Below, in pieces: positions 1 through 64,000 of a stretch of 64,000 nucleotides of DNA. A program made the position numbers and the translations under genes. The DNA lies in assembly GCF_015732285.1 (NCBI RefSeq), contig NZ_WIQU01000032.1, positions 626 to 64,625 of the forward strand, read 5' to 3'. A model generated the notes under the pieces. That model was not told the origin of the DNA and made no database searches. It saw nothing but the letters and a program-made list of their open reading frames with translations. The stretch is from Pectinatus frisingensis. Its GTDB lineage: Bacteria; Bacillota; Negativicutes; Selenomonadales; Selenomonadaceae. Positions within the stretch are counted from its first letter, which is position 1. Each line of letters begins with the position of its first letter.

Positions 1-62
1 CTCCTATACTGTAATTTTATTTTAATATTTTTTAGGAAAATTCTCATTTTATTTTGCTCTAT

Positions 63-1787
63 TTATATACTAGCACCAGTTGAATTATATCTTTCGGTTA
101 AACTGGATACCTTTTCTTGCATTTTAGTAAAAATAGCTGTGCTTTTTGTCAAAGCAGATGTATTTGTATCCTTTTCAGCAGAAATAATTTCACGATTTAT
201 AAAAATGGCATCAATTATCAAATCTTTTGTTGTTAAATTTTCTAATTTTAATAGTGCATATTTACGCTTTAAATTTGCAACAGTATTTAATAATATAATA
301 TCGCCAGTGTTCATATAAAGGAATTCTTCTATATTTTGCAGTAAACATTCCTGACTAACTCCAATATACATTGCAAATTCTTGCTTGTTAGAATTTCTAC
401 GGGTTTTCCTATACATTGTCAATACTTCTGAAATTTCATTATATGTAGTTATTGCTTCAATAACTTTATCGGCAGAAATATCACAAAGTAAATCTTCTAT
501 TTTATTTTTATCAAATAAAGCACCCTTTCCACGTTTTGCAACATTAGCATATTTGTTAACCCAATAACCTACATAATATTGGATTGCCGTTTCTAATTGA
601 ATAACTTTCTCCGCTCCGATTGGTTTGCCGTGATCGTGCATATATTCATATTCATTAACTTGTCGTTCGAGAAAATATCCTTTTTTTAATAACTCTTTCT
701 GTAAATCACGAACAATTGAATGATTTGCAATAAAATAACTGTCTTTGATATGTGTTTGTGAGTTTAAATACTCTGTTATTTTCATTCTTTCATTATAACT
801 AGATATTTCTATAATACGTACTAACACATAAACTGCCTGATTTAAATTTCCTTTTTGTTTGGCATTGTATAAAACATTAAGTGTTTGACATCCATTAACT
901 ACAGAAGCACCCTCTAAAATAATTTTATTGGCAGCAGGGCTATTACTAGCTTTATCGCATATAAAAACAATGCCATTATTATAAAAATAGAACATATTTG
1001 CTTGATCCGTTGAAGTAGCAGTTCTTGAAATTCCAACATTTATATTAGATCCATACTCAAACAATCGAATATTTTCATCAAAAATCGTTGCCATGTTATT
1101 TGAAATAGCCTTAACAAGGTCCACCCCATTCACAAATCCTACGTAAGAACCAATTGCACGTTTGTCTATATTATATGCCGATGACATTTGTTTATAAGTG
1201 AGTGTGATTTTTATATTATTTTTTCGATTTAACTTTTCATATATATTAGAAATCATATCTCTGTCATGATATACGATGTCAAGAGTACTTCCAGTATTGT
1301 TACGAAATTTTTCTGCCAATGTTTCAATAACATCTTTATTAGCAACAATACCCTTATTGTAGCTTACAAAATATATTTTAAAATTGGTGATTTCTGCATT
1401 TTTTAATTGCTCTTTAAAATCACGAAATTTTAAATTACTCCCACTGTATGTCATTTCATTATCAATTAATGTCGTAAATCCATTCCATGTTTTTAATATA
1501 TCTCCCTGTGATATTTCATTGTTATTATTTTCCTTTTTTGATGGAAATTTAAATTGCAATACTGCAAGTGCATTATCCTCTTCATTTAAAATAACCGCAT
1601 CAATTCCAAGATCTCCGTCACCATCAATTATGTCTTCCGCAATTTGTTGCTCATTCAATTTATAATATCTTTGCAAATACCAATGAGCAAATGCTATGGA
1701 ATTATTATTATATTCATTTTTGTTTTTTATAATTTCTAACTGTTCGCGAATCTTATTATAATAAGACTCATATTTTGTAATAGCCAT
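63..1787 (-). CDS. AIPR-family abortive-infection/phage-resistance protein
   Basis: This 574-residue protein resembles the AIPR family (abortive infection phage resistance). Near the N-terminus, residues 59-80 carry GIDAV followed by LQFK, the spacing of a PD-(D/E)xK nuclease core with Gln in the second acidic position (D63, Q78, K80). The middle has the conserved NGCQT segment around residue 300, typical of AIPR. It lies 84 bp downstream of hsdR on the same strand, as AIPR genes often do beside restriction systems, so a role in anti-phage defence is likely. A GGAGG motif sits about 13 nt before the ATG, slightly far. The enzymatic activity and trigger are inferred, not shown. Confidence 0.8.
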   Translation of the reverse strand: MAITKYESYYNKIREQLEIIKNKNEYNNNSIAFAHWYLQRYYKLNEQQIAEDIIDGDGDLGIDAVILNEEDNALAVLQFKFPSKKENNNNEISQGDILKTWNGFTTLIDNEMTYSGSNLKFRDFKEQLKNAEITNFKIYFVSYNKGIVANKDVIETLAEKFRNNTGSTLDIVYHDRDMISNIYEKLNRKNNIKITLTYKQMSSAYNIDKRAIGSYVGFVNGVDLVKAISNNMATIFDENIRLFEYGSNINVGISRTATSTDQANMFYFYNNGIVFICDKASNSPAANKIILEGASVVNGCQTLNVLYNAKQKGNLNQAVYVLVRIIEISSYNERMKITEYLNSQTHIKDSYFIANHSIVRDLQKELLKKGYFLERQVNEYEYMHDHGKPIGAEKVIQLETAIQYYVGYWVNKYANVAKRGKGALFDKNKIEDLLCDISADKVIEAITTYNEISEVLTMYRKTRRNSNKQEFAMYIGVSQECLLQNIEEFLYMNTGDIILLNTVANLKRKYALLKLENLTTKDLIIDAIFINREIISAEKDTNTSALTKSTAIFTKMQEKVSSLTERYNSTGASI

Positions 1788-1871
1788 GATATTCTTATAT
1801 CCTCCATTTTACATTATCTAATATAATAATTTAAAATTACATACGAAAATTATTATATTCAACTTACTTAA

Positions 1872-4800
1872 TTAGTATATGTCGTCTTTTTCACTATCGC
1901 TATGCTCAGCAACATACTGATGAACGTTATCAGGCAATGGATATTCATATGACATTCGCAGTCGATCATAGAGTATACCTCCAATTGTGCCAGCCACTTG
2001 TTTCATCATGTCCGGTTCAGAGAACATTTTCACGAAGAATTCATCATTCTGCTTATATCGTTCTACTGCTAAATTGGGGAATTCTTTATTAAACAGGAGC
2101 ATAAATGTTTTGAAATCGTTATGCTGTGCATATCCCTGCCATTCTTCTTTAGCTGCGTAATCGCTTTCTATTTGCAGTAGTACTTTATCCATTTGTGTAA
2201 AATCTGTACCATATTTAGTATTGATCTGCTGGATAAGTTCTGTCAGTGGGTCTTTTTTGCGTTCTTTATGACCGGTATTCCCCGTAATAGAATGGAATCC
2301 CTGTTCAGAAGGTTCCAATTGAATCGTACCTTGAAATCCTTTTTCCAATTTATAATATTCCAACAGCACTTTATCATCAATATTGATTTTTTCAGAACCT
2401 TCCTTCGGAAGCTGGGTATACAAAAATTTCGCATATACGCTGAATATATGAATGTCCTTATCAAACATCCGGCACACTTGTGTAATAAATGCATAAATAC
2501 GGTTAAAGCGGGAAAGTGTGGTCTTGAATGTATCTTTTTGTTCCTGGGTTAATGTATTATATCGATCTACCGCCGGGGTAATTGCTGCTTTTAGTTTACC
2601 CAGATCGCCTTCTTTTTGTATGGCGGAATAAAAGAAGATTCGGGCGCAGGTATCTATCTCTATTTGCTGATATACTTTAAATCCATCCAAGGTGTTTTTG
2701 ATATCATAGATAACATTGGGATCAGTTGCTTCATCCAATACAGTTTCTTCATAATATGGCTTGAATGCTTCCTTGATTTCTTCTGCCGTATTTACGAAAT
2801 CCAAGATAAATGTGTCCTCTTTATCGCGCATGATACGGTTCAGCCGGGAAAGTGTCTGTACTGCCTTGATACCTGACAGCTTCTTATCGACAAACATCGT
2901 ATGCAGCAGTGGTTCGTCAAATCCGGTCTGATATTTTTCCGCAACGATCAGCATATCATATTCATCTGTATGGAATGCTGCCGGAAGCGCATTTTCTTTG
3001 ATTGTTTCTCCTGACTTTGTACAATTCATTTTTTCTTCCGTATAAGATTCCCCACGGTCATGGACTTCACCGGAAAATGCAACGAGTACGTCAAGATCTG
3101 TATATCCTTTTTCCTTGATCTGTCGCTTGAATTCCAGCAAATACCGAACAGCGTGCAACCGGGACGGGGTAACCACCATTGCTTTTGCCCTGCTGCCGAT
3201 ACGATGTTTGGTGACGCTGCGAAAGTGTTCCAGCATGATCGTTGTTTTCTGCGCAATATTATGCGGATGGAGTGAGGCAAAGTTACGGATTGCTTTCAGA
3301 CCAGTCGTTGTATCAAGCTGCGGATCATCCGGGATATTTTTGATGATTTTATAATACAGTTTATATGTCATATAGTTTTGCAGTACATCAAGAATAAAAT
3401 GTTCTTCTATCGCCTGTCGCATGGAATAGATATGGAACGGATGATAGGTTTTGTCTTTATACTTCGTACCAAACATCTGCAGCGTTTTATTCTTTGGGGT
3501 AGCTGTAAATGCAAAGAAGGAAAGGTTATGATGATTGCCGTGAGCTGCCAATTGCTCCAATAATTTATCTTCGTCATCTTTTTGCTTTGCTTCTTCTTCA
3601 TTTTCCAGTTTGGCATATTCTTCCAGTACAGCGTCAGTATCGGCCAGGGCACGTTTCAATTTTTGCGCTGCCTGTCCTGTTTGGGAGGAGTGGGCTTCAT
3701 CAACAATAATAGCAAAGTTATGCTGCCCGGCATCCACTTCTTTATATATAACCGGGAATTTTTGCAGGGTAGTAATGATAATAGCAGTACCGTTTTCAAT
3801 TGCTGCTTTTAATTGCTGCGAATTTTGGTCAATTTTCTGTACCACACCAGATACATGGTCAAACTGATAGACTGTATCCTGCAGCTGTTGATCTAGTACA
3901 CGACGATCCGTTACGATTATTACTGATTGGAATATTTTTTCGTCCCGGTTATTGTGAAGGCCGGATAAACGATATGCCAGCCATGCTATAGAATTGGATT
4001 TACCGGAACCGGCACTATGTTCAACCAGATAATTATGGCCTGCTCCATTTGCTTTCACATGATATAGCAGTTTGGTGACAACGTCCAATTGATGATAGCG
4101 GGGGAAAATAATACGTTCAGATAGTATATTCCCTGTTTTTGAGTCCTTTTTTATTTCCAAGTTCATGTATTTATGAAAAATTTCTAACAATCGGTCTTTA
4201 CAAAGTACCTGTTCCCATAAATATGCCGTGTCATAACCGTCGGGATTGATGGGATTGCCCTTGCCGCCGACATTTCCCGCTCCGTTGCTGCCTTGATTAA
4301 ATGGAAGGAAATATGTATCCGGTCCCTGCAGCCGTGTTGTCATATATACATTGGAAAGGTCGACTGCAAAATGAACGAGTATTCTGTTCTTGAACGCAAA
4401 AGCAGCATCGTTTCCGGCTCGGTCAAATCTATATTGGTTAATGGCATTGGTCGTATCTTGTCCTGTAAACTGATTTTTGAGCTCCAGGGATACGACAGGA
4501 ATACCGTTCAGGAATAGAACGATGTCGATACTATTTTCGTTTTTCAGAGAATAATGTAACTGCCGCGTGCAATGCAGGATATTTTGTTCATACTGCTTAT
4601 GCGCCATTTCATTCATAGTAGTTTCCGGTTTCCAGAATACAACACGAAACATAAGGCCGCGGTCTTTGAATCCCTGCCTGAGAATATGCAGCAGGCCTTC
4701 TTTCTTTACCGTATCGCAAAATCTATGGATAAGTTGTTTTTCGCTATCTTGTCCATAGATAGAAACATACTTTTTCCATGTATTCGGCTGCGATGTCTGT

Positions 4801-4943
4801 ATAAAGGAAAGAAAAGCAGCAGTATCCAGCGCCAGTTTGCGATCAAATGAATGAGGATCACCAACGCAGTATCCACCATGCGTACATAATGAATGCTGGA
4901 TATCTTCTTCAAACTGTTGTTCTGTTACATTAAGCTCTGCCAT
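1872..4943 (-). CDS. hsdR: Type I restriction enzyme R subunit (HsdR)
   Basis: This 1023-residue protein is the motor and nuclease subunit of a type I restriction complex, which translocates DNA by ATP hydrolysis and cuts unmodified DNA. The N-terminal nuclease domain shows D140 and the ELK triad at 154-156. Walker A (GSGKS) is at 312-316 and the DEAH box at 415-418, followed by a SAT-like FTATP motif and the helicase C-terminal motifs (TGFDEP, QTLSRLNR). The length is normal for the family. It starts 2 bp after the hsdS stop, so it is translated as the last core gene of hsdMSR. No frameshift or missing motif is visible, so it appears intact. Confidence 0.95.
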   Translation of the reverse strand: MAELNVTEQQFEEDIQHSLCTHGGYCVGDPHSFDRKLALDTAAFLSFIQTSQPNTWKKYVSIYGQDSEKQLIHRFCDTVKKEGLLHILRQGFKDRGLMFRVVFWKPETTMNEMAHKQYEQNILHCTRQLHYSLKNENSIDIVLFLNGIPVVSLELKNQFTGQDTTNAINQYRFDRAGNDAAFAFKNRILVHFAVDLSNVYMTTRLQGPDTYFLPFNQGSNGAGNVGGKGNPINPDGYDTAYLWEQVLCKDRLLEIFHKYMNLEIKKDSKTGNILSERIIFPRYHQLDVVTKLLYHVKANGAGHNYLVEHSAGSGKSNSIAWLAYRLSGLHNNRDEKIFQSVIIVTDRRVLDQQLQDTVYQFDHVSGVVQKIDQNSQQLKAAIENGTAIIITTLQKFPVIYKEVDAGQHNFAIIVDEAHSSQTGQAAQKLKRALADTDAVLEEYAKLENEEEAKQKDDEDKLLEQLAAHGNHHNLSFFAFTATPKNKTLQMFGTKYKDKTYHPFHIYSMRQAIEEHFILDVLQNYMTYKLYYKIIKNIPDDPQLDTTTGLKAIRNFASLHPHNIAQKTTIMLEHFRSVTKHRIGSRAKAMVVTPSRLHAVRYLLEFKRQIKEKGYTDLDVLVAFSGEVHDRGESYTEEKMNCTKSGETIKENALPAAFHTDEYDMLIVAEKYQTGFDEPLLHTMFVDKKLSGIKAVQTLSRLNRIMRDKEDTFILDFVNTAEEIKEAFKPYYEETVLDEATDPNVIYDIKNTLDGFKVYQQIEIDTCARIFFYSAIQKEGDLGKLKAAITPAVDRYNTLTQEQKDTFKTTLSRFNRIYAFITQVCRMFDKDIHIFSVYAKFLYTQLPKEGSEKINIDDKVLLEYYKLEKGFQGTIQLEPSEQGFHSITGNTGHKERKKDPLTELIQQINTKYGTDFTQMDKVLLQIESDYAAKEEWQGYAQHNDFKTFMLLFNKEFPNLAVERYKQNDEFFVKMFSEPDMMKQVAGTIGGILYDRLRMSYEYPLPDNVHQYVAEHSDSEKDDIY

Positions 4944-4945
4944 TA

Positions 4946-6280
4946 TTACACCTCTTTCTTGCCGGTAACAACTTCGTAAATCAGGGACTTTTTATATTCT
5001 GTAAGCTTATCTATTAACGTTTGTTTTTTGGATATTGTGGCATCTATAGTAGAACAGCGGAAATCAAGAAAAGATATAATTTGTTTTTGAGTCTTACGTT
5101 TTGGGAATGGTATTTGTATTTCTTTTAAATCATGTTGAAACAAATGAGGAACCCCCATACCATCTTTTAACAAATTAATATAAGCCTTAAACATGCTGGA
5201 TAAAAAATAATAGTATAAAAACTTACCATTGAGACCATCTATCGCAGTTATAAGGGCAATAGAACCATTAACAGTAGATTCTTGTGGCATTTCTTTAACA
5301 TATGCAACTTTACCAATACCGGCTCCATCTTTTACTAAAAGCACATCACCAATCGCAAGTTTAATTTCTGGAGATTCATCATATCGAAATTGATCAATAT
5401 AATTAACGTCAGAAAAATCCAATCGATTATTAGCAACATTAAACGCTGACAAAAAAATATATCCCATATCAACATATTCATCAGCCTTTAAACCACGCCA
5501 TCCTAATCTTGCTCTTATATAAGATGTATACTTTAACTTTATTATCTGCCAATCCGCCGGGATATCACCGATCCATCCCACGCCGCTGCCCTTCATCGGT
5601 ACATCTGGGTCCAATCCTTTAGTAACGACTTGCGTAATCATTGATTGCTTATATTCCTGTAGTTTCTTGATAACTGTCTGCTCTTGGGATATCAGCGTGT
5701 CGATTTTAGCGCAACGGTCATCAAGGTAATCTGTAATATGTTGCTGTTCAGAAATTGATGGCAATGGAATGAATACATTTTTAATAATAGTTGAATTCAG
5801 CCCGGTCATAATTGTTCCGTTCGAATTATAAACTAACTGCTCGAAGACTATGTTACTATTATCCTTATCATAGACATATTCAAAATAATGAGGAAGTATT
5901 TGACTGTTTAATTTAGTCTTTAACAAATGAGAATCCATGATACCAGGCATTTCACCATCTGGCATAATTTTACATTTGCCAATAGTTCCCATCATAGAAA
6001 ACAAAATGTCTCCAGCAGAAATAGCGTAATGTGATAACTGGCAATATGTATTGTCCGAAATATAGTGACGTCTAATTGAAAAATCATCTTTGATTAAATT
6101 GGCTTGATTATATATGACATAAGGCCCTTCTCCTAATGTTTTGCCACGTAATGCACTACCAAATGGCCCTATTTTTAATCCATTGTTACCATTTTGAAAA
6201 ACATATTTTGCCTTTCTAATACCCCAATTCGCCGGTATTTCCCCAATCCATTCCACTCCACTGTCCTTCATAGCTCTCAT
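4946..6280 (-). CDS. hsdS: Type I restriction-modification specificity subunit (HsdS)
   Basis: This 444-residue subunit recognises the bipartite DNA target and positions HsdM and HsdR. Two target-recognition halves are visible. Each opens with a related motif (GVEWIGEIPANW near residue 8 and GVGWIGDIPADW near residue 232) and each closes with a coiled-coil ending in a similar segment (EYKQSMITQVVT and EYKKSLIYEVVT). The start ATG overlaps the hsdM stop by 4 bp (ATGA), indicating translational coupling. The two recognition domains differ from each other, so the target should be asymmetric. The actual target sequence cannot be read from the protein by eye. Confidence 0.93.
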   Translation of the reverse strand: MRAMKDSGVEWIGEIPANWGIRKAKYVFQNGNNGLKIGPFGSALRGKTLGEGPYVIYNQANLIKDDFSIRRHYISDNTYCQLSHYAISAGDILFSMMGTIGKCKIMPDGEMPGIMDSHLLKTKLNSQILPHYFEYVYDKDNSNIVFEQLVYNSNGTIMTGLNSTIIKNVFIPLPSISEQQHITDYLDDRCAKIDTLISQEQTVIKKLQEYKQSMITQVVTKGLDPDVPMKGSGVGWIGDIPADWQIIKLKYTSYIRARLGWRGLKADEYVDMGYIFLSAFNVANNRLDFSDVNYIDQFRYDESPEIKLAIGDVLLVKDGAGIGKVAYVKEMPQESTVNGSIALITAIDGLNGKFLYYYFLSSMFKAYINLLKDGMGVPHLFQHDLKEIQIPFPKRKTQKQIISFLDFRCSTIDATISKKQTLIDKLTEYKKSLIYEVVTGKKEV

Positions 6281-8004
6281 ATGTCAAATATCTCCTCTAA
6301 ACTGCCTTGCAGTTCCGTTTCGATATCCAAGATTTCGACCTGGATTTCTTCCGTCGGACGCGGAGCTTTATATTTGTAGAAATAGCGGGTAAATGGTATA
6401 TCATAACCGACTTTGGATTTCTTTTTATCTATCCATGCATCAGGTGCGAAAGGAAGCACTTCCTGTTTGAAATATTCTTCTATATTTTCTTTCAGTGGGA
6501 CGTTTTCTGTATCACGCAGATTTTTATCCGGCTGTTTCTTGCCGTTTTTCAATAAGAGTTCATCATGTTCATCACGCAGAGGACGTTCCACAGTTATTTT
6601 TGTATAGCCAAAATCTTTTGTGTCAAAAATCTTGCTGATTTCTGTTTCACTGAATTCTCCATACAGCTTTGTGATAGCATCGATTGCCTTTTGTGAGATA
6701 TCATTGCGCTTATTTCCCAGTGATTTGCGACGCTTTTCATAACACTGGTTAGCATTTATCAACTGTACCTTGCCTTCCCGTTTAGTTCCTTGTTTTCTAT
6801 TCGATAGTACCCAGATATAGGTAGCAATACCTGTGTTGTAAAAAATATCGTTAGGAAGTGCTATGATCGCTTCGAGTAAATCATTTTCCAAAATATATTT
6901 ACGAATTTCCGAAGGACCGCTGCCGGCATCACCAGTAAAAAGTGGGGAACCATTTTGAATAATGGCAATACGGCTGCCGCCTTCATTTGTATCTTTCATC
7001 TTGGCTATGGCAGTAAGGAGAAATAGCATCTGTCCGTCACCCACCGCCGGCAGCCCGGGGCCAAAACGACCGGCAAATCCCTTCTTGGCTTCCTCTTCTA
7101 TTGCCGCTTTTTCATTCTTCCATTCCCGTCCGAATGGGGGATTGGAAATAATATAATCAAAATGCTGTCCTTTAAACTGATCGCCTGTCAGTGTATTGCC
7201 ATCCTTTATAAAGCTGGCATCATTCCCCTTTATCAGCATATCTGCTTTGCAGATGGCAAATGTTTCATCGTTAAATTCCTGTCCGAACGCAAGCAGCTTT
7301 GTAGATGCATTAAGTTTGTGGAGATAGGATTCGGCTACAGACAACATCCCGCCTGTACCGCAGGCCGGGTCGTATATAGTTTTTGCTGTACCGTTACCGG
7401 ATAATACATCGTTATCATCATTAAAGAGGATGTTTACCATAAGCTGAATAACTTCACGGGGCGTATAATGCTGTCCGGCATCTTCGTTATGAGCTTCAGA
7501 AAAACGGCGGATGATTTCTTCGAATATGTATCCCATCTCAAGATTGGAAATGAGGTTCGGATGCAGATTTGCCTTAGGGGTAGTAAATTCTTTGAGTACT
7601 ATGTATAAAATGCCTTTTTCTGCCATTCGTGTGATTTGCATATCAAAATTAAATTTAGCAATTATATCCTGTACATTGTCCGAGAATCCATTCAGATACG
7701 CACGAAAGTTTGTTTCTATATTATCTGGATCTGCTGCCAATCGTTCAAACGTATATTTGCTTGTATTATAAAAATCATGTTTAGCTGCACTTTGCAGCAG
7801 TACATTGCGCATCGGCAATTTTTGCACTTTTCCATATTCTGCTACCACCGCATCTTTTGTATCAGTAAGAATACAATCAAACCGTCGTATAACCGTCAGC
7901 GGTAAAATAACCAGCCCATATTCATGCGGTTTATATACCCCTGTCAGTTTATCAGCGATGGCCCATATTAAAGATGCTTTTTCATTTACATTTGAACTCA
8001 ATCC
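6277..8004 (-). CDS. hsdM: Type I restriction-modification DNA methyltransferase (HsdM)
   Basis: This is the N6-adenine methyltransferase subunit that protects host DNA at the sites chosen by HsdS. The SAM-binding motif DPACGTGG lies at about residues 212-219 and the catalytic NPPF motif at about 288-291. The N-terminal helical HsdM domain is present. I place the start at the internal ATG at 8004 (575 aa) because a GGGAGAG ribosome-binding site precedes it by 8 nt. The upstream ATG at 8037 has no such site and would add 11 atypical residues. It is the first gene of hsdM-hsdS-hsdR, divergent from the gene at 8322. Confidence 0.94.
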   Translation of the reverse strand, partial: GLSSNVNEKASLIWAIADKLTGVYKPHEYGLVILPLTVIRRFDCILTDTKDAVVAEYGKVQKLPMRNVLLQSAAKHDFYNTSKYTFERLAADPDNIETNFRAYLNGFSDNVQDIIAKFNFDMQITRMAEKGILYIVLKEFTTPKANLHPNLISNLEMGYIFEEIIRRFSEAHNEDAGQHYTPREVIQLMVNILFNDDNDVLSGNGTAKTIYDPACGTGGMLSVAESYLHKLNASTKLLAFGQEFNDETFAICKADMLIKGNDASFIKDGNTLTGDQFKGQHFDYIISNPPFGREWKNEKAAIEEEAKKGFAGRFGPGLPAVGDGQMLFLLTAIAKMKDTNEGGSRIAIIQNGSPLFTGDAGSGPSEIRKYILENDLLEAIIALPNDIFYNTGIATYIWVLSNRKQGTKREGKVQLINANQCYEKRRKSLGNKRNDISQKAIDAITKLYGEFSETEISKIFDTKDFGYTKITVERPLRDEHDELLLKNGKKQPDKNLRDTENVPLKENIEEYFKQEVLPFAPDAWIDKKKSKVGYDIPFTRYFYKYKAPRPTEEIQVEILDIETELQGSLEEIFDI

Positions 8005-8136
8005 CATGCATATAACTCTCCCATCTGCTGTATCCATATATTTTATTTCTATTCTACCGCAAATACGAAAGAAATGCGATAATCTTAAATAAATACCCCA
8101 TCATAAGGATATGTAGTCAATTCAGATTTTATTGTG

Positions 8137-8163
8137 GTTCTCTAAAATAGAGATTTTGAGAAC
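8137..8163. promoter_or_regulatory. Inverted repeat between divergent hsdM and ept
   Basis: The arms GTTCTC and GAGAAC enclose AAAAT/ATTTT arms around an AGAG loop, giving an almost perfect 11-bp stem. It sits in the 317-bp region between hsdM and the phosphoethanolamine transferase-like gene. There is no T-run directly after it, so an operator is as likely as a terminator. The rest of the region shows no gene. Confidence 0.35.
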
Positions 8164-8321
8164 ATGCTGATGGAGGCGTTTATTCGATTCAAATTATTTA
8201 ACGGCTTATATAGGACAGCTTTATTTATTATATATAAAAAGACATAGCATGCTTAATAGAGGTATTATATCTTTTCTGTTTAATTATATTAATTATCAGA
8301 ATAGAAAGTAGAGATATATTA

Positions 8322-10109
8322 TTGAAAACACGTATTATAGATGATAAATTTATAATTCCATTTTTAGTTTTTTATTTCATGACAATTTGCTTCTACATAA
8401 GTATTAAAAATCTGATTGTTCCTGTACTATGCTTCTTGCCTGTAGTACTTATATTGCATTTTTTCCAGCTGACAATAGGTGATAAGCTCTTTTCTCGTAT
8501 TTATTTCCCCAATATTTTTATAGCAATGATGTGGATAGTTACATTTCCCTTATTGTATTTTTTTTCATATGGACAATATGCCCCGGTTGTTCCGGCATGT
8601 ATGGATTTGCTTTTGGGGGTAGGATTGTTCGTTTTTTTAACGTTAGTTGAAACCATATTACCTTTAAAACAGGCTAAAGTTACAGCTATAATTTTTACTG
8701 TTATAAATTTTGTATGTCTAGTAATTCCATTTTTAGAGTGGGCATATTATTTAATATTTTGGCATTGTCTGACACCGGCTAGTTTGATGGCGGTTTATTT
8801 GACAAATATAAATGAAAGTATTGATTTCGTGCAGGTCAATCTTAAATTGAATATTGTCATATTTATGGGCATGCTCATTATATTTATTTATGCTGCATAT
8901 AAATGCAACAGAGTAATAATTGCTAAAACACAATTTAGTTATTTTTCTAAAAAACAAAAAACGGCATCAATTTTTTTACTTGTTCTTATGATAGTATATC
9001 TTTATAGTGTATTCCCGCATAATTCTATTATGTTAAATTGGTTGGATATATCGAACTATATGAACCAAACTCAGCGATATACTACAGAATATAGTAAGAG
9101 ATATGATGATCTTATTCTTGATAAAAAGGAAACTTTAGCACAAACGGTACCGGGCACAGTTATTTTAGTAGTAGGTGAATCGGCATCACGCAACTACATG
9201 AAAGCTTATACGCCTGATTTTCCCTTTGATGACACTCCATGGCTGCAACAATGCATGAATGATGATAATTTTATAGTATTTCGTAATGTATATTCCTGCT
9301 GGGTACAGACCGTACCAGTAATAGAACGTGCATTGACTGAAGCTAGTCAGTATAATAAAAAGAAATTTTTTGAATCCTCATCTGTGCTTGATGTTGCTAA
9401 AAAAGCCGGGTATAAAACATACTGGTTCAGTAATCAAGGTAAATACGATGAGTACGATGGAGCGATAACACTTATAGCAAAAACAGCTGACCATTCCGAA
9501 TGGATGGATGATTCGTACGTATTTACGGAAAAATATGATGGATCTTTGCTACAAGCTCTTCCCAAGGTTGATCCAAATAAGAATAATTTTATAATTATCC
9601 ATTTAATAGGAAGTCATTTTACTTATGCAAACAGGTATCCGGCAGAGTTTGAAAAATGGAAAGGTAAGGGGAAAATATCAGCTGATGATTCATATGCTAA
9701 TAGTATTCTTTATACAGATTATATTTTGTCGCAAATATTTGACTATGCAAGTAATAATATGCATTTGCAAGCCATGATGTATTGCTCTGATCATGGTGAA
9801 GATATGAAGATTACTCATAATCCGGATAATTTCAAATTCGATATGGCACGTATTCCTATGTTTGTCTATCTATCGCCGGAATATCAGAAAAATTTTCCTA
9901 TACAAACAAATATATTACGAAATAATGAAAACCAATTTTTTACTAATGACATGCTTTATGATACAATATGTGGTATTTTAAATGCTGCATCCAATCATTA
10001 TGATGCCGGACAGGATTTTTCTTCACCGCAGTATCGTTTCAATCTGCAAAATTTGACTACTATGCTTGGACAGAAAAAATTGACAGAAGATCCATATCTT
10101 AATAATTAA
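8322..10109 (+). CDS. Phosphoethanolamine transferase-like sulfatase-fold membrane enzyme
   Basis: This 595-residue protein has an N-terminal block of about five hydrophobic helices (to about residue 230) and a periplasmic alkaline-phosphatase-fold domain, the architecture of EptA/EptB/CptA. The nucleophile motif reads VVGESASR, with Ser287 where EptA has Thr; the metal-site motif CSDHGED is in the C-terminal third. Such enzymes move phosphoethanolamine from phosphatidylethanolamine to lipid A or core sugars, which fits a diderm host and could alter polymyxin sensitivity. The start is a TTG with a weak purine-rich site upstream. It is monocistronic and divergent from hsdM. Acceptor and donor are inferred from the family. 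Confidence 0.8.
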   Translation: MKTRIIDDKFIIPFLVFYFMTICFYISIKNLIVPVLCFLPVVLILHFFQLTIGDKLFSRIYFPNIFIAMMWIVTFPLLYFFSYGQYAPVVPACMDLLLGVGLFVFLTLVETILPLKQAKVTAIIFTVINFVCLVIPFLEWAYYLIFWHCLTPASLMAVYLTNINESIDFVQVNLKLNIVIFMGMLIIFIYAAYKCNRVIIAKTQFSYFSKKQKTASIFLLVLMIVYLYSVFPHNSIMLNWLDISNYMNQTQRYTTEYSKRYDDLILDKKETLAQTVPGTVILVVGESASRNYMKAYTPDFPFDDTPWLQQCMNDDNFIVFRNVYSCWVQTVPVIERALTEASQYNKKKFFESSSVLDVAKKAGYKTYWFSNQGKYDEYDGAITLIAKTADHSEWMDDSYVFTEKYDGSLLQALPKVDPNKNNFIIIHLIGSHFTYANRYPAEFEKWKGKGKISADDSYANSILYTDYILSQIFDYASNNMHLQAMMYCSDHGEDMKITHNPDNFKFDMARIPMFVYLSPEYQKNFPIQTNILRNNENQFFTNDMLYDTICGILNAASNHYDAGQDFSSPQYRFNLQNLTTMLGQKKLTEDPYLNN

Positions 10110-10330
10110 TAAGGACCGTCGCATTAACAGCGTTGACCTCATAGGAATGTGACATACTACCGCTACGCGGGTGGATAAGGGGAGCAGAATATTGCACCTT
10201 TATGGATAAAATGTAAACTGAATAATTATTATTCATTAACATATCTTTAGTGGAATAATTTACATTGAATATTTTTTTATCGAAAAAGTGGAATGATTTT
10301 TGAATTAAAATATAAATATTTACTTACAAC
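10110..10330. other. Intergenic stretch, no gene seen
   Basis: No supported ORF is present. The only structure I see is a pair of distant inverted octamers (AATGTAAA and TTTACATT) and a GC-richer patch around 10115-10190 that differs in composition from the surrounding AT-rich DNA and may be a relic. I cannot assign it. Confidence 0.3.
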
Positions 10331-10357
10331 AAAAAACCGGTAGGAAAACCCTACCGG
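10331..10357 (-). terminator. Rho-independent terminator after the tRNA-Ala pair
   Basis: The stem CCGGTAGG/CCTACCGG has a 5-nt loop. On the minus strand it is followed by six T residues, so it ends the tRNA transcript. A TATTTTT tract follows it on the plus strand, so it may also stop transcription from the 8322 gene. Confidence 0.8.
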
Positions 10358-10363
10358 CTATTT

Positions 10364-10417
10364 TTAATGTATGAAGTTTGCTCCCAAATTGCTCCCAGTT
10401 ACCTTTTGAACAAATTG
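10364..10417 (-). pseudogene. Possible tail of a phage-type integrase
   Basis: Between the tRNA-Ala pair and its terminator, one minus-strand frame reads VTGSNLGANFIH before a stop. The sequence holds a repeated GGGAGCAA unit. Short GSxLGAx repeats like this are common at the very C-terminus of tyrosine integrases of Firmicute elements that insert at tRNA genes. Only about 17 codons are left and a stop lies just upstream, so the assignment is tentative. Confidence 0.22.
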
Positions 10418-10448
10418 TTACCAAGTATCATAAATTCTTTATTCGTAA

Positions 10449-10524
10449 TGGTGGAGACGAAGGGAATCGAACCCTCGACCTCTTGAATGCCATTCAAGCA
10501 CTCTCCCAACTGAGCTACGTCCCC
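10449..10524 (-). tRNA. tRNA-Ala (anticodon GGC)
   Basis: The minus strand folds as a standard 76-nt cloverleaf starting GGGGACG and ending with encoded CCA. The anticodon stem CTTGA/TCAAG encloses ATGGCAT, giving anticodon GGC. The D-arm and T-arm (GGTTCGATTCC) are canonical. It is 7 nt downstream of a second tRNA-Ala and shares its promoter. Confidence 0.96.
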
Positions 10525-10531
10525 AAAACTT

Positions 10532-10607
10532 TGGTGGAGATGAAGAGGATTGAACTCTCGACCTCACGGATGCGAACCGTACGCTCTCCCAGCTGAGCTA
10601 CATCCCC
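10532..10607 (-). tRNA. tRNA-Ala (anticodon CGC)
   Basis: A 76-nt cloverleaf on the minus strand starts GGGGATG and ends CCA. The loop TTCGCAT gives anticodon CGC, for GCG codons. It is the first gene of a tandem tRNA-Ala pair. Confidence 0.95.
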
Positions 10608-10640
10608 ACATTTGTCGAAAACCTCTTGACACTGAAAAAT

Positions 10641-10669
10641 ATTATAAAACATTATGTGATTAATTGCAA
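10641..10669 (-). promoter_or_regulatory. Promoter of the tRNA-Ala pair
   Basis: On the minus strand, TTGCAA (10669-10664) and TATAAT (10646-10641) are separated by exactly 17 bp, about 35 bp upstream of the tRNA. Confidence 0.75.
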
Positions 10670-10799
10670 GTAAAATATTTGTGTATATAATATGTTGGAA
10701 AGTAATATTTTATTTTACATATTGCTATGTGTTATTATACTATTATATTATAGTAATGATAATGACTTTGTAACCTATCTGATTGGATATAATAAAAAC

Positions 10800-11753
10800 T
10801 TAAATCAGATTGTTAGCTTTTAGGACTTCTTTTATACTGTTGGAGCTTTTATATAAGGCCTCAATTTCTTCTTCAGGCATTTGGATGGCAAGGCGTTGTT
10901 CCACACCGTTTTCACCAATGATACTGGGCAGACTTAAAGCAACATCTGACAGGCCGTATTCACCGTTCAAGGGGGCGGATACAGGGGTTATACAGCGGGC
11001 ATTGAAAAATACGGACTTGGCTAGATAACAGGCACCCATTGCTATACCGGTGTTTGTCCAGCCTTTTGACTTGAGTACATCATAGGCTGTTTGTACAACT
11101 AGGTCAGCTGTTTTGGCTTTATTGAAAGGCATCTGGTGATGATAATATTTATCTAGATCAGGCAGACGTATACCGCCAATGCTGACGGTGCTCCAGGCAG
11201 GAAAAGCTGTGTTGCCGTGTTCACCAAGCATAAAACCTTGTACATCTTTGGCATTGATATTGTAATTATTGGCAATAATACGTTTGAGACGTAATGTTTC
11301 CAGTGTAGTACCTGTGCCCACGAGTTTTCCCGGAGTGTAGTCAAAACGGGTGGCAGCAAGATAGGTAGTGATGTCTAATGGATTTGTTATCATGATAAAA
11401 ATAGCGTCACGGGTGTAAGTGGTGACTTCCTGCATGATTTCACCAATAACTTTTATATTGCGTTCGGCCAGTATCAGCCTGTCTAATTTTTCATCGGGCA
11501 TGATACTTGGTCCACCGGTGCAGATTATAACATCGGCATTCTTACATTCTTCGAATCCACCCGAGCGTATGGTAATATTGGGACTGCAGGCTGCAGGTGT
11601 TGCATGAGTCATATCTAATGCTTCTCCATGTGCTTTTTTCTTATTGATGTCAATACAGACTATTTCTGCAGCTAATTCTTGTGCCACAGCCTGTGCGAGT
11701 ACGGCTGATCCTACATTACCCATACCAATAATTACTAATTTGTGCTTTCGCAA
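10800..11753 (-). CDS. L-lactate / L-2-hydroxyacid dehydrogenase
   Basis: This 317-residue protein belongs to the NAD-dependent lactate/malate dehydrogenase superfamily. It has the Rossmann motif GMGNVGSAV near residue 10 and an Asp at the end of the second strand (CIDINKK), favouring NAD over NADP. It also has ITNPLD, the helix GTGTTLETLRLKR, and the catalytic-His motif GEHGNTAFPAWS. The substrate loop reads PDEKLDR, two residues longer than in classical LDH (PGETRLD). The substrate may therefore be pyruvate or a bulkier 2-oxoacid, as in L-hydroxyisocaproate dehydrogenases. It reduces 2-oxoacids to recycle NADH in fermentation. It is monocistronic, 36 bp downstream of the MarR gene on the same strand. 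Confidence 0.85.
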   Translation of the reverse strand: MRKHKLVIIGMGNVGSAVLAQAVAQELAAEIVCIDINKKKAHGEALDMTHATPAACSPNITIRSGGFEECKNADVIICTGGPSIMPDEKLDRLILAERNIKVIGEIMQEVTTYTRDAIFIMITNPLDITTYLAATRFDYTPGKLVGTGTTLETLRLKRIIANNYNINAKDVQGFMLGEHGNTAFPAWSTVSIGGIRLPDLDKYYHHQMPFNKAKTADLVVQTAYDVLKSKGWTNTGIAMGACYLAKSVFFNARCITPVSAPLNGEYGLSDVALSLPSIIGENGVEQRLAIQMPEEEIEALYKSSNSIKEVLKANNLI

Positions 11754-11789
11754 TATGATTATCTCCTCTAAATGTAATAAAAAAGTAAA

Positions 11790-12224
11790 TTAATGTAATA
11801 TTGATATTTTACCAAATAAACGTATTAATGTCTGCAATGAATTGTCAAATTCTTTAATTTCTTCATCGCTTAGAGTCGATAATGTTGCTTCTAAGTGGGA
11901 TTTTATTTCATTTTGGTGGGCTGTTATGAAACGACGTCCTTTTATGGTTATTTTGATCCTTATACGACGGTGGTCTTTGGTGTCAAGAAATCTCTTGACA
12001 AAACCGTCTTTTTCCAAGCAATCTAATAAAGGGGATAATTGTTGTTTTATTATTGATAGTTTATGCACTATTTCGGAAAAAGTCATGCTTTTTTCATCAG
12101 CTAGAATTGCCAGAATAGCGAATTGATTAATAGGCAGCGGAGTGGCAAGACGGCGAAAGACACGGTGACGCATCAAAAAAAGTACTTCAAGAAAATCATT
12201 GGAAATTTTCTGCTTGTTAGTCAT
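11790..12224 (-). CDS. MarR-family transcriptional regulator
   Basis: This 144-residue protein has the MarR winged-helix layout: a dimerising N-terminal helix, a helix-turn-helix at about residues 50-75 (MTFSEIVHKLSIIKQQLSPLL), and a wing ending with DHRRIRIKIT. A C-terminal helical pair completes the dimer interface. It is divergent from an RND efflux operon, and a perfect 22-bp palindrome lies between the two (12296-12317). By analogy with MarR and MexR it probably represses itself and the pump, and a small lipophilic compound would relieve it. The ligand is unknown. An AAGGA motif precedes the ATG. Confidence 0.88.
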   Translation of the reverse strand: MTNKQKISNDFLEVLFLMRHRVFRRLATPLPINQFAILAILADEKSMTFSEIVHKLSIIKQQLSPLLDCLEKDGFVKRFLDTKDHRRIRIKITIKGRRFITAHQNEIKSHLEATLSTLSDEEIKEFDNSLQTLIRLFGKISILH

Positions 12225-12295
12225 TATGATATCCTTTCATTTTATTGATAAATTCTTGACTTTTCAATAAATATACTATACTATAATGTTCATTG

Positions 12296-12317
12296 ATAGT
12301 AAATATTTATTTACTAT
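12296..12317. promoter_or_regulatory. MarR-type operator palindrome
   Basis: The arms ATAGTAAATA and TATTTACTAT form a perfect 10-bp inverted repeat with a 2-bp centre. It lies between the divergent marR and efflux genes, just downstream of a TTGACT / TATAAT-rich stretch (12256-12289). Size and symmetry fit a MarR dimer site. Confidence 0.75.
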
Positions 12318-12372
12318 AGATAGCTGTGCCTTATGGAAATATTATGCAGATATTATAGAAGAGATTATAAAT

Positions 12373-12456
12373 ATGAATCATAGTTTTTCAGATGGCTTGG
12401 CTAAACGGAGGAATAAGCCGTTGTTGATACAGCAACGGTTTTGTTCAAAATTTTAA
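12373..12456 (+). CDS. Putative 27-codon leader peptide of the efflux operon
   Basis: An ATG-started frame of 27 codons ends at TAA 12454-12456, upstream of the RND adaptor gene. Its 3' half overlaps a hairpin (12415-12441) followed by TTTTG. An ORF overlapping a terminator-like hairpin is the arrangement of an attenuator. The ribosome-binding site is weak (GAAGAG), so translation is uncertain. Confidence 0.35.
   Translation: MNHSFSDGLAKRRNKPLLIQQRFCSKF
12415..12441 (+). terminator. Hairpin in the efflux-operon leader (possible attenuator)
   Basis: CCGTTG pairs with CAACGG across a 9-nt loop, extended by AAG/TTT and followed by TTTTG. The U-run is short, so termination would be partial. It sits between the putative promoter and the adaptor gene. 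Confidence 0.45.
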
Positions 12457-12494
12457 TATGGTGAGTAAAGCTGCCATATGTGGAGGTAAAGAAA

Positions 12495-13721
12495 TTGTTA
12501 TCAAAAGGCTGGTTTAAAATCATTTGCATTTTTACACTTGTATCAACGACTACTTTAATATTTTTTGGTTGTGGCGCTAAACAACAAAAACCAGCTGCAG
12601 GCGCACAGGTGAAGGCGATGGCTGCCATCCAACAGGATACGCCATTGATTTTTGAATATGCTGGTGAGGTGAAGGGAACTAATGAAGTAGCAGTTCAATC
12701 ACGTGTTTCCGGTTCGGTTGTGGACAAATATATCCACGGCGGTGAACAAGTTTCTGCCGGGCAGGCATTATATCGCATCGATGGGGGAAATTATATAAGT
12801 GCCTTGAATCAGGCAAAAGCCACGCTGGCACAGTCACAGGCACAGCTAAGTAATGCTCAGCAGGATTTATCGAGGTATACACAGCTGATAAACAGTGATG
12901 CTATTTCAGACCAGACATATACCAATCAGCAGCAGACAGTAGCTGCATATCAGGCAGTGGTTGAAGCCAATATGGCGCAGGTTAATAAAGCACAAAAAGA
13001 CTATGATGACACCATAGTGCGAGCACCGATTGATGGACGTCTCGATGTTAATGACGTGGCGACCGGAGTATATGCAACAGCAGGAAATACTACTCTGGTT
13101 ACTTTAGGAACGGTAAATCCCGTTTATGTGCAGTTTAGCATAAGTGAAAATGAATATTTGAAGTTTAACAAAATTTTCAATGGTAATTTTATCGGTAAAG
13201 AAGTGAGCCTCACTTTGAGTGATGGCAGCGATTATCCTATTACCGGCAAGATTGCTCAGATAGACCGTTCAATGGGCACTGGAACCTCAACAGGTACGTT
13301 AACTGTTAAAGCTTTATTCAATAATCCAGATACATTGTTAATGCCAGGGATGTTTGCCCGGGTGAAATTGACCGGTGAAACAGTAAAAGATGCTATACTT
13401 GTTCCGCAGCGTGCAGTACAGCAGCTTTTGAATAAATCGTTTGTAATGATTGTCGGGGACGACGGTAAGTCTGTGTCAAGAGTAGTTACATTGGGACCTA
13501 AGGTAGGTAGTTATTATATTATTCAGGATGGTATAAACCCAGGGGATAATGTTGTCGTTGAAGGTCTTACGAAATTGCGTGAAGGCGTGCCGCTTAATGT
13601 CACCACGGTGACTGCTGATCAATTAGGACTGTCCTTGACATCAGGTGATAATACCAGTGCTGATGCCGGAACAGACAACAATGCAGACAGCGATTCTTCC
13701 GGTTCCGGACAGAATCAGTGA
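12495..13721 (+). CDS. RND efflux periplasmic adaptor lipoprotein
   Basis: This protein of about 408 residues is the membrane-fusion (AcrA/MexA-type) subunit linking the inner-membrane pump to an outer-membrane channel. The signal peptide ends in a lipobox (FFGC near residue 25), so it is lipid-anchored. Next come the lipoyl half-motifs (VSGSVVDKYIHGGEQVSAGQ and, after a Gln/Ala-rich hairpin, VRAPIDGRLD), then a beta-barrel and membrane-proximal domain. The C-terminus is an acidic, Ser/Asn-rich tail. I choose the TTG at 12495 because GGAGG lies 8 nt upstream; a GTG at 12480 overlaps that site. It is 13 bp upstream of the pump gene. No TolC-like gene follows, so the channel must be encoded elsewhere. 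Confidence 0.9.
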   Translation: MLSKGWFKIICIFTLVSTTTLIFFGCGAKQQKPAAGAQVKAMAAIQQDTPLIFEYAGEVKGTNEVAVQSRVSGSVVDKYIHGGEQVSAGQALYRIDGGNYISALNQAKATLAQSQAQLSNAQQDLSRYTQLINSDAISDQTYTNQQQTVAAYQAVVEANMAQVNKAQKDYDDTIVRAPIDGRLDVNDVATGVYATAGNTTLVTLGTVNPVYVQFSISENEYLKFNKIFNGNFIGKEVSLTLSDGSDYPITGKIAQIDRSMGTGTSTGTLTVKALFNNPDTLLMPGMFARVKLTGETVKDAILVPQRAVQQLLNKSFVMIVGDDGKSVSRVVTLGPKVGSYYIIQDGINPGDNVVVEGLTKLREGVPLNVTTVTADQLGLSLTSGDNTSADAGTDNNADSDSSGSGQNQ

Positions 13722-13734
13722 GGAGTGATGTAAT

Positions 13735-16700
13735 TTGGCAAGATTCTTTATTAACAGGCCGATTTTTGCCATCGTTGTATCGCTTATAATAGTGCTGGTG
13801 GGCCTTATTTCGATGTTTAGTCTGCCGGTGGCGCAGTATCCGCAGATATCACCACCGACGATACGTGTCAGTGCTACGTATAATGGGGCGAGTGCCAGTA
13901 TCATTAATGAAACGGTGGCCCAGATAATTGAAGAACAGGTCAATGGTGTTGATGGCATGGACTATATGTCATCGACGTCAAGCGACACTGGTGCATATAG
14001 CCTGCAGGTAATTTTTAAATTAGGCACTGATGGCGATATAGATTCAGTAAAAGTGCAAAATAAGGTTGCCGCAGCCAATGCCAGCTTACCAAGTGATGTG
14101 CAGACAAACGGTGTCACGACGACAAAAGCGTCTACCGATATGGCAATGATATTTGCATTGTACTCACCGGATGGAAAATATGACAGGACTTTTTTGAAAA
14201 CATATGCTGATGCTTATTTAATAGATAAAATCAAACGTGTGCATGGCGTTGGGGATTTAACTGTATGGGGTCCTGACTACTCAATGCGGGTTTGGGTAAA
14301 TCCGGCAAAATTAGCTGAACTGGGCATGACAGTATCTGATGTCGTAACGGCTATTAAAGAACAAAATCAACAGGCTCCGGCAGGTAATATCGGTGGTGCA
14401 CCGTCACCGCAGAATCAGGAAACTCAATACACCGGTAAGGTCAAAGGTCGGCTTAGTGATGTCAATGACTTTAAAAATGTGATAATACGGACCAATAAAG
14501 ATGGTTCATTGGTAAAACTAAGTGACGTGGCTCGTATAGAAACAGGGCCGAAGGATAATAGTGTTACCAGTAAATTTGATGGGACCAATGGTGTCGGTAT
14601 GGCTGTTCAGCTTACCAACGATGCTAATGCAATGACGACAGTCGCTGAAGTAAAGAAAATTTTGGCGGAATCGGCAATTGATTTTCCACCGGGCATGGAA
14701 TATAAAACAGTAGTCGACAATACTAATTACATTCATGAGTCAATCGTTGAAGTGGCAAAAACGTTTGCGGAAGCATTGATTTTAGTTATGGCAATTATGT
14801 ATTTATTTCTGCAGAGCTGGCGGGCAACATTGATTCCAATGCTGGCCGTTCCGGTATCGCTGATTGGTACATTTGCCACATTTGTTGTGATGGATTTTTC
14901 GATAAATACGCTGACATTGTTTGCTATGGTGCTGGCCATTGGTCTGGTTGTCGATGATGCTATAGTCGTTATAGAAAACGTCGAGCGGCATATCAGTGAA
15001 GATAAACTGGGAGCAAAAGAGGCAACCCAGCGGGCAATGGATGAAGTATCCGGCCCGGTAGTAGCAATAGCATTTACACTGGCATCGGTATTTGTCCCGG
15101 TAGCTTTTTTAAGTGGGATGACGGGGATATTATATCGCCAGTTTGCATTGACTATAGCATTTTCGATGGGCTTGTCGGCTTTCATAGCACTTTCCCTGAC
15201 ACCGGCTTTATGCGGCATGCTTTTAAAACCACATGATGATAATGCTAAACCAAGCAGACTGACAAGGTTTTTCAATGCATTCAATAATTGGTTTGAAAAA
15301 GTTACCCGTGGCTACGTGAAAAAGGTTGGGTTGTTTATTGGTAAGGCCAAATTTTGTCTGATATTTTTAGTTATTATTATTGGGCTTATGGGCTGGCTGT
15401 TCAAGACGCTGCCATCAACCTTTGTACCTGATGAAGATCAGGGGTTCTTTATAGCCTCGATAAATTTACCGGAAGGTACATCGCTTAATCAGACACAGAA
15501 AACGGTTGATGATTATGCGGATCAGTTGCAAAAAATTCCTGGAGTGGCAGACGTAATGGATGTAACCGGGTTTGATATATTGACAAGTTCAACAAAATCG
15601 AGCGGTGGCGTTGTATTTGTCGGACTTAAACCTTGGGATGAAAGAAAAACACCTCAGACGCAGATTAATGCAGAAATAGGGAATGCTTTTAAACTGGGAA
15701 TGGGATTTCCGCAGGCCTCTATTATTGCGTTGAATCCACCGGCCTTGCCTGGTCTGGGCGCATTCGGCGGGTTTAATATGCAGCTGGAAGATATGAGCGG
15801 GCATACTGATGAAGAATTGAATGAAATTGCCCAGAAAATAACAGCGGCAGCTAATCAGCGGCCTGAACTGCAGAGTGTTTATACGACTTTCCAGATAAAT
15901 ACGCCAAATTATCAATTTGATATTGACCGTGAAAAAGTTAAAAAATTAGGAGTAAGTCTTGATGATGTGTTTAATGCATTGCAAATTAACTTTGGTGGGT
16001 ATCCGGTCAATGACTTTAATAAATTTGGCAAGACCTATAAAGTTATGCTCCAGGCTGATACGAGTTTTCGTGGTGAAGTGGATTCAACACGGTTTATTTT
16101 CGTAAAAAGTTCCTCAGGACAGCTTATTCCGCTTAATACACTGCTTAAACCCAAATTGGAATCAGCACCTACTACAGTAACACGTTTCAATGCGGCTAAG
16201 AGTATAACCATACAAGGAAATTCAAAACCTGGCTACAGTTCAGGACAGGCAATGACAGCTATTCAAGAAGTAACGAAACAAATCGCTCCGTCTGGATTTG
16301 AAACAGAATGGTCCGGGCAAAGCCGTGAAGAACAAAAAGCAGGCAGCAGTACGGTTCAGGTCATGATACTGGCACTTGTATTTGTATTTTTGTGCTTGGC
16401 AGCTTTATATGAAAGCTGGAGCGTTCCATATGCGGTGCTTTTGTCTGTTCCGTCAGGAATATTCGGGGCATTGCTGTCAGGGATGCTGTTGAATCAGCAA
16501 AATAGTATCTACATGCAGATAGGCATTATAATGCTGATTGGACTGTCAGCAAAAAATGCAATATTGATTATTGAATTTGCCAAAGTCAGGGTTGACAGAG
16601 GCATGCCGGTGATAAAGGCAGCCATGGAGGCCGCGCAGCTTCGACTGCGGCCAATATTGATGACATCATTGGCGTTCATCATCGGTTGTCTGCCACTGGC

Positions 16701-16890
16701 AGTGGCAAGCGGTGCCGGGGCAGCTGCCCGTAATAACATGGGGATTGCTGTTGTCGGTGGGATGTTTATTGCCACGACCTTTGGTATATTTCTCATACCG
16801 GTAATGTTTGTAGTAGTTGAGAAGGTAGCTGCCTTCTTTACGAAAAAACATGAAAGTCATAAAAAGAAAAATCCGGATGAATACATGTAA
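13735..16890 (+). CDS. RND multidrug efflux pump, HAE1 (AcrB-like) family
   Basis: This 1051-residue inner-membrane proton antiporter has the full HAE1 length, with two repeats of six helices and large periplasmic loops. The proton-relay acidic pair is in TM4 (LVVDDAIVVIENVERH), and the matching Lys is in TM10 (SAKNAILIIEFAK). It begins ARFFINRPIFA, the usual AcrB N-terminus, from a TTG preceded by GAGGAG. It exports hydrophobic drugs, detergents or bile-like compounds with the adaptor upstream. A strong terminator follows. The drug spectrum cannot be told from sequence. Confidence 0.95.
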   Translation: MARFFINRPIFAIVVSLIIVLVGLISMFSLPVAQYPQISPPTIRVSATYNGASASIINETVAQIIEEQVNGVDGMDYMSSTSSDTGAYSLQVIFKLGTDGDIDSVKVQNKVAAANASLPSDVQTNGVTTTKASTDMAMIFALYSPDGKYDRTFLKTYADAYLIDKIKRVHGVGDLTVWGPDYSMRVWVNPAKLAELGMTVSDVVTAIKEQNQQAPAGNIGGAPSPQNQETQYTGKVKGRLSDVNDFKNVIIRTNKDGSLVKLSDVARIETGPKDNSVTSKFDGTNGVGMAVQLTNDANAMTTVAEVKKILAESAIDFPPGMEYKTVVDNTNYIHESIVEVAKTFAEALILVMAIMYLFLQSWRATLIPMLAVPVSLIGTFATFVVMDFSINTLTLFAMVLAIGLVVDDAIVVIENVERHISEDKLGAKEATQRAMDEVSGPVVAIAFTLASVFVPVAFLSGMTGILYRQFALTIAFSMGLSAFIALSLTPALCGMLLKPHDDNAKPSRLTRFFNAFNNWFEKVTRGYVKKVGLFIGKAKFCLIFLVIIIGLMGWLFKTLPSTFVPDEDQGFFIASINLPEGTSLNQTQKTVDDYADQLQKIPGVADVMDVTGFDILTSSTKSSGGVVFVGLKPWDERKTPQTQINAEIGNAFKLGMGFPQASIIALNPPALPGLGAFGGFNMQLEDMSGHTDEELNEIAQKITAAANQRPELQSVYTTFQINTPNYQFDIDREKVKKLGVSLDDVFNALQINFGGYPVNDFNKFGKTYKVMLQADTSFRGEVDSTRFIFVKSSSGQLIPLNTLLKPKLESAPTTVTRFNAAKSITIQGNSKPGYSSGQAMTAIQEVTKQIAPSGFETEWSGQSREEQKAGSSTVQVMILALVFVFLCLAALYESWSVPYAVLLSVPSGIFGALLSGMLLNQQNSIYMQIGIIMLIGLSAKNAILIIEFAKVRVDRGMPVIKAAMEAAQLRLRPILMTSLAFIIGCLPLAVASGAGAAARNNMGIAVVGGMFIATTFGIFLIPVMFVVVEKVAAFFTKKHESHKKKNPDEYM

Positions 16891-16904
16891 GCCGTAATAC
16901 AAAA

Positions 16905-16936
16905 ATATAGGGATGCTGTGGCGTCCCTATATTTTT
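16905..16936 (+). terminator. Terminator of the RND efflux operon
   Basis: The arms ATATAGGGA and TCCCTATAT are followed directly by six T residues, 15 bp after the pump stop codon. Confidence 0.92.
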
Positions 16937-16983
16937 TCGCGTAAATAAGCTATAATAAAGAAATGTGATAGGAGGGAACAATA

Positions 16984-17601
16984 ATGAAGATAATAAATAT
17001 GATGAAAATAGTTGCCGGTATTTTCCTTGTTTCAATAGTTTCGGGAATGGCTTTACCTGCACAGGCACTGGCTTATACCTACGTAAGTAAGGAATATGGC
17101 TATAGCATAGAATGTCCTGAAAAACCATTGGGTGTTATTCCTTTGGTAGATCCTGAACAAAAAGGCGAAGTGCTAGTATTTAAAAATGAGGGTTATAATA
17201 TTTTAAAGGGATGGATAATTGCCACAAATGCTTTTGATACCAATCAAGTTCCTGATTTTGATAAAATGACAGCTGAGGATTCGCAAAAATATAAAGATAG
17301 GTTGAAGGAAAATAGAGGCTATCAGATAGTCGAATTTATTTCATTGCATGGACATAAAGTATTGTATGCTGTGGGAGCACCAGATGTATATGTGGACTCT
17401 AATAAAAACGATAAGACTGATATAAAACAGCAAACCAGTCAGCGTATAGAAACATACATTCCAGGCAAAAAAACAAATTATGTTATTGTGTTTTTCCAGT
17501 CAGGGGAAATGAGTAAGCAAGATATAACTGATTATCAAAACGGATTACTGTCTTTTAAGGAAACTGCTGACGTAAAAGCGGTGACTGATGCTGATAAATA
17601 G
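16984..17601 (+). CDS. Secreted protein of unknown function
   Basis: This 205-residue protein has a clear signal peptide (hydrophobic core VAGIFLVSIVSGMALPAQA, likely cleaved after AQALA). The mature part begins with a YVSKEYGYSIECP segment, as in small periplasmic proteins that resemble PsbP/DUF1795-type folds, but I cannot assign a family. It has a GGAGG site 7 nt before the ATG and an upstream TATAAT. It is monocistronic, with a large hairpin terminator downstream. Placement in the periplasm or cell envelope is the only supportable statement. Confidence 0.75.
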   Translation: MKIINMMKIVAGIFLVSIVSGMALPAQALAYTYVSKEYGYSIECPEKPLGVIPLVDPEQKGEVLVFKNEGYNILKGWIIATNAFDTNQVPDFDKMTAEDSQKYKDRLKENRGYQIVEFISLHGHKVLYAVGAPDVYVDSNKNDKTDIKQQTSQRIETYIPGKKTNYVIVFFQSGEMSKQDITDYQNGLLSFKETADVKAVTDADK

Positions 17602-17622
17602 TTAAATGCGTTTTAAAATTTG

Positions 17623-17695
17623 AAACAGCAATATAGGAATTGATACATGTGCGTATGACAACAGCTGGTATAATTCCGTATATTGCTGTTTTTTG
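17623..17695 (+). terminator. Large hairpin terminator
   Basis: AACAGCAATATAGGAATT pairs imperfectly with AATTCCGTATATTGCTGTT across a loop of about 30 nt, and six T residues follow. It ends the 16984 transcript. The arm length is unusual for a simple terminator. Confidence 0.7.
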
Positions 17696-17715
17696 CAAAT
17701 TTATATAATATTTAG

Positions 17716-17769
17716 TTGTAGACTAACAAAATGGATGCTATAATATTTCATATGAACAAGTATTCATAT
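17716..17769 (+). promoter_or_regulatory. Promoter with ArsR/SmtB-type metal operator
   Basis: TTGTAG (17716-17721) and TATAAT (17739-17744) are 17 bp apart. Immediately downstream, 17750-17769 reads ATATGAAC-AAGT-ATTCATAT, the imperfect 12-2-12-type palindrome bound by CadC/CzrA/SmtB repressors. A metal-free repressor there would block the start site of the metal ATPase gene. Confidence 0.75.
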
Positions 17770-17794
17770 AATAATATATAACGGGGCGATCAAT

Positions 17795-19738
17795 ATGTCA
17801 GCAGAGAAAAAAGTGAAAAAAAACTGCTTCATATATTCTGAAAACGGAGCGGCAGGATGTTCATGCTGTCATCATGACAGTAGGTTCGTATATGAAAAGA
17901 AATGGTATAAAAATCGTGATTTTTATGAAATTATGCTGGGGACGATAGTATTTGTTACAGCGCAGTGGATGGTTTCGTATAGCTCATTATATCAATTGAT
18001 TTTATTAATTATGGCATACCTTATACTGGGGCGGGAAATATTGTTAGCTGCTGTAACAAATATTTTAAAGGGACACATTTTTGATGAAAATTTTTTAATG
18101 AGTATTGCTACACTTGGAGCTTTTGCCATTGGTGAATATCCTGAAGCTGTCGGTGTGATGTTATTTTTTCGGATTGGGGAATTTTTTGAAGAAAAAGCGG
18201 CCAGCAACAGTCGCAAACAGATAATAGCAGCTGTTGATATGCGTCCCGAAACAGTTCTGCTGCTGGATGAAAATGACACTGCAAGATCAGTGCCGGCTGA
18301 GCAGGTTAAACTTGGAGATATTATATTGGTGAGACCCGGTGATCGAATACCACTTGACGGACGCATTGTCGAAGGCAGCAGCCAGATCGATACTTCACCG
18401 TTGACCGGTGAAATAAAACCATGGGATGTTTATAGCGGCAAGGATGTTTTGTCAGGCTGTATAAATAAATCGGGAGTAATAAAGATACGGGTTGAGAAGA
18501 TACTTGAGGACTCAATGGTTTCGAGAATACTGGAATCAGTGCAGAGCGCATCCGCTAATAAACCGCGAATTCAGCGTTTTATATCACGTTTTGCCCAGAT
18601 ATATACACCGTTTGTCGTGGGAGCGGCTGTCATGCTGGCAGTAATTCCTTCTTTGATAACCGGACAATGGCATACATATGTATATATTGCCTTGACGTTT
18701 TTAGTAATAAGCTGTCCATGTGCGTTGGTACTGAGTGTTCCGCTTGCATTTTTTTCTGGTATAGGGGCGGCGTCACGGCAAGGTATTCTATTTAAAGACG
18801 GGGCAGCAATAGAGGCTTTATCGCAAGTAAAAACAGCGGCACTGGATAAAACAGGAACAATTACGCAAGGTGTGTTTGCTGTGCAGCAGATACAAACATA
18901 TAATGGATTTTCATCAGATGAGGTACTGCGACTGGCTGCAGCGGCAGAATATGCATCGGTGCATCCGCTTGCAGGTTGTATTGTGAAAGCGGCACAACAG
19001 CTTCATTTAGCAGAAAAGCGAGCTTCTACAGTGCGGGAAATAGCAGGAAAAGGAGTTGTGGCTGAGGTAGAAAAGGAAGAAATAGTTGCCGGTAATCTGG
19101 CGTTGATGAGGGAAAAAGGAATTGATGTTGAAAATGCAGTGGAAGAAACAATAGTTTATTTGGCAGTATCAGGTGTATATGCCGGCTGTATTATTATGGG
19201 AGATAAGTTGAAGGATGATGCAGGGACGGCACTAAAAAAACTGCAGCAGTTATCAGTAACTGCGGTTATGCTTACAGGTGATGCTGAGGAAGGTGCATTA
19301 TCTGTTGCCGCAAAAGTTGGAATAAAAAAGATATACAGCAAGCTTTTACCAGAAGATAAGCTAGCAGCTTTACAAAAAATACGTTATGAAAATGGGAAAG
19401 TATTATTTGTTGGCGATGGTATTAATGACGCACCGGTCTTGGCCAATGCAGATGTGGGAGCTGCTATGGGATCAGGGGCGGATGCGGCAATAGAAGCTGC
19501 TGATATAGTGTTTATGACTGCAAAAGTAACAGCAATTCCCCAATCAATAATTTTAGCCAGATCAGTGCGCAATATTGCAGTTCAGAATGTGATATTTGCA
19601 CTAGGAATTAAACTGTTAGTAATGCTTTGTGGTATTTTGGGATATGCTTCTTTGTGGAGTGCCGTATTTGCCGATACTGGCGTGGCAATGCTTTGCGTTT
19701 TGAATTCAGTACGCATATTATATAAAAAATACATATGA
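17795..19738 (+). CDS. cadA: P1B-type Zn/Cd/Pb-exporting ATPase
   Basis: This 647-residue P-type ATPase pumps soft divalent metals out of the cytoplasm. Key parts are the CPC motif in TM6 (SCPCALVLS), the phosphorylation site DKTGT, the TGD and GDGINDAP motifs, and the HP dipeptide (SVHPLA). TM7-TM8 carry a Lys (GIKLLVM) and DTG (FADTGVAM), the signature of the P1B-2 Zn/Cd/Pb subgroup. The N-terminus lacks a full HMA domain but has a Cys/His cluster (CSCCHHD). Expression is probably controlled by the ArsR-type operator upstream. No repressor gene is adjacent. Confidence 0.93.
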   Translation: MSAEKKVKKNCFIYSENGAAGCSCCHHDSRFVYEKKWYKNRDFYEIMLGTIVFVTAQWMVSYSSLYQLILLIMAYLILGREILLAAVTNILKGHIFDENFLMSIATLGAFAIGEYPEAVGVMLFFRIGEFFEEKAASNSRKQIIAAVDMRPETVLLLDENDTARSVPAEQVKLGDIILVRPGDRIPLDGRIVEGSSQIDTSPLTGEIKPWDVYSGKDVLSGCINKSGVIKIRVEKILEDSMVSRILESVQSASANKPRIQRFISRFAQIYTPFVVGAAVMLAVIPSLITGQWHTYVYIALTFLVISCPCALVLSVPLAFFSGIGAASRQGILFKDGAAIEALSQVKTAALDKTGTITQGVFAVQQIQTYNGFSSDEVLRLAAAAEYASVHPLAGCIVKAAQQLHLAEKRASTVREIAGKGVVAEVEKEEIVAGNLALMREKGIDVENAVEETIVYLAVSGVYAGCIIMGDKLKDDAGTALKKLQQLSVTAVMLTGDAEEGALSVAAKVGIKKIYSKLLPEDKLAALQKIRYENGKVLFVGDGINDAPVLANADVGAAMGSGADAAIEAADIVFMTAKVTAIPQSIILARSVRNIAVQNVIFALGIKLLVMLCGILGYASLWSAVFADTGVAMLCVLNSVRILYKKYI

Positions 19739-19744
19739 GAAAGT

Positions 19745-19866
19745 TCTTCAGGTTTTGTGTAAATGTTAAGAACCAATGTAAAATTCAATAGATTGCTGTG
19801 TGTATTTTGATTCATAAATATGCAATATACTGCTTCTTACATCCACATTAAGAAGGGGGGGAAGTA
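19745..19866 (+). repeat. Diverged intergenic repeat, copy A
   Basis: This stretch matches 27338-27480 in order and orientation over several blocks: TTTTGTGTAAATGTTAAGAACCAAT versus a near-identical block in copy B, then ATTCATAAATATGCAATAT, then a G-rich end (AGAAGGGGGGGAAG). It holds no supported gene. Two diverged copies suggest a dispersed element or the relic of a mobile-element end. Confidence 0.55.
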
Positions 19867-19922
19867 AGTCATCATAGACAACTTTTCACGTTGGTTGAAT
19901 TATTTCTCTCAGCATGATTAAA

Positions 19923-21275
19923 TTAGTCTAATTTATTTGGCTGTAAAAAATAAGTTTTGTTTGGTAGATTGCAGGGGATAGTAACTTGGAAGTTACTGCC
20001 TTTACCAAGTTCGCTATGCACCTTTATAACGCCCTCATGGACATCTGTAATCCATTTGGCAATAGCAAGTCCCAGCCCATTACCTGCTGCCTGCATTTTA
20101 CTATCGGATGACCTGAAAAAACGTTTGAATATTTGTTCCTGATCATTTTGGCTGATGCCAATACCTGTATCTGCCACAATAATTTTCATTTTTTGTACCG
20201 AATCGTTAAAAGTGGTGATATCTACATTGACCGTACCTTTATTTTTATTATATTTTATAGCATTATCAATTAAAATGAATAATAATTGCCTAATTTTTTC
20301 TCTATCACCGCAAATCCCTTCTATTTTTTCTGTATTCAATGTCAATTGAACATTTTTTCTGTCTGCTGTCATTTGCAAAGCTCTTATGACCTGTTCTGCG
20401 ACATTTTGTATTGAAAATTCCTCAAAAGTCAGTCTTATTTCACCGCAGTCAGTACGTGCCAGCATCAGCAAATCACTGATTATGCGCGTTAATTTTTTAA
20501 TTTCATCCTGCATATCCCGAATAATTTGCAAACCGTATGCTGTAAGTCTGTTTTTTTTGTCAGCTTCCAGCATATCAAGTGATGTAAGTAATATGCTGAG
20601 TGGGGTTCTTAATTCATGAGAAACATCGGCCAAAAATTTTTTCTCCCGTTCAAAAGCTTTAAATACCGGTTGCATTACTGATCCAGCCAGCCAATAAGAT
20701 ATTCCTGCCGAAATAGTTATAAATATGATTGCCGTTATGCTTAAAATTTTGATTGCGTTTAACAGAACGCTATAATCAGCTGTTATATCCCGTGCTATGT
20801 AGACTCTGCCCAGCAATTCACCATTTCCGGCCATTATGGCTTTTGATGTAAACATCAGTACGGCTTTTTTCCCGTTAGATAAATTGAAAAATTTAAGCCG
20901 ATAATTATTTTTCTGATGATGCACCCAGTCTGTTATTTCATTACGAAAAATTTCTTGTAAAACTGGAATTGGATTATCTGATTTTATAATGTTTCCTGCA
21001 TGGTCAACCACTGTGTAAAAAACTAGTCCGCTTATATCTCTGTTTTCTTCAATATGTGGATTCTTTTCCTGTCCTTTACCATATTGATAATATTGTAGTA
21101 ATGGTTGATACTGTTCACTTGCGATCTCTTTTGCTAAAAGTTTAATTTCTGATTTCCGGTCCCAATAGGTCAAATATCCCATACAACTGGCAAAAATCAT
21201 AATAAACAAAACTAAAAACATTGTAAAAATTGCCGTATAATATACTGCCAATCGCAGACGTGTCCGTTTAAACAT
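19923..21275 (-). CDS. Sensor histidine kinase
   Basis: This 450-residue membrane kinase has one N-terminal helix (about 8-33), a periplasmic sensor region of about 145 residues, and a second helix (about 180-205). Then come the HisKA domain with the phospho-accepting His in DVSHELRTPLS and an HATPase_c domain (N box LIDNAIKYNKNKG, G1 DTGIGI, G2 GNGLGLAI). A HAMP linker is short or absent. The gene overlaps the response-regulator stop by 8 bp, so the two form a two-component system. The signal is unknown. Its position behind a phytase and an outer-membrane protein suggests phosphate or phytate sensing, which is inference. Confidence 0.92.
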   Translation of the reverse strand: MFKRTRLRLAVYYTAIFTMFLVLFIMIFASCMGYLTYWDRKSEIKLLAKEIASEQYQPLLQYYQYGKGQEKNPHIEENRDISGLVFYTVVDHAGNIIKSDNPIPVLQEIFRNEITDWVHHQKNNYRLKFFNLSNGKKAVLMFTSKAIMAGNGELLGRVYIARDITADYSVLLNAIKILSITAIIFITISAGISYWLAGSVMQPVFKAFEREKKFLADVSHELRTPLSILLTSLDMLEADKKNRLTAYGLQIIRDMQDEIKKLTRIISDLLMLARTDCGEIRLTFEEFSIQNVAEQVIRALQMTADRKNVQLTLNTEKIEGICGDREKIRQLLFILIDNAIKYNKNKGTVNVDITTFNDSVQKMKIIVADTGIGISQNDQEQIFKRFFRSSDSKMQAAGNGLGLAIAKWITDVHEGVIKVHSELGKGSNFQVTIPCNLPNKTYFLQPNKLD

Positions 21276-21951
21276 TTATCTGCCCCATTTTATATCCGAA
21301 TCCTCGTATATTAAAAATCAATGGCGTTTTTAGTTTTATTTTTTTGCGCAGATGACCTATTATAACATCCAAATTGACAGGAGCAATCTCGCTGTCTTTT
21401 CCCCATACAGCATCTATTATTTCTCCTCGTGATAATATCTTGCCGTAATTTAATGCTAATATATGAACTATCTGAAACTCACGTTTAGTTAAATATATCT
21501 CTTTGTCGTCATAATATATACTGCGGGTTGAAAGGTTAAGTGATAAATCAGCCACATGTATAGTAGTTTCATCATTAGTAGGCAGTTCTTCCATGCTGCG
21601 GCGGTAAACAGCGCGTACTCTGGCCCATAACTCTCGATATTGAAATGGTTTAATCAAATAATCATCTGTTCCTGCATCAAAACCAGACAGACGATCATCT
21701 ATGCTGTCCTTAGCCGTTAAAATTAATATTCCTAACCGATGGCCTCTTTTTCTAAGATTACGGCAAATATCCAGTCCATTTTCTCCTGGCATGATCCAAT
21801 CCAATATCAAAACGTCATAGTTTGTCTTGGCCGTCTGCTTATAAACAGAGGTGCCATCGGTCACCCAGTCAACATTAGTACAATCTTGGCTCAATAGATT
21901 TTTCAGCATTTCACCTAATCGCAAATCATCTTCTGCCAATAATACATTCAA
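21268..21951 (-). CDS. OmpR/PhoB-family response regulator
   Basis: This protein of about 227 residues has a receiver domain (acidic pocket AEDD, phospho-Asp in LILDWIMPGENG, Lys in YLIKPF) and a C-terminal winged helix of the OmpR type (TKREFQIVHILALNYG, ending RGFGYKM). I choose the TTG at 21951 because AGGAGAGG lies 5 nt upstream. The ATG at 21969 overlaps that site. It is cotranscribed with the kinase downstream and follows the phytase gene by 97 bp. Confidence 0.92.
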   Translation of the reverse strand: MNVLLAEDDLRLGEMLKNLLSQDCTNVDWVTDGTSVYKQTAKTNYDVLILDWIMPGENGLDICRNLRKRGHRLGILILTAKDSIDDRLSGFDAGTDDYLIKPFQYRELWARVRAVYRRSMEELPTNDETTIHVADLSLNLSTRSIYYDDKEIYLTKREFQIVHILALNYGKILSRGEIIDAVWGKDSEIAPVNLDVIIGHLRKKIKLKTPLIFNIRGFGYKMGQINV

Positions 21952-22048
21952 CTTTACCTCTCCTGTCATATGGATGGTTTATACAATATTTTTGCACAAC
22001 TCTATAATTATATCCACTTTTTTAGGTAAATATTATATTAAATTATTA

Positions 22049-22927
22049 TTACATTTTTGAATTATGCCATGTGCTCCATGTTGTTGCATAATTGTCGTTA
22101 TTTATTCTGCAATATTCATAAAAATTTTTTATAAAATTTTTACGTTCATTTAAATATATACTTTGCCAGCCATGTTTTGTTGCATTTAAATCTTCACCAC
22201 CGGCATCTGCCTGCCTTTTTAGAATTGCAGAAAGTGAATCGATTTTAGCGTTTTTCATTATATCGTACATAGCCATAAAAGTAGTTGTCCTGCCTTTACC
22301 AGCTTCACAATGGAAATGCAGCCATTGATCAGCTTGTAAATCATGAACAAAATTAATAAATTTATCCACGGTTTCGTCGTTTGGAGCACAATGGTCAGTA
22401 ACTGGTATTCTGATATAGGCAAAGCCCATTTTATTGGATATTTGCTCCTCTGTTTCGCTTTGTTTAACAGGATATGCCGCTAAATTACTCTCGCATATTT
22501 CTCCGTCTGGACCCTTTATAATGGTCTTGGCAATAGAAACTTTGCCTTTTTTCTGTAAATCATCTAATCGTTTTTTTTCATCTGCTAAAACAGCCGGCAG
22601 GTTTTTATCGGAATTGGCCCAATTCCGCTTTCCATACCAGCTTACTGCTTCTCCATCAATAAATCCGTGTGATTCTTGCCGTAAATCTATAATTGTTATA
22701 TTTTTATTTGTTGCCAATTCTGTGCTCAATAATTGCAGCTCATTACGAGAGAATTGTGCACTTCCTGACATTTTTAAATCAGAAAATTTTCGGAAATTTT
22801 TTGGCATTTCCTGCTTGCCGTTGTCGGCATCCAGTCTGATAATTAAATTTTCGGTCCAAATATTTTTGCCCGCTAAAAATAACATTATAATAAAAATACT
22901 TATTACAGCATATATGATTTTGCGCAA
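22049..22927 (-). CDS. Protein-tyrosine-phosphatase-like phytase (PhyA-type)
   Basis: This 292-residue enzyme resembles the cysteine phytases of Selenomonas ruminantium and relatives, which remove phosphates from inositol hexakisphosphate. The P-loop HCEAGKGRTT carries the nucleophilic Cys and Arg. The general-acid loop reads IPVTDHCAPNDETVDKF, and the upstream motif DLRQESHG with SWYGKRNWAN is also characteristic. A hydrophobic N-terminal segment (residues 4-20) acts as signal or anchor, placing it in the periplasm or on the cell surface. It lies between a secreted protein and a two-component system on one strand. Phytase rather than another inositol-phosphate or protein phosphatase activity is inferred from the close motif match. 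Confidence 0.88.
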   Translation of the reverse strand: MRKIIYAVISIFIIMLFLAGKNIWTENLIIRLDADNGKQEMPKNFRKFSDLKMSGSAQFSRNELQLLSTELATNKNITIIDLRQESHGFIDGEAVSWYGKRNWANSDKNLPAVLADEKKRLDDLQKKGKVSIAKTIIKGPDGEICESNLAAYPVKQSETEEQISNKMGFAYIRIPVTDHCAPNDETVDKFINFVHDLQADQWLHFHCEAGKGRTTTFMAMYDIMKNAKIDSLSAILKRQADAGGEDLNATKHGWQSIYLNERKNFIKNFYEYCRINNDNYATTWSTWHNSKM

Positions 22928-22965
22928 TCTTTTGTCACCATATTATTTATTTTACAAAATATTGA

Positions 22966-23517
22966 TTAAAAACTTCCTCTTGCTCCTGTGGCTGCAGTAG
23001 TTTTTGTTTTTGCATAATTTGTTTTGCGTGATTGTTTGTATTGCTTATTAAGTTCAACGGATTCCATAGCAAATACACCTTGCCCCTTATTAGTCCATTC
23101 CAACATTAGGTTAGAGTTTGTTCCTTCCCATGTATAATGTTCTATAAACGGAGCCTGCTGATAACCAAGCCCAAATTTATCATTGACCGCCGCTCTTAAT
23201 GCTAAATAGTCATGGTAGTTATCTGTTTCCAGTCTTACACCAATGAATTTTCCCTGCCAAAAACAATAAACTATTTTTTTTAGTCCGGCATCATCAATTG
23301 TCAAATTATCTTGATTTTTTGTAAATTTTTCTATGTCACTGGTATCAGAGTCTTTTACCGCCAACGATTTCATTTGATCTGCTACCGTAGAAAAATCCTG
23401 ACCCCATCTCATATCCCTGAAACCAGCTGGATCATTTTTGTAACTACCGGCAAGGACAGTTCCCTGCATTATAACTAAAAAAGCACTCAACATAAAAAAA
23501 AATGTGATTCTTTTCAT
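22966..23517 (-). CDS. Secreted protein of unknown function
   Basis: This protein of about 183 residues begins with a signal peptide (FFFMLSAFLVIMQGTVLAG). The mature part contains GFRDMRWGQDFSTVADQM, a pattern shared by small periplasmic proteins of Negativicutes and Proteobacteria with no known role. It ends in a basic, Lys/Thr-rich tail. I start at the ATG at 23517 because GAGGAG lies 6 nt upstream; a GTG at 23532 overlaps that site. It sits 33 bp after the barrel gene and 39 bp before the phytase, so the three are probably cotranscribed. Confidence 0.75.
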   Translation of the reverse strand: MKRITFFFMLSAFLVIMQGTVLAGSYKNDPAGFRDMRWGQDFSTVADQMKSLAVKDSDTSDIEKFTKNQDNLTIDDAGLKKIVYCFWQGKFIGVRLETDNYHDYLALRAAVNDKFGLGYQQAPFIEHYTWEGTNSNLMLEWTNKGQGVFAMESVELNKQYKQSRKTNYAKTKTTAATGARGSF

Positions 23518-23549
23518 AAATACACTCCTCACTATTTTGTATTATTTGC

Positions 23550-24605
23550 TCAAAAGCTTGTAGACAGTTTCAATATTGTTTCACCAATAGTTTCATGTTT
23601 AACCGATCCTATGGTAGGATGACCTTTGCCATATTCCAATTCAAGTTTAGTACGGTCACCCAGCATATAAGATATTTTGCAATCCAGTCCAGCAAATCCG
23701 TCATAATTACCAGTGCTATCAGTGGTATATAATTTATCATAATAAGTATAGTTGTTATCTGGGTATACACCACCATCCATGCGTAAGTAATTTAATTCAT
23801 AAACCATATCACCAGGGCGTTCGGTCTTGGCCGGTCTGCCAAAACGAAGTCCTATCTTTTCTGCCCAAGCATCTGCTGTTGTATTTTTAGATATCTCTGA
23901 ATCAAGGCTGATCTTTGGTGTAAAGTAATATGTCCCATAAGTACCATAATAATCATTTTTCCCCTGTCGTCCGGCATAAAGCCCCAATTTATCGTAACCA
24001 AAAATTTTTTCAAAATGATATATCCTTATTGGTTCAGGATCTGTACCTATGCTGCCGGCCTTAATTTTTACCTTGCCACCGCTTATGGGATATGTTTGAT
24101 TGATACCAGTAAGCGAATTTGATGTAGAAGGATCACTTTTACCGATAATGATATTCGCATGTGTATTATTTTTATTGTATTCAATATCAGCTGCTGTCAT
24201 ATCATCGCTGTCCATCCATAATTCTTCACCCATTTTATACATAAGTGAACCTGCTCTCACAGAAAAACCATTGCCAAGGTTTTCTCTAAGCCAGGCATCA
24301 TGCGAAACAAATGTTTCTTTAGTCGTGTTTTGCGTATTATCCAGTTGTTTCGTCATTTGCAGCATAAAATAAATTTGTGAATTAGAGTCATAATTCTGTG
24401 AAAAATAAATTTTTTCATTTAGCTTGTAAAAATTATCCTTAGTGCCTTTGCTTTTTTGTTGCTCTGTAACAATTTCAGTTTTACCGCCGAATTGCATATC
24501 TGTATTGATTTCATTATTGGCATCACCAGATGCATTAGCTGATACGGTACCATTCATAATTGTTATTGCTGTCAAAACAGAAAAAATGATTTCTGATTTT
24601 TTCAC
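23550..24605 (-). CDS. Outer-membrane beta-barrel (porin-like) protein
   Basis: This protein of about 351 residues has a signal peptide (IIFSVLTAITIMNGTVSANA) followed by many alternating strands rich in Tyr and Gly, and a C-terminal Phe (ILKLSTSF), the usual outer-membrane insertion signal. Motifs such as GFSVRAGSLMYKMGEELWMD suggest a channel-like barrel. I start at the GTG at 24605 because GGGGGG lies 6 nt upstream, although an ATG exists 33 nt earlier. It is the first gene of a minus-strand run ending in the two-component system. It may admit or bind a phosphate-containing substrate for the phytase. That link is inferred only from neighbourhood. Confidence 0.7.
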   Translation of the reverse strand: MKKSEIIFSVLTAITIMNGTVSANASGDANNEINTDMQFGGKTEIVTEQQKSKGTKDNFYKLNEKIYFSQNYDSNSQIYFMLQMTKQLDNTQNTTKETFVSHDAWLRENLGNGFSVRAGSLMYKMGEELWMDSDDMTAADIEYNKNNTHANIIIGKSDPSTSNSLTGINQTYPISGGKVKIKAGSIGTDPEPIRIYHFEKIFGYDKLGLYAGRQGKNDYYGTYGTYYFTPKISLDSEISKNTTADAWAEKIGLRFGRPAKTERPGDMVYELNYLRMDGGVYPDNNYTYYDKLYTTDSTGNYDGFAGLDCKISYMLGDRTKLELEYGKGHPTIGSVKHETIGETILKLSTSF

Positions 24606-24790
24606 ACTTTTCCCCCCGTAATCAATATATTTGTGCATAAATTATATTCTTATCTTGACATAATTGGGAGGATGGCCGATATGGTATTATTGTTAATTAT
24701 AATATAGAATATTACGTAAATATTAGTGTAATGTTAATATTGATACAGTTTATAAAAGTCAGTCGAATAATATATCCGGATATAATAAAT

Positions 24791-24830
24791 CCTCCAGAAT
24801 TAATGGTTGTTCTGATATTAATTCTGGAGG
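24791..24830 (-). terminator. Strong hairpin, probable terminator of the 24879 gene
   Basis: CCTCCAGAATTAAT and its exact complement form a perfect 14-bp stem with a 12-nt loop. The minus-strand continuation ATTTATTATAT is only weakly U-rich. Confidence 0.65.
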
Positions 24831-24878
24831 AATAGCAAAGCTGTTATATGTACATATAATCAGGCGCGGTTGAGTTTT

Positions 24879-25241
24879 TTAGAAGTTGTAAGCAATACCG
24901 AAAGTGAATCCATATGAATGAGTCCCTGTATAGTTAATGCTTTGAGTGAAGGAAAGATTATTATAATCATTTAGTAATTCCAGGGAATAATAAAAATATT
25001 TGTCATCACTATCATAAGATATATTCCAGGAATCATTATGATTTTTACCTTTTGAACCATAAGACAAATGGTATTCGTTTAATAATTCTCTTTCAGTATT
25101 ATAATTTCTGGGTGTTGTAAAAATATAAATTATTTGTGATGTTTTTTCTGCAAAATATTTTGTTTGGCTTCCTTTTGCAAAACAAATTACATCTGATAAT
25201 AATAATAAACAGCTTAAAATAATAATAGTTTTTTTAAACAT
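24879..25241 (-). CDS. Small secreted/outer-membrane-like protein
   Basis: This 120-residue protein has a signal peptide (TIIILSCLLLLSDVICFA). A short mature part of alternating aromatic strands ends in GFTFGIAYNF, the terminal Phe pattern of outer-membrane barrels. It is too short for a full single-chain barrel, so it may oligomerise or be a remnant of a longer barrel. No family is recognised. It stands alone between a tRNA-Ser and the phytase-region barrel gene. Confidence 0.6.
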   Translation of the reverse strand: MFKKTIIILSCLLLLSDVICFAKGSQTKYFAEKTSQIIYIFTTPRNYNTERELLNEYHLSYGSKGKNHNDSWNISYDSDDKYFYYSLELLNDYNNLSFTQSINYTGTHSYGFTFGIAYNF

Positions 25242-25383
25242 AATATCTACCGCTTTAAGTAAAATTTATATTTACAATCAGTATAAAATCATATTCTATA
25301 AACCATTGTCTGATTTTTATGTATTATTAAAATGAAATATTCAAGCCTGCTTTATAAATAATGTCAAAAATCACTGGACAACA

Positions 25384-25416
25384 AAAATAGCCTATCTTTC
25401 GATAAGCTAAGGCTCT
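25384..25416 (-). terminator. Terminator of tRNA-Ser(TGA)
   Basis: On the minus strand AGCC...GGCT and TATC-GAAA-GATA pair, followed by ATTTTTG, just downstream of the tRNA. Confidence 0.7.
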
Positions 25417-25426
25417 TTTACTTATA

Positions 25427-25515
<89 letters not shown>

Positions 25516-25674
25516 AACGTGACGCTAAATATTATATCAAGTAATAGGATTATTGTCAAATATTATGGAATATTAAATATTAAATTATTGACTTATGGTC
25601 TGTCATGGAGTAATATTTTAATGGATTGTTTATTAATATTCAGTATTTGTTTATATCTGTAATACGCTGCCTGA

Positions 25675-25866
25675 TTGACAAGCAGGTATTATGGATATTA
25701 ATTTTCTAGAGAAGAAAGAGGCGGGAACATGGATGCAGACCATCCGCGACAACGGTTTTGTACAATAAAATATAAAACGACGGAAGTCTGCACGATATTT
25801 TTCTGCTGATTTTGATAGATTATGGCGGATATAGCTTCTGTTGGAAGGGAGAATTCGCCATAAGTT
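25675..25866 (+). promoter_or_regulatory. Structured leader of corA
   Basis: TTGACA at 25675-25680 may be the -35 box. The leader contains GGAT/ATCC (25731-25744) around a loop with GCAGAC (25735-25740). That hexamer can alternatively pair with GTCTGC (25786-25791). A final stem, TTATGGCG (25820-25827) with CGCCATAA (25856-25863), encloses the GGAAGGGAG ribosome-binding site in its loop. Without the stem that site would be about 16 nt from the ATG, too far for normal initiation. No known magnesium riboswitch consensus is visible. Confidence 0.5.
25729..25809 (+). CDS. Putative 26-codon leader peptide upstream of corA
   Basis: An ATG preceded by AGAGG at 7 nt opens a 26-codon frame ending at TGA 25807-25809. 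It spans the alternative pairing elements GCAGAC and GTCTGC. Its translation could therefore decide which leader structure forms, as in other magnesium-transporter leaders. Only the ORF, its site and the complementarity are seen; function is inferred. Confidence 0.35.
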   Translation: MDADHPRQRFCTIKYKTTEVCTIFFC

Positions 25867-26820
25867 ATGTTAAAAATATATAAATCCCTGGATTCAGGAC
25901 CATTAAGAGAACTGAGTTTAAAAACTTTGGAAAAGGGCGCATGGATCAATATTGTTGACCCTACGCCGTATGAGTTAAAGGTAGTAAGTAATTTAACGGC
26001 AGTAGAACCGGATTTTCTCCGGTCGGCACTTGATGATGAAGAACGTTCTCATATTGACATAGAGGATAATTCTGTCATGGTTCTTACTAATCTGCCTGTT
26101 ATGCGCGGTCCGGAAATGTATGATACACTGCCACTGGCCATTGTTATAACATCTGAATATATTATAACTGTCTGCTTGGAAGAAACGCCGGTCATCTCTG
26201 AGTTTAGTCAGCAAAAGAGCAGTACTTTTCGGACTTTTAAGAAGACACGGTTTTTACTACAGATTTTATATAAATCGGCTACATATTATTTGCGGTACCT
26301 TAGGCAAATCGATAAATTATCTGATGAGATTGAATTGAAATTACGTGATTCATTGCGAAATCGTGAAATATTACGACTGTTGGAATTGCAAAAGGGCCTT
26401 ACATACTTTAATGCATCGCTGAGGTCAAATGCTGCAGTACTGGATAAACTGATGCGGGTGAGGCTTAATCATAGTTTTCAGGAGATAATAAAAGTTTATG
26501 AGGAAGATGAAGATTTACTGGAAGATGTAATTATTGAAAATAAACAGGCAAGGGAAATGGGTGATATGTATAGTACCATTTTATCGCGCATGGCTGATAC
26601 CTTTTCTTCAATAATGTCAAATAATCTTAACCTGGTAATGAAATTTTTAGCGGCTATGACAATTATTCTGGCAATACCGACAGTTATATCCAGCTTTTTT
26701 GGAATGAATGTTGCGCTGCCGTTTAGTGATGATCCGTTTGGTGTTATTTATATATCGTTAATTGCTATTTTTATGACCGGTTGCTGCGTGGTATTTTTAT
26801 GGCGACGGCATATGTTTTGA
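25867..26820 (+). CDS. corA: CorA-family magnesium/divalent cation channel
   Basis: This 317-residue protein has a long N-terminal cytoplasmic funnel domain rich in charged helices and two C-terminal membrane helices (about 258-278 and 290-310). The pore signature GMN follows the first helix (FFGMNVALPF). CorA pentamers carry Mg2+, or sometimes Co2+ or Ni2+, into the cell. An in-frame TAA sits at 25861-25863, so 25867 is the earliest possible start. The spacing from the ribosome-binding site to this ATG is abnormal and depends on a leader hairpin. Two small genes follow at short distance, probably in one transcript. Confidence 0.92.
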   Translation: MLKIYKSLDSGPLRELSLKTLEKGAWINIVDPTPYELKVVSNLTAVEPDFLRSALDDEERSHIDIEDNSVMVLTNLPVMRGPEMYDTLPLAIVITSEYIITVCLEETPVISEFSQQKSSTFRTFKKTRFLLQILYKSATYYLRYLRQIDKLSDEIELKLRDSLRNREILRLLELQKGLTYFNASLRSNAAVLDKLMRVRLNHSFQEIIKVYEEDEDLLEDVIIENKQAREMGDMYSTILSRMADTFSSIMSNNLNLVMKFLAAMTIILAIPTVISSFFGMNVALPFSDDPFGVIYISLIAIFMTGCCVVFLWRRHMF

Positions 26821-26832
26821 AAGGAATAATTT

Positions 26833-27063
26833 ATGCTGACAATGACGGAAGCAGCACTATATAATGGTACTATTTATGGGGATAATATCAATGCGGAATA
26901 TATTTATATACCGGCATCTGAAATAGGTATGGAAACGCCCCTGTGTATCTTTGAGAAAAATGGTGAGCGCTTAGATGTGAGTGTAGGTAAAGCTTTGGAT
27001 ATTGTACGCAAACTGAGTCTTAAACCGGTTGTACATCCGCGCTTGGGTGACAGTTCTTGTTGA
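26833..27063 (+). CDS. Small conserved-looking protein of unknown function
   Basis: This 76-residue protein has no signal peptide or membrane helix. It is mildly acidic and mixed alpha/beta, with IYIPASEIGMETPLCIF in the middle and a C-terminal Cys. It starts 12 bp after corA with an AAGGA site, so it is probably cotranscribed. I do not recognise a family. Confidence 0.55.
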   Translation: MLTMTEAALYNGTIYGDNINAEYIYIPASEIGMETPLCIFEKNGERLDVSVGKALDIVRKLSLKPVVHPRLGDSSC

Positions 27064-27076
27064 ACAGGAGAATTTT

Positions 27077-27271
27077 ATGGAAGTTATAGCATCATCAGAC
27101 TTATTACGGGAGTTTACACTTTTTGCTGAAAGGGCAGTTGATAATGATGAAATTTTTGTAGTACAGCGTGCCAATGGTAAAAATGTGGTGTTATTATCGA
27201 TGGATAAATATAATGATTTTAATAAAGAAATGTTTTTATTAAAAAAAAGCAATGCATCAGAAAAAAGATGA
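27077..27271 (+). CDS. Phd/YefM-like antitoxin, no toxin partner visible
   Basis: This 64-residue protein resembles the N-terminal DNA-binding part of Phd/YefM antitoxins (VIASSDLLREFTLFAERAV, then VVQRANGKNVVLLSMDKYND). I start at the ATG at 27077 because AGGAG lies 6 nt upstream; a longer frame from 27029 overlaps the previous gene. YefM normally pairs with a RelE/YoeB toxin encoded just downstream, but the next 250 bp contain only a repeat and a terminator. It may therefore be an orphan, act with a toxin elsewhere, or serve as a regulator. Confidence 0.65.
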   Translation: MEVIASSDLLREFTLFAERAVDNDEIFVVQRANGKNVVLLSMDKYNDFNKEMFLLKKSNASEKR

Positions 27272-27337
27272 TATAAAATCATTTTTAATGCTTGTTTGAA
27301 GTATAAATTGCCCGACTGTAATAAAAAATGGAGAGTT

Positions 27338-27480
27338 TTTTAAGTTTTGTATAAACGTTAAAAGCCAATATAAATATAAAATTTGATAGTAATAGTTAAG
27401 AGGTTGCCGCACGTAATCATTTTCATTCATAAATACGCAATATGCCACTTTTTTGATTGCCCTTAGAAGAGGGTGGTGAG
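27338..27480 (+). repeat. Diverged intergenic repeat, copy B
   Basis: It matches copy A at 19745-19866 in the same orientation: TTTTGTATAAACGTTAAAAGCCAAT, then ATTCATAAATACGCAATAT, then AGAAGAGGGTGGTGAG. It is about 20 bp longer in the middle. No supported gene lies in it. Confidence 0.55.
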
Positions 27481-27490
27481 TTGCATCTTT

Positions 27491-27529
27491 ATGAGGTTGA
27501 TGCTGTTTATGCGATAACCTCATTTTTTA
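27491..27529 (+). terminator. Terminator of the corA transcript
   Basis: ATGAGGTT pairs with AACCTCAT across a 17-nt loop, followed by TTTTTT on the plus strand. The T-run abuts the cbiT stop codon. Confidence 0.75.
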
Positions 27530-28108
27530 TTTTACTTTGCAAGTTATGATATAGACAGGATTGAGTCCAAGCATCATGTCATAGTTGCCGGTCTGTTTTA
27601 GACGGCTGGCTTGGATAAGAACGGCTTCATAATCATACATATCATTTTGTTTCATGTATTCTATGACAGTGCCGGCATTTTGTAAAGTTATGGCATTGGC
27701 AATTATTCTGCCGCCAGGATTAATATGGGCACTGATTACATCAAGAATTTCGATGAGATTGCCGCCGCTGCCACCGATGAAGACAACATCATAACTGTCA
27801 ATATTGTTTAGTGCATCTGGTGCAGTTCCGGAAATTACTGATACGCGATCACTTACATTGAACTTTGCTGTGTTTTGTTTTATTAGGTCCAATGCGGCAG
27901 GATTTTTTTCTACAGCGTATACATGTCCCTTATTGGCCATCAATGCCGCTTCAATGGAAAATGAACCGGTACCGGCGCCTACATCAAGTACGATGCATTC
28001 CGGAGTTATCTGGGCTTTGCATAAAGAAATTATACGGACTTCTTCTTTGGTCATAGGAACATTACTGCGGATGAATAAATTATCGTTTATACCGGGGGTA
28101 TGTGTCAT
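27527..28108 (-). CDS. cbiT: Precorrin-6Y/cobalt-precorrin-6B C15-methyltransferase, decarboxylating (CbiT)
   Basis: This protein of about 193 residues is the SAM-dependent enzyme that methylates C15 and removes the C12 acetate carboxyl in the anaerobic cobalamin pathway. It has the class I methyltransferase motif LDVGAGTGSFSIEAA, the acidic EKNP, and FIGGSGG, typical of CbiT. I start at the ATG at 28108, which overlaps the cbiE stop as ATGA; a longer frame from 28129 would run into cbiE. The gene ends the cbiD-cbiE-cbiT run. CbiE and CbiT are separate here, whereas CobL fuses them. Confidence 0.93.
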   Translation of the reverse strand: MTHTPGINDNLFIRSNVPMTKEEVRIISLCKAQITPECIVLDVGAGTGSFSIEAALMANKGHVYAVEKNPAALDLIKQNTAKFNVSDRVSVISGTAPDALNNIDSYDVVFIGGSGGNLIEILDVISAHINPGGRIIANAITLQNAGTVIEYMKQNDMYDYEAVLIQASRLKQTGNYDMMLGLNPVYIITCKVK

Positions 28109-28731
28109 CCTAACACCACCATTATACAATTATTTACAGCCGGTGCTGCAGTGGCAATAATGAGCGTCGTTTTGACAATTTTTTCATCGGGATATGAAAG
28201 ACGGTCACCTATATACACTGGAGTGTTTTGCGGCCATCCGGCATCAAGCAGCAGCATTGCGATACGCTGTGAATTATGTTCATCATCAGTCAGCATACCG
28301 ATAGTTCGTCCGGCTTCATATGATAATGAAGCGTAGTCCGGCAGTCGGCCATGCAGGCTCATTAGGTCAGCATCCTGCCATGGACGGGCAATACGAGAAA
28401 AAGCCAGCTGCATTGAACTGATGCCTGGGATGACTTCGAGTTTTTCTGCCGGAAATTCAGCACGCAGGGCAGGTAGTAATGAGTAGTAACCGGGATCACC
28501 AGATACCATTACAACAACTTCTTCTGTTGCCGATTTTTCACGAATAAAGGTAATGGCAGCCTGAATGTCGGCTGTTATGGGGGCTGTCAATTGATTCGGA
28601 GCCGCATAATCGGACAGAGCCCTTTTACCTCCGACGAGTATTTTTGCGGTGCTTATTTTTTTTAAGGCAATCGGTAGAATGTACTCTTTTGAACCAGGTC
28701 CTATACCAACGATAATTATTTTATGTTCCAA
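28105..28731 (-). CDS. cbiE: Cobalt-precorrin-7 C5-methyltransferase (CbiE)
   Basis: This 208-residue protein is a class III (tetrapyrrole) methyltransferase with the N-terminal GIGPGSKEYILP loop and the VVMVSGDPGYYSLL motif that bind SAM. It methylates C5 of the corrin ring. Its start lies inside the end of cbiD (16-bp overlap) and its stop overlaps cbiT, so translation of all three is coupled. Confidence 0.94.
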   Translation of the reverse strand: MEHKIIIVGIGPGSKEYILPIALKKISTAKILVGGKRALSDYAAPNQLTAPITADIQAAITFIREKSATEEVVVMVSGDPGYYSLLPALRAEFPAEKLEVIPGISSMQLAFSRIARPWQDADLMSLHGRLPDYASLSYEAGRTIGMLTDDEHNSQRIAMLLLDAGWPQNTPVYIGDRLSYPDEKIVKTTLIIATAAPAVNNCIMVVLG

Positions 28732-29819
28732 TGTAATTTCCTGCCTATTCTTTTTGCATTTTCGTCCATTCCTAAAATAGTTCCTTTTAGTGTAGCCATG
28801 ATAGTACCTACGGTTAAGTCGTTGTATACATGCCGCATGGAACGCTCACTGGCCCGCTGACACAATAAAGGGTAAAGTTCTTCACCTAATTTGTAATCAT
28901 TAATGACACTCATAGCTGCCTCTGTGGTTGCACAGGCGAAAATCCTTTTTATTCCAGACTGCTCCATACCCAATAAAGCGGAATAAGCGGCAAGGGTCTC
29001 CAGGCGGGCATCAGAGACTTTACTATGGGTATGGAAATTACCTGCTGCCACTTTAACCAGTTTACCAAGATGACCAAGCAATAAAACGTTTTCTAGTTTT
29101 TTTTCAGCAGCATATTCCAACATATATCCGATAAAATTACTGGTTTGAACGATGGCTTGTTGAGGTAATCCTAAAGTAACGGCGATATTTTCACCTATTT
29201 TTCCAGGAACGAAGATCTGACTGGAATGACCGGCAGCAAAAGCCACATCGATTTGCGGAGTAAGTGAATTTTTAAAAGCTTCCTCAGACATGGGACGAAC
29301 TATGCCACTGGTGCCAATTATTGATATACCTCCCTCAATGCCCAGAATTGGATTTAGTGTGCGCTGTGCCAATTTTTCACCGGCTGGTGCAGATATCGTA
29401 ATATCGCAGCCTTGCCCGGGGGATAATAATTGCCGGGCGACATTTGTCATCATTTTTCGTGGCCCCGGGTTTATAGAAGGCTGACCAACAGGAACAGACA
29501 TTCCCTCTTTTGTGACTTTGCCTATGCCTTTTCCTGCAAAAAAGTTTATAGTGCCATTTTTATTGATAGCTACCTGGGTGAAAATGGAGATACCATGTGT
29601 TATATCCGGATCATCACCGGCATCTTTTATTACCTCAGCAGTTACTTTTTCCGGTAAAATATATATCTGCTTTATTGGTATATGCAGTTTTTCACCACTT
29701 AGTGCATCAATTTCAACTTCTGAAACAATTGACTTGTTTAATAGATAGAAAAGCACGGCCTTGGTTCCTGCAGCGGCACATGAGCCTGTAGTATAACCGT
29801 TTTTCATTTTTTTTATCAT
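28716..29819 (-). CDS. cbiD: Cobalt-precorrin-5B C1-methyltransferase (CbiD)
   Basis: This 367-residue protein has the CbiD N-terminus GYTTGSCAAAGTKAVLF and motifs such as INPGPRKM and GTSGIVRPMS. It methylates C1 in the anaerobic corrin pathway. GAGGAAA lies 10 nt before the first ATG. It heads a three-gene cobalamin segment; the other cob/cbi genes are not in the window. I see no B12-box or cobalamin riboswitch upstream, although an inverted-repeat element lies at 29916-29998. Confidence 0.94.
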   Translation of the reverse strand: MIKKMKNGYTTGSCAAAGTKAVLFYLLNKSIVSEVEIDALSGEKLHIPIKQIYILPEKVTAEVIKDAGDDPDITHGISIFTQVAINKNGTINFFAGKGIGKVTKEGMSVPVGQPSINPGPRKMMTNVARQLLSPGQGCDITISAPAGEKLAQRTLNPILGIEGGISIIGTSGIVRPMSEEAFKNSLTPQIDVAFAAGHSSQIFVPGKIGENIAVTLGLPQQAIVQTSNFIGYMLEYAAEKKLENVLLLGHLGKLVKVAAGNFHTHSKVSDARLETLAAYSALLGMEQSGIKRIFACATTEAAMSVINDYKLGEELYPLLCQRASERSMRHVYNDLTVGTIMATLKGTILGMDENAKRIGRKLHWNIK

Positions 29820-29915
29820 TGGCTGGATGTTTCCTCATAATAGTTTAGTACTGATTATAGTACATGTAGATTTATAAAATTCAGTAATTATATAGTACTC
29901 TAAAAGTGATTCGTT

Positions 29916-29998
29916 CCGGAGTGGAGGACTGCTGCCATATGTTACCAGATAAATTATAGAACATGACGAAGTAAGGTGCAAGTGATAGAACGCTCCGG
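29916..29998. other. Structured intergenic element upstream of cbiD
   Basis: CCGGAGTG (29916-29923) and CGCTCCGG (29991-29998) can pair and bracket about 67 bp. The element is noticeably richer in G and C than the flanking AT-rich DNA and holds no supported gene. It could be a small RNA, a palindromic repeat unit, or a leader of cbiD read on the minus strand. Confidence 0.35.
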
Positions 29999-30022
29999 TG
30001 TTATTGTCAGTATTTTGTTTGC

Positions 30023-30382
30023 TTACTCTCCTTTTTCTCTATTATCGTTGTCATAATACAAAATTTCAATAATTTTTGACAGGTGACGTTTGTCTTTTTG
30101 TGAAATTGGGGAACCATACAAAGTATAATCGGCTTCTCGGATAAAATTAATAAGTTCTGGGGGATTTTCCTTATGCAAGGGATAACTGCTGGCAGATCCA
30201 CTCAGATATTCAGGGGTGGTATTGAGAATACGACAGATTCTTTCCAACACTTCGTAAGAAGGACGCACATTTTTTAGTTCATATTTCCCTATGGTAGTTC
30301 TGTTGACACCAATCAAATCAGCAAGTTTTTGCTGGCTGATTCTTTGTTTTATGCGGAGTTCTTTTAATCTGCTTCCTAGCAT
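30023..30382 (-). CDS. XRE-family repressor (CI-like)
   Basis: This protein of about 119 residues has an N-terminal helix-turn-helix of the Cro/CI type (ISQQKLADLIGVNRTTIGKY) and a short C-terminal part with no peptidase motif. I start at the ATG at 30382 because AGAGGTG lies 6 nt upstream; the longer frame from 30469 would run through the operator region. It faces a second XRE gene across three evenly spaced operators, the layout of a phage-type genetic switch. Confidence 0.85.
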   Translation of the reverse strand: MLGSRLKELRIKQRISQQKLADLIGVNRTTIGKYELKNVRPSYEVLERICRILNTTPEYLSGSASSYPLHKENPPELINFIREADYTLYGSPISQKDKRHLSKIIEILYYDNDNREKGE

Positions 30383-30431
30383 GTGATTCACCTCTAGATT
30401 AATTATAAGAGACATATTTTCACGTGTATAT

Positions 30432-30505
30432 GAGAACAAATTCTCTGACAATATTGACAAAGAGAACATATTCTCATATAATTATACCTGTGGGAACATA
30501 TTATC
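30432..30505. promoter_or_regulatory. Three operators at 30-bp spacing with divergent promoters
   Basis: O1 GAGAACAAATTCTC starts at 30432, O2 GAGAACATATTCTC at 30462 and O3 GGGAACATATTATC at 30492. Each is 14 bp and the starts are exactly 30 bp apart. A consensus plus-strand promoter, TTGACA (30454-30459) - 17 bp - TATAAT (30477-30482), has O2 in its spacer. A minus-strand promoter appears to have O1 in its spacer. The two XRE proteins on either side are the obvious ligands. Confidence 0.85.
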
Positions 30506-30527
30506 TATATAACGAAGGAGCGGGAAC

Positions 30528-30734
30528 ATGAATATCATTGAAGAAAAACGATTGAAACTTGGTTTAACACAAAAACAGATAGCGGAAATGATCGGTGTTG
30601 ATAGAACAACTGTTGGTAAATGGGAATTAGGTATATCAATACCGCGCGTGGAAAAGATATTTGCTCTATCAAAGTTGTTAAGTTGTTCTATTGAAGATAT
30701 TTATTCCTGTCAGAGGATGAAGCAATCCAATTAG
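30528..30734 (+). CDS. Small XRE-family regulator (Cro-like)
   Basis: This 68-residue protein is almost entirely a helix-turn-helix domain (LTQKQIAEMIGVDRTTVGKW), very similar in its recognition helix to the divergent repressor. GAAGGAG lies 8 nt before the ATG. It is read from the operator-controlled promoter. It probably competes with the repressor for the same sites. No phage genes follow it. Confidence 0.85.
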   Translation: MNIIEEKRLKLGLTQKQIAEMIGVDRTTVGKWELGISIPRVEKIFALSKLLSCSIEDIYSCQRMKQSN

Positions 30735-31026
30735 TTTTAGAATTATTTTATTTTAATATGTACATATCAGTTTTATTTTTTTAGATTTATTTTAAAATTA
30801 TTGATGAAATTCATTAGCATTATAAGTATTGCTATTTTATACTATAATGCTATTTTATAATAAATTCTTATAAATAGTTATATAACGTATGGTTTGACGG
30901 CAAATAACAGTGGTAATGATTGCGATAAATGATTAATTATAAAAAAAAATGTTTCCTTAATGCCAATATTAGTATATACTATAAATAAATTTTCAAATAT
31001 CAGCATACACTAAATGGAGGGCTAGT
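30735..31026 (+). other. AT-rich spacer upstream of the PEP synthase gene
   Basis: This 292-bp stretch is very AT-rich, with several TATAAT-like hexamers but no clear paired -35 box. No gene is seen. It must hold the promoter of the ppsA unit and may contain the CcpN-type operator, which I could not identify. Confidence 0.3.
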
Positions 31027-33408
31027 ATGAATAAGGAAAAACAGTTGGTACTCTGGTTTGAAACGATTGGCAGGCAGGATGTAGAAATTGTCGGAGGGAA
31101 AACAGCTTCTCTGGGAGAATTGACAGGAAAGACGTCAGTGCCTGTCCCTTATGGTTTTGCAGTTACAGCATATGCTTATAGATATTTTATGAAGGAAAGC
31201 GGTACGGCAGAAAAAATAACTGCGTTATTAGCCCGAATTACAGATATCGATGATAATCTGCAGCTGCAAAAAATCGGTGCGATAATTCGTCATGAGATCA
31301 TGAATGCCACTATGCCGGACGATTTAATACAGGCTATTAAACAGTCATATCAAATACTGGCAAAAAAAATTGGACAGACGGCTCCTTTTGTGGCTATACG
31401 TTCCAGTGCTACGGCAGAAGATTTACCGGATGCCAGTTTTGCCGGACAGCAAGATACTTATTTGAATGTTACCGGTGTGGAAGACGTAATTGCTAAAGTC
31501 AAGGAATGCTATGCCTCTACATATACTGATAGAGCTATTTATTATCGTAATAAACAGGGATTTAACCATATGGATGTGGCATTAAGTGCTGTTGTACAAC
31601 TAATGGTTTTTTCTAAGGCGGCCGGTGTGATGTTTACTATTGATGTTACTAACGGTGATGATACGCATATGATGATTGAGGGATCATGGGGATTGGGAGA
31701 ATATGTTGTTCAAGGAGTGGTCACGCCGGATAGTTATTTGATAAATAAAGAAACAGGACATGTTGATCGTAGAATTATCAATGAAAAAAAGGTAAAATAT
31801 GTCCGTTTATTGGCAGGCGGCTGTGAGGAAAGAAAAGTTCCCGAAGAATTGGTGAAAAAGTCTGTTTTGACAGAAGAACAGATACAAAAATTAGCTGGTT
31901 ATGCCATGGCAATCGAAAAACATTATGGTTGTTATATGGACATTGAATGGGCAATTGATGAACAAACAGATAAAATATGGATATTACAGGCCCGTCCGGA
32001 AACGGTCTGGTCGCGGAAAAAAGGAAAGAAGGTAATTGATGTCAGTCATTTAACCGATGAATGTAAGATTTTGGTGAAAGGAATGCCGGCAAGCCCCGGG
32101 ATTGTTTCAGGGCGGGCAAGAGTTATAAATCATCCAAATGAAATAAATCTTTTTAAACCGGGCGAAATATTGGTAACTGAAATGACAGCACCCGATTGGG
32201 TACCGGTAATGAAAAAAGCAAAGGGAATAGTAACAGATGCGGGCGGAATGACCTGCCATGCTTCAATAGTCAGCAGGGAATTGGGGATACCGTGTATAGT
32301 TGGTACGAAAAGCTGTGGTGATGCAGGGACAACAACTGTGGAAAATGGTATGATGCTGACGGTGGATGCTGTGCACGGAGTCGTTTATGCCGGCACGCCC
32401 GCTGAAGTTAAAGATAAATCGTCTGATACTGAAGGAAAACAAGTTCAGCTGCCACAGGAAATAATACCTGTTACCGGTACAAAAATATACATTAATTTAG
32501 GTGATCCTGATTTGGCAGAAAAATATAGTCGGTTGTCTTGCGATGGGGTCGGTTTGATGCGGGAAGAGTTTATCTGGACGACATATATTCATGAACATCC
32601 GTTGTATATGCTGGGTGATAATAGAGCGCAGGAGGCTGTTGATAAACTGGCTGCGGGAATAGGTGAAGTTTGTCGGGCAATGTTTCCAAGACCTGTAACA
32701 CTGCGCTTTAGTGACTTTAAATCAAGTGAATATAGGAATTTAAAGGGCGGTGACAAATATGAACCCAGTGAACCGAGCGCACTGCTGGGATGGCGCGGTG
32801 CGTCACGCTATTATGATATTAAGTATACGGAAGCCTTTAAATTAGAGATAAAAGCTGTAAAGAAAGTACGTGAAGAATATCGGCTGAATAATTTAAATGT
32901 AATGATTCCATTTTGTCGCTCAATTGATGAGATTCGTAAAGTAACGGAAATTATGGCGGCAGAGGGTTTGCAGCGGCAGGCAGATTTTAAGGTGTGGCTG
33001 ATGGCAGAGATTCCGGCTAATATTATTCTTGCAGATCAGTTTAATCAATTTGTTGATGGTTATTCCATCGGCTCTAACGACTTAACTATGCTCATATTGG
33101 GGTGTGACCGCGATAATGATGCTATTTCCCATATATTTGATGAAAGAAATCTGGCGGTTAAGCGTGCCGTCCGGCATTTAATTGAAACGGCACATAAAGA
33201 TGGTAAAACAGTTTCGATATGTGGACAGGCACCGAGTGTTTATCTTGATTTTACGGAATTTTTAATTCAAAGTGGTATAGATTCCATTTCAGTAAATCCT
33301 GATATGCTAAAAGTCACTAAAAAGAATGCAGCGCAGATTGAGCAGCGCATCATGCTGGATGCAGCTCTGGGGAAAAAGCGAGTGGAAAAAGAAAATTATA
33401 TATGGTAA
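31027..33408 (+). CDS. ppsA: Phosphoenolpyruvate synthase
   Basis: This 793-residue enzyme converts pyruvate, ATP and water to PEP, AMP and phosphate for gluconeogenesis. The N-terminal ATP-grasp domain contains VGGKTASLGEL and AIRSSATAEDLPDASFAGQQDTY-like motifs. The swivelling phosphohistidine domain has GGMTCHAS with catalytic His411 and regulatory Thr409. The C-terminal PEP-binding barrel ends with the CGQAPS motif. GGAGG lies 7 nt before the ATG. Genes for CcpN-like and PpsR regulators follow directly; PpsR is known to phosphorylate the Thr next to the catalytic His. Confidence 0.96.
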   Translation: MNKEKQLVLWFETIGRQDVEIVGGKTASLGELTGKTSVPVPYGFAVTAYAYRYFMKESGTAEKITALLARITDIDDNLQLQKIGAIIRHEIMNATMPDDLIQAIKQSYQILAKKIGQTAPFVAIRSSATAEDLPDASFAGQQDTYLNVTGVEDVIAKVKECYASTYTDRAIYYRNKQGFNHMDVALSAVVQLMVFSKAAGVMFTIDVTNGDDTHMMIEGSWGLGEYVVQGVVTPDSYLINKETGHVDRRIINEKKVKYVRLLAGGCEERKVPEELVKKSVLTEEQIQKLAGYAMAIEKHYGCYMDIEWAIDEQTDKIWILQARPETVWSRKKGKKVIDVSHLTDECKILVKGMPASPGIVSGRARVINHPNEINLFKPGEILVTEMTAPDWVPVMKKAKGIVTDAGGMTCHASIVSRELGIPCIVGTKSCGDAGTTTVENGMMLTVDAVHGVVYAGTPAEVKDKSSDTEGKQVQLPQEIIPVTGTKIYINLGDPDLAEKYSRLSCDGVGLMREEFIWTTYIHEHPLYMLGDNRAQEAVDKLAAGIGEVCRAMFPRPVTLRFSDFKSSEYRNLKGGDKYEPSEPSALLGWRGASRYYDIKYTEAFKLEIKAVKKVREEYRLNNLNVMIPFCRSIDEIRKVTEIMAAEGLQRQADFKVWLMAEIPANIILADQFNQFVDGYSIGSNDLTMLILGCDRDNDAISHIFDERNLAVKRAVRHLIETAHKDGKTVSICGQAPSVYLDFTEFLIQSGIDSISVNPDMLKVTKKNAAQIEQRIMLDAALGKKRVEKENYIW

Positions 33409-33520
33409 TGAATGATTATTATAAAACAGTTTTGAATATTTTAATGAATTTTATTAAATAAAATGAAATATGATGATATAAAGTTTATAATATAATAAAT
33501 GACTTTGGGGGGGAATAGAT

Positions 33521-34171
33521 ATTTCACTGACAGAAAGGCAAAAGGCAATTGTTGATATAGCTAAGGAAGAAGGCCCGATTACAGGGGAACAACTGGCAGA
33601 ACACCTGCATGTTACGCGAGCTGCACTAAGAGCCGATTTGGCTGTTTTGGTCATGAGCGGATTACTCGATTCACGCTCTAAAGTGGGATATTTTTATACC
33701 GGCAAAAATTTGCTATCACTTTTTACGGAAGAGTTAAATTCTATGCTTGTGCGTGACATACAGTCTGTACCGGTCGTATTGACAAAAAACGCTATGGCAT
33801 ATGATGCGGTGGTAACGATGTTTGTGGAAGATGTCGGCAGCGTTTTTATTGTCGAAGGACAAGGCAGGCTCATTGGTGTGGTATCGCGAAAAGATTTATT
33901 GAAGGCTTCCCTGGGACCAGGAGATGATTTGGCTAAAATACCGGTTCAGATGGTTATGACGCCGTTAACCAAGCTGATTGTCACTGAACCGGGTGAGTCA
34001 GTTGTGATGGCTGCCCGCAAAATTATTGATAATGAAATTGATGCCTTGCCGGTTGTAAAAGTTTCGGCCGGCATTGAACGTTCCTATGAAATAGTCGGTC
34101 GTCTTACAAAAACAAATTTAGCACGTTTGATAGTAGATTTGTCTGAAGGTAAAAGGGGGTACTCATCATAG
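33521..34171 (+). CDS. ccpN: CcpN-like HTH-CBS transcriptional regulator, apparent ATT start
   Basis: This protein of about 216 residues has an N-terminal HTH (GPITGEQLAEHLHVTRAALR) followed by VGYFYTGK and two CBS domains, the architecture of CcpN, the gluconeogenesis repressor of Bacillus. CBS domains probably sense adenine nucleotides. The HTH requires the frame to begin before the TTG at 33638. Upstream in frame there is no ATG, GTG or TTG before a stop. A seven-G ribosome-binding site (33507-33513) is 7 nt from an ATT at 33521, which fits the CcpN N-terminus exactly. A CTG at 33527 is the alternative. It overlaps ppsR. Confidence 0.85.
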   Translation: MSLTERQKAIVDIAKEEGPITGEQLAEHLHVTRAALRADLAVLVMSGLLDSRSKVGYFYTGKNLLSLFTEELNSMLVRDIQSVPVVLTKNAMAYDAVVTMFVEDVGSVFIVEGQGRLIGVVSRKDLLKASLGPGDDLAKIPVQMVMTPLTKLIVTEPGESVVMAARKIIDNEIDALPVVKVSAGIERSYEIVGRLTKTNLARLIVDLSEGKRGYSS

Positions 34172-34989
34172 CGGGATTACCGGTTATTTATATTGTTGCC
34201 GAGTCCTTGGGAGAAACGGCGGAAGCTGTTGTCAGGGCTGCTGCCAGTCAGTTCGACTCGGGAAATTTTGAAGTTGTTCGCGTGCCCTATGTCGATTCAC
34301 CGGAGCAGATTGATAATACACTTAAAGAAGCGGCAAAACGCTGCGCGTTTATCTGCCACACTCTTATCTCTCCGGAATTAAGGCAGACAATCAGTAAATT
34401 AGCTGAGCAGTATAATGTAATTACAGTAGACATTTTAGGACCGATGCTCCAGGCAGTACAAAAGCTTTCCGGAATGCAGCCGAAAAATAAACCAGGATTG
34501 ACACATTTATTAAATCGGGATTATTATCGGCGTATTGAAGCTATTGAATTTGCTGTGAAATATGATGATGGCAAAAGTGCCTTTGGTTTGTTAAAAGCAG
34601 ATTTAGTACTTATAGGAGTGTCGCGTACTTCGAAAACACCTTTAAGTATGTATTTGGCGCATAAAGGCCTTAAGGTGGCCAACGTGCCGCTTGTACCGGG
34701 CATTGCTCCGCCGGAAGAGTTGTTTCATATACCAGCGGAGAAAATAGTAGGACTTATTGTCGATCCGGCAAAACTCAATGAGATCCGCACGGAAAGGCTC
34801 AAGGCGATTGGCTTGATGCCGGATGCCAGCTATGCCAAACTGGACTGCATTTCTGAAGAAATAGAATATTCAAAGACCATCATGCATCAGTTGCAATGCA
34901 AGGTAATAAATGTTTCCAATCGTGCTATTGAAGAAACGGCGCATATGATACTCGAGCACCATGGTGGATTTACCGAAGATATTACGTGA
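34168..34989 (+). CDS. ppsR: PEP synthase regulatory kinase/phosphorylase (PpsR), apparent ATA start
   Basis: This protein of about 273 residues (DUF299 family) inactivates PEP synthase by ADP-dependent phosphorylation and reactivates it by phosphate-dependent dephosphorylation. Motifs are VAESLGETAEAVV at the N-terminus, EFAVKYDDGK, and the P-loop-like GVSRTSKTPLS. The family starts about 6 residues before the IYIV strand, where no ATG, GTG or TTG exists. GGGGG at 34155-34159 is 8 nt from ATA (34168), overlapping the previous stop as ATAG. A TTG at 34207 would delete the first strand. It is coupled to the ccpN-like gene. Confidence 0.88.
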   Translation: MAGLPVIYIVAESLGETAEAVVRAAASQFDSGNFEVVRVPYVDSPEQIDNTLKEAAKRCAFICHTLISPELRQTISKLAEQYNVITVDILGPMLQAVQKLSGMQPKNKPGLTHLLNRDYYRRIEAIEFAVKYDDGKSAFGLLKADLVLIGVSRTSKTPLSMYLAHKGLKVANVPLVPGIAPPEELFHIPAEKIVGLIVDPAKLNEIRTERLKAIGLMPDASYAKLDCISEEIEYSKTIMHQLQCKVINVSNRAIEETAHMILEHHGGFTEDIT

Positions 34990-35005
34990 CAGAACCGCCG
35001 CATAT

Positions 35006-35037
35006 AAAAAACTTCACGGCATACCGTGAAGTTTTTT
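35006..35037. terminator. Bidirectional terminator between ppsR and the aldo/keto reductase gene
   Basis: AAAAAACTTCACGG and CCGTGAAGTTTTTT pair around a CATA loop, with A- and T-runs on both sides, between convergent genes. Confidence 0.92.
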
Positions 35038-35101
35038 TATTGAGAATCTTATTTCAGATTGGAATGGTGGATAGCGGTGTTTTGCCGGAGTCGGTAAAAC
35101 G

Positions 35102-36247
35102 TCAGGCCGGGTCTGCCGATTCGAAAACAGCGGCCACTTCTTTGAGCCAGCCGGTAATTTCGATATGCTGCGGGCACATTTTTTCGCATTGCCGGCAGTC
35201 AATGCAGTCGGAGGCCTTGCCGAAGGTTTTGGCATAATTATTGTAATATACAGATTCGATGCTGAGTGCAGGCTTGTTTGGCATCATGGAATGCTGTTTC
35301 TTGGTGTTGTACAGTGCAAAATAATTGGGGATGGCTATATTTTTCGGGCAGCCCTTCACACAATATTGGCAGGCTGTGCAGGGAATGGTAATGGATTCGT
35401 TGATGATATTGACAGCTTTGTTTATTACCTGATATTCTTCAGCTGACATTGGTTGAAAGTCCTGCATATAACCAACATTGTCTTTCAGCTGTTCCAGACT
35501 TGACATGCCGGAAAGCACCATCATGACACCTTGTAGGCTTGCTGCATAGCGGATTGCCCAGGAAGACGCCGACAGTTCCGGCCGGTGCCGCCGGAACAGC
35601 TCTGCCGCTTTTTCCGGTATATTTGCCAGCATGCCACCCTTCACGGGTTCCATGACGACAATCGGTTTGTTGTGTTTTCTGGCCGTTTCATAGCATTTTC
35701 GTGACTGAATGCTTTCATTTTCCCAATCCAGATAATTTATCTGCAGTTGAACAAAATCCATTTCCGGGTGTGCTGTTAATATCTCATCTAGCAAAACCGC
35801 TCTGTCGTGGAAGGAAAAGCCGATATTTTTAACCTTGCCGGCCTTTTTCTTTTCGGTAATAAATTTGAAGCTGTCAAATTTCTGAGCTATTTTGTAATTT
35901 TCAATTCCCAGGTTGTGCAAAAGGTAATAATCAAAATACTCAACTCCGCATTTATTTAATTGATCATTGAAAATGCGCTCCTGATCATCAGGGGTCTTGA
36001 GCATCATCGTCGGTAGCTTTGTCGCTAACGTGAAGCTGTTGCGGCTGTGGCGTTTTACAAGCGCTTCACGCACGGCTGTTTCACTTTGAAAGGCATGATA
36101 CATCCAGGCTGTATCGAAGTAGGTAAAGCCCTTCTTCAAAAATAAATCGACCATTTTTTCAATCTGACTCATATCGAAGCTTGTCGGGTCGTTTTGGTTC
36201 TTCAGCGGCAGACGCATAAAGCCGAAACCAAGTTTTTTTGTAGTCAT
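35102..36247 (-). CDS. Aldo/keto reductase with C-terminal 2x[4Fe-4S] domain
   Basis: This protein of about 381 residues has an AKR barrel with the Asp/Tyr (FDTAWMYH), Lys (ATKLPT) and His (YYLLHNLG) catalytic tetrad. Its ferredoxin-type tail has two clusters ([12 protein letters not shown] and [12 protein letters not shown]). Such fusions are common in anaerobes, and their substrate is generally unknown. I start at the ATG at 36247, with GGAGG 8 nt upstream; an ATG 15 nt earlier lies before that site. A promoter with a 19-bp spacer and a palindrome (36366-36396) indicates activation by a MerR-family protein. Confidence 0.88.
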
Positions 36248-36365
36248 GTTTATTTCCTCCAATTTGTATTGACCTGCCGTGTTTCAACGTTTGCAAGCTG
36301 CCGGAGGGGCGGGTCTGTTTTTGGCAGCTTCTGAAATAAAATGTCAATAGATCCACTACAAATTA

Positions 36366-36396
36366 ATTCTATCACTTGGAGTTAACTCCATGTCAA
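36366..36396 (-). promoter_or_regulatory. MerR-type promoter of the aldo/keto reductase gene
   Basis: On the minus strand, TTGACA and TAGAAT are separated by 19 bp instead of 17. The spacer contains the perfect palindrome TGGAGTTAACTCCA (36377-36390). This is the classic over-long spacer that MerR-family activators untwist. Confidence 0.82.
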
Positions 36397-36428
36397 TAAA
36401 AATATATTAAAAAAATGAATATAAAATA

Positions 36429-36488
36429 GTACAGCATAAATAGATAGCGCGTCAAATGGATACGCTGTCCATTTATGCTGTATTTTTT
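36429..36488 (-). terminator. Hairpin after cysN
   Basis: TACAGCATAAAT and ATTTATGCTGTA pair, with further AGCG/CGCT complementarity inside, and flanking A/T runs on both sides. It lies just downstream of the cysN stop and would end the sulfate operon. Confidence 0.7.
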
Positions 36489-36497
36489 CGGTCTTAT

Positions 36498-38192
36498 TTA
36501 TATTATCCAGTAATTGTCGTTAAAAAGTATATGGCGCCATTTTGTGCAGTCTATCCATTTGTTCCAGAAATCAGCACTTTTTTTATTAATCTGATATTCA
36601 CTATAAAAGCGGTTGAAATCATACTGGCTGTGCACATTGATGGCAAAACCGCGGCTGTCCAGAAGTGGTACATTATATAGTTCATCATAGCTGTAACGAT
36701 CAATAGGCAGGATGGTTTTGATTTTGTTGTGGCGGACTTGTATAGCAGCTCTTTCGGGAAGAGCAATGATATCGACAGCGGATGGATAATTATAAGTCTT
36801 TCCCCTCAGCGGCAGTTCGTCATCAAGAGTGAATACAGCGCGTTCTTTTGTGGTCCGGGCAATTTTCATATCACGCATATTATAATAATATTCATCAAAT
36901 AAGTCGGCGGATATCTTGATGTCATTATAAATAAAATTATAATTTACCGAATCTGCAGTCTGCAAATTTTTGATGATACCGCAGGCGGCGGTCATATTGC
37001 TGAGGCGATCGACAAGAATAAAACTGCCCAAGGCAGGATAAACAGTAAATAAAGCGGCAACAGTTTTATTTGACAAAAGGATGTCACAGCTGGCTAATTC
37101 GTTCTTATTAAGCAAAGAAACTGATTGCTGGGAACCGTCGTTTACATCTGTTTGATAATTTATTTGCTTGATTACAGCAATTGTAGTGCTGGTGCCAAGT
37201 TGAAAAACATACTCATGGTTGAGCTGCAATGGTTCATCATCCATCCATAAAATGTCGGCAGTCAGCAATTTAGTGGGCGATGCTGATAAATTTTTGCTGA
37301 TTATGCAGCCGCGGGATATATCTACTTCACGGGAAAGCGCTATGGTGACAGCCTGGCCGGCAACAGTATGATCAGTTAGAGTGCCGGCGTTGTAGATAGC
37401 GCGGACAGTGGCCGTTTCACCGCTGGGCATAATAGTCACCTGATCGCCATCATGAAGTTCACCGCTTTCACATTGTCCTTGAAATCCGCGAAAAGTTTGA
37501 TCTGGGCGGCATACTCTCTGCACTGGCATATAAAAATCAGCAGATACAGTTTCATTAATTTTTATATTTTCTAATTTGCCTAACAGCGGCTGTCCGTTAT
37601 ACCATGGCATATTGGTTGATTTTGTCGTTACGTTGTCACCTTCAGTTGCTGATAATGGAATAATAGTGACGTTATTTAAACCTATTTGAGTAACAAGTTC
37701 ATTTATTTGTTGAAGTATTTTTTTAAATTTGGTTTCATCATAATCAATGATGTCCATTTTGTTTACGGCAAAGATAAAGTATTTTATTCCCATGAGATGG
37801 CAGATGCGGGCATGGCGACGAGTTTGAACCAACACTCCTTTTGCGGCATCTACAAGTATGACTGCAAGCTCGGCAAAAGATGCGCCAACTGCCATATTAC
37901 GGGTATATTCCTCGTGTCCTGGAGTGTCGGCGACGATGAAACTGCGGTGATTTGTGGTAAAATAACGATAAGCAACATCAATAGTGATGCCTTGCTCGTG
38001 TTCTGCCAGAAGACCATCAAGTAATAATGCATAATCAAGTTTGCCGCCGCGGCTGCCGGCTTGGCTTTCGAGTTCGAGAGTTTTTTCCTGGTCGGCATAT
38101 AATAGTTTTGCATCGTATAAAATATGGCCTATTAAGGTTGATTTTCCATCGTCAACACTGCCGCATGTTATAAATTTTAATAATCCGCTCAT
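36498..38192 (-). CDS. cysN: Sulfate adenylyltransferase GTPase subunit (CysN), with C-terminal extension
   Basis: This 564-residue protein is the EF-Tu-like GTPase that drives APS formation by CysD. G1 (GSVDDGKST), G3 (DTPGHEEYTRNM) and G4 (NKMD) are present. The usual CysN is about 475 residues. Here roughly 100 extra C-terminal residues follow the third domain (from about residue 460). They do not show an APS kinase P-loop, so this is not a CysNC fusion. The extension is rich in Tyr, Trp and Asn and is unassigned. The start overlaps the cysD stop by one base (TAATG). Confidence 0.92.
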   Translation of the reverse strand: MSGLLKFITCGSVDDGKSTLIGHILYDAKLLYADQEKTLELESQAGSRGGKLDYALLLDGLLAEHEQGITIDVAYRYFTTNHRSFIVADTPGHEEYTRNMAVGASFAELAVILVDAAKGVLVQTRRHARICHLMGIKYFIFAVNKMDIIDYDETKFKKILQQINELVTQIGLNNVTIIPLSATEGDNVTTKSTNMPWYNGQPLLGKLENIKINETVSADFYMPVQRVCRPDQTFRGFQGQCESGELHDGDQVTIMPSGETATVRAIYNAGTLTDHTVAGQAVTIALSREVDISRGCIISKNLSASPTKLLTADILWMDDEPLQLNHEYVFQLGTSTTIAVIKQINYQTDVNDGSQQSVSLLNKNELASCDILLSNKTVAALFTVYPALGSFILVDRLSNMTAACGIIKNLQTADSVNYNFIYNDIKISADLFDEYYYNMRDMKIARTTKERAVFTLDDELPLRGKTYNYPSAVDIIALPERAAIQVRHNKIKTILPIDRYSYDELYNVPLLDSRGFAINVHSQYDFNRFYSEYQINKKSADFWNKWIDCTKWRHILFNDNYWII

Positions 38193-39085
38193 TAGAAATA
38201 TCCTTCTCTCTTACGCCGTTCCATACTACCAATGGAATCTTTATCAATAGCGCGGCTGGCACGTTCTGAAGTGACAGCCTGCAATGTTTCAGTGATTATT
38301 TTGTCAAGTGTATCGGCTTCGGAAACGAATCCGCCGGTCAATGGATAACACCCCAAGGTGCGAAATCGTACTTTTTCCTGAGTTATTTTTTCACCAGGAC
38401 GAAGTTTCAGGCGATCGTCATCAACCATTATAATCATGCCGTCGCGTCGTATAATGGGACGGACTTTGGCAAAATACAGCGGAACAATCTCAATGTTTTC
38501 CCGTTTTATATATTGCCATATGTCTTTTTCGGTCCAGTTTGATATGGGAAAAATGCGCATACTTTCTCCTTTTTTTATGCGCGGATTATAGAGCTTCCAC
38601 ATTTCCGGTCTTTGGTTTTTGGGATCCCAGATCTGTGCTTCGTTACGAAAAGAAAAGATTCTTTCCTTAGCACGGGATTTTTCCTCGTCACGTCGTCCAC
38701 CGCCAAATGCAGCGGTAAACTGGTATTTTTTCAGAGCCTGCTTTAATGCTTGTGTTTTCATAATATCGGTATAAGCAGCTCCGTGATCAAATGGATTGAT
38801 GCCGCGTTTTATACCGTCCTGATTAGTGTATGTGAGCATAGTCAGATGATGCTTCTTGGCAATCCTGTCACGGAAGGCGATCATATCATGAAATTTCCAG
38901 GTTGTGTCAATGTGTAAAAAAGGAAAAGGCGGTTGTTCGGGATAGAAGGCTTTTAATGCCAAATGCAGCATTACCGAGCTGTCTTTACCGATAGAATAAA
39001 GCATCACCGGTTTTTCGCAGACGGCGGCGACTTCTCGTATTATGTAAATAGATTCTGCTTCGAGCTTATCTAAATGAGAGAGCAT
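38192..39085 (-). CDS. cysD: Sulfate adenylyltransferase catalytic subunit (CysD)
   Basis: This 297-residue PAPS-reductase-fold protein adenylates sulfate to APS. The pyrophosphate loop [18 protein letters not shown] is at about residues 29-46, and [16 protein letters not shown] is the characteristic family motif. It forms a heterodimer with CysN encoded immediately downstream. The length is normal. Confidence 0.95.
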
Positions 39086-39110
39086 AATAATTCTCCTTTT
39101 AGTAATATTA

Positions 39111-39425
39111 TCAGTATTTATTAGCTGTGCGGCTGTCAGTTTCGATAGTTATCGGTTCTTTATCTGGCTGCCGGATTATCCATTTGGTGATATAGCCATT
39201 TTTTTCTATATTCATGCAGCTGCCTTGCCCGCCAATATCGGCGCCAAGGTAAAAACTGATAGCACCGGTGGGACATTCTTTCAAACAGGCGGTGCAGCCC
39301 CAGCAATCGCGTGGATAGACGATAACAGCTTTTTTATCGGGAGCAGTTTTGATTAATGAACCGGGGCAGATATCACTGCATTTACCGCAGCCGACACATT
39401 GCTGCCGGTCAATTAGTATGCTCAT
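39111..39425 (-). CDS. aprB: Ferredoxin-like APS reductase beta subunit (AprB)
   Basis: This 104-residue protein has two [4Fe-4S] motifs ([13 protein letters not shown] and [14 protein letters not shown]) and a short C-terminal segment with aromatic residues. It resembles the electron-transfer subunit of adenylylsulfate reductase but is shorter than the dissimilatory form of about 150-160 residues. It overlaps the aprA end by 17 bp. It passes electrons to the flavoprotein for APS reduction to sulfite and AMP. Confidence 0.85.
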
Positions 39426-41103
39426 AATATTCTCCTCGCTTTATTATTGGCCGGTAGATGATTTTTACTGTTCCGTTTTCCAGACGTGAGTTGACATATT
39501 TATAAAAAGAATTGTCAATAGTGGGATAATCGCTGTTTTCAGCAAAGCTGTGCCAGCGGGTTTCTTGGCGGGCTTCCAAGTGTTTGATAAGAAAACGGCA
39601 TATTGTAAGACGATCAAGCAGTTCATGAATGAGAGTTAGTTCCCGCATGTTGCCAGCGGAGAGACTCTGAGCTGTTTCATACAGTTTTACTATTGCTTTA
39701 CAGGCAATAGTAAGACCGGCACTGTTATATTTATAATTGGTTTTTATTCCGCCGGCATAATTGTCCATATTTTTTTGCATGGCATCTTCAATATCCTGTA
39801 TCGTAAAAATACCTGGTGCCGCAGTCAGGTATTTTTCTTCCTTTTGCTGATAATACTGGGCTATTTGGGTGAAATTAATGATATTATCATCAGAAACAGC
39901 AGAGCTTTGATGATATTTAATGATATTTTCAGCAGCAATGGCAGCTTCCGCCATCGTACCGGTGACATATTTTTGCGGACAGCCGCCGGCTGTATCCCCG
40001 GCAGCAAATAATCCTTTTATTGTTGTCTGCCGCTTAGTAGATATCCAAAAACCGGCGGCCGCATGACCACCTACTATATACGGTTCAGTTCCTTCAATTT
40101 CCACGTTATTATGATCAGGAGTACCCTGTTCGAGCCATCTGAGAGTCTGTGCGGGAGCCATATTCAAATAAGCTTTTTTTAAATCTAATACTTGTTCCGG
40201 AGATATTCCTTTCGTTTGCAGGTAACAAGGCCCATTGCCGGCAATGATCTCTTCTACTGTGCCATATAATCGGTTTGATGTTTCCATACCATACTTTTTT
40301 TCGTATATTTCACCGCGGGAATTTATCTGCCTGGCACCGACGCCTTGGGCAATGGTACCGGTAGGGGCAATTGTATCTTTGCAGCGTAAGGCAATAAAAC
40401 GCATTTCTAATGTAGTCATTTCAGCACCACTGCGCATACCGGCAGCCATACCGGCACCAGTATTAAATGGGCAATACCACATTTTATGCCGGGAAAAACC
40501 GGGATTGTTGGAGCGATAGATACCGGAGGCACCGCCAGTGCAGCAAAGCACCGTTTTTGCCTTTATGATATAGAGTATTGGTTTTAAGACATTGACAGCA
40601 ACAGCTCCATAAATAGTATTATTTTTGACAATAAAATCAATAATGCTGGTATGGTTATAAACTTCGACCGACGGTAATTTGGAAACGGCTGCCGCTAAAA
40701 TTGGTTTTATGTTTTCACCGTTGATCTTTATATTGCGCGGGCCACGTTCAACGTAACTGCCATCAGGATTTTTTAAAATAACCAAGCCTAATCGTTCCAA
40801 ATCGGCAGCACAATCGTTGAGACGCTGTGACATGGTGAATAGCAGATCACCGCGGGCAATACCGGCGGCATCGTGCTCGGCATAATCGACATAGGAATCA
40901 ACGGTATGGTTTTTGGTTATATAAGCATTGAGGGCATTCACACCGGCAGCCAGACAACCGCTGCGTTTTATGTGGGCTTTTTCGGCTATCAATATATGCA
41001 GTTTAGTGTTTCTGGCAAGATTTAAGGCGGCATAGCAGCCGGCTGTGCCGCCGCCGGCAATTAAAACATCGGTATGAAGATATTGCAAAATTAGCTTATC
41101 CAT
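39409..41103 (-). CDS. aprA: APS reductase-like flavoprotein (AprA-type)
   Basis: This 564-residue FAD protein belongs to the fumarate reductase/AprA superfamily. It has the N-terminal dinucleotide motif VLIAGGGTAGCYAALNLA, and the FAD motifs VLCCTGGASGIYR and GLFAAGDTAGGCPQ. Its place between sulfate transport and CysDN genes, and beside an AprB-like ferredoxin, marks it as an APS reductase. It is about 100 residues shorter than dissimilatory AprA, so an assimilatory role is more likely. No thioredoxin-dependent CysH is present in the operon. Confidence 0.87.
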   Translation of the reverse strand: MDKLILQYLHTDVLIAGGGTAGCYAALNLARNTKLHILIAEKAHIKRSGCLAAGVNALNAYITKNHTVDSYVDYAEHDAAGIARGDLLFTMSQRLNDCAADLERLGLVILKNPDGSYVERGPRNIKINGENIKPILAAAVSKLPSVEVYNHTSIIDFIVKNNTIYGAVAVNVLKPILYIIKAKTVLCCTGGASGIYRSNNPGFSRHKMWYCPFNTGAGMAAGMRSGAEMTTLEMRFIALRCKDTIAPTGTIAQGVGARQINSRGEIYEKKYGMETSNRLYGTVEEIIAGNGPCYLQTKGISPEQVLDLKKAYLNMAPAQTLRWLEQGTPDHNNVEIEGTEPYIVGGHAAAGFWISTKRQTTIKGLFAAGDTAGGCPQKYVTGTMAEAAIAAENIIKYHQSSAVSDDNIINFTQIAQYYQQKEEKYLTAAPGIFTIQDIEDAMQKNMDNYAGGIKTNYKYNSAGLTIACKAIVKLYETAQSLSAGNMRELTLIHELLDRLTICRFLIKHLEARQETRWHSFAENSDYPTIDNSFYKYVNSRLENGTVKIIYRPIIKRGEYYEHTN

Positions 41104-41115
41104 TGATGCACCTTC

Positions 41116-42177
41116 TTAAATTATGACTGAATTGTCGGCAGTGATAGCGGCATTTTCTATTTCGCATACAGAGTCGGCATTGATGAGATACATTTTTCGT
41201 ATAAGTACGATAACTTTTTCCTGCGGCCGCAGCAGTTCTCTGCCAGTCGGCCATATTGTTTTTAAGTCAATATTATTCAGTGTGACGATTATTTCCAGAT
41301 AAGCCCCACGGAAAGTTATCGCTTTTATGGTACCGGATTCAGCGCTATAGGTGTTTTTGACCTGCTCCTGTGGTTTGAACAGGCTGATAAATTCCGGACG
41401 AATTATTGCCGCCGGGAAATTTTTGTTGAATTGAAAACCTTTAAAATTGCCATAGTCGTTAATGAGCGAATTTTCACCTATGAATTGGGCAACAAATGGT
41501 GTTGCTGGTTTCTTATAAACGGAAATGGGAGAGCCGCTCTGTTCGACTTTACCCCTGTTGATAATCAGAATTTCGTCAGCTACTTCATTGGCTTCTTCCT
41601 GGTCATGAGTAACAAAGATGCTGGTGATGTTTAGTTCTTTTATAGTGTTTTTAAGCCATTGGCGAAGATCGTGACGAACCTTGGCATCGATGGCGGCAAA
41701 TGGTTCGTCAAGCAGCAGCACTTTTGGTTCGGGAGCAATGGCACGGGCAAAAGCTGTGCGTTGCTTTTGTCCACCGGATAACTGTACAGGATATCGTCCG
41801 CCTAAACCGTCGAGACCGATTAACTTAAGTAATTCATTTACACGCTGCTTAATTTGTTTAGGAGGAAACTTTTTTATCTGCATGCCAAAGGCAATATTAT
41901 CGAACACTGTCATATATCTAAACAAGGCATAATTTTGAAATACGAAGCCAATACCGCGTTTGGCGGGAATAGTATCATTAATGCGCTGGCCGTCGATAAA
42001 AACATCGCCGCTGTCAGGCGTTTCCAAGCCGGCCAGAATTCGCAGGATAGTTGTTTTTCCGCTGCCTGACGGCCCTAAAAGAGCTGATAATGAACCCTTG
42101 GATAAAGAAAAGTTGACATTATCTGAAGCTTTATAAGCACCAAAACTTTTATTTACGTTTCTAAACTCAATATACAT
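41116..42177 (-). CDS. cysA: Sulfate/thiosulfate ABC transporter ATPase (CysA)
   Basis: This protein of about 353 residues has Walker A (GPSGSGKTT), the signature LSGGQKQRTAFARA, Walker B (LLLDEPFAA) and a C-terminal TOBE-like regulatory domain. It powers sulfate import with CysT and CysW. I start at the ATG at 42177, with AAGGAG 7 nt upstream; a 12-codon longer frame overlaps cysW. Confidence 0.94.
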   Translation of the reverse strand: MYIEFRNVNKSFGAYKASDNVNFSLSKGSLSALLGPSGSGKTTILRILAGLETPDSGDVFIDGQRINDTIPAKRGIGFVFQNYALFRYMTVFDNIAFGMQIKKFPPKQIKQRVNELLKLIGLDGLGGRYPVQLSGGQKQRTAFARAIAPEPKVLLLDEPFAAIDAKVRHDLRQWLKNTIKELNITSIFVTHDQEEANEVADEILIINRGKVEQSGSPISVYKKPATPFVAQFIGENSLINDYGNFKGFQFNKNFPAAIIRPEFISLFKPQEQVKNTYSAESGTIKAITFRGAYLEIIVTLNNIDLKTIWPTGRELLRPQEKVIVLIRKMYLINADSVCEIENAAITADNSVII

Positions 42178-42181
42178 ATTG

Positions 42182-42994
42182 TTACTCCTTGACCTGATGC
42201 CATTTATATTCAACGATATTTTTCAAAACCAGCAGAATTATTGCCAGAACAACAAGAATTGTAGATACAGCAAAGGCATCTGTCATTTTGAAATCGTTGT
42301 ACAAAATTTCTATTAGTAATGGAAGGGTATCAGTTTTCCCCCGCAGATGGCCTGAAATAACTGATACGGCACCAAATTCTCCCATGGCACGGGCGGTGCA
42401 TAAAATAATACCGTAAAGCAGTGCCCATTTGATATGCGGGAATGTTATCCGCCGAAAAATGGTAAGACCACTGGCCCCCATCAGGGCGGCGGCTTCCTCT
42501 TCCTGCGTACCGCGTGAATGTAAAACAGGCATTATTGTGCGAGCGATAAAAGGCAGCGTCACGAAAATAGTCACCAAAATAATGCCAGTCACAGCGAAAA
42601 CAATTTTTATATGGAAAAAATTTAATATTGGCTGAGTCCAGCCAATACGGCCAAAAGTCAAGGAGAAAATGAGCCCGGCAATAACAGGAGAGATTGTGAA
42701 GGGAATATCGATAAGTGTGGTCAAAAGTTTGCTGTGTCTGTATTGAAATCGCGTTAATGCCCAGGCAGCAAACAGACCGAAGATGGTGTTGCAGAGCACT
42801 GCTGTCCCGGTAGCCAATAAAGTCAAACTTAAAGCATGTAGTGTGAATTTATCGCTGATGACGTTAAAATATGGCGAAAAACCATTATGGAAAGCCTCAT
42901 TGATAATAACGTACAAGGGTAGTATCAGCATAATGAATATAAAGATAATGCTAATGCCTATTAACAGATATCTGACAGAAAATATTTTTGACAA
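42182..42994 (-). CDS. cysW: Sulfate ABC transporter permease (CysW)
   Basis: This permease of about 270 residues has six membrane helices and the EAA loop (EEEAAALMGASGLTIFRRITFPH) that docks CysA. I choose the TTG at 42994, because GGGGAGG lies about 11 nt upstream and the frame then begins just after cysT. The longer ATG at 43054 lies inside cysT. Confidence 0.92.
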   Translation of the reverse strand: MSKIFSVRYLLIGISIIFIFIMLILPLYVIINEAFHNGFSPYFNVISDKFTLHALSLTLLATGTAVLCNTIFGLFAAWALTRFQYRHSKLLTTLIDIPFTISPVIAGLIFSLTFGRIGWTQPILNFFHIKIVFAVTGIILVTIFVTLPFIARTIMPVLHSRGTQEEEAAALMGASGLTIFRRITFPHIKWALLYGIILCTARAMGEFGAVSVISGHLRGKTDTLPLLIEILYNDFKMTDAFAVSTILVVLAIILLVLKNIVEYKWHQVKE

Positions 42995-42998
42995 TTTA

Positions 42999-43862
42999 TT
43001 ATCGACCTCCCCTGATAAGGCGCTGCTGATATATTTGCAATGAATTAATCGCAAACATAATAAGGAATGAAAACAGCAGCATCACTATGGCGATGGAAGT
43101 TGCTTCTGTATAATTGAATTGCTGTAGTTTAATCATTATGAGAAGTGGGACAATTTCACTTTTAAACGGCATGTTGCCGGCGATAAATATGACACTGCCG
43201 TATTCTCCTACTGCACGGGCAAAGGCCAGTCCTCCTCCAAGTAATAAAGCAGGTATAAGTTCCGGTAAAATTATGCGGCGAAAGATTGTGAATTTGCCTG
43301 CACCAAGTGTGTAAGCAGCTTCTTCAAAGACCGGATCGATATTTTTTAAAACAGGTTCAACTGTCCTGACTACAAAAGGAATGGTGACGAATATTAAAGC
43401 CATGCTGATGCCAATGGGCGAATAAGCAATCTTTATGCCTATTGGTGCTAAAAACTGACCAATAAGACCGGTCGGAGAATATAGTGCTGCTAAAGATATA
43501 CCGGCAACTGCTGTAGGAATGGCAAAGGGCAGTTCAATGAGTCCGTCAATAAGGTCTTTCCCGGGGAATTCATATCGTACAAGAACCCAGGCCAGTATAG
43601 TCCCAAAGAAACAATTGACGGCTGCAGCGGTCAATGCACAGATAAAACTTATCCGATAACTGGCAATGACACGGCTGTCGAGGATAACAGATGTAAATTT
43701 CTGCCATGTTATACCATTAGTGACAACTGCAATAGAAATAAGCGGTATCAGAATAATAAAACTTATATAAAAAATAGTTATACCCAATGACAGATTGAAA
43801 CCAGGGATAATTGATACCCGGTGGTTATTTTTTTTGGTAAATTTGATCAAAGATACCGCCAT
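42999..43862 (-). CDS. cysT: Sulfate ABC transporter permease (CysT/CysU)
   Basis: This permease of about 287 residues has six helices and the EAA motif [19 protein letters not shown]. It begins [17 protein letters not shown], as other CysT proteins do, after a short polar N-terminus. The start is uncertain: the ATG at 43862 overlaps the binding-protein gene by 38 bp and has its purine site directly against it. A TTG four codons later is an alternative. Confidence 0.92.
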
Positions 43863-44850
43863 CCTTAAAGTGAGTTTCCTGGACTTTATCCCAGCCGCCG
43901 AATAGTGGATCGTTTATAGTGGCCAACTTGATATTTAAATCAAATGTATCGGCATATTGTTTTAAAATATTTTCATCGGTCGGTCTGTAGAAATTATCGG
44001 CAGCAATTTTTTGCGCTTCCGGAGAGTAAAGATAATTAAGATATTCCTCAGCCAATTCACGGGTTCCGTGTTCATCGGCAATTTTGTCGACAACAGCGAC
44101 AGAAGGCTGGGCAAGGATGCTTATCGATGGAGACACTATTTGGAATTCATCAGGATGTTCTTTTAAAGACAGATATGCTTCATTTTCCCAAGCCAGCAGC
44201 ACATCGCCCTGTCCGTTCTCTACGAAGGTAGTTGTCGCACCGCGCGCACCGGAGTCTAAGACAAGAACATTGTTGAAGAGTTTTTTCATGTATTTTTTCA
44301 TTTGTTCTTCATTGCCCTGATAGGCATTGTTGGCATAGGCCCAAGCGGCTAAATAATTCCAGCGTGCTCCGCCGGACGTTTTAGGATTGGGTGTTATGAT
44401 ACTGATATCAGGTCTTATCAGATCATTCCAGTCCTTTATATTTTTGGGGTTGCCCTTACGTACTAAAAAAACAATGGTTGATGTATATGGTGAACTGTCA
44501 TGTGGAAAGGAACTGAGCCAGCCTTTTTTTATGAGACCGGTTTTTTCAATGGCTGTTATATCGTACTCCAGTGCCAGCGTAACCACATCGGCATCATTAC
44601 CCTCAATAACAGAGCGGGCCTGGGCCCCGGAACCGCCATGCGATTGGGTTATTGTGACAGCTTGGCCGGTTTTTTCCTGCCAGTGCTTGATAAAGGCTGC
44701 GTTATAGGCAGCGTATAGTTCTCGTGTAGGATCATATGATACATTTATGAGCTGATTATTGGAAGAGGCAGATTGTTCATCGCTTTTACATCCTGCTAAA
44801 ACTGACGAAATAATAATAAAAATAGCAAATAGAATAAACTTTTTGTTCAT
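43825..44850 (-). CDS. sbp: Sulfate-binding lipoprotein (Sbp/CysP)
   Basis: This 341-residue periplasmic binding protein has a lipobox (SSVLAGC near residue 20), then the family motifs [41 protein letters not shown] and [24 protein letters not shown]. It captures sulfate for the CysTWA importer. AGGAGG lies 8 nt before the ATG. It is the first gene of the sulfate operon, behind a leader with a terminator. Confidence 0.95.
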
Positions 44851-44873
44851 GAAATGCCCTCCTGTTATAAAAT

Positions 44874-44924
44874 AAAAAAAGGTCAGAGGAATTAATTTAA
44901 CAATGTTAATTAATTCCTCTGACC
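44874..44924 (-). terminator. Leader terminator (attenuator) upstream of sbp
   Basis: On the minus strand GGTCAGAGGAATTAATT and its complement form a stem of about 18 bp, followed by seven T residues. It lies 24 bp before the sbp start codon, inside the 5' untranslated region. An overlapping upstream hairpin (CTGATTAG-AAAA-CTAA-AGG-TCAG) would sequester its 5' arm, as an antiterminator would. Confidence 0.82.
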
Positions 44925-45007
44925 TTTAGTTTTCTAATCAGCCAGTAATTATTATAAAGACTATACACAATAACACTATGAAACGATAAAAAATAACTAT
45001 GAAGCTG

Positions 45008-45036
45008 ATAATAACACATTAAAACTGTATCGTCAA
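45008..45036 (-). promoter_or_regulatory. Promoter of the sulfate operon
   Basis: On the minus strand TTGACG (45036-45031) and TATTAT (45013-45008) are 17 bp apart, predicting a leader of about 150 nt before sbp. Confidence 0.75.
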
Positions 45037-45093
45037 GAGATAAGCTAAATCCGTTCATAAAAAATATTGATAAATTTATCAATAGAAGGGAAC

Positions 45094-46230
45094 TTATCCT
45101 ATTGCTGCAAAAAATTTATTAATTCCGTTGTAAATGCCTTCGGCAAATTGTTCAGAACCGTCATCAGAGGTCAAGAGTTTTTCTTCGGCAGGATTAGAAA
45201 TAAAGGCTGCTTCTATTAGGGAAGCAGGCATATCAGTATGTTTTACAACATAAAAATTGCAGCTTTTAGTACCTCGATCAGGTGTATGAACTTTTTCGAT
45301 GATACCCTGCCGCAGATCGTTGGCCAGCTGGCTGCTGTAGCTGCTGCCATTGCCGTAATAATATGTGGAAGTTCCATTGGCGGCACTGTCGGTAAAAGAA
45401 TCATTATGAATACTGATAAAAATATCAGCGTTTGCCTTATTAGCTATATCGCAACGAGCCTGTAATTCATCTACATCACTGGCAGTAGGGGAAGCAACGG
45501 ATGTATCAGTGGTACGGGTCATTATAACAGTAGCACCGGCATTTTCCAAAAGACGTTTAAGTTTAAGGGCAATTTGTAAAGTAGCATCTTTTTCCTTTCG
45601 TCCGGTATAGCCGATGGCACCGGAATCATTACCACCGTGCCCGGGGTCTATAGCAATTTTTTTACCCTTTATTCCCGGAGTAGTAAAAACTTTTGCCGGT
45701 GATGGCACTGTGGGTTTGACTGCGGACGGAACGGCCGGCGGCACTGGCGACGCAGGCTTGACAGGCAAAACGGCAGAATTATCAGGGCGGTCAGCAGATT
45801 TACCAAAATCCATTATGACACGGTAAGAGATATTACCGGACGCAAGTGAAAATACGTCATATGCATCACGTTTGAGCGAGGTGTCAACAACGATTCGAAC
45901 TGTAGCATGATCAAATTGAGCGACACGAATACGATTGATGTTTTTATTATCGACGGTATATTCTTTTTGTATAGAAGGATCAAGCCATGCACCCTTTAAA
46001 TCGATAACTATCCTGTTAGGTGCTGATAAACCGAATGATTCATAGTCGACTTCTTTATTAGCATCGGCAACAATACGGACTTTGTCATTATTTGAGCTTA
46101 TGCGGATAGCAGTAATTTTGGCCAATGAAGATTTTTCAGCTGCAAAATTGCCGGCATAAGCTATATTGGCAAAGGATAAGATTATACATAAAAAAAGAGT
46201 CATAGTAAAAAAGCATAATGATTTGGGCAA
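45094..46230 (-). CDS. N-acetylmuramoyl-L-alanine amidase with AMIN domain
   Basis: This 378-residue secreted protein has a signal peptide, an AMIN domain (about 35-150) that binds cell wall, a Pro/Val-rich linker, and an Amidase_3 domain. The zinc ligands and catalytic residues appear in DPGHGGNDSGA, GRKEKDATLQ, ISIHNDSF and IEAAFISNP. It cleaves the lactyl-peptide bond in peptidoglycan, as AmiC-type division amidases do. It is monocistronic, divergent from nhaA. Confidence 0.92.
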   Translation of the reverse strand: MPKSLCFFTMTLFLCIILSFANIAYAGNFAAEKSSLAKITAIRISSNNDKVRIVADANKEVDYESFGLSAPNRIVIDLKGAWLDPSIQKEYTVDNKNINRIRVAQFDHATVRIVVDTSLKRDAYDVFSLASGNISYRVIMDFGKSADRPDNSAVLPVKPASPVPPAVPSAVKPTVPSPAKVFTTPGIKGKKIAIDPGHGGNDSGAIGYTGRKEKDATLQIALKLKRLLENAGATVIMTRTTDTSVASPTASDVDELQARCDIANKANADIFISIHNDSFTDSAANGTSTYYYGNGSSYSSQLANDLRQGIIEKVHTPDRGTKSCNFYVVKHTDMPASLIEAAFISNPAEEKLLTSDDGSEQFAEGIYNGINKFFAAIG

Positions 46231-46442
46231 AAAAACTCCCTCCTGTTACGATAAACTTTTAGCAGCTAATTGGCTCCGGATCAAATATTTTGAAAATGGC
46301 GGCAGATAATCAATACGTAACTAAATTTATAATCATATATTATAGTATTGTACAACAAAGCAGTAAAAAAAACAAAATAAAAATCTGTGGCTTGCTATGT
46401 GTCATTTCTCTTGTATATAATAAAGAGCGAGAGGAGTTTTTG

Positions 46443-47657
46443 ATGAAAAAGACAATAGGTGATATAAAAAAGAAGACAGAACAACTGTTGCGTCCGTTTA
46501 ATCATTTTTTTAATAATGAGGCAGCAAGTGGTTTTGTTTTATTACTTTGTGCTGTATTAGCAATGATTATTGCCAATACAGCATTAAATAAAACATATGA
46601 ACAGATCCTGCATATGCAGTTTTCGCTGATGGGATTTAATTTATCTATACTGCATTGGGTAAACGATGGTCTTATGGCAGTATTCTTTTTTACTGTGGGA
46701 ATGGAAATAAAACGGGAAGTTCTTTTTGGCGAATTGCAGTCAATATCGGCAACAATTTTACCCATCGTGGCAGCCATTGCGGGGATGATAGTTCCGGCAC
46801 TATTATATTCGGCGGTAAATATTGATAGCGGAGGATTGGCCGGTTGGGGAATACCAATGTCCACTGATATTGCTTTTTCATTAGGAGTATTATCGATGGC
46901 TGCCGGGAATGTACCACGTAGTATAGCGGTCTTTTTGACAACTTTGGCAGTAGTTGATGATTTGGGAGCTATTATTGTGATAGCACTATTTTACAGCAAT
47001 AGTGTCTCATTAACAGTGTTGCTATATGGACTGGCGGCTTTGGCTGCGGCACTTGCGGCAAACAAATTGGCGGTTAAAAATATTTTTATATATTTGTTTT
47101 GGGGAGTAATTGCCTGGTTTTTCTTTTATAATGCGGGAGTACATCCGACCATTGCCGGAGTGATACTGGGACTATTGATTCCTGCTGATAAAAGTCAGAA
47201 TGCAGATAAATCGCTGTTACACAAATTAGAATATAAAGTGGTACCTTTTTCTACGTGGGTGGTAATGCCGATATTTGCGCTGGTTAATGCCGGAGTCAAA
47301 TTGGATATGAGCAACTTTGCCAATATGGAAGGTTCATTTTTGCCAATTGCAGCAGGAATAATATTGGGATTGACAGTAGGCAAACCTTTGGGGATTTTCG
47401 GGGTAACAGCATTATTGTTTAAGTTTAAAGTGATAAAAATGCCGGAAAAAACATCTTATATCCATTTTCTAGGGGCAGGAAGTCTGGGAGGAATAGGTTT
47501 TACAATGTCCTTATTTATTGCATCATTGGCTTTTTCCGGTTCAATTGAATATCTCACAGCGGCCAAGGTAGGGATAATTATTGCATCATGCCTGTCAGGA
47601 TTATTGGGAATGATAATATTAAAATTAACAAATAACATTTCAACGGTTCAAGGGTAA
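46443..47657 (+). CDS. nhaA: Na+/H+ antiporter NhaA
   Basis: This protein of about 404 residues has twelve membrane helices and the ion-binding Asp pair in VVDDLGAIIVIALFY. Other family motifs are FFFTVGMEIKREVLFGEL and PMSTDIAFSLGVLS. It exports Na+ in exchange for protons. I start at the ATG at 46443, with GAGGAG 6 nt upstream; the frame is open to 46290 but the extra residues are not NhaA-like. Confidence 0.94.
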   Translation: MKKTIGDIKKKTEQLLRPFNHFFNNEAASGFVLLLCAVLAMIIANTALNKTYEQILHMQFSLMGFNLSILHWVNDGLMAVFFFTVGMEIKREVLFGELQSISATILPIVAAIAGMIVPALLYSAVNIDSGGLAGWGIPMSTDIAFSLGVLSMAAGNVPRSIAVFLTTLAVVDDLGAIIVIALFYSNSVSLTVLLYGLAALAAALAANKLAVKNIFIYLFWGVIAWFFFYNAGVHPTIAGVILGLLIPADKSQNADKSLLHKLEYKVVPFSTWVVMPIFALVNAGVKLDMSNFANMEGSFLPIAAGIILGLTVGKPLGIFGVTALLFKFKVIKMPEKTSYIHFLGAGSLGGIGFTMSLFIASLAFSGSIEYLTAAKVGIIIASCLSGLLGMIILKLTNNISTVQG

Positions 47658-47889
47658 TCGGGTTACGCAATTGGCTGACTTATTAAATAAAATAATATAA
47701 TAAACAAAATAGTTGACAGTGCAGGATTGCCGAGGTATGTAACGAATAATATTAATGATAAATAAATGCATCTATCATAATAGAAATAGTATGAATTTAG
47801 CTGTTGTTAAATTTTATTGCGTTTATATATAAGACGGTAAAGACCATATTATACGGCTGGAAAATGTTATTATAAGGGCGGTGGTCGCA

Positions 47890-49035
47890 TTGCAAGAGAA
47901 AATTATAAAGGGTGCAGATGTAAATATAAAAGTAGTTGGTATTGGCGGCGGTGGAAACAGCGTTCTGCAGCGGATAGCCAGTGAAGGCAGTCTGGGGATG
48001 GAATTGATCGCCATAAATACTGATAAAAAACAGTTGCATACACTTGATAACCAGCAGATGAAGATTTTACCCATTGGTGAAAACGTGACCAGAGGTTTAG
48101 GCAGTGGAGGGAAGGTAGTATTAGGTCAGCAGGCAGCGCAAAAAGATGAGATATTGATAAAAAATGCCATTACAGGTGCCGATATGATTTTTCTAACAGC
48201 AGGGCTTGGCGGCGGCACGGGAACAGGTGCTATGCCAGTAATTGCTGAGATGGCTCATTCTATGGGCATATTAACAATTGGTATTGTTACCATGCCGTTT
48301 TCTTTTGAAGGTTCACGAAAAAAAAGAACAGCATTGGCCAGCATTGAACAGATGCGGCCGTTTTTGGATGCGCTGATTGATATTCAAAATGATAAGTTAA
48401 TGGAATTTCAGGCTAAAGATAAACGCATATCGTTGCTTGATGCTTTTCATTTGGCTGATGGTGTTTTAAAGCAGGCCATCAGCTGTATTTCTGAGCTGAT
48501 TCTTACAGTAGGAGTGATAAATGTAGATTTCGCCGATGTCAAATCGATTTTTCAGCAAAATAATAATGCTGATGCTTTATTGGGAATAGGTGAAGGTGCT
48601 ACAGCGGTTAAAGCTGTTCAGGCAGCTATTGTAAGTCCATTGATTGAACGGCAGATCAGCGGGGCAAGAGGAATTATTTTAAATATAAGCGGAGATGAGT
48701 CATTAAGTCTGTATGAAGTAAATGAAGCAACAAAATTTATCTATGATAACACCAGTCCGGAAGTGAATATAATATTGGGAACGGTGATAAATTCACAATT
48801 AAAGGGTAAAGTACGGGCCACAGTTATTGCCACTGACTTTACTACAGATGATGATATGGATAAAAATCAAAAGGAATCGTATACAGATAGGGCTGCTCAG
48901 ACAAAAACTCCGGAACTTCCCGATTTTATGCGAGGAAAATCAACCGGGCCACATCATGCAGGACACTTAAATAAGGCTATTTTTGATATTGAACGGATAA
49001 ATAAAGAACTTGCGGATAGGCATGACAAAAAATGA
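47890..49035 (+). CDS. FtsZ-family GTPase, stand-alone paralogue
   Basis: This protein of about 381 residues has the tubulin/FtsZ core: KVVGIGGGGNSV at the N-terminus, the GTP loop GLGGGTGTGAMPV, and the T7 loop NVDFAD with both catalytic Asp residues. A short C-terminal linker holds LPDFMRGK, similar to the FtsA/ZipA-binding tail of FtsZ. It is not in a division (dcw) cluster, being flanked by nhaA and tRNAs. Several positions (NSVLQRI, INTDKKQL, FQQNNNADALLGIG) differ from the usual Firmicute FtsZ. It is probably a second FtsZ or a related cytoskeletal GTPase. The start is TTG 47890 (GGTGG upstream) or GTG 47881. Confidence 0.85.
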   Translation: MQEKIIKGADVNIKVVGIGGGGNSVLQRIASEGSLGMELIAINTDKKQLHTLDNQQMKILPIGENVTRGLGSGGKVVLGQQAAQKDEILIKNAITGADMIFLTAGLGGGTGTGAMPVIAEMAHSMGILTIGIVTMPFSFEGSRKKRTALASIEQMRPFLDALIDIQNDKLMEFQAKDKRISLLDAFHLADGVLKQAISCISELILTVGVINVDFADVKSIFQQNNNADALLGIGEGATAVKAVQAAIVSPLIERQISGARGIILNISGDESLSLYEVNEATKFIYDNTSPEVNIILGTVINSQLKGKVRATVIATDFTTDDDMDKNQKESYTDRAAQTKTPELPDFMRGKSTGPHHAGHLNKAIFDIERINKELADRHDKK

Positions 49036-49088
49036 AACAGGCCTTATTTAAAAAATTAGTCATGAATGTTTGATATGTAATATTTTAC

Positions 49089-49117
49089 TTGACATTGTAC
49101 TTGTAAGTATATATAAT
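49089..49117 (+). promoter_or_regulatory. Promoter of tRNA-Gln
   Basis: TTGACA and TATAAT are both perfect consensus, spaced 17 bp, about 20 bp before the tRNA. Confidence 0.88.
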
Positions 49118-49137
49118 ATTTAAGTCAGCAAAAGTAT

Positions 49138-49213
49138 TGGGGTATCGCCAAGTTGGTAAGGCACGGGATTCTGAATCCCGCATTCGTTGGTTCGAGTCCA
49201 GCTACCCCAGCCA
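49138..49213 (+). tRNA. tRNA-Gln (anticodon CTG)
   Basis: A 76-nt cloverleaf starts TGGGGTA and ends GCCA. The stem CGGGA/TCCCG encloses TTCTGAA, giving anticodon CTG. The U1 start and sequence are typical of bacterial tRNA-Gln. Confidence 0.95.
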
Positions 49214-49223
49214 GATGAATTTT

Positions 49224-49247
49224 ACACCGCAACAGCGGTGTTTTTTT
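49224..49247 (+). terminator. Terminator of tRNA-Gln
   Basis: ACACCGC-AACA-GCGGTGT is followed by six T residues. Confidence 0.92.
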
Positions 49248-49279
49248 ATCTTTGTTGTAGTAGTATTAATAAAAAACTA

Positions 49280-49308
49280 TTGACAAGTATTATCATACTT
49301 AGTATAAT
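49280..49308 (+). promoter_or_regulatory. Promoter of tRNA-Lys
   Basis: Consensus TTGACA and TATAAT are spaced 17 bp, 34 bp before the tRNA. Confidence 0.88.
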
Positions 49309-49342
49309 GTTATAGTCGGCTCAATGAGCTGTACATCTACAA

Positions 49343-49418
49343 GGTTCACTAGCTCAGTTGGCAGAGCACCTGACTTTTAATCAGGGTGTCCCGAGTTCGA
49401 ATCTCGGGTGAGCCACCA
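49343..49418 (+). tRNA. tRNA-Lys (anticodon TTT)
   Basis: A 76-nt cloverleaf starts GGTTCAC and ends ACCA. The stem CCTGA/TCAGG encloses CTTTTAA, giving anticodon TTT. Confidence 0.96.
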
Positions 49419-49429
49419 TTGCATACAAG

Positions 49430-49459
49430 GCCTTCTTCCCATCGAAGAAGGCTTTTTTT
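49430..49459 (+). terminator. Terminator of tRNA-Lys
   Basis: GCCTTCTTC and GAAGAAGGC pair, followed by seven T residues. Confidence 0.93.
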
Positions 49460-49492
49460 ATATTTATACATATTATTATAAGGTGGGATATT

Positions 49493-50713
49493 ATGGCTGT
49501 GACGTCGATTGCGCAAGGAAATTATTCAGCGGTGAATAAGCATAGTGGGTACGATGTGACACTTTTGTCTATTGGGCATTTACTATGCGATTTTTATTGC
49601 AATTTTTTACCGATATTGATACCGCTTCTTATCGTTAATATGGGACTATCCTTGGCATTGAGCGGTATTCTGGTCATGGCTATGGCTATTACGGCAAATG
49701 TTTTGCAGCCAATATTTGGTTATTATATGGACAAATACAATTTTAATCGGTTGCTGCTGATCGTTTTACCGTTTGGAGCTGCTTTCATTTGTCTTACCAG
49801 TTTTACGGCAAGTTTTTATACATTATTGTTGTGCGTTGCTGCAAGCGGATTGGCTGCATCTGTTTTTCATCCAATGGCTACAGGGATAGTGGGGAAAATA
49901 GCTAATAAGAAAAAAATGGGATTGTCATTGTCGTTTTTTATCAGCGGCGGTAATCTGGGATTTGCATTCGCACCGATATTATTGGTTTATTTTATACAAT
50001 ATTATTCACTGAAAATGCTGCCGCTGTTAGTTATTCCTACACTTATCCTGAGTATATTTTATTATCAGTCAAGGCTATATAAAGTTAGTACGGTAAATAA
50101 AAGTGAGAATATAAGGTATAAATTGAACTGGCATAAATTATGGCAGAATATTCCACTGATAAAATTAAATGCAGCCATGGCAATAAGAACATGGGCGCAC
50201 AGTGCCGTGACCACGTTTTTACCGACACTGCTTATTTTACAGGGATATGATAAGACAACTTCCGGATGGCTGCTGACACTTTTTCTTATAGGCGCGGCAG
50301 TTGGCGGTATGTTCGGCGGTATTTTAAATGATCATATCGGGCAGAAAAAAGTCATTGGACCATCAATGCTGATTGCTGTTTTTCCGGCAATATATTTTTT
50401 TACAGCAGAAACTGTTGATGCTGTGTCGATTTTTGCTCTTATAATGACAGGTTTCTTTATTCAAGCAGCACATCCTTGCTCAGTAATATGGTGCCAAAAG
50501 TTTTTGCCGGATAATCCTAATCTGGCATCGGGCCTAATGTTGGGATTGTCTTTCGGTTTGGGAGGAATTGGCGCTGCTTTAACGGCAATTGCCGCTGAAT
50601 ATATAGGACTGAGGGCAGCATTGCTGATAACGGTGCTGATGCCTTTGGCAGGGGCGTTACTGATTTATTACATACCAGAGCAGCCGCCATGGCAGCTGCA
50701 GCCAAAACAGTAA
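49493..50713 (+). CDS. MFS exporter, fosmidomycin-resistance (Fsr) type
   Basis: This 406-residue protein has twelve membrane helices. The Fsr-like features are LLSIGHLLCDFYCNFLPILIP in TM1, LQPIFGYYMDK after TM2 and GLAASVFHPMATG in TM4. Members export drugs such as fosmidomycin or unknown metabolites by proton antiport. The ATG follows an AAGGTGG site. It is monocistronic and convergent with manA. Confidence 0.87.
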   Translation: MAVTSIAQGNYSAVNKHSGYDVTLLSIGHLLCDFYCNFLPILIPLLIVNMGLSLALSGILVMAMAITANVLQPIFGYYMDKYNFNRLLLIVLPFGAAFICLTSFTASFYTLLLCVAASGLAASVFHPMATGIVGKIANKKKMGLSLSFFISGGNLGFAFAPILLVYFIQYYSLKMLPLLVIPTLILSIFYYQSRLYKVSTVNKSENIRYKLNWHKLWQNIPLIKLNAAMAIRTWAHSAVTTFLPTLLILQGYDKTTSGWLLTLFLIGAAVGGMFGGILNDHIGQKKVIGPSMLIAVFPAIYFFTAETVDAVSIFALIMTGFFIQAAHPCSVIWCQKFLPDNPNLASGLMLGLSFGLGGIGAALTAIAAEYIGLRAALLITVLMPLAGALLIYYIPEQPPWQLQPKQ

Positions 50714-50723
50714 AATATATGAC

Positions 50724-50753
50724 AACGGGACTACCGCATGCAGTAGTCCCGTT
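50724..50753. terminator. Bidirectional terminator between fsr-like and manA genes
   Basis: AACGGGACTA and TAGTCCCGTT form a perfect 10-bp stem between two convergent genes. Confidence 0.8.
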
Positions 50754-50774
50754 GATTTGGTGATAATAAAATAT

Positions 50775-51740
50775 TTAAAGTGTGGTTAGAATAAATTCTC
50801 CCATGCCATTGATGCGATAGTCACCCAGACCGGCGGGAACAAACAGACTATCGCCTTTTTTTAATGTCATACTTTCATGTGGAGAATCGAGACATATCTC
50901 ACCATTGAGAATGATCAATGAATGAAATGAAGTATTATCGGCACATAGACTGCAATTGCCGGATAAGTCGAAATGATAAACAGAAAATAAGGCGCATTGC
51001 GACAATAAATCTATTTTATAATCCGAAAAAATATCAACAGTACCTATTTCGCCGATCTTATGTGTTGGCGGTTTAAGGTTGGTCACCGTCAAAGCCTTGG
51101 CAATATGCAGTTCACGCGGTTTACCATCGGTTCCCACTCTTCCATAGTCATAAACACGATAAGTGGTATTGGAATTTTGCTGTATTTCAGCAATTAAAAT
51201 GCCTTTGCCGATAGCATGCAGTGTTCCTGAATTGATAAAAAATACATCGCCTTTTTTGACAGGAACCTGATTGCATACATCTAGTAAAGTGTCGTCATTG
51301 ATGCGGCGCTCAAATTCGTCACGAGTGATTTCGTTTTTAAACCCATATATTAGTTTGGCATCAGGTTCAGCATCAACAATATACCACATTTCTGTTTTAC
51401 CCGGTTCACCTTCTACAGCCTGGGCATAAGCATCATCGGGATGGACCTGTACGGAAAGATTATCATGGGCATCGATCAGCTTGATAAGCAATGGGAAATA
51501 ATCAATACAGGCAGCTTTGCTGCCGATGACTTCCTTACCGGATGCTTCAAGATATTCCGGCAATGTTTTACCAGCAAAAGAACCGTTTTCAATTGTATTG
51601 GCACCAGCCTTATGACAGGAAAGTTCCCAGCTTTCAGCAACTTTTTGCAATGATGTTTCTTTCCCGTACTCGGTTTTCAGACGCGTACCGCCCCATAGGT
51701 AATCTTTTAGGGGTGATTTCAATTTTAATGGATATAACAT
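50775..51740 (-). CDS. manA: Class I mannose-6-phosphate isomerase
   Basis: This protein of about 321 residues is a short, Firmicute-type cupin isomerase that interconverts mannose-6-phosphate and fructose-6-phosphate. The zinc-site motifs are VQVHPDD and GKTEMWYIVDA, and the active-site stretch is GTLHAIGKGILIAEIQQNS. The start is the second of two close ATG codons (51740), 7 nt after GAGGTG. Confidence 0.93.
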   Translation of the reverse strand: MLYPLKLKSPLKDYLWGGTRLKTEYGKETSLQKVAESWELSCHKAGANTIENGSFAGKTLPEYLEASGKEVIGSKAACIDYFPLLIKLIDAHDNLSVQVHPDDAYAQAVEGEPGKTEMWYIVDAEPDAKLIYGFKNEITRDEFERRINDDTLLDVCNQVPVKKGDVFFINSGTLHAIGKGILIAEIQQNSNTTYRVYDYGRVGTDGKPRELHIAKALTVTNLKPPTHKIGEIGTVDIFSDYKIDLLSQCALFSVYHFDLSGNCSLCADNTSFHSLIILNGEICLDSPHESMTLKKGDSLFVPAGLGDYRINGMGEFILTTL

Positions 51741-51746
51741 GATCAT

Positions 51747-52070
51747 TCACCTCGTATAATTTATATATACATAATACAACGAATAATCGGTTTGGTCTAT
51801 AATAATTACACAGAAAGATAAAAAACGAGCAGCTATTCTTTCAGGTGTAAACTAAAATAATAAAATTAAAATACATTATCAAATAAAAATATTATAATAA
51901 TTAGATATAAATTATATTGTGATAAGTTAATGAATAAAAAGTTCTTATTTTAGTATTAGTTATTCCCATATTTTAAATAATTTATAACAAAAAACATATT
52001 TTTTTATTATAAAAACAAAATAAACATCCGTTTTTTCTAATAGTAATCGATAAAATCCTAAACTTTTTTC
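51747..52070. other. AT-rich intergenic region, no gene seen
   Basis: About 320 bp of very AT-rich DNA between divergent manA and livK. No ORF, tRNA or convincing hairpin is seen. Confidence 0.4.
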
Positions 52071-52099
52071 TTGACTAGTGTATACTTGCAAACTATAAT
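52071..52099 (+). promoter_or_regulatory. Promoter of livK
   Basis: TTGACT (52071-52076) and TATAAT (52094-52099) are 17 bp apart, 45 bp before the start codon. Confidence 0.82.
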
Positions 52100-52143
52100 G
52101 TATTTATCGCAATAATAGAGGGATATTTTTAGGAGGATATTTT

Positions 52144-53325
52144 ATGAATTTAAAAATGAAGCGCTTAAAGATTGCCGGTGTGCTTTTGGGTGCTGCTGTG
52201 ATGGCAACGGCCTTTGCCGGTTGTGGTGATCAAAAGAGTGCTGCGGATAGTGATACAATTAAAATCGGTGCTAATTTTGAACTTACCGGGAATGCAGCTA
52301 ATTATGGTTCGTCAGCGCTGGATGGCTTGCGTTTGGCAGTTAAAGAGGCTAATGATGCCGGCGGTATTGACGGTAAAAAACTTGAGTTGGATGAAGTCGA
52401 TTGTAAATCGGAAGCCTCGGAAGCGGCTAATGCAACTACTAAGTTGGTGACTGATAAGGTCGTTGCCATTGTTGGACCGGCTACTACCGGAGATGTTCTG
52501 GCGGCTTCACCAATAGTTACCGACAGCAAAATTCCGCTTATTGCACCTGCTGCTACCAGTTCCAAAGTCACAGTTGATGACAATGGCAAAGTACAGCCGT
52601 TTATTTTCCGCAGCTGTTTTATTGATCCGCAGCAAGGTGAAGTAATGGCCACATTCGCTTCTAAAACACTGCATGCCAAAACAGCAGTTATATATGCCGA
52701 TTCCAGTACTGACTATTCTAAGAGCTTAAGCAAGGTTTTCAAAGAAAAGTTTGAGGCAGACGGTGGTCAGGTTCTGGACGAAGAAGCTTTTGTGCAAAAA
52801 GATCAGGATTTTAAAACAACACTTACAAAAATAAAAGCAGCTAATCCTGATGTTGTATTTATCCCGGCTTATTATGAAGAAGTTGGCAAAATTGTTAAAC
52901 AGGCCCGTGAAATGGGAATAACTGTTCCGCTTTTGGGAACAGATGGCTGGGATGATAGTAAAGTAATTGATATAGCGGGAAAAGATGCTCTTAATAATAC
53001 TTTCTACAGCACTCATTATTCTGACCAGGATAAGGATGTACAAGGTTTTATAAAACTATTTAAACAAGAAAATGATGGTAAGGATCCAAACGTTTTTGCA
53101 GCGCTGGGCTATGATGCCGGTAAGATGCTTATTGAAGCTATTAAACAGGCTAAGAGTGCTGATCCGCAAAAAATACGTGATGCATTGGAAAACTTGAAGG
53201 ATGTTCAAGTCGGTACAGGGATCATCAGTATGAATAAAGATCATAATCCAATAAAATCAGCAGTAATAATAGAATTAAAAGACGGCAACAAAGTTATGAA
53301 GGAAAAAATTGCTCCGGAAAATTAA
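52144..53325 (+). CDS. livK: Branched-chain amino acid ABC transporter binding lipoprotein (LivK-like)
   Basis: This 393-residue periplasmic binding protein has a lipobox (ATAFAGC near residue 24) and the Leu/Ile/Val-binding fold: GANFELTGNAANYGSSALDG, VAIVGPATTGDVLAASP and FAALGYDAGKMLIEAI. AGGAGG lies 6 nt before the ATG. It captures Leu, Ile or Val, or a related ligand, for LivHMGF encoded 335 bp downstream. A terminator and a separate promoter lie between, so livK can be expressed at a different level. Confidence 0.93.
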   Translation: MNLKMKRLKIAGVLLGAAVMATAFAGCGDQKSAADSDTIKIGANFELTGNAANYGSSALDGLRLAVKEANDAGGIDGKKLELDEVDCKSEASEAANATTKLVTDKVVAIVGPATTGDVLAASPIVTDSKIPLIAPAATSSKVTVDDNGKVQPFIFRSCFIDPQQGEVMATFASKTLHAKTAVIYADSSTDYSKSLSKVFKEKFEADGGQVLDEEAFVQKDQDFKTTLTKIKAANPDVVFIPAYYEEVGKIVKQAREMGITVPLLGTDGWDDSKVIDIAGKDALNNTFYSTHYSDQDKDVQGFIKLFKQENDGKDPNVFAALGYDAGKMLIEAIKQAKSADPQKIRDALENLKDVQVGTGIISMNKDHNPIKSAVIIELKDGNKVMKEKIAPEN

Positions 53326-53336
53326 TTAAGCCCATA

Positions 53337-53372
53337 AAAATCGGATCCGTTGACAGCAGCAAATCTGATTTT
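53337..53372 (+). terminator. Terminator of livK
   Basis: AAAATCGGAT pairs with ATCTGATTTT (one G-U pair) across a 16-nt loop, 12 bp after livK. Confidence 0.7.
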
Positions 53373-53398
53373 ACCAAGAAGAATACGTGTCAGATATG

Positions 53399-53543
53399 TT
53401 GACAATTATACAAAATTTAACATATAATATTAACTATAATATTTATGATTGACAATGTTTGTTGCGCGCTCAACGGTGAGCTTTTTAGGTGAAGCACGGG
53501 TTGAATAAAACCTTTAGCTGGTCGGCTAAGGGTTTTATTTTTG
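53399..53543 (+). promoter_or_regulatory. Promoter and structured leader with terminator before livH
   Basis: TTGACA (53399-53404) and TATAAT (53423-53428) are 18 bp apart. Downstream, GCTCA-ACGG-TGAGC (53468-53481) is a perfect hairpin with an ACGG loop. A second ACGG (53496-53499) has weaker flanking pairing. Then AAAACCTTTAGC/GCTAAGGGTTTT (53507-53536), followed by ATTTTT, forms a strong terminator. It lies about 120 bp before livH, so it can act as an attenuator or end a small RNA of about 110 nt. Paired ACGR loops recall guanidine-II riboswitches, but the second stem is poor. Confidence 0.5.
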
Positions 53544-53660
53544 CCCGGATTTATTATAAGTAAGGCCGATGACATTAAGATGGCAGTTTGTCGAATTATC
53601 GGTAAAAATTAATTAAAGTCAAATATTTTGATAATCTAAATATTGAATGGAGGATTTTTT

Positions 53661-54548
53661 ATGGGTATCATGGATCAGTTTCTGCAACAGCTGATTAACG
53701 GAATATCATTGGGCAGCATATATGCATTAATTGCATTAGGATACACCATGGTATACGGAATTATTAAGCTGATAAATTTTGCACATGGTGATATTTATAT
53801 GGTTGGTGCGTATATTGGCTTTTTTTGCATAACTATACTTCATTGGCCGGTGTTGCCGGCATTGGTGGCATCGATGATATTGACAGGTATTTTGGGGATG
53901 CTTGTGGAAAGATTTGCTTATCGTCCACTGCGCTCGGCACCGCGTATATCGGTGCTGATAACGGCAATCGGCGTATCATTTTTTCTTGAATATACGATGA
54001 TGTATTTTGTTACACCACAGCCGCGGACATTTCCCAGCGTGCTGGAAGATGCAGCTTATCATTTTGGCCCGTTTGTGGTAAACAACCAACAGATAATGAT
54101 TTTTGCGATAACGATAATTCTTATGGCTATATTGACTTATATAGTCCAGTATACTAAGGTCGGCAAGGCTATGCGGGCAGTTTCATTTGATACTGAAACT
54201 GCACAGCTTATGGGGATAAATGCCAATAGAATAATTTCGGTAACTTTTGGTATTGGATCAGCATTAGCGGCTGCTGCCGGTGTTTTAGTCGGTATCTATT
54301 ATAACTCTATAGATCCACTGATGGGTATAATGCCTGGTTTAAAAGCGTTTGTTGCTGCTGTATTAGGCGGAATAGGAATTTTACCGGGAGCTGCCGCCGG
54401 TGGAATCATTTTGGGAATAATAGAAGCACTGGTCAGCGGGTTTATTTCGTCTACATTCCGTGATGCCGCAGCATTTGCCATTTTAATATTGGTACTGTTG
54501 TTTAAACCGTCAGGACTGCTTGGCAAGAATACGAACGAGAAAGTGTAG
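53661..54548 (+). CDS. livH: Branched-chain amino acid ABC permease (LivH)
   Basis: This permease of about 295 residues begins FLQQLINGISLGSIYALIALGYTMVYG, the LivH N-terminus, and has eight hydrophobic segments with the EAA-like loop AMRAVSFDTETAQLMGIN. I start at the ATG at 53661, 6 nt after GGAGG; the ATG 18 nt upstream precedes that site. It forms the membrane channel with LivM. Confidence 0.94.
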   Translation: MGIMDQFLQQLINGISLGSIYALIALGYTMVYGIIKLINFAHGDIYMVGAYIGFFCITILHWPVLPALVASMILTGILGMLVERFAYRPLRSAPRISVLITAIGVSFFLEYTMMYFVTPQPRTFPSVLEDAAYHFGPFVVNNQQIMIFAITIILMAILTYIVQYTKVGKAMRAVSFDTETAQLMGINANRIISVTFGIGSALAAAAGVLVGIYYNSIDPLMGIMPGLKAFVAAVLGGIGILPGAAAGGIILGIIEALVSGFISSTFRDAAAFAILILVLLFKPSGLLGKNTNEKV

Positions 54549-54557
54549 GTGTGATAA

Positions 54558-55505
54558 ATGAATGCATTGCGTAAAGCGGATTTAAAAGCAATAATTATCA
54601 GCCTAGTTGTTTTTGTGGTGTTACAGGCATTGCTGTCAACAAATTCTCTGGATGCTTTTTGGCAGCTCAATATAATTTTGATTTGTATCAATATAATATT
54701 GTCCGTCAGCCTTAATTTAATAAATGGCTATACCGGACAATTTTCCTTGGGACATGCGGGTTTTATGGCTATAGGAGCATATACTGGTGCAGTGTTGTCG
54801 GTTAATTTTCATATGCCATTTATTGTTAGTTTAATTACTTCTTTTGTGACAGCGGCAATTATTGGGGGTCTGATTGGTCTGCCAACGATGCGGCTGAGTG
54901 GAGATTATCTGGCAATAGCAACATTGGGGCTGGGAGAAATAATCCGCATTGTTATAATGAACGTCAACTACGTCGGTGGTGCGGCTGGCTTTATGGGGAT
55001 ACCAAGGCATACTAATTTTGCTTGGGCCTTTTTTGTAATGTTGTTTGTACTGTTTTTTATAAAGAATTATGTCAATTCATCTTATGGACGTGCTTGTGTG
55101 GCAATTCGTGAAAATGAAATAGCTGCCGAAGCCATGGGTGTGAATACAACTAAATATAAAGTACTGGCATTTACTATTGGAGCCGGATTTGCCGGAGTGG
55201 CTGGCTGTCTCTTTGCCCATACCTTTTATATTATTCATCCGTCTTCATTCACTTTCCTGGCGTCATTCAACTATTTAATTATGGTTGTAATGGGCGGTAT
55301 GGGATCAATAACGGGGTCTATAGCAGGGGCGTTTATTTTGACTACGGTTTCAGCACTGCTGTCTAATTGGCCTGAACTGAGAATGAGCATCTATGCACTT
55401 ATTTTGATTGCACTTATGTTTTATCGCCCACAGGGGTTGTTTGGTAATATTGAAATTACCAGTTTGCCTGTTCTTAAGCGCTTTAAGGGAGGTAAACAAA
55501 AATGA
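54558..55505 (+). CDS. livM: Branched-chain amino acid ABC permease (LivM)
   Basis: This 315-residue permease has the LivM motif NLINGYTGQFSLGHAGFMAIGAYTGA and the coupling loop YGRACVAIRENEIAAEAMGV. It pairs with LivH. The stop overlaps the livG start by 4 bp. Confidence 0.94.
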   Translation: MNALRKADLKAIIISLVVFVVLQALLSTNSLDAFWQLNIILICINIILSVSLNLINGYTGQFSLGHAGFMAIGAYTGAVLSVNFHMPFIVSLITSFVTAAIIGGLIGLPTMRLSGDYLAIATLGLGEIIRIVIMNVNYVGGAAGFMGIPRHTNFAWAFFVMLFVLFFIKNYVNSSYGRACVAIRENEIAAEAMGVNTTKYKVLAFTIGAGFAGVAGCLFAHTFYIIHPSSFTFLASFNYLIMVVMGGMGSITGSIAGAFILTTVSALLSNWPELRMSIYALILIALMFYRPQGLFGNIEITSLPVLKRFKGGKQK

Positions 55506-56269
55506 GTGTATTGCTAGAAGCTAAGAATGTGTCAAAAATGTTTGGCGGTTTAAAAGCGGTCAGTAATTTCAATATGACGATAGACAAAGGTGAGCTCGTT
55601 GGGTTGATAGGACCGAATGGAGCGGGCAAAACCACGGCATTTAATTTGTTTACCGGGGTTTATCAGCCGACTACAGGAATAATTTCACTTGACGGGCAGA
55701 GTTTAGCCGGTATGAAACCGTCCCAGATAACACAGCGCGGCATTGCCCGTACTTTTCAAAATATACGGTTGTTTTCTGAACTTACAGTATTAGATAACGT
55801 AAAAATTGCCTATCATACACATTTAAATTATAATTTAATTGAAGCTGTACTGCGTGTCGGTAGATATATGAAACAAGAACGGGAAATTGAGGATAATGGC
55901 AGGGAGCTGTTGAAAATATTCAAGCTGGAAGATAAGGCTGGTGAAATTGCAAAAAACCTGCCTTACGGGGCGCAGCGCCGTCTGGAAATAGCCCGTGCTT
56001 TGGCAACCCGACCCCAATTGTTGCTGCTTGATGAACCGGCAGCAGGAATGAACCCTCAGGAAACTAAAGAACTTATGGATATGATCAGATGGATAAGAAA
56101 AGATTTTGCACTGTCAATCCTTCTTATTGAACATGATATGAGTCTTGTAATGGGGATATGTGAACGCATATATGTGCTGGAGTACGGCTCGATTATAGCG
56201 CAGGGTATTCCTGATGAAATAAAGAAAAATCCGGAAGTCATCCGTGCTTATCTTGGTGGGGAGGCTTAA
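55502..56269 (+). CDS. livG: Branched-chain amino acid ABC ATPase (LivG)
   Basis: This 255-residue ATPase has Walker A (GPNGAGKTT), the characteristic GIARTFQNIRLF, an unusual signature region (NLPYGAQRRLEIARALA) normal for LivG, and LLLDEPAAGMNP as Walker B. It is coupled to livM by a 4-bp overlap and precedes livF by 2 bp. Confidence 0.95.
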   Translation: MSVLLEAKNVSKMFGGLKAVSNFNMTIDKGELVGLIGPNGAGKTTAFNLFTGVYQPTTGIISLDGQSLAGMKPSQITQRGIARTFQNIRLFSELTVLDNVKIAYHTHLNYNLIEAVLRVGRYMKQEREIEDNGRELLKIFKLEDKAGEIAKNLPYGAQRRLEIARALATRPQLLLLDEPAAGMNPQETKELMDMIRWIRKDFALSILLIEHDMSLVMGICERIYVLEYGSIIAQGIPDEIKKNPEVIRAYLGGEA

Positions 56270-56271
56270 TA

Positions 56272-56985
56272 ATGGGTATAATGTTGAAAATTGACAATAT
56301 AAATGTTTATTATGGTGCAATTCATGCAATTAAAGGAATTAGTCTTGAAGTAGACAAGGGTGAAATAGTAACGCTTATCGGAGCTAATGGTGCCGGTAAA
56401 TCAACCACATTGCGCACTATTTCCGGGTTGTTAAAACCGCGCACCGGTAAGATTTCTTTTGAAGATAAAATTATAAGCGGCATGCCGGCTCATAGAATCG
56501 TTGAATGCGGCGTATCACAGGTACCAGAGGGACGACGAATTTTTGCTAATATGACAGTAATGGAAAATTTGGAACTGGGCGCGTATATCAGAAAAGACAA
56601 AAATGCGATACAAAATGATTTAAAACGAGTGTTCAAACATTTTCCGCGTTTGGCAGAACGTAAAAAACAAGAAGCCGGGACTCTTTCCGGCGGTGAGCAG
56701 CAGATGCTGGCGATGGGGCGTGCCTTGATGAGCAGTCCGCGCTTGCTGTTGCTGGATGAACCGTCAATGGGTCTGGCACCACTTTTAATAAAAGAAATTT
56801 TTGCTATAATAAAGGATATCAATGAAGCAGGAACTACGATACTGCTTGTAGAACAAAATGCTAATATGGCATTGTCAATTGCCAATCGTGCTTATGTTTT
56901 GGAAACGGGGAAAATCACATTAAGCGGTGATGCAAAAGAACTCGCAGCCAGCGAAGAAGTACGTAAGGCATATCTTGGTGGATAG
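56272..56985 (+). CDS. livF: Branched-chain amino acid ABC ATPase (LivF)
   Basis: This 237-residue ATPase has Walker A (GANGAGKST), the LivF motif VPEGRRIFANMTVMENLELGA, the signature LSGGEQQMLAMGRALM and Walker B LLLDEPSMGLAP. A second ATG three codons downstream (MLKIDN) is a possible start. Confidence 0.95.
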   Translation: MGIMLKIDNINVYYGAIHAIKGISLEVDKGEIVTLIGANGAGKSTTLRTISGLLKPRTGKISFEDKIISGMPAHRIVECGVSQVPEGRRIFANMTVMENLELGAYIRKDKNAIQNDLKRVFKHFPRLAERKKQEAGTLSGGEQQMLAMGRALMSSPRLLLLDEPSMGLAPLLIKEIFAIIKDINEAGTTILLVEQNANMALSIANRAYVLETGKITLSGDAKELAASEEVRKAYLGG

Positions 56986-57015
56986 CTGGCAGTGATTAAC
57001 GAAGGGGGTAATAAT

Positions 57016-57672
57016 GTGTTTGTAGGAAATTATATGACTAAGAATCCGATTACTGTTTCTCCGGCTACATCAGTCGATGAGGCAGCAGGTCTTATGAAAA
57101 TGAATCATTTTCGTCGGCTTCCGGTGCTAAAAGATGGAAATTTGGTCGGTATTATAAGTGACCGTGATATTTCCCGTATTGCACCGTCACCGGCTACTAC
57201 TCTGGCTAAATATGAAATAAACTCTCTGTTGGCGCAAATGACGGTCAATGATATAATGTCAACACCGATTGTTTCGGTCCGCGATGATGCTACGGTTGAA
57301 GAAGCAGCATTGCTCATGTGCAATAATAAAATTGGCGGCCTGCCGGTTGTAAGCAGTATTGGGGTTCTGGTGGGGATAATTACAGAAACCGATATTTTTA
57401 GGGTACTAGTGAAGGTAATGGGGCTGGCCAGCGGGAAGACACGGTTTACGCTTGATTTTAAAGATAAGATTGGTGCAACAAAAGAAATTTCAGATGTGTT
57501 TGCCAAACATAATCTCAACATTGACAGTTTTGTTTCATTTAATACACCGAATGGTGATTCTCAGGCTATAATACGCGGTTCTTTTTCCGATGTAGAGGAA
57601 ATAAAGGCAGATTTGGAAAAAGCCGGCTACACAGTCAGCCATGTTACTGAATTGGGAGGGTCCCATAAGTAA
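57016..57672 (+). CDS. CBS-pair and ACT domain protein (AcuB-like)
   Basis: This protein of about 218 residues has two CBS motifs (YMTKNPITVSPATSVDEAAGLM and DIMSTPIVSVRDDATVEEAALL) and a C-terminal ACT domain (ATKEISDVFAKHNLNIDSFVSF). Such proteins sense adenine nucleotides and amino acids. I start at the GTG at 57016, 7 nt after AAGGGGG; a GTG at 56992 lies before that site. Its place at the end of livHMGF suggests it senses the transported amino acid, which is inference. Confidence 0.87.
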   Translation: MFVGNYMTKNPITVSPATSVDEAAGLMKMNHFRRLPVLKDGNLVGIISDRDISRIAPSPATTLAKYEINSLLAQMTVNDIMSTPIVSVRDDATVEEAALLMCNNKIGGLPVVSSIGVLVGIITETDIFRVLVKVMGLASGKTRFTLDFKDKIGATKEISDVFAKHNLNIDSFVSFNTPNGDSQAIIRGSFSDVEEIKADLEKAGYTVSHVTELGGSHK

Positions 57673-57717
57673 AACTTTACAATTGTAAGTTTACGTGATA
57701 AGATACAAGAAATGTCG

Positions 57718-57755
57718 ATTAATCTGCGGATTTACTACTCCGCAGATTAATTTTT
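57718..57755 (+). terminator. Terminator of the liv operon
   Basis: ATTAATCTGCGGA and TCCGCAGATTAAT form a perfect 13-bp stem followed by TTTT. Confidence 0.92.
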
Positions 57756-57785
57756 GTATTTAGCATAATTTGGGAAGGTCTTTTT

Positions 57786-58700
57786 ATGGATTTGGCAGAA
57801 AGTGATGCACTTAAACGTCGTACGGCGTATTTATCAATAATATCGAATACTGTATTAGTAGTATTAAAATTGTTTGTTGGAATTTACGTGGGAGCAGTGA
57901 GCCTCATATCTGAGGCAATGCATTCCGGAGTGGATTTGATAGCGGCTTTGATAGCTTTTTGGGCGGTGCGTAAAGCTATGATACCGCCTGACCAAAAGTA
58001 TGATTATGGGTATGGCAAGTATGAAAATCTGTCATCAGCAATAGAGGCAATGCTGATAGTGGGGGCGGCCTTGATGATAATTTATGAGGCTTTTACAAAG
58101 CTGCATTCACCGGCTGCTATGCAAAACCTGGAATATGGCATAACCATAATGGGCATATCAATTGCCATAAATATACTTGTCTCCCGCCGTCTTATTTATG
58201 TTGCCAAGAAAGCTGACTCTCAGGCCTTAGAAGCTGACGGACTGCATTTACAGTCGGATGTATGGACATCAGTCGGTGTATTGACCGGATTGTTTGGCAT
58301 GCAGATATTGGGCTGGTACTGGCTGGATCCTGTTGTAGCTGTGGCAGTGGCTTTAATAATATTCCGGGCCGGATACAAAATGATCGTGAAAAGTGCCCGA
58401 GATCTGACAGATGCCAGTTTGTCGGCAGAATATGAAAAAAAGATTTGTGCTATATTTATGAACTATAAAGAAGTGCTTGGTTATCATAATCTGCGGACAC
58501 GTTCAGCGGGAGCTTATAAAATGATTGATGTTCACTTGAATTTTGACAGCAGTATGAAACTGGGCGATGTTCATGCTGTTTGTGATAAAATTGAATTGGC
58601 AATAAAGAAAAGTATGGGACCGACTGTTGATGTGGTGATTCATCCTGAACCGGTGGAACTGGTAGTGGAAAATACTTGTAAAGTCAAGCTTACTAAATAA
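57786..58700 (+). CDS. Cation diffusion facilitator (CDF) metal exporter
   Basis: This 304-residue protein has six membrane helices with metal-site residues in HSGVDL (TM2) and LQSDVWTS (TM5), a YDYGYGKYENL loop and a cytoplasmic C-terminal domain with a His-containing strand (DVVIHPEP). CDF proteins export Zn2+, Fe2+, Mn2+ or Cd2+ by proton antiport. The TM2/TM5 His/Asp pattern fits a FieF/ZitB-like exporter, but the metal is not certain. It is followed closely by the DUF951 gene. Confidence 0.9.
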   Translation: MDLAESDALKRRTAYLSIISNTVLVVLKLFVGIYVGAVSLISEAMHSGVDLIAALIAFWAVRKAMIPPDQKYDYGYGKYENLSSAIEAMLIVGAALMIIYEAFTKLHSPAAMQNLEYGITIMGISIAINILVSRRLIYVAKKADSQALEADGLHLQSDVWTSVGVLTGLFGMQILGWYWLDPVVAVAVALIIFRAGYKMIVKSARDLTDASLSAEYEKKICAIFMNYKEVLGYHNLRTRSAGAYKMIDVHLNFDSSMKLGDVHAVCDKIELAIKKSMGPTVDVVIHPEPVELVVENTCKVKLTK

Positions 58701-58716
58701 GTGAGGAGAATATGGA

Positions 58717-58932
58717 ATGGATAAGGCTGAATATGAAAAAGGCACCATAGTAAAAATGAAAAAAAAGCATCCTTGCGGCAGTGACGAGTGGGAAATACTG
58801 CGGGTAGGCATGGACTTTGGCATAAAATGTTGCGGCTGTGGACATTTTGTCATGATGCCACGTCCCAAATTCGAAAAAATGGTAAGGGCAATTGTAAGAC
58901 TTCCCCGCGATGATGGACAGATGGATAATTAA
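58717..58932 (+). CDS. DUF951 family protein
   Basis: This 71-residue protein matches DUF951: KGTIVKMKKKHPCGSDEW, then IKCCGCGHFVMMPRPKFEK. The Cys residues (CG and CCGC) suggest a small zinc-ribbon. The family is conserved in Firmicutes near replication or translation genes and has no known function. It starts 16 bp after the CDF gene with a GAGGAG site and is probably cotranscribed. Confidence 0.88.
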   Translation: MDKAEYEKGTIVKMKKKHPCGSDEWEILRVGMDFGIKCCGCGHFVMMPRPKFEKMVRAIVRLPRDDGQMDN

Positions 58933-59015
58933 AATTTTCCCCACGATAAGGTCAAAGATGATTATAAGTTGAATTTTGGATGTATATATGATATAATTTG
59001 ATTGTTTTTGACGAT

Positions 59016-59103
59016 GGAGAGGTGTCCGAGTGGTCGAAGGTGATTGACTCGAAATCAATTGTACCGCAAGGTACCGTGGGTTCGAATCCCACCCTCTCTG
59101 CCA
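59016..59103 (+). tRNA. tRNA-Ser (anticodon CGA)
   Basis: An 88-nt class II tRNA starts GGAGAGG and ends CCA. The stem ATTGA/TCAAT encloses CTCGAAA, giving anticodon CGA. The long variable arm TGTACCGCAAGGTACC is present. Confidence 0.95.
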
Positions 59104-59113
59104 TAATGAAATC

Positions 59114-59150
59114 AAGGCTTTGCAAATTTTGCAGAGCCTTTTATTTTTTT
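59114..59150 (+). terminator. Terminator of tRNA-Ser(CGA)
   Basis: AAGGCTTTGC pairs with GCAGAGCCTT (one G-U pair), followed by TTATTTTTTT. Confidence 0.88.
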
Positions 59151-59231
59151 ATTAATAAATACCAATATTTTACTATTAGCAAGTTTTTAAAAGGTGAAAA
59201 TAAGACGCGACTAAAAGTAAAGTTACGTAGA

Positions 59232-59268
59232 AATAAAAAAGTCCTGCACCACAGAATAGATGCAGGAC
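59232..59268 (-). terminator. Minus-strand terminator of a lost gene
   Basis: GTCCTGCA and TGCAGGAC form a perfect stem; on the minus strand TTTTTTATTT follows. The only coding sequence it could serve is the fragment at 59317-59380. Confidence 0.75.
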
Positions 59269-59275
59269 AAGAGTA

Positions 59276-59307
59276 AGATAATACAAGCTTATAAGCTTGT
59301 ATTATCT
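59276..59307. repeat. Perfect 32-bp palindrome
   Basis: AGATAATACAAGCTTA is followed directly by its exact reverse complement with no spacer. It lies between a gene remnant and its terminator. A loop-free palindrome is a poor terminator; a protein-binding or recombination site is possible. Confidence 0.8.
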
Positions 59308-59316
59308 AATTTATTA

Positions 59317-59380
59317 CTGTACAAGCGCTGCAGTGACATTAGCAGAGAACTTATCAATAACTTTATGGTTGTTTATTCTT
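59317..59380 (-). pseudogene. Remnant 3' end of an unknown gene
   Basis: One minus-strand frame reads NNHKVIDKFSANVTAALVQ before a double stop, with a helix-like, gene-like composition and a good terminator downstream. A stop interrupts the frame just upstream, so only about 21 codons remain. I cannot name the parent gene. Confidence 0.35.
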
Positions 59381-59588
59381 TATGTTAATAATCTAGCAAT
59401 GCGAAATATAACATCTGCTATGATACGAAAAGTGCTTAACACAGAAAATTTTCACGTATGGTTTTTAGACGAGGTAAAGAGAGTAATCACTTTTTTTAGT
59501 AGCTTTAGTGATTGACTGGCTGACAAAGCGCGTGAGAGAAGGACTTTATCAAGTCTATGTCAAAAGGTTGTTTTCTAGACAATGCTAT
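59381..59588. other. Non-coding or decayed stretch
   Basis: No intact gene is supported. Minus-strand fragments such as KLLKKVITLF and ADVIFRIARLL are separated by stops and may belong to the same lost gene as the fragment at 59317-59380. Confidence 0.35.
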
Positions 59589-60227
59589 TTAGGTAGTAAA
59601 ACGAACCCCCATATTAAATGCATTTTTACAATCTTGCGGAAATTGTTTTGTTCTTACGGCGTGTTTTTTTCTTTCGTCAAATATTGGAGCAAAATATTTG
59701 GAATAATCATTGAATTGATAGGTATCATTTGAAAGCAAATTTTCACATGAGCCAAAAACTTTTGTCAGATAAAGAGTTATTGATTTTAGTTCATTTTCGT
59801 ATGATGCTGCAAATTGTTCATGCGTTGCATTCATAGTGTAAATCAGGCCTACGCGTATTTTTTTAGGGAAAAGAGTTGAGTGCTTTTGATCATAAACAAG
59901 ATATTGAAAAATAAGTCTTTCTAAAAATGCTTTCATGGAACTGGTAATAGAATGTAGATATATAGGTGATCCAAGCACAATAGCGTCAGCATTAGCAATT
60001 GTTTCCATAATAGGAGTCAAATCATCTTTTAGTGCGCATTTGCCATAACTTTTACCATTGATTAATTTGCAGGCAAAGCAACTTATACAGCCCTTGTAGT
60101 TTAAATCATATAAATTTACCATGGTTGTAGCAGCCCCCTTAGAGGCCGCCCCTTCAAGGACTTTTTTTAGTAGAATAGCAGTGTTGTTATTTTTTCTGGG
60201 GCTGCCATTAATAGCCAGTATATGCAT
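59589..60227 (-). CDS. NADPH-dependent FMN reductase / flavodoxin-like protein
   Basis: This 212-residue protein has the flavodoxin-fold FMN loop NGSPRKNNNTAILL, a Cys-rich segment GCISCFACKLINGKSYGKC as in iron-sulfur flavoproteins, and the second FMN motif LGSPIYLHSITSSMKAFLER. It probably transfers electrons from NAD(P)H or ferredoxin to a flavin or small substrate. It is monocistronic in a decayed, AT-rich neighbourhood, which suggests an accessory gene. Confidence 0.87.
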   Translation of the reverse strand: MHILAINGSPRKNNNTAILLKKVLEGAASKGAATTMVNLYDLNYKGCISCFACKLINGKSYGKCALKDDLTPIMETIANADAIVLGSPIYLHSITSSMKAFLERLIFQYLVYDQKHSTLFPKKIRVGLIYTMNATHEQFAASYENELKSITLYLTKVFGSCENLLSNDTYQFNDYSKYFAPIFDERKKHAVRTKQFPQDCKNAFNMGVRFTT

Positions 60228-60395
60228 AAAATAACCTCCATCATAATATAATAAATTTTATATTATAAATTATATATCAATATATGAGGATATATAAGTA
60301 CGCACTTATTTGATATTTAGTAACTATAAAGTATAGTGGGTAGTGTCAAGATAAATGTATAAACATCTCTGCAAGCATTCCGTACTGTTCTTACC

Positions 60396-60695
60396 GATTA
60401 GGATTTATCCGTCAAACCACTTTCGGCTGTATTGTTTGGTGCAATAATGAGAACGATGGGTGCCTTTGATTTTGGCGGGCCAGTTAATGAGGTCGTTTCA
60501 TTATTCGCTGATGGTTTATTATTGCAAGGAGTATGCGGATCAGAAGCAATAAAAATCTGTGCATCTATGATACCGCCATTTGGTGTAACTCTTTCATGGT
60601 TAATGCATTATAAAAAGCTGTCACACTCTTGCAGAAAAATAATACAATCCCTTCAGATAAGACAATGTCTTTTTCATTATTATATGTATAGATGA
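60396..60695 (+). pseudogene. Fragment of a PTS fructose-family EIIC
   Basis: The frame reads AVLFGAIMRTMGAFDFGGPVN, then SLFADGLLL and KICASMIPPFGVTLSWL, which matches the middle of fructose-type PTS permeases. Both ends are missing: stops or frameshifts lie upstream, and after GVTLSWL the frame runs into unrelated sequence. The full gene would be over 300 codons, so this is a relic. Confidence 0.75.
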
Positions 60696-60877
60696 CATAT
60701 TAGGATTTGCAGCGTTATTATTAAAATATTTCTGTATTTTGATAATAACTCAGTTGCTAAAGAGGACCTTTCTTAAATAAAAGCAAGGAATGTTCATTTC
60801 TAAATTTAGTTATATGATATATTTACTTTAGGCCGATAAGGGTTTTTATTAAATTTAGTAATGAATGGGGTTAAAGA

Positions 60878-62107
60878 ATGATAAAGCGGAGAGTTGTTAT
60901 TACAGGCATGGGAGCAATTACTTCACAAGGTGTTGGTGTATCCGAAATCTGGGAAAAAATAAAAAAAGGTATATCTGGTATTAGCCGAATTGAAAAAATT
61001 GATATAGAAAAATTTCCATGTAAAAATGCCGCGGAAATAAAGATGTTCAATGCACAGGATTTTATTAGTAAAAAAAATGCGAATCATATGGATTTATTTA
61101 TACAATATGCTTTAGCTGCTGCTGATTTAGCCATGAATGATAGCAGTTTTGATATGACTGATATAGACAGAAGAAGAGCAGGTTCTATTATTGGTACTGG
61201 TATTGGCGGCATAGGAACGATTGAGAGGCAATATGCAATTTTACAAAATAAAGGTATCAACAGAATCAGTCCTTTTCTTATTCCAATGATGCTTCCTAAT
61301 ATGGCGAATGGACAAATTGCGATAAAATATGGTCTGGAAGGTTTTTCCGAATGTATTGTTACCGCGTGTGCGTCCTCAAATAACGCTATTGGTGATGCAT
61401 ATCAATTGATTCGTGATGATAAAATGGATTTTATGCTGGCTGGAGGAGCAGAAGCACCAATCACTGAGTTGACTATAGCAGGTTTCACGGCAATGAAAGT
61501 TATGTCACAAGTGGAAGAAGCATCACTTGCAAGTCGCCCGTTTGATCTTTTGCGAGATGGATTTGTTATAGGTGAAGGTGCGGCAATAATTGTTTTAGAA
61601 GAATTGGAACATGCCCGTGGCCGTGGAGCGAATATAATAGCAGAAATAATTGGATATGGTTGTAATAACGATGCTTTTCATATTACAGCTAATAAACCAG
61701 AGGGAATAGCTGACTGCATGAGAAGTGCACTGGCTGATGCAGAAATTGTACCGAATGAAGTTGATTATATAAATGCACATGCAACATCGACACTTTTAGG
61801 TGACAAAAATGAATCTGCGGCAATAAAAATGGTTTTTGCTGACTATGTAAGAAAAATAGCAATAAGCTCAACAAAATCAATGACAGGACATTTACTGGGA
61901 GCGGCAGGAGGTATCGAAACTATATTAACGGCAAAAGCGATACAAGAGCAGTATTTGCCGCCGACGATTAATTATAAAACGAAAGACCCGGATTGTGATT
62001 TAGATTATGTTCCCAATAATGGACGACATCAGAAATGTTCTACTGCATTAACAAATTCTTTTGGATTTGGCGGGCAAAATGCTGTATTGGTACTTCGTAA
62101 GATTTAA
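60878..62107 (+). CDS. fabF: Beta-ketoacyl-ACP synthase II (FabF-type), outside a fab cluster
   Basis: This 409-residue enzyme condenses malonyl-ACP with acyl-ACP. The catalytic Cys is in VTACASSNNAIGDAY and the two His in NAHATSTLLGD and KSMTGHLLGAAGG. Other FabF motifs (GSIIGTGIGGIGTIE, NSFGFGGQNAVLV) are present and the length is normal. It is not accompanied by fabD, fabG or acpP. An AraC/GyrI regulator follows 30 bp downstream. It may therefore be a second, conditionally expressed FabF or serve a specialised product. Confidence 0.92.
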   Translation: MIKRRVVITGMGAITSQGVGVSEIWEKIKKGISGISRIEKIDIEKFPCKNAAEIKMFNAQDFISKKNANHMDLFIQYALAAADLAMNDSSFDMTDIDRRRAGSIIGTGIGGIGTIERQYAILQNKGINRISPFLIPMMLPNMANGQIAIKYGLEGFSECIVTACASSNNAIGDAYQLIRDDKMDFMLAGGAEAPITELTIAGFTAMKVMSQVEEASLASRPFDLLRDGFVIGEGAAIIVLEELEHARGRGANIIAEIIGYGCNNDAFHITANKPEGIADCMRSALADAEIVPNEVDYINAHATSTLLGDKNESAAIKMVFADYVRKIAISSTKSMTGHLLGAAGGIETILTAKAIQEQYLPPTINYKTKDPDCDLDYVPNNGRHQKCSTALTNSFGFGGQNAVLVLRKI

Positions 62108-62137
62108 AAGTCAAAATAACTGTTAGGAGTCGTAGCT

Positions 62138-63022
62138 ATGGTTGATACAAAAAGCACAATTAACCGTTGCCTTTCATTTATAGAAAAAAATATTACAGGA
62201 AAGCTTAATCTGGATAAAATAGCAACGCATAGCTTAATATCGAAGTATCATTTACATCGTATGTTCAGAGCACTTACCGGAGAAACATTAATGGACTATG
62301 TTCATGCAAGAAAGTTGTCAGAGAGTATATCTGATTTAATGTACAGTAACTTGCGTATTTTAGATATCGCATTAAAATATGGTTTTGAATATGAGCAGTC
62401 ATACATTCGTGCTTTTAAGCAAAGTTTCAATTGTACACCTCAGCAGGCACGTCGCAGAAAGGTGTCATTGCGGATTATTGAAAAAATGAACATAAATGAT
62501 ATTTACGGAGTAGAAAATTCAGCAATTTATAAACCTTTTTTTGTGTTTAGATCAAAAACATATTTGATAGGACCGAAAACTAAAATTATGTATAAGTCAG
62601 GTGATCGTGCAGCAAACGAACTTGGAAAGAAATTTTTTTATGGTGAGCGGCAAAAAATAAAAAATGTCTTAAATGAAAATATATATTATGGGTATACTGA
62701 CTGGAGCAATAGCAAAAATGGCTATATCTATTATATGCCTGCAACACAGGTGGAAAATTTACAATATATACCTGAAGGAATGTCTGGAATTGAAGTCCCT
62801 GCAGGTAAATATGTTGTTTTTCGTTTTGTCGGATTTTTTCGCCCGGAAGATCTTAATGGGCGAAAGATAGGACGATTATTGGTGCATATGTATAATAAAT
62901 GGATTTATAATTCAGGATATCGTTTTTCGGTTCCATTTAGATTTGAATTAATTGATAGCAATATAGCAGCAGATAATTATTGTGAATTGGATATATACCA
63001 GCCGATTGAACCGGTTCATTAA
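62138..63022 (+). CDS. AraC-family regulator with GyrI-like effector domain
   Basis: This 294-residue protein has two helix-turn-helix motifs of the AraC/XylS type (LDKIATHSLISKYHLHRMFR and ILDIALKYGFEYEQSYIRAF, followed by CTPQQARR). Its GyrI-like C-terminal domain (from about residue 125) contains VPAGKYVVFRFVG. This is the Rob/BmrR-type architecture that binds lipophilic ligands. TTAGGAG precedes the ATG. It is probably cotranscribed with fabF and may activate it. Confidence 0.9.
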   Translation: MVDTKSTINRCLSFIEKNITGKLNLDKIATHSLISKYHLHRMFRALTGETLMDYVHARKLSESISDLMYSNLRILDIALKYGFEYEQSYIRAFKQSFNCTPQQARRRKVSLRIIEKMNINDIYGVENSAIYKPFFVFRSKTYLIGPKTKIMYKSGDRAANELGKKFFYGERQKIKNVLNENIYYGYTDWSNSKNGYIYYMPATQVENLQYIPEGMSGIEVPAGKYVVFRFVGFFRPEDLNGRKIGRLLVHMYNKWIYNSGYRFSVPFRFELIDSNIAADNYCELDIYQPIEPVH

Positions 63023-63080
63023 AATTATAAAATTAAAGTAGGTGAAAATATGATTATGGTAGTGTAATACTTTATGGAGC

Positions 63081-63224
63081 AAGGCTTATTAGAGAAGAAA
63101 ATTGCGGTTCGGGCCGTATTTATAAATTAGGTTGAAAAGTATACATACAGAAATTATGGTAAAGACTGGAGAGTGAAATGGGATGAGGATAGTAACGCAT
63201 TTGGTGAAGGTCAGTGGGAGGGTA
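63081..63224 (+). pseudogene. Decayed coding fragment
   Basis: One frame reads LLEKKIAVRAVFIN, a stop, then VEKYTYRNYGKDWRVKWDED and FGEGQWEGI before a second stop. The composition is protein-like but the frame is interrupted. I do not recognise the family. Confidence 0.3.
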
Positions 63225-63687
63225 TTTGAGTAAGATGAAAATATGAGAGTGTAAGCCATTTTGTATAATTTTCATGTGTATATATGCTGAAATGGTACTT
63301 GTTGCCTTAGTTGTCAATAGTCAATTAAGCCGTTTTTGCTGTCATTTTAAAAGTCATGATTTTTATGATACCAGACTCAACTATATAGGGAAAATATTTA
63401 TCGAAACAAACATATTGAAAATTAATATTTACAATATGTTTGATAAAGGGCGTAAATAGAACTTTTATATCAGGCTAAATGAAATTTATAAATTGTTGTA
63501 AAAACCTTGGCGTTTATATCTGCCAAGGTTTATTTACTTATTAATCAAGGTATATTACAAGTTTCCATATTACTCATAGAAAAAATAGTATACTAATTTA
63601 TGGAATATATTGTAGAAACATTTTGGTATTTTTGCAATATTAAAAAAATGTTATTATAAAAATAGAAAAAGAACAGGGGGAGGTCAG
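63225..63687 (+). other. Intergenic region with one hairpin
   Basis: No gene is supported. AACCTTGGC and GCCAAGGTT pair (63503-63530), followed by TATTTACTT, a probable weak terminator. The last part is AT-rich promoter-like DNA before the regulator at 63688. Confidence 0.4.
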
Positions 63688-64000
63688 ATGGAAGACTTAT
63701 ATAACAGACAAAGATTACTTATAAAATACTTATTGGAGACTGATGATTTTACACCCGTTAAAGTTTTCGCAAAAAACTTATCATGTTCTGATAAGACCAT
63801 TCGTAATGATTTAAATTATTGGGAAAGCCGGGGTATCACAATAGAAAAAATAGCAGGTAAAGGAATAAAAATAGCTGATACGCAAAAATACCTTGTAAAT
63901 GATATATTAAATCAAAAACAAGGCAGCAGTATATCTACCAAGGAACGTCGTATGAAAATATTATTTGAGCTGCTTGAAGGGAAACAGATGCGTTTATCTA
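63688..64000 (+). CDS. BglG/LicR-type PTS transcriptional regulator, N-terminal part
   Basis: The frame starts at ATG 63688, 4 nt after GGGGGAGG, and runs off the window end after 104 codons. It shows the DeoR/HTH_11-like N-terminus of PTS-controlled activators (LLIKYLLETDDFTPVKVFAKN, then CSDKTIRNDLNYWESRGI, then KIAGKGIKIAD). Full members carry two PRDs and EIIA/EIIB-like domains of about 650 residues. The nearby EIIC fragment at 60396 suggests a PTS locus once stood here. Confidence 0.8.
   Translation, partial: MEDLYNRQRLLIKYLLETDDFTPVKVFAKNLSCSDKTIRNDLNYWESRGITIEKIAGKGIKIADTQKYLVNDILNQKQGSSISTKERRMKILFELLEGKQMRLS

Follow-up and report, generated by a model that had tools for sequence, protein, structure and literature searches.

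Two adjacent regulatory genes of Pectinatus frisingensis, ccpN and ppsR, are very probably translated from the codons AUU (33521) and AUA (34168), and inefficiently so, which would keep both regulators scarce. As judged from conservation across related loci, the AUN starts of both genes are well supported. All coordinates refer to the window, the whole stretch of 64,000 nucleotides that was analysed, which is part of a 2.92-Mb genome (G000). Judged by ccpN, its nearest named relatives found were Pectinatus haikarae and P. cerevisiiphilus, with 79-80% identity at the protein level. The gene order is ppsA, a gap of 112 nt, ccpN and then ppsR, which overlaps ccpN, and the features discussed below are as follows.

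31027 to 33408, forward strand: ppsA, phosphoenolpyruvate (PEP) synthase (NF005057, 1028 bits against a cut-off of 598; TIGR01418, 959 bits against 739.75)
33463 to 33491, forward strand: weak promoter-like match, ATGAAA-17-TATAAT, in the gap between ppsA and ccpN
33507 to 33513, forward strand: Shine-Dalgarno (SD)-like run GGGGGGG of ccpN (aligned spacing 7, duplex score 15)
33521 to 33523, forward strand: ATT, predicted start codon of ccpN (start column in relatives; position 1 of NF053704)
33521 to 34171, forward strand: ccpN, regulator of the CcpN family with HTH_11 and CBS domains (NF053704, 268.1 bits against a cut-off of 260)
34152 to 34160, forward strand: SD of ppsR, AAAGGGGGT, within the end of ccpN (duplex score 21, aligned spacing 8)
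34168 to 34170, forward strand: ATA, predicted start codon of ppsR, which overlaps the stop codon of ccpN (ATAG); from the preceding in-frame stop to the conserved motif the frame is free of canonical codons
34168 to 34989, forward strand: ppsR, kinase/pyrophosphorylase regulator of PEP synthase or PPDK (PF03618, 329.5 bits against a cut-off of 23.5; NF003742, 314.1 bits against 225)

The ccpN product exceeded the curated cut-off of its family profile and contained both the helix-turn-helix (HTH) and the CBS domains, and the ppsR product lay above the cut-offs of both PF03618 and NF003742. The latter protein fell below the cut-off of the PEP synthetase regulator PpsR equivalog NF049928 (151.8 versus 350), hence the name PpsR denotes only the family in this text. 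No PPDK match over cut-off was found in the same genome, which makes PpsA the likely target of PpsR. CcpN and PpsR are both likely to hold back an enzyme of sugar synthesis. In the search of relatives, the genomes with a strong ccpN match and those with a ppsR match over cut-off were the same 23 of 60 (G000-G059). One genome of the same genus (G001) encoded neither ccpN nor ppsR, as was the case for most genomes sampled from its family.

The 112 nt between the end of ppsA and the ATT at 33521 are AT-rich and contain the promoter-like match listed above, hence a single operon with ppsA is only putative. Promoter-like matches in the scanned region were not above chance, with 12 observed and 13.5 expected. 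When the PpsA of the window was used as a query against 126 longer sequences (110 of them distinct ccpN loci, with flanks of mostly 1.5-3 kb), a PpsA match was found beside ccpN in 24, 19 of which were distinct, the window included. An RNA regulatory element at the starts was considered and dropped, as no Rfam match at gathering score was found in 30700-35200 and the folds of the start regions were no stronger than those of shuffled sequences (z 0.00 and 1.07).

Within the window, the open frame of ccpN begins at 33503, following a stop at 33500-33502, and its first in-frame ATG, GTG or TTG is the TTG at 33638, inside the helix-turn-helix; position 1 of the NCBIfam profile NF053704 falls on the ATT codon at 33521. 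The ppsR frame opens at 34153, and its first canonical codon, TTG 34207, lies past the conserved IYIVAES motif. The original prediction that neither gene has an ATG, GTG or TTG giving the family N-terminus was thus borne out, and its two AUN codons had been placed correctly, the ATA at 34168 overlapping the ccpN stop TAG at 34169-34171. It had further described a strong SD 7-8 nt before each AUN codon. This spacing held for both genes, with the ATA lying 8 nt after GGGGG at 34155-34159, whilst the strength held for ppsR (21) but not for ccpN (15), since only four of 120 AUN ccpN loci had a lower duplex score.

An SD scan of the 53 open reading frames of at least 90 codons in the window identified three in which an AUN codon beat every NTG codon (ATG, GTG or TTG). 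Two of these were ccpN and ppsR, near the beginning of the frame, and the third (28719-29837, codon 77) was internal and looks like chance. With ccpN and ppsR picked out among 53 frames, the AUN pattern is more than chance. An open frame on the reverse strand at 28108-28848, which overlaps the neighbour at 28719-29837, has its first canonical codon 38 codons in, and a frameshift or an unusual start is possible there.

The start regions were compared across 200 loci retrieved by searches of relatives, the class, the phylum and named genomes, seven of which (L026-L032) were weak matches outside the family. The loci of the window's own genome (L001-L003) were excluded and repeats were removed, giving 173 distinct ccpN and 172 distinct ppsR frames, window included. 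The ccpN start column was placed in 172 loci, four of them by hand-given motifs, and one locus at a contig edge (L093) was dropped. The column contained ATC (57 loci), ATT (36), ATA (27), TTG (23), ATG (18), GTG (6) and other codons (5), amounting to AUN in 120 of 172 and ATG, GTG or TTG in 47. The five loci with other codons, from families f4 and f148, had an ATG (3) or GTG (2) exactly one codon downstream. AUN codons were present in 68 of 85 coded families, and the aligned spacing from SD to AUN was 8 in 84 of the 120 AUN loci. On a FastTree tree of CcpN, 17 changes between AUN and NTG were counted, compared with 34-45 in 100 label shuffles.

All 23 leucine codons in the ccpN column were TTG and all six valine codons were GTG, against a background in the same genes of 19% TTG among leucine codons and 27% GTG among valine codons (P about 9e-21 with rows treated as independent, a figure that overstates independence because the rows are related). 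Neither GTA, GTC, GTT, CTN nor TTA occurred in the column in any of the 172 loci, though these would be expected of a plain residue column. These absences bear on an alternative in which ccpN really starts at a GTG nine bases upstream, the annotated start in Bacillus, so that the isoleucine of the column would be an ordinary fourth residue and the window would have lost that GTG. A canonical codon was indeed located no more than 12 codons upstream in 87 of the 120 AUN loci, and among these the in-frame GTG three codons upstream (at -9) was counted 73 times. However, this GTG belongs to the extended SD (AAGGnGGTGA), and the remaining SD would lie directly against it. Furthermore, a GTG occupied the SD position in 94 loci and was out of frame in 24 of them, where it cannot be the start, and 32 of the 120 AUN loci, window included, lacked any canonical codon from the in-frame stop up to the AUN. 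In S. aureus, moreover, Ribo-Ret puts ccpN initiation at AUA (PMC13009471, section 10). The upstream GTG was rejected on the strength of the out-of-frame and absent cases and is very unlikely to be the real start, leaving the AUN codon as the preferred one. The GTG nine bases before the AUN forms part of the extended SD in many ccpN leaders, such as those of L081, L070 and L039, and an annotation beginning at it would add three false residues to CcpN.

According to the original prediction, relatives with ATG, GTG or TTG at the same place would point to sequence error. Such relatives were found for ccpN (47 of 172), but ATT is kept in all three ccpN-bearing genomes of the same genus (L004, L005 and L006), hence the NTG codons of other relatives are no sign of error in the window. 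One error in particular was considered, namely that the run of seven G at 33507-33513, which is of an error-prone kind, is one base too long, in which case ATG 33499 would join the ccpN frame; in the same-genus locus L004, too, a G run is preceded by an out-of-frame ATG. In L005 and L006, however, the upstream 36 nt are free of ATG and the SDs differ, yet the column is still ATT, and ppsR, which is independent of the run, shows the same feature. A frameshift in the run was rejected on these same-genus assemblies and is extremely improbable, and conservation across relatives makes sequencing error unlikely in general. Seven loci of family f143 (L155, L159, L162, L163, L164, L169 and L174) have a TTG start of ccpN, which in five of them is immediately preceded by an in-frame TGA; ppsR was called AUN in eight of nine loci of this family.

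The ppsR starts were assigned with an SD-anchored caller, for which the winning class required a score of at least 12 and a lead of at least 4. With one row lacking the motif dropped, 171 loci were scored, resulting in 98 AUN calls (53 ATA, 30 ATT and 15 ATC), 59 NTG and 14 ambiguous. In 46 of the 171 frames the stretch from the stop up to the conserved motif contained no canonical codon, and all 46 were called AUN. The aligned spacing from SD to AUN was 8 in 71 of the 98 AUN loci; AUN was found in 46 of 78 coded families, and in 39 families both genes had AUN. The ppsR tree, also built with FastTree, required 19 changes between AUN and NTG, compared with 41-53 in shuffles. The AUN codon is therefore conserved in relatives for both genes, as the alignment proposed with the original prediction was meant to establish. 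AUN is not obligatory for either gene, with NTG in 47 of 172 ccpN and 59 of 171 ppsR loci, and among named Bacillaceae ppsR had a canonical start in five of six loci, the other being ambiguous.

Two further genes were run through the same caller as controls. For rex (31 loci), 24 calls were NTG, six ambiguous and one AUN, and for infC (44 loci), 36 were AUN, three ambiguous and five lacked the motif. The infC start column was placed in 36 of the 44 loci and was AUN in all; L219 was mis-anchored there, and its ATT was seen separately. In the genome under study, infC (L261, G000:C60:187526-188400) starts with ATT after AAAGAGGTG, reading AAAGAGGTGATTTGAT-ATT-AGT with an SD layout as in ccpN and ppsR, hence three genes of this genome share the combination of SD and AUN. 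The start classes of ccpN and ppsR at the same locus (AUN/AUN 73, AUN/NTG 35, NTG/AUN 24 and NTG/NTG 19) showed no significant association (Fisher p = 0.19), and a strict rule tying the two classes together was rejected on this ground.

It is also improbable, though marginally less so than a start at the upstream GTG, that translation begins at another codon, be it CTG 33527 or TTG 33638 for ccpN, or TTG 34207 or ATC 34165 for ppsR. CTG is a weak initiator codon in bacteria, which would allow CTG 33527, and ATC 34165 is itself an AUN codon, 5 nt after the SD. Against this, only 24 of 172 loci have CTG as codon 3 of ccpN, compared with 74 that have TTA and 36 that have CTT, whilst TTG 33638 would cut into the helix-turn-helix and TTG 34207 would fall past the conserved motif. 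For ppsR, the modal aligned spacing of 8 fits ATA and not ATC 34165; relatives have ATA, ATT or ATC, or else ATG, at the ATA column, and the ATG of L012, L066 and L163 stands exactly there.

The AUA of ppsR might instead merely follow from its overlap with the ccpN stop. Ribosomes terminating on ccpN would then reinitiate at ppsR, and the start codon as such would not be under selection. An overlap with that stop was found in 44 of the 97 AUN ppsR loci in which the ccpN stop was measurable; the window and 12 others begin one base before the first base of the stop codon (ATAG type), and 21 loci begin five bases before it. However, in 36 of the 97 the start lies 8-22 bases downstream of the first base of the stop, and two stand-alone copies of ppsR away from ccpN (L282 and L285) keep the SD and ATA GCT, L285 having no canonical codon. 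The ATAG overlap alone is thus an insufficient explanation, and we regard this alternative as unlikely, if less so than the preceding ones; a start at ATA in its own right remains the preferred reading. The genomes with these stand-alone, second copies (G041 and G059) also have ccpN-linked copies of ppsR (L017 and L018), which were called TTG.

Non-canonical initiation of ccpN has a precedent in the work of Kohl et al. 2026 (PMC13009471), the consulted part of which describes initiation of S. aureus ccpN and infC at AUA, as located by Ribo-Ret, and conservation of the ccpN start and its extended SD between S. aureus and B. subtilis. The ccpN genes of those two species belong to the gene family studied here and have the same kind of start, an AUN after an extended SD. 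The scope differs in that their study covers S. aureus, with conservation to B. subtilis, and ours an ATT in a Negativicute, with AUN in the 68 of 85 families given above. The article also cites the AUU start of infC and reports non-canonical starts with reduced reporter yield for S. aureus cvfC1 (AUU) and citZ (AUA) (PMC13009471, section 10); these are other genes than ccpN and ppsR, and the conservation reported for them is limited to staphylococci or to a strain lineage. None of the terms ppsR, yqfL and dikinase appears in the text of that article, and none of the matches listed from the open-licence PMC literature, as far as their consulted text extends, reports an AUN start of ppsR/YqfL/DUF299. 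Within these sources, the AUN start of ccpN is known in kind, the finding that the neighbouring ppsR is another conserved AUN gene seems to be new, and the spread of AUN starts over Negativicutes and other families appears new.

In E. coli, infC, which encodes IF3, has an AUU start and is autoregulated. The AUN follows an SD there, as does the ATT in infC of the present genome, but infC encodes the discriminating factor itself, whereas CcpN and PpsR are metabolic regulators for which IF3 control is hypothetical. Binns and Masters are said to have described in 2002 an AUU start that limits expression of E. coli pcnB; this is likewise an AUU start with low expression, but in another gene and another phylum. 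To our knowledge, few conserved AUN starts have been recognized, namely those of infC, pcnB and now ccpN. The ccpN and ppsR genes of the window have no canonical codon giving the family N-terminus, and their AUN codons are properly spaced from the SD and kept in relatives with a modal spacing of 8. This makes ppsR a new member, and ccpN a broad extension, of the small class of genes with conserved AUN starts.

We propose that the SD places the 30S subunit at the AUN codon, with which fMet-tRNA would pair imperfectly; initiation would then be inefficient, and both brakes on PEP synthesis would be scarce. The lower expression put forward in the original prediction finds support in published reporters of a homologue, S. 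aureus ccpN, in which AUA yielded approximately 10% (RPMI) up to 30% (BHI) of AUG (PMC13009471); these values come from S. aureus and not from this organism, for which a low yield of CcpN and PpsR is expected by analogy. Selection seems to maintain the AUN class, judging from the third base, which varies between T, C and A while ATG is uncommon. Like infC in the same genome, ccpN and ppsR may be exposed to changes in start-codon discrimination, and control by IF3 or by initiator-tRNA supply is speculative. It is a tentative and rather doubtful suggestion that Bacillota and Negativicutes share an old regulon defined by AUN starts and made up of infC, ccpN and ppsR, in which IF3 activity or initiator-tRNA supply sets the level of both brakes. 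If true, such a regulon would couple the stringency of translation initiation to gluconeogenesis, and IF3 activity or initiator-tRNA supply (one-carbon state) would tune one transcriptional and one post-translational brake on PEP synthesis, a link between start-codon stringency and central metabolism that is open to test.

Gene finders limited to ATG, GTG and TTG would misplace starts of this type, giving either three extra residues, where the GTG of the SD is taken, or lost N-termini. Now that ppsR, the neighbouring gene for a post-translational regulator acting at the same step, joins the class, weak initiation seems to be built into the way PEP synthesis is controlled. The weak starts, which many related bacteria have as well, probably keep both regulators scarce.
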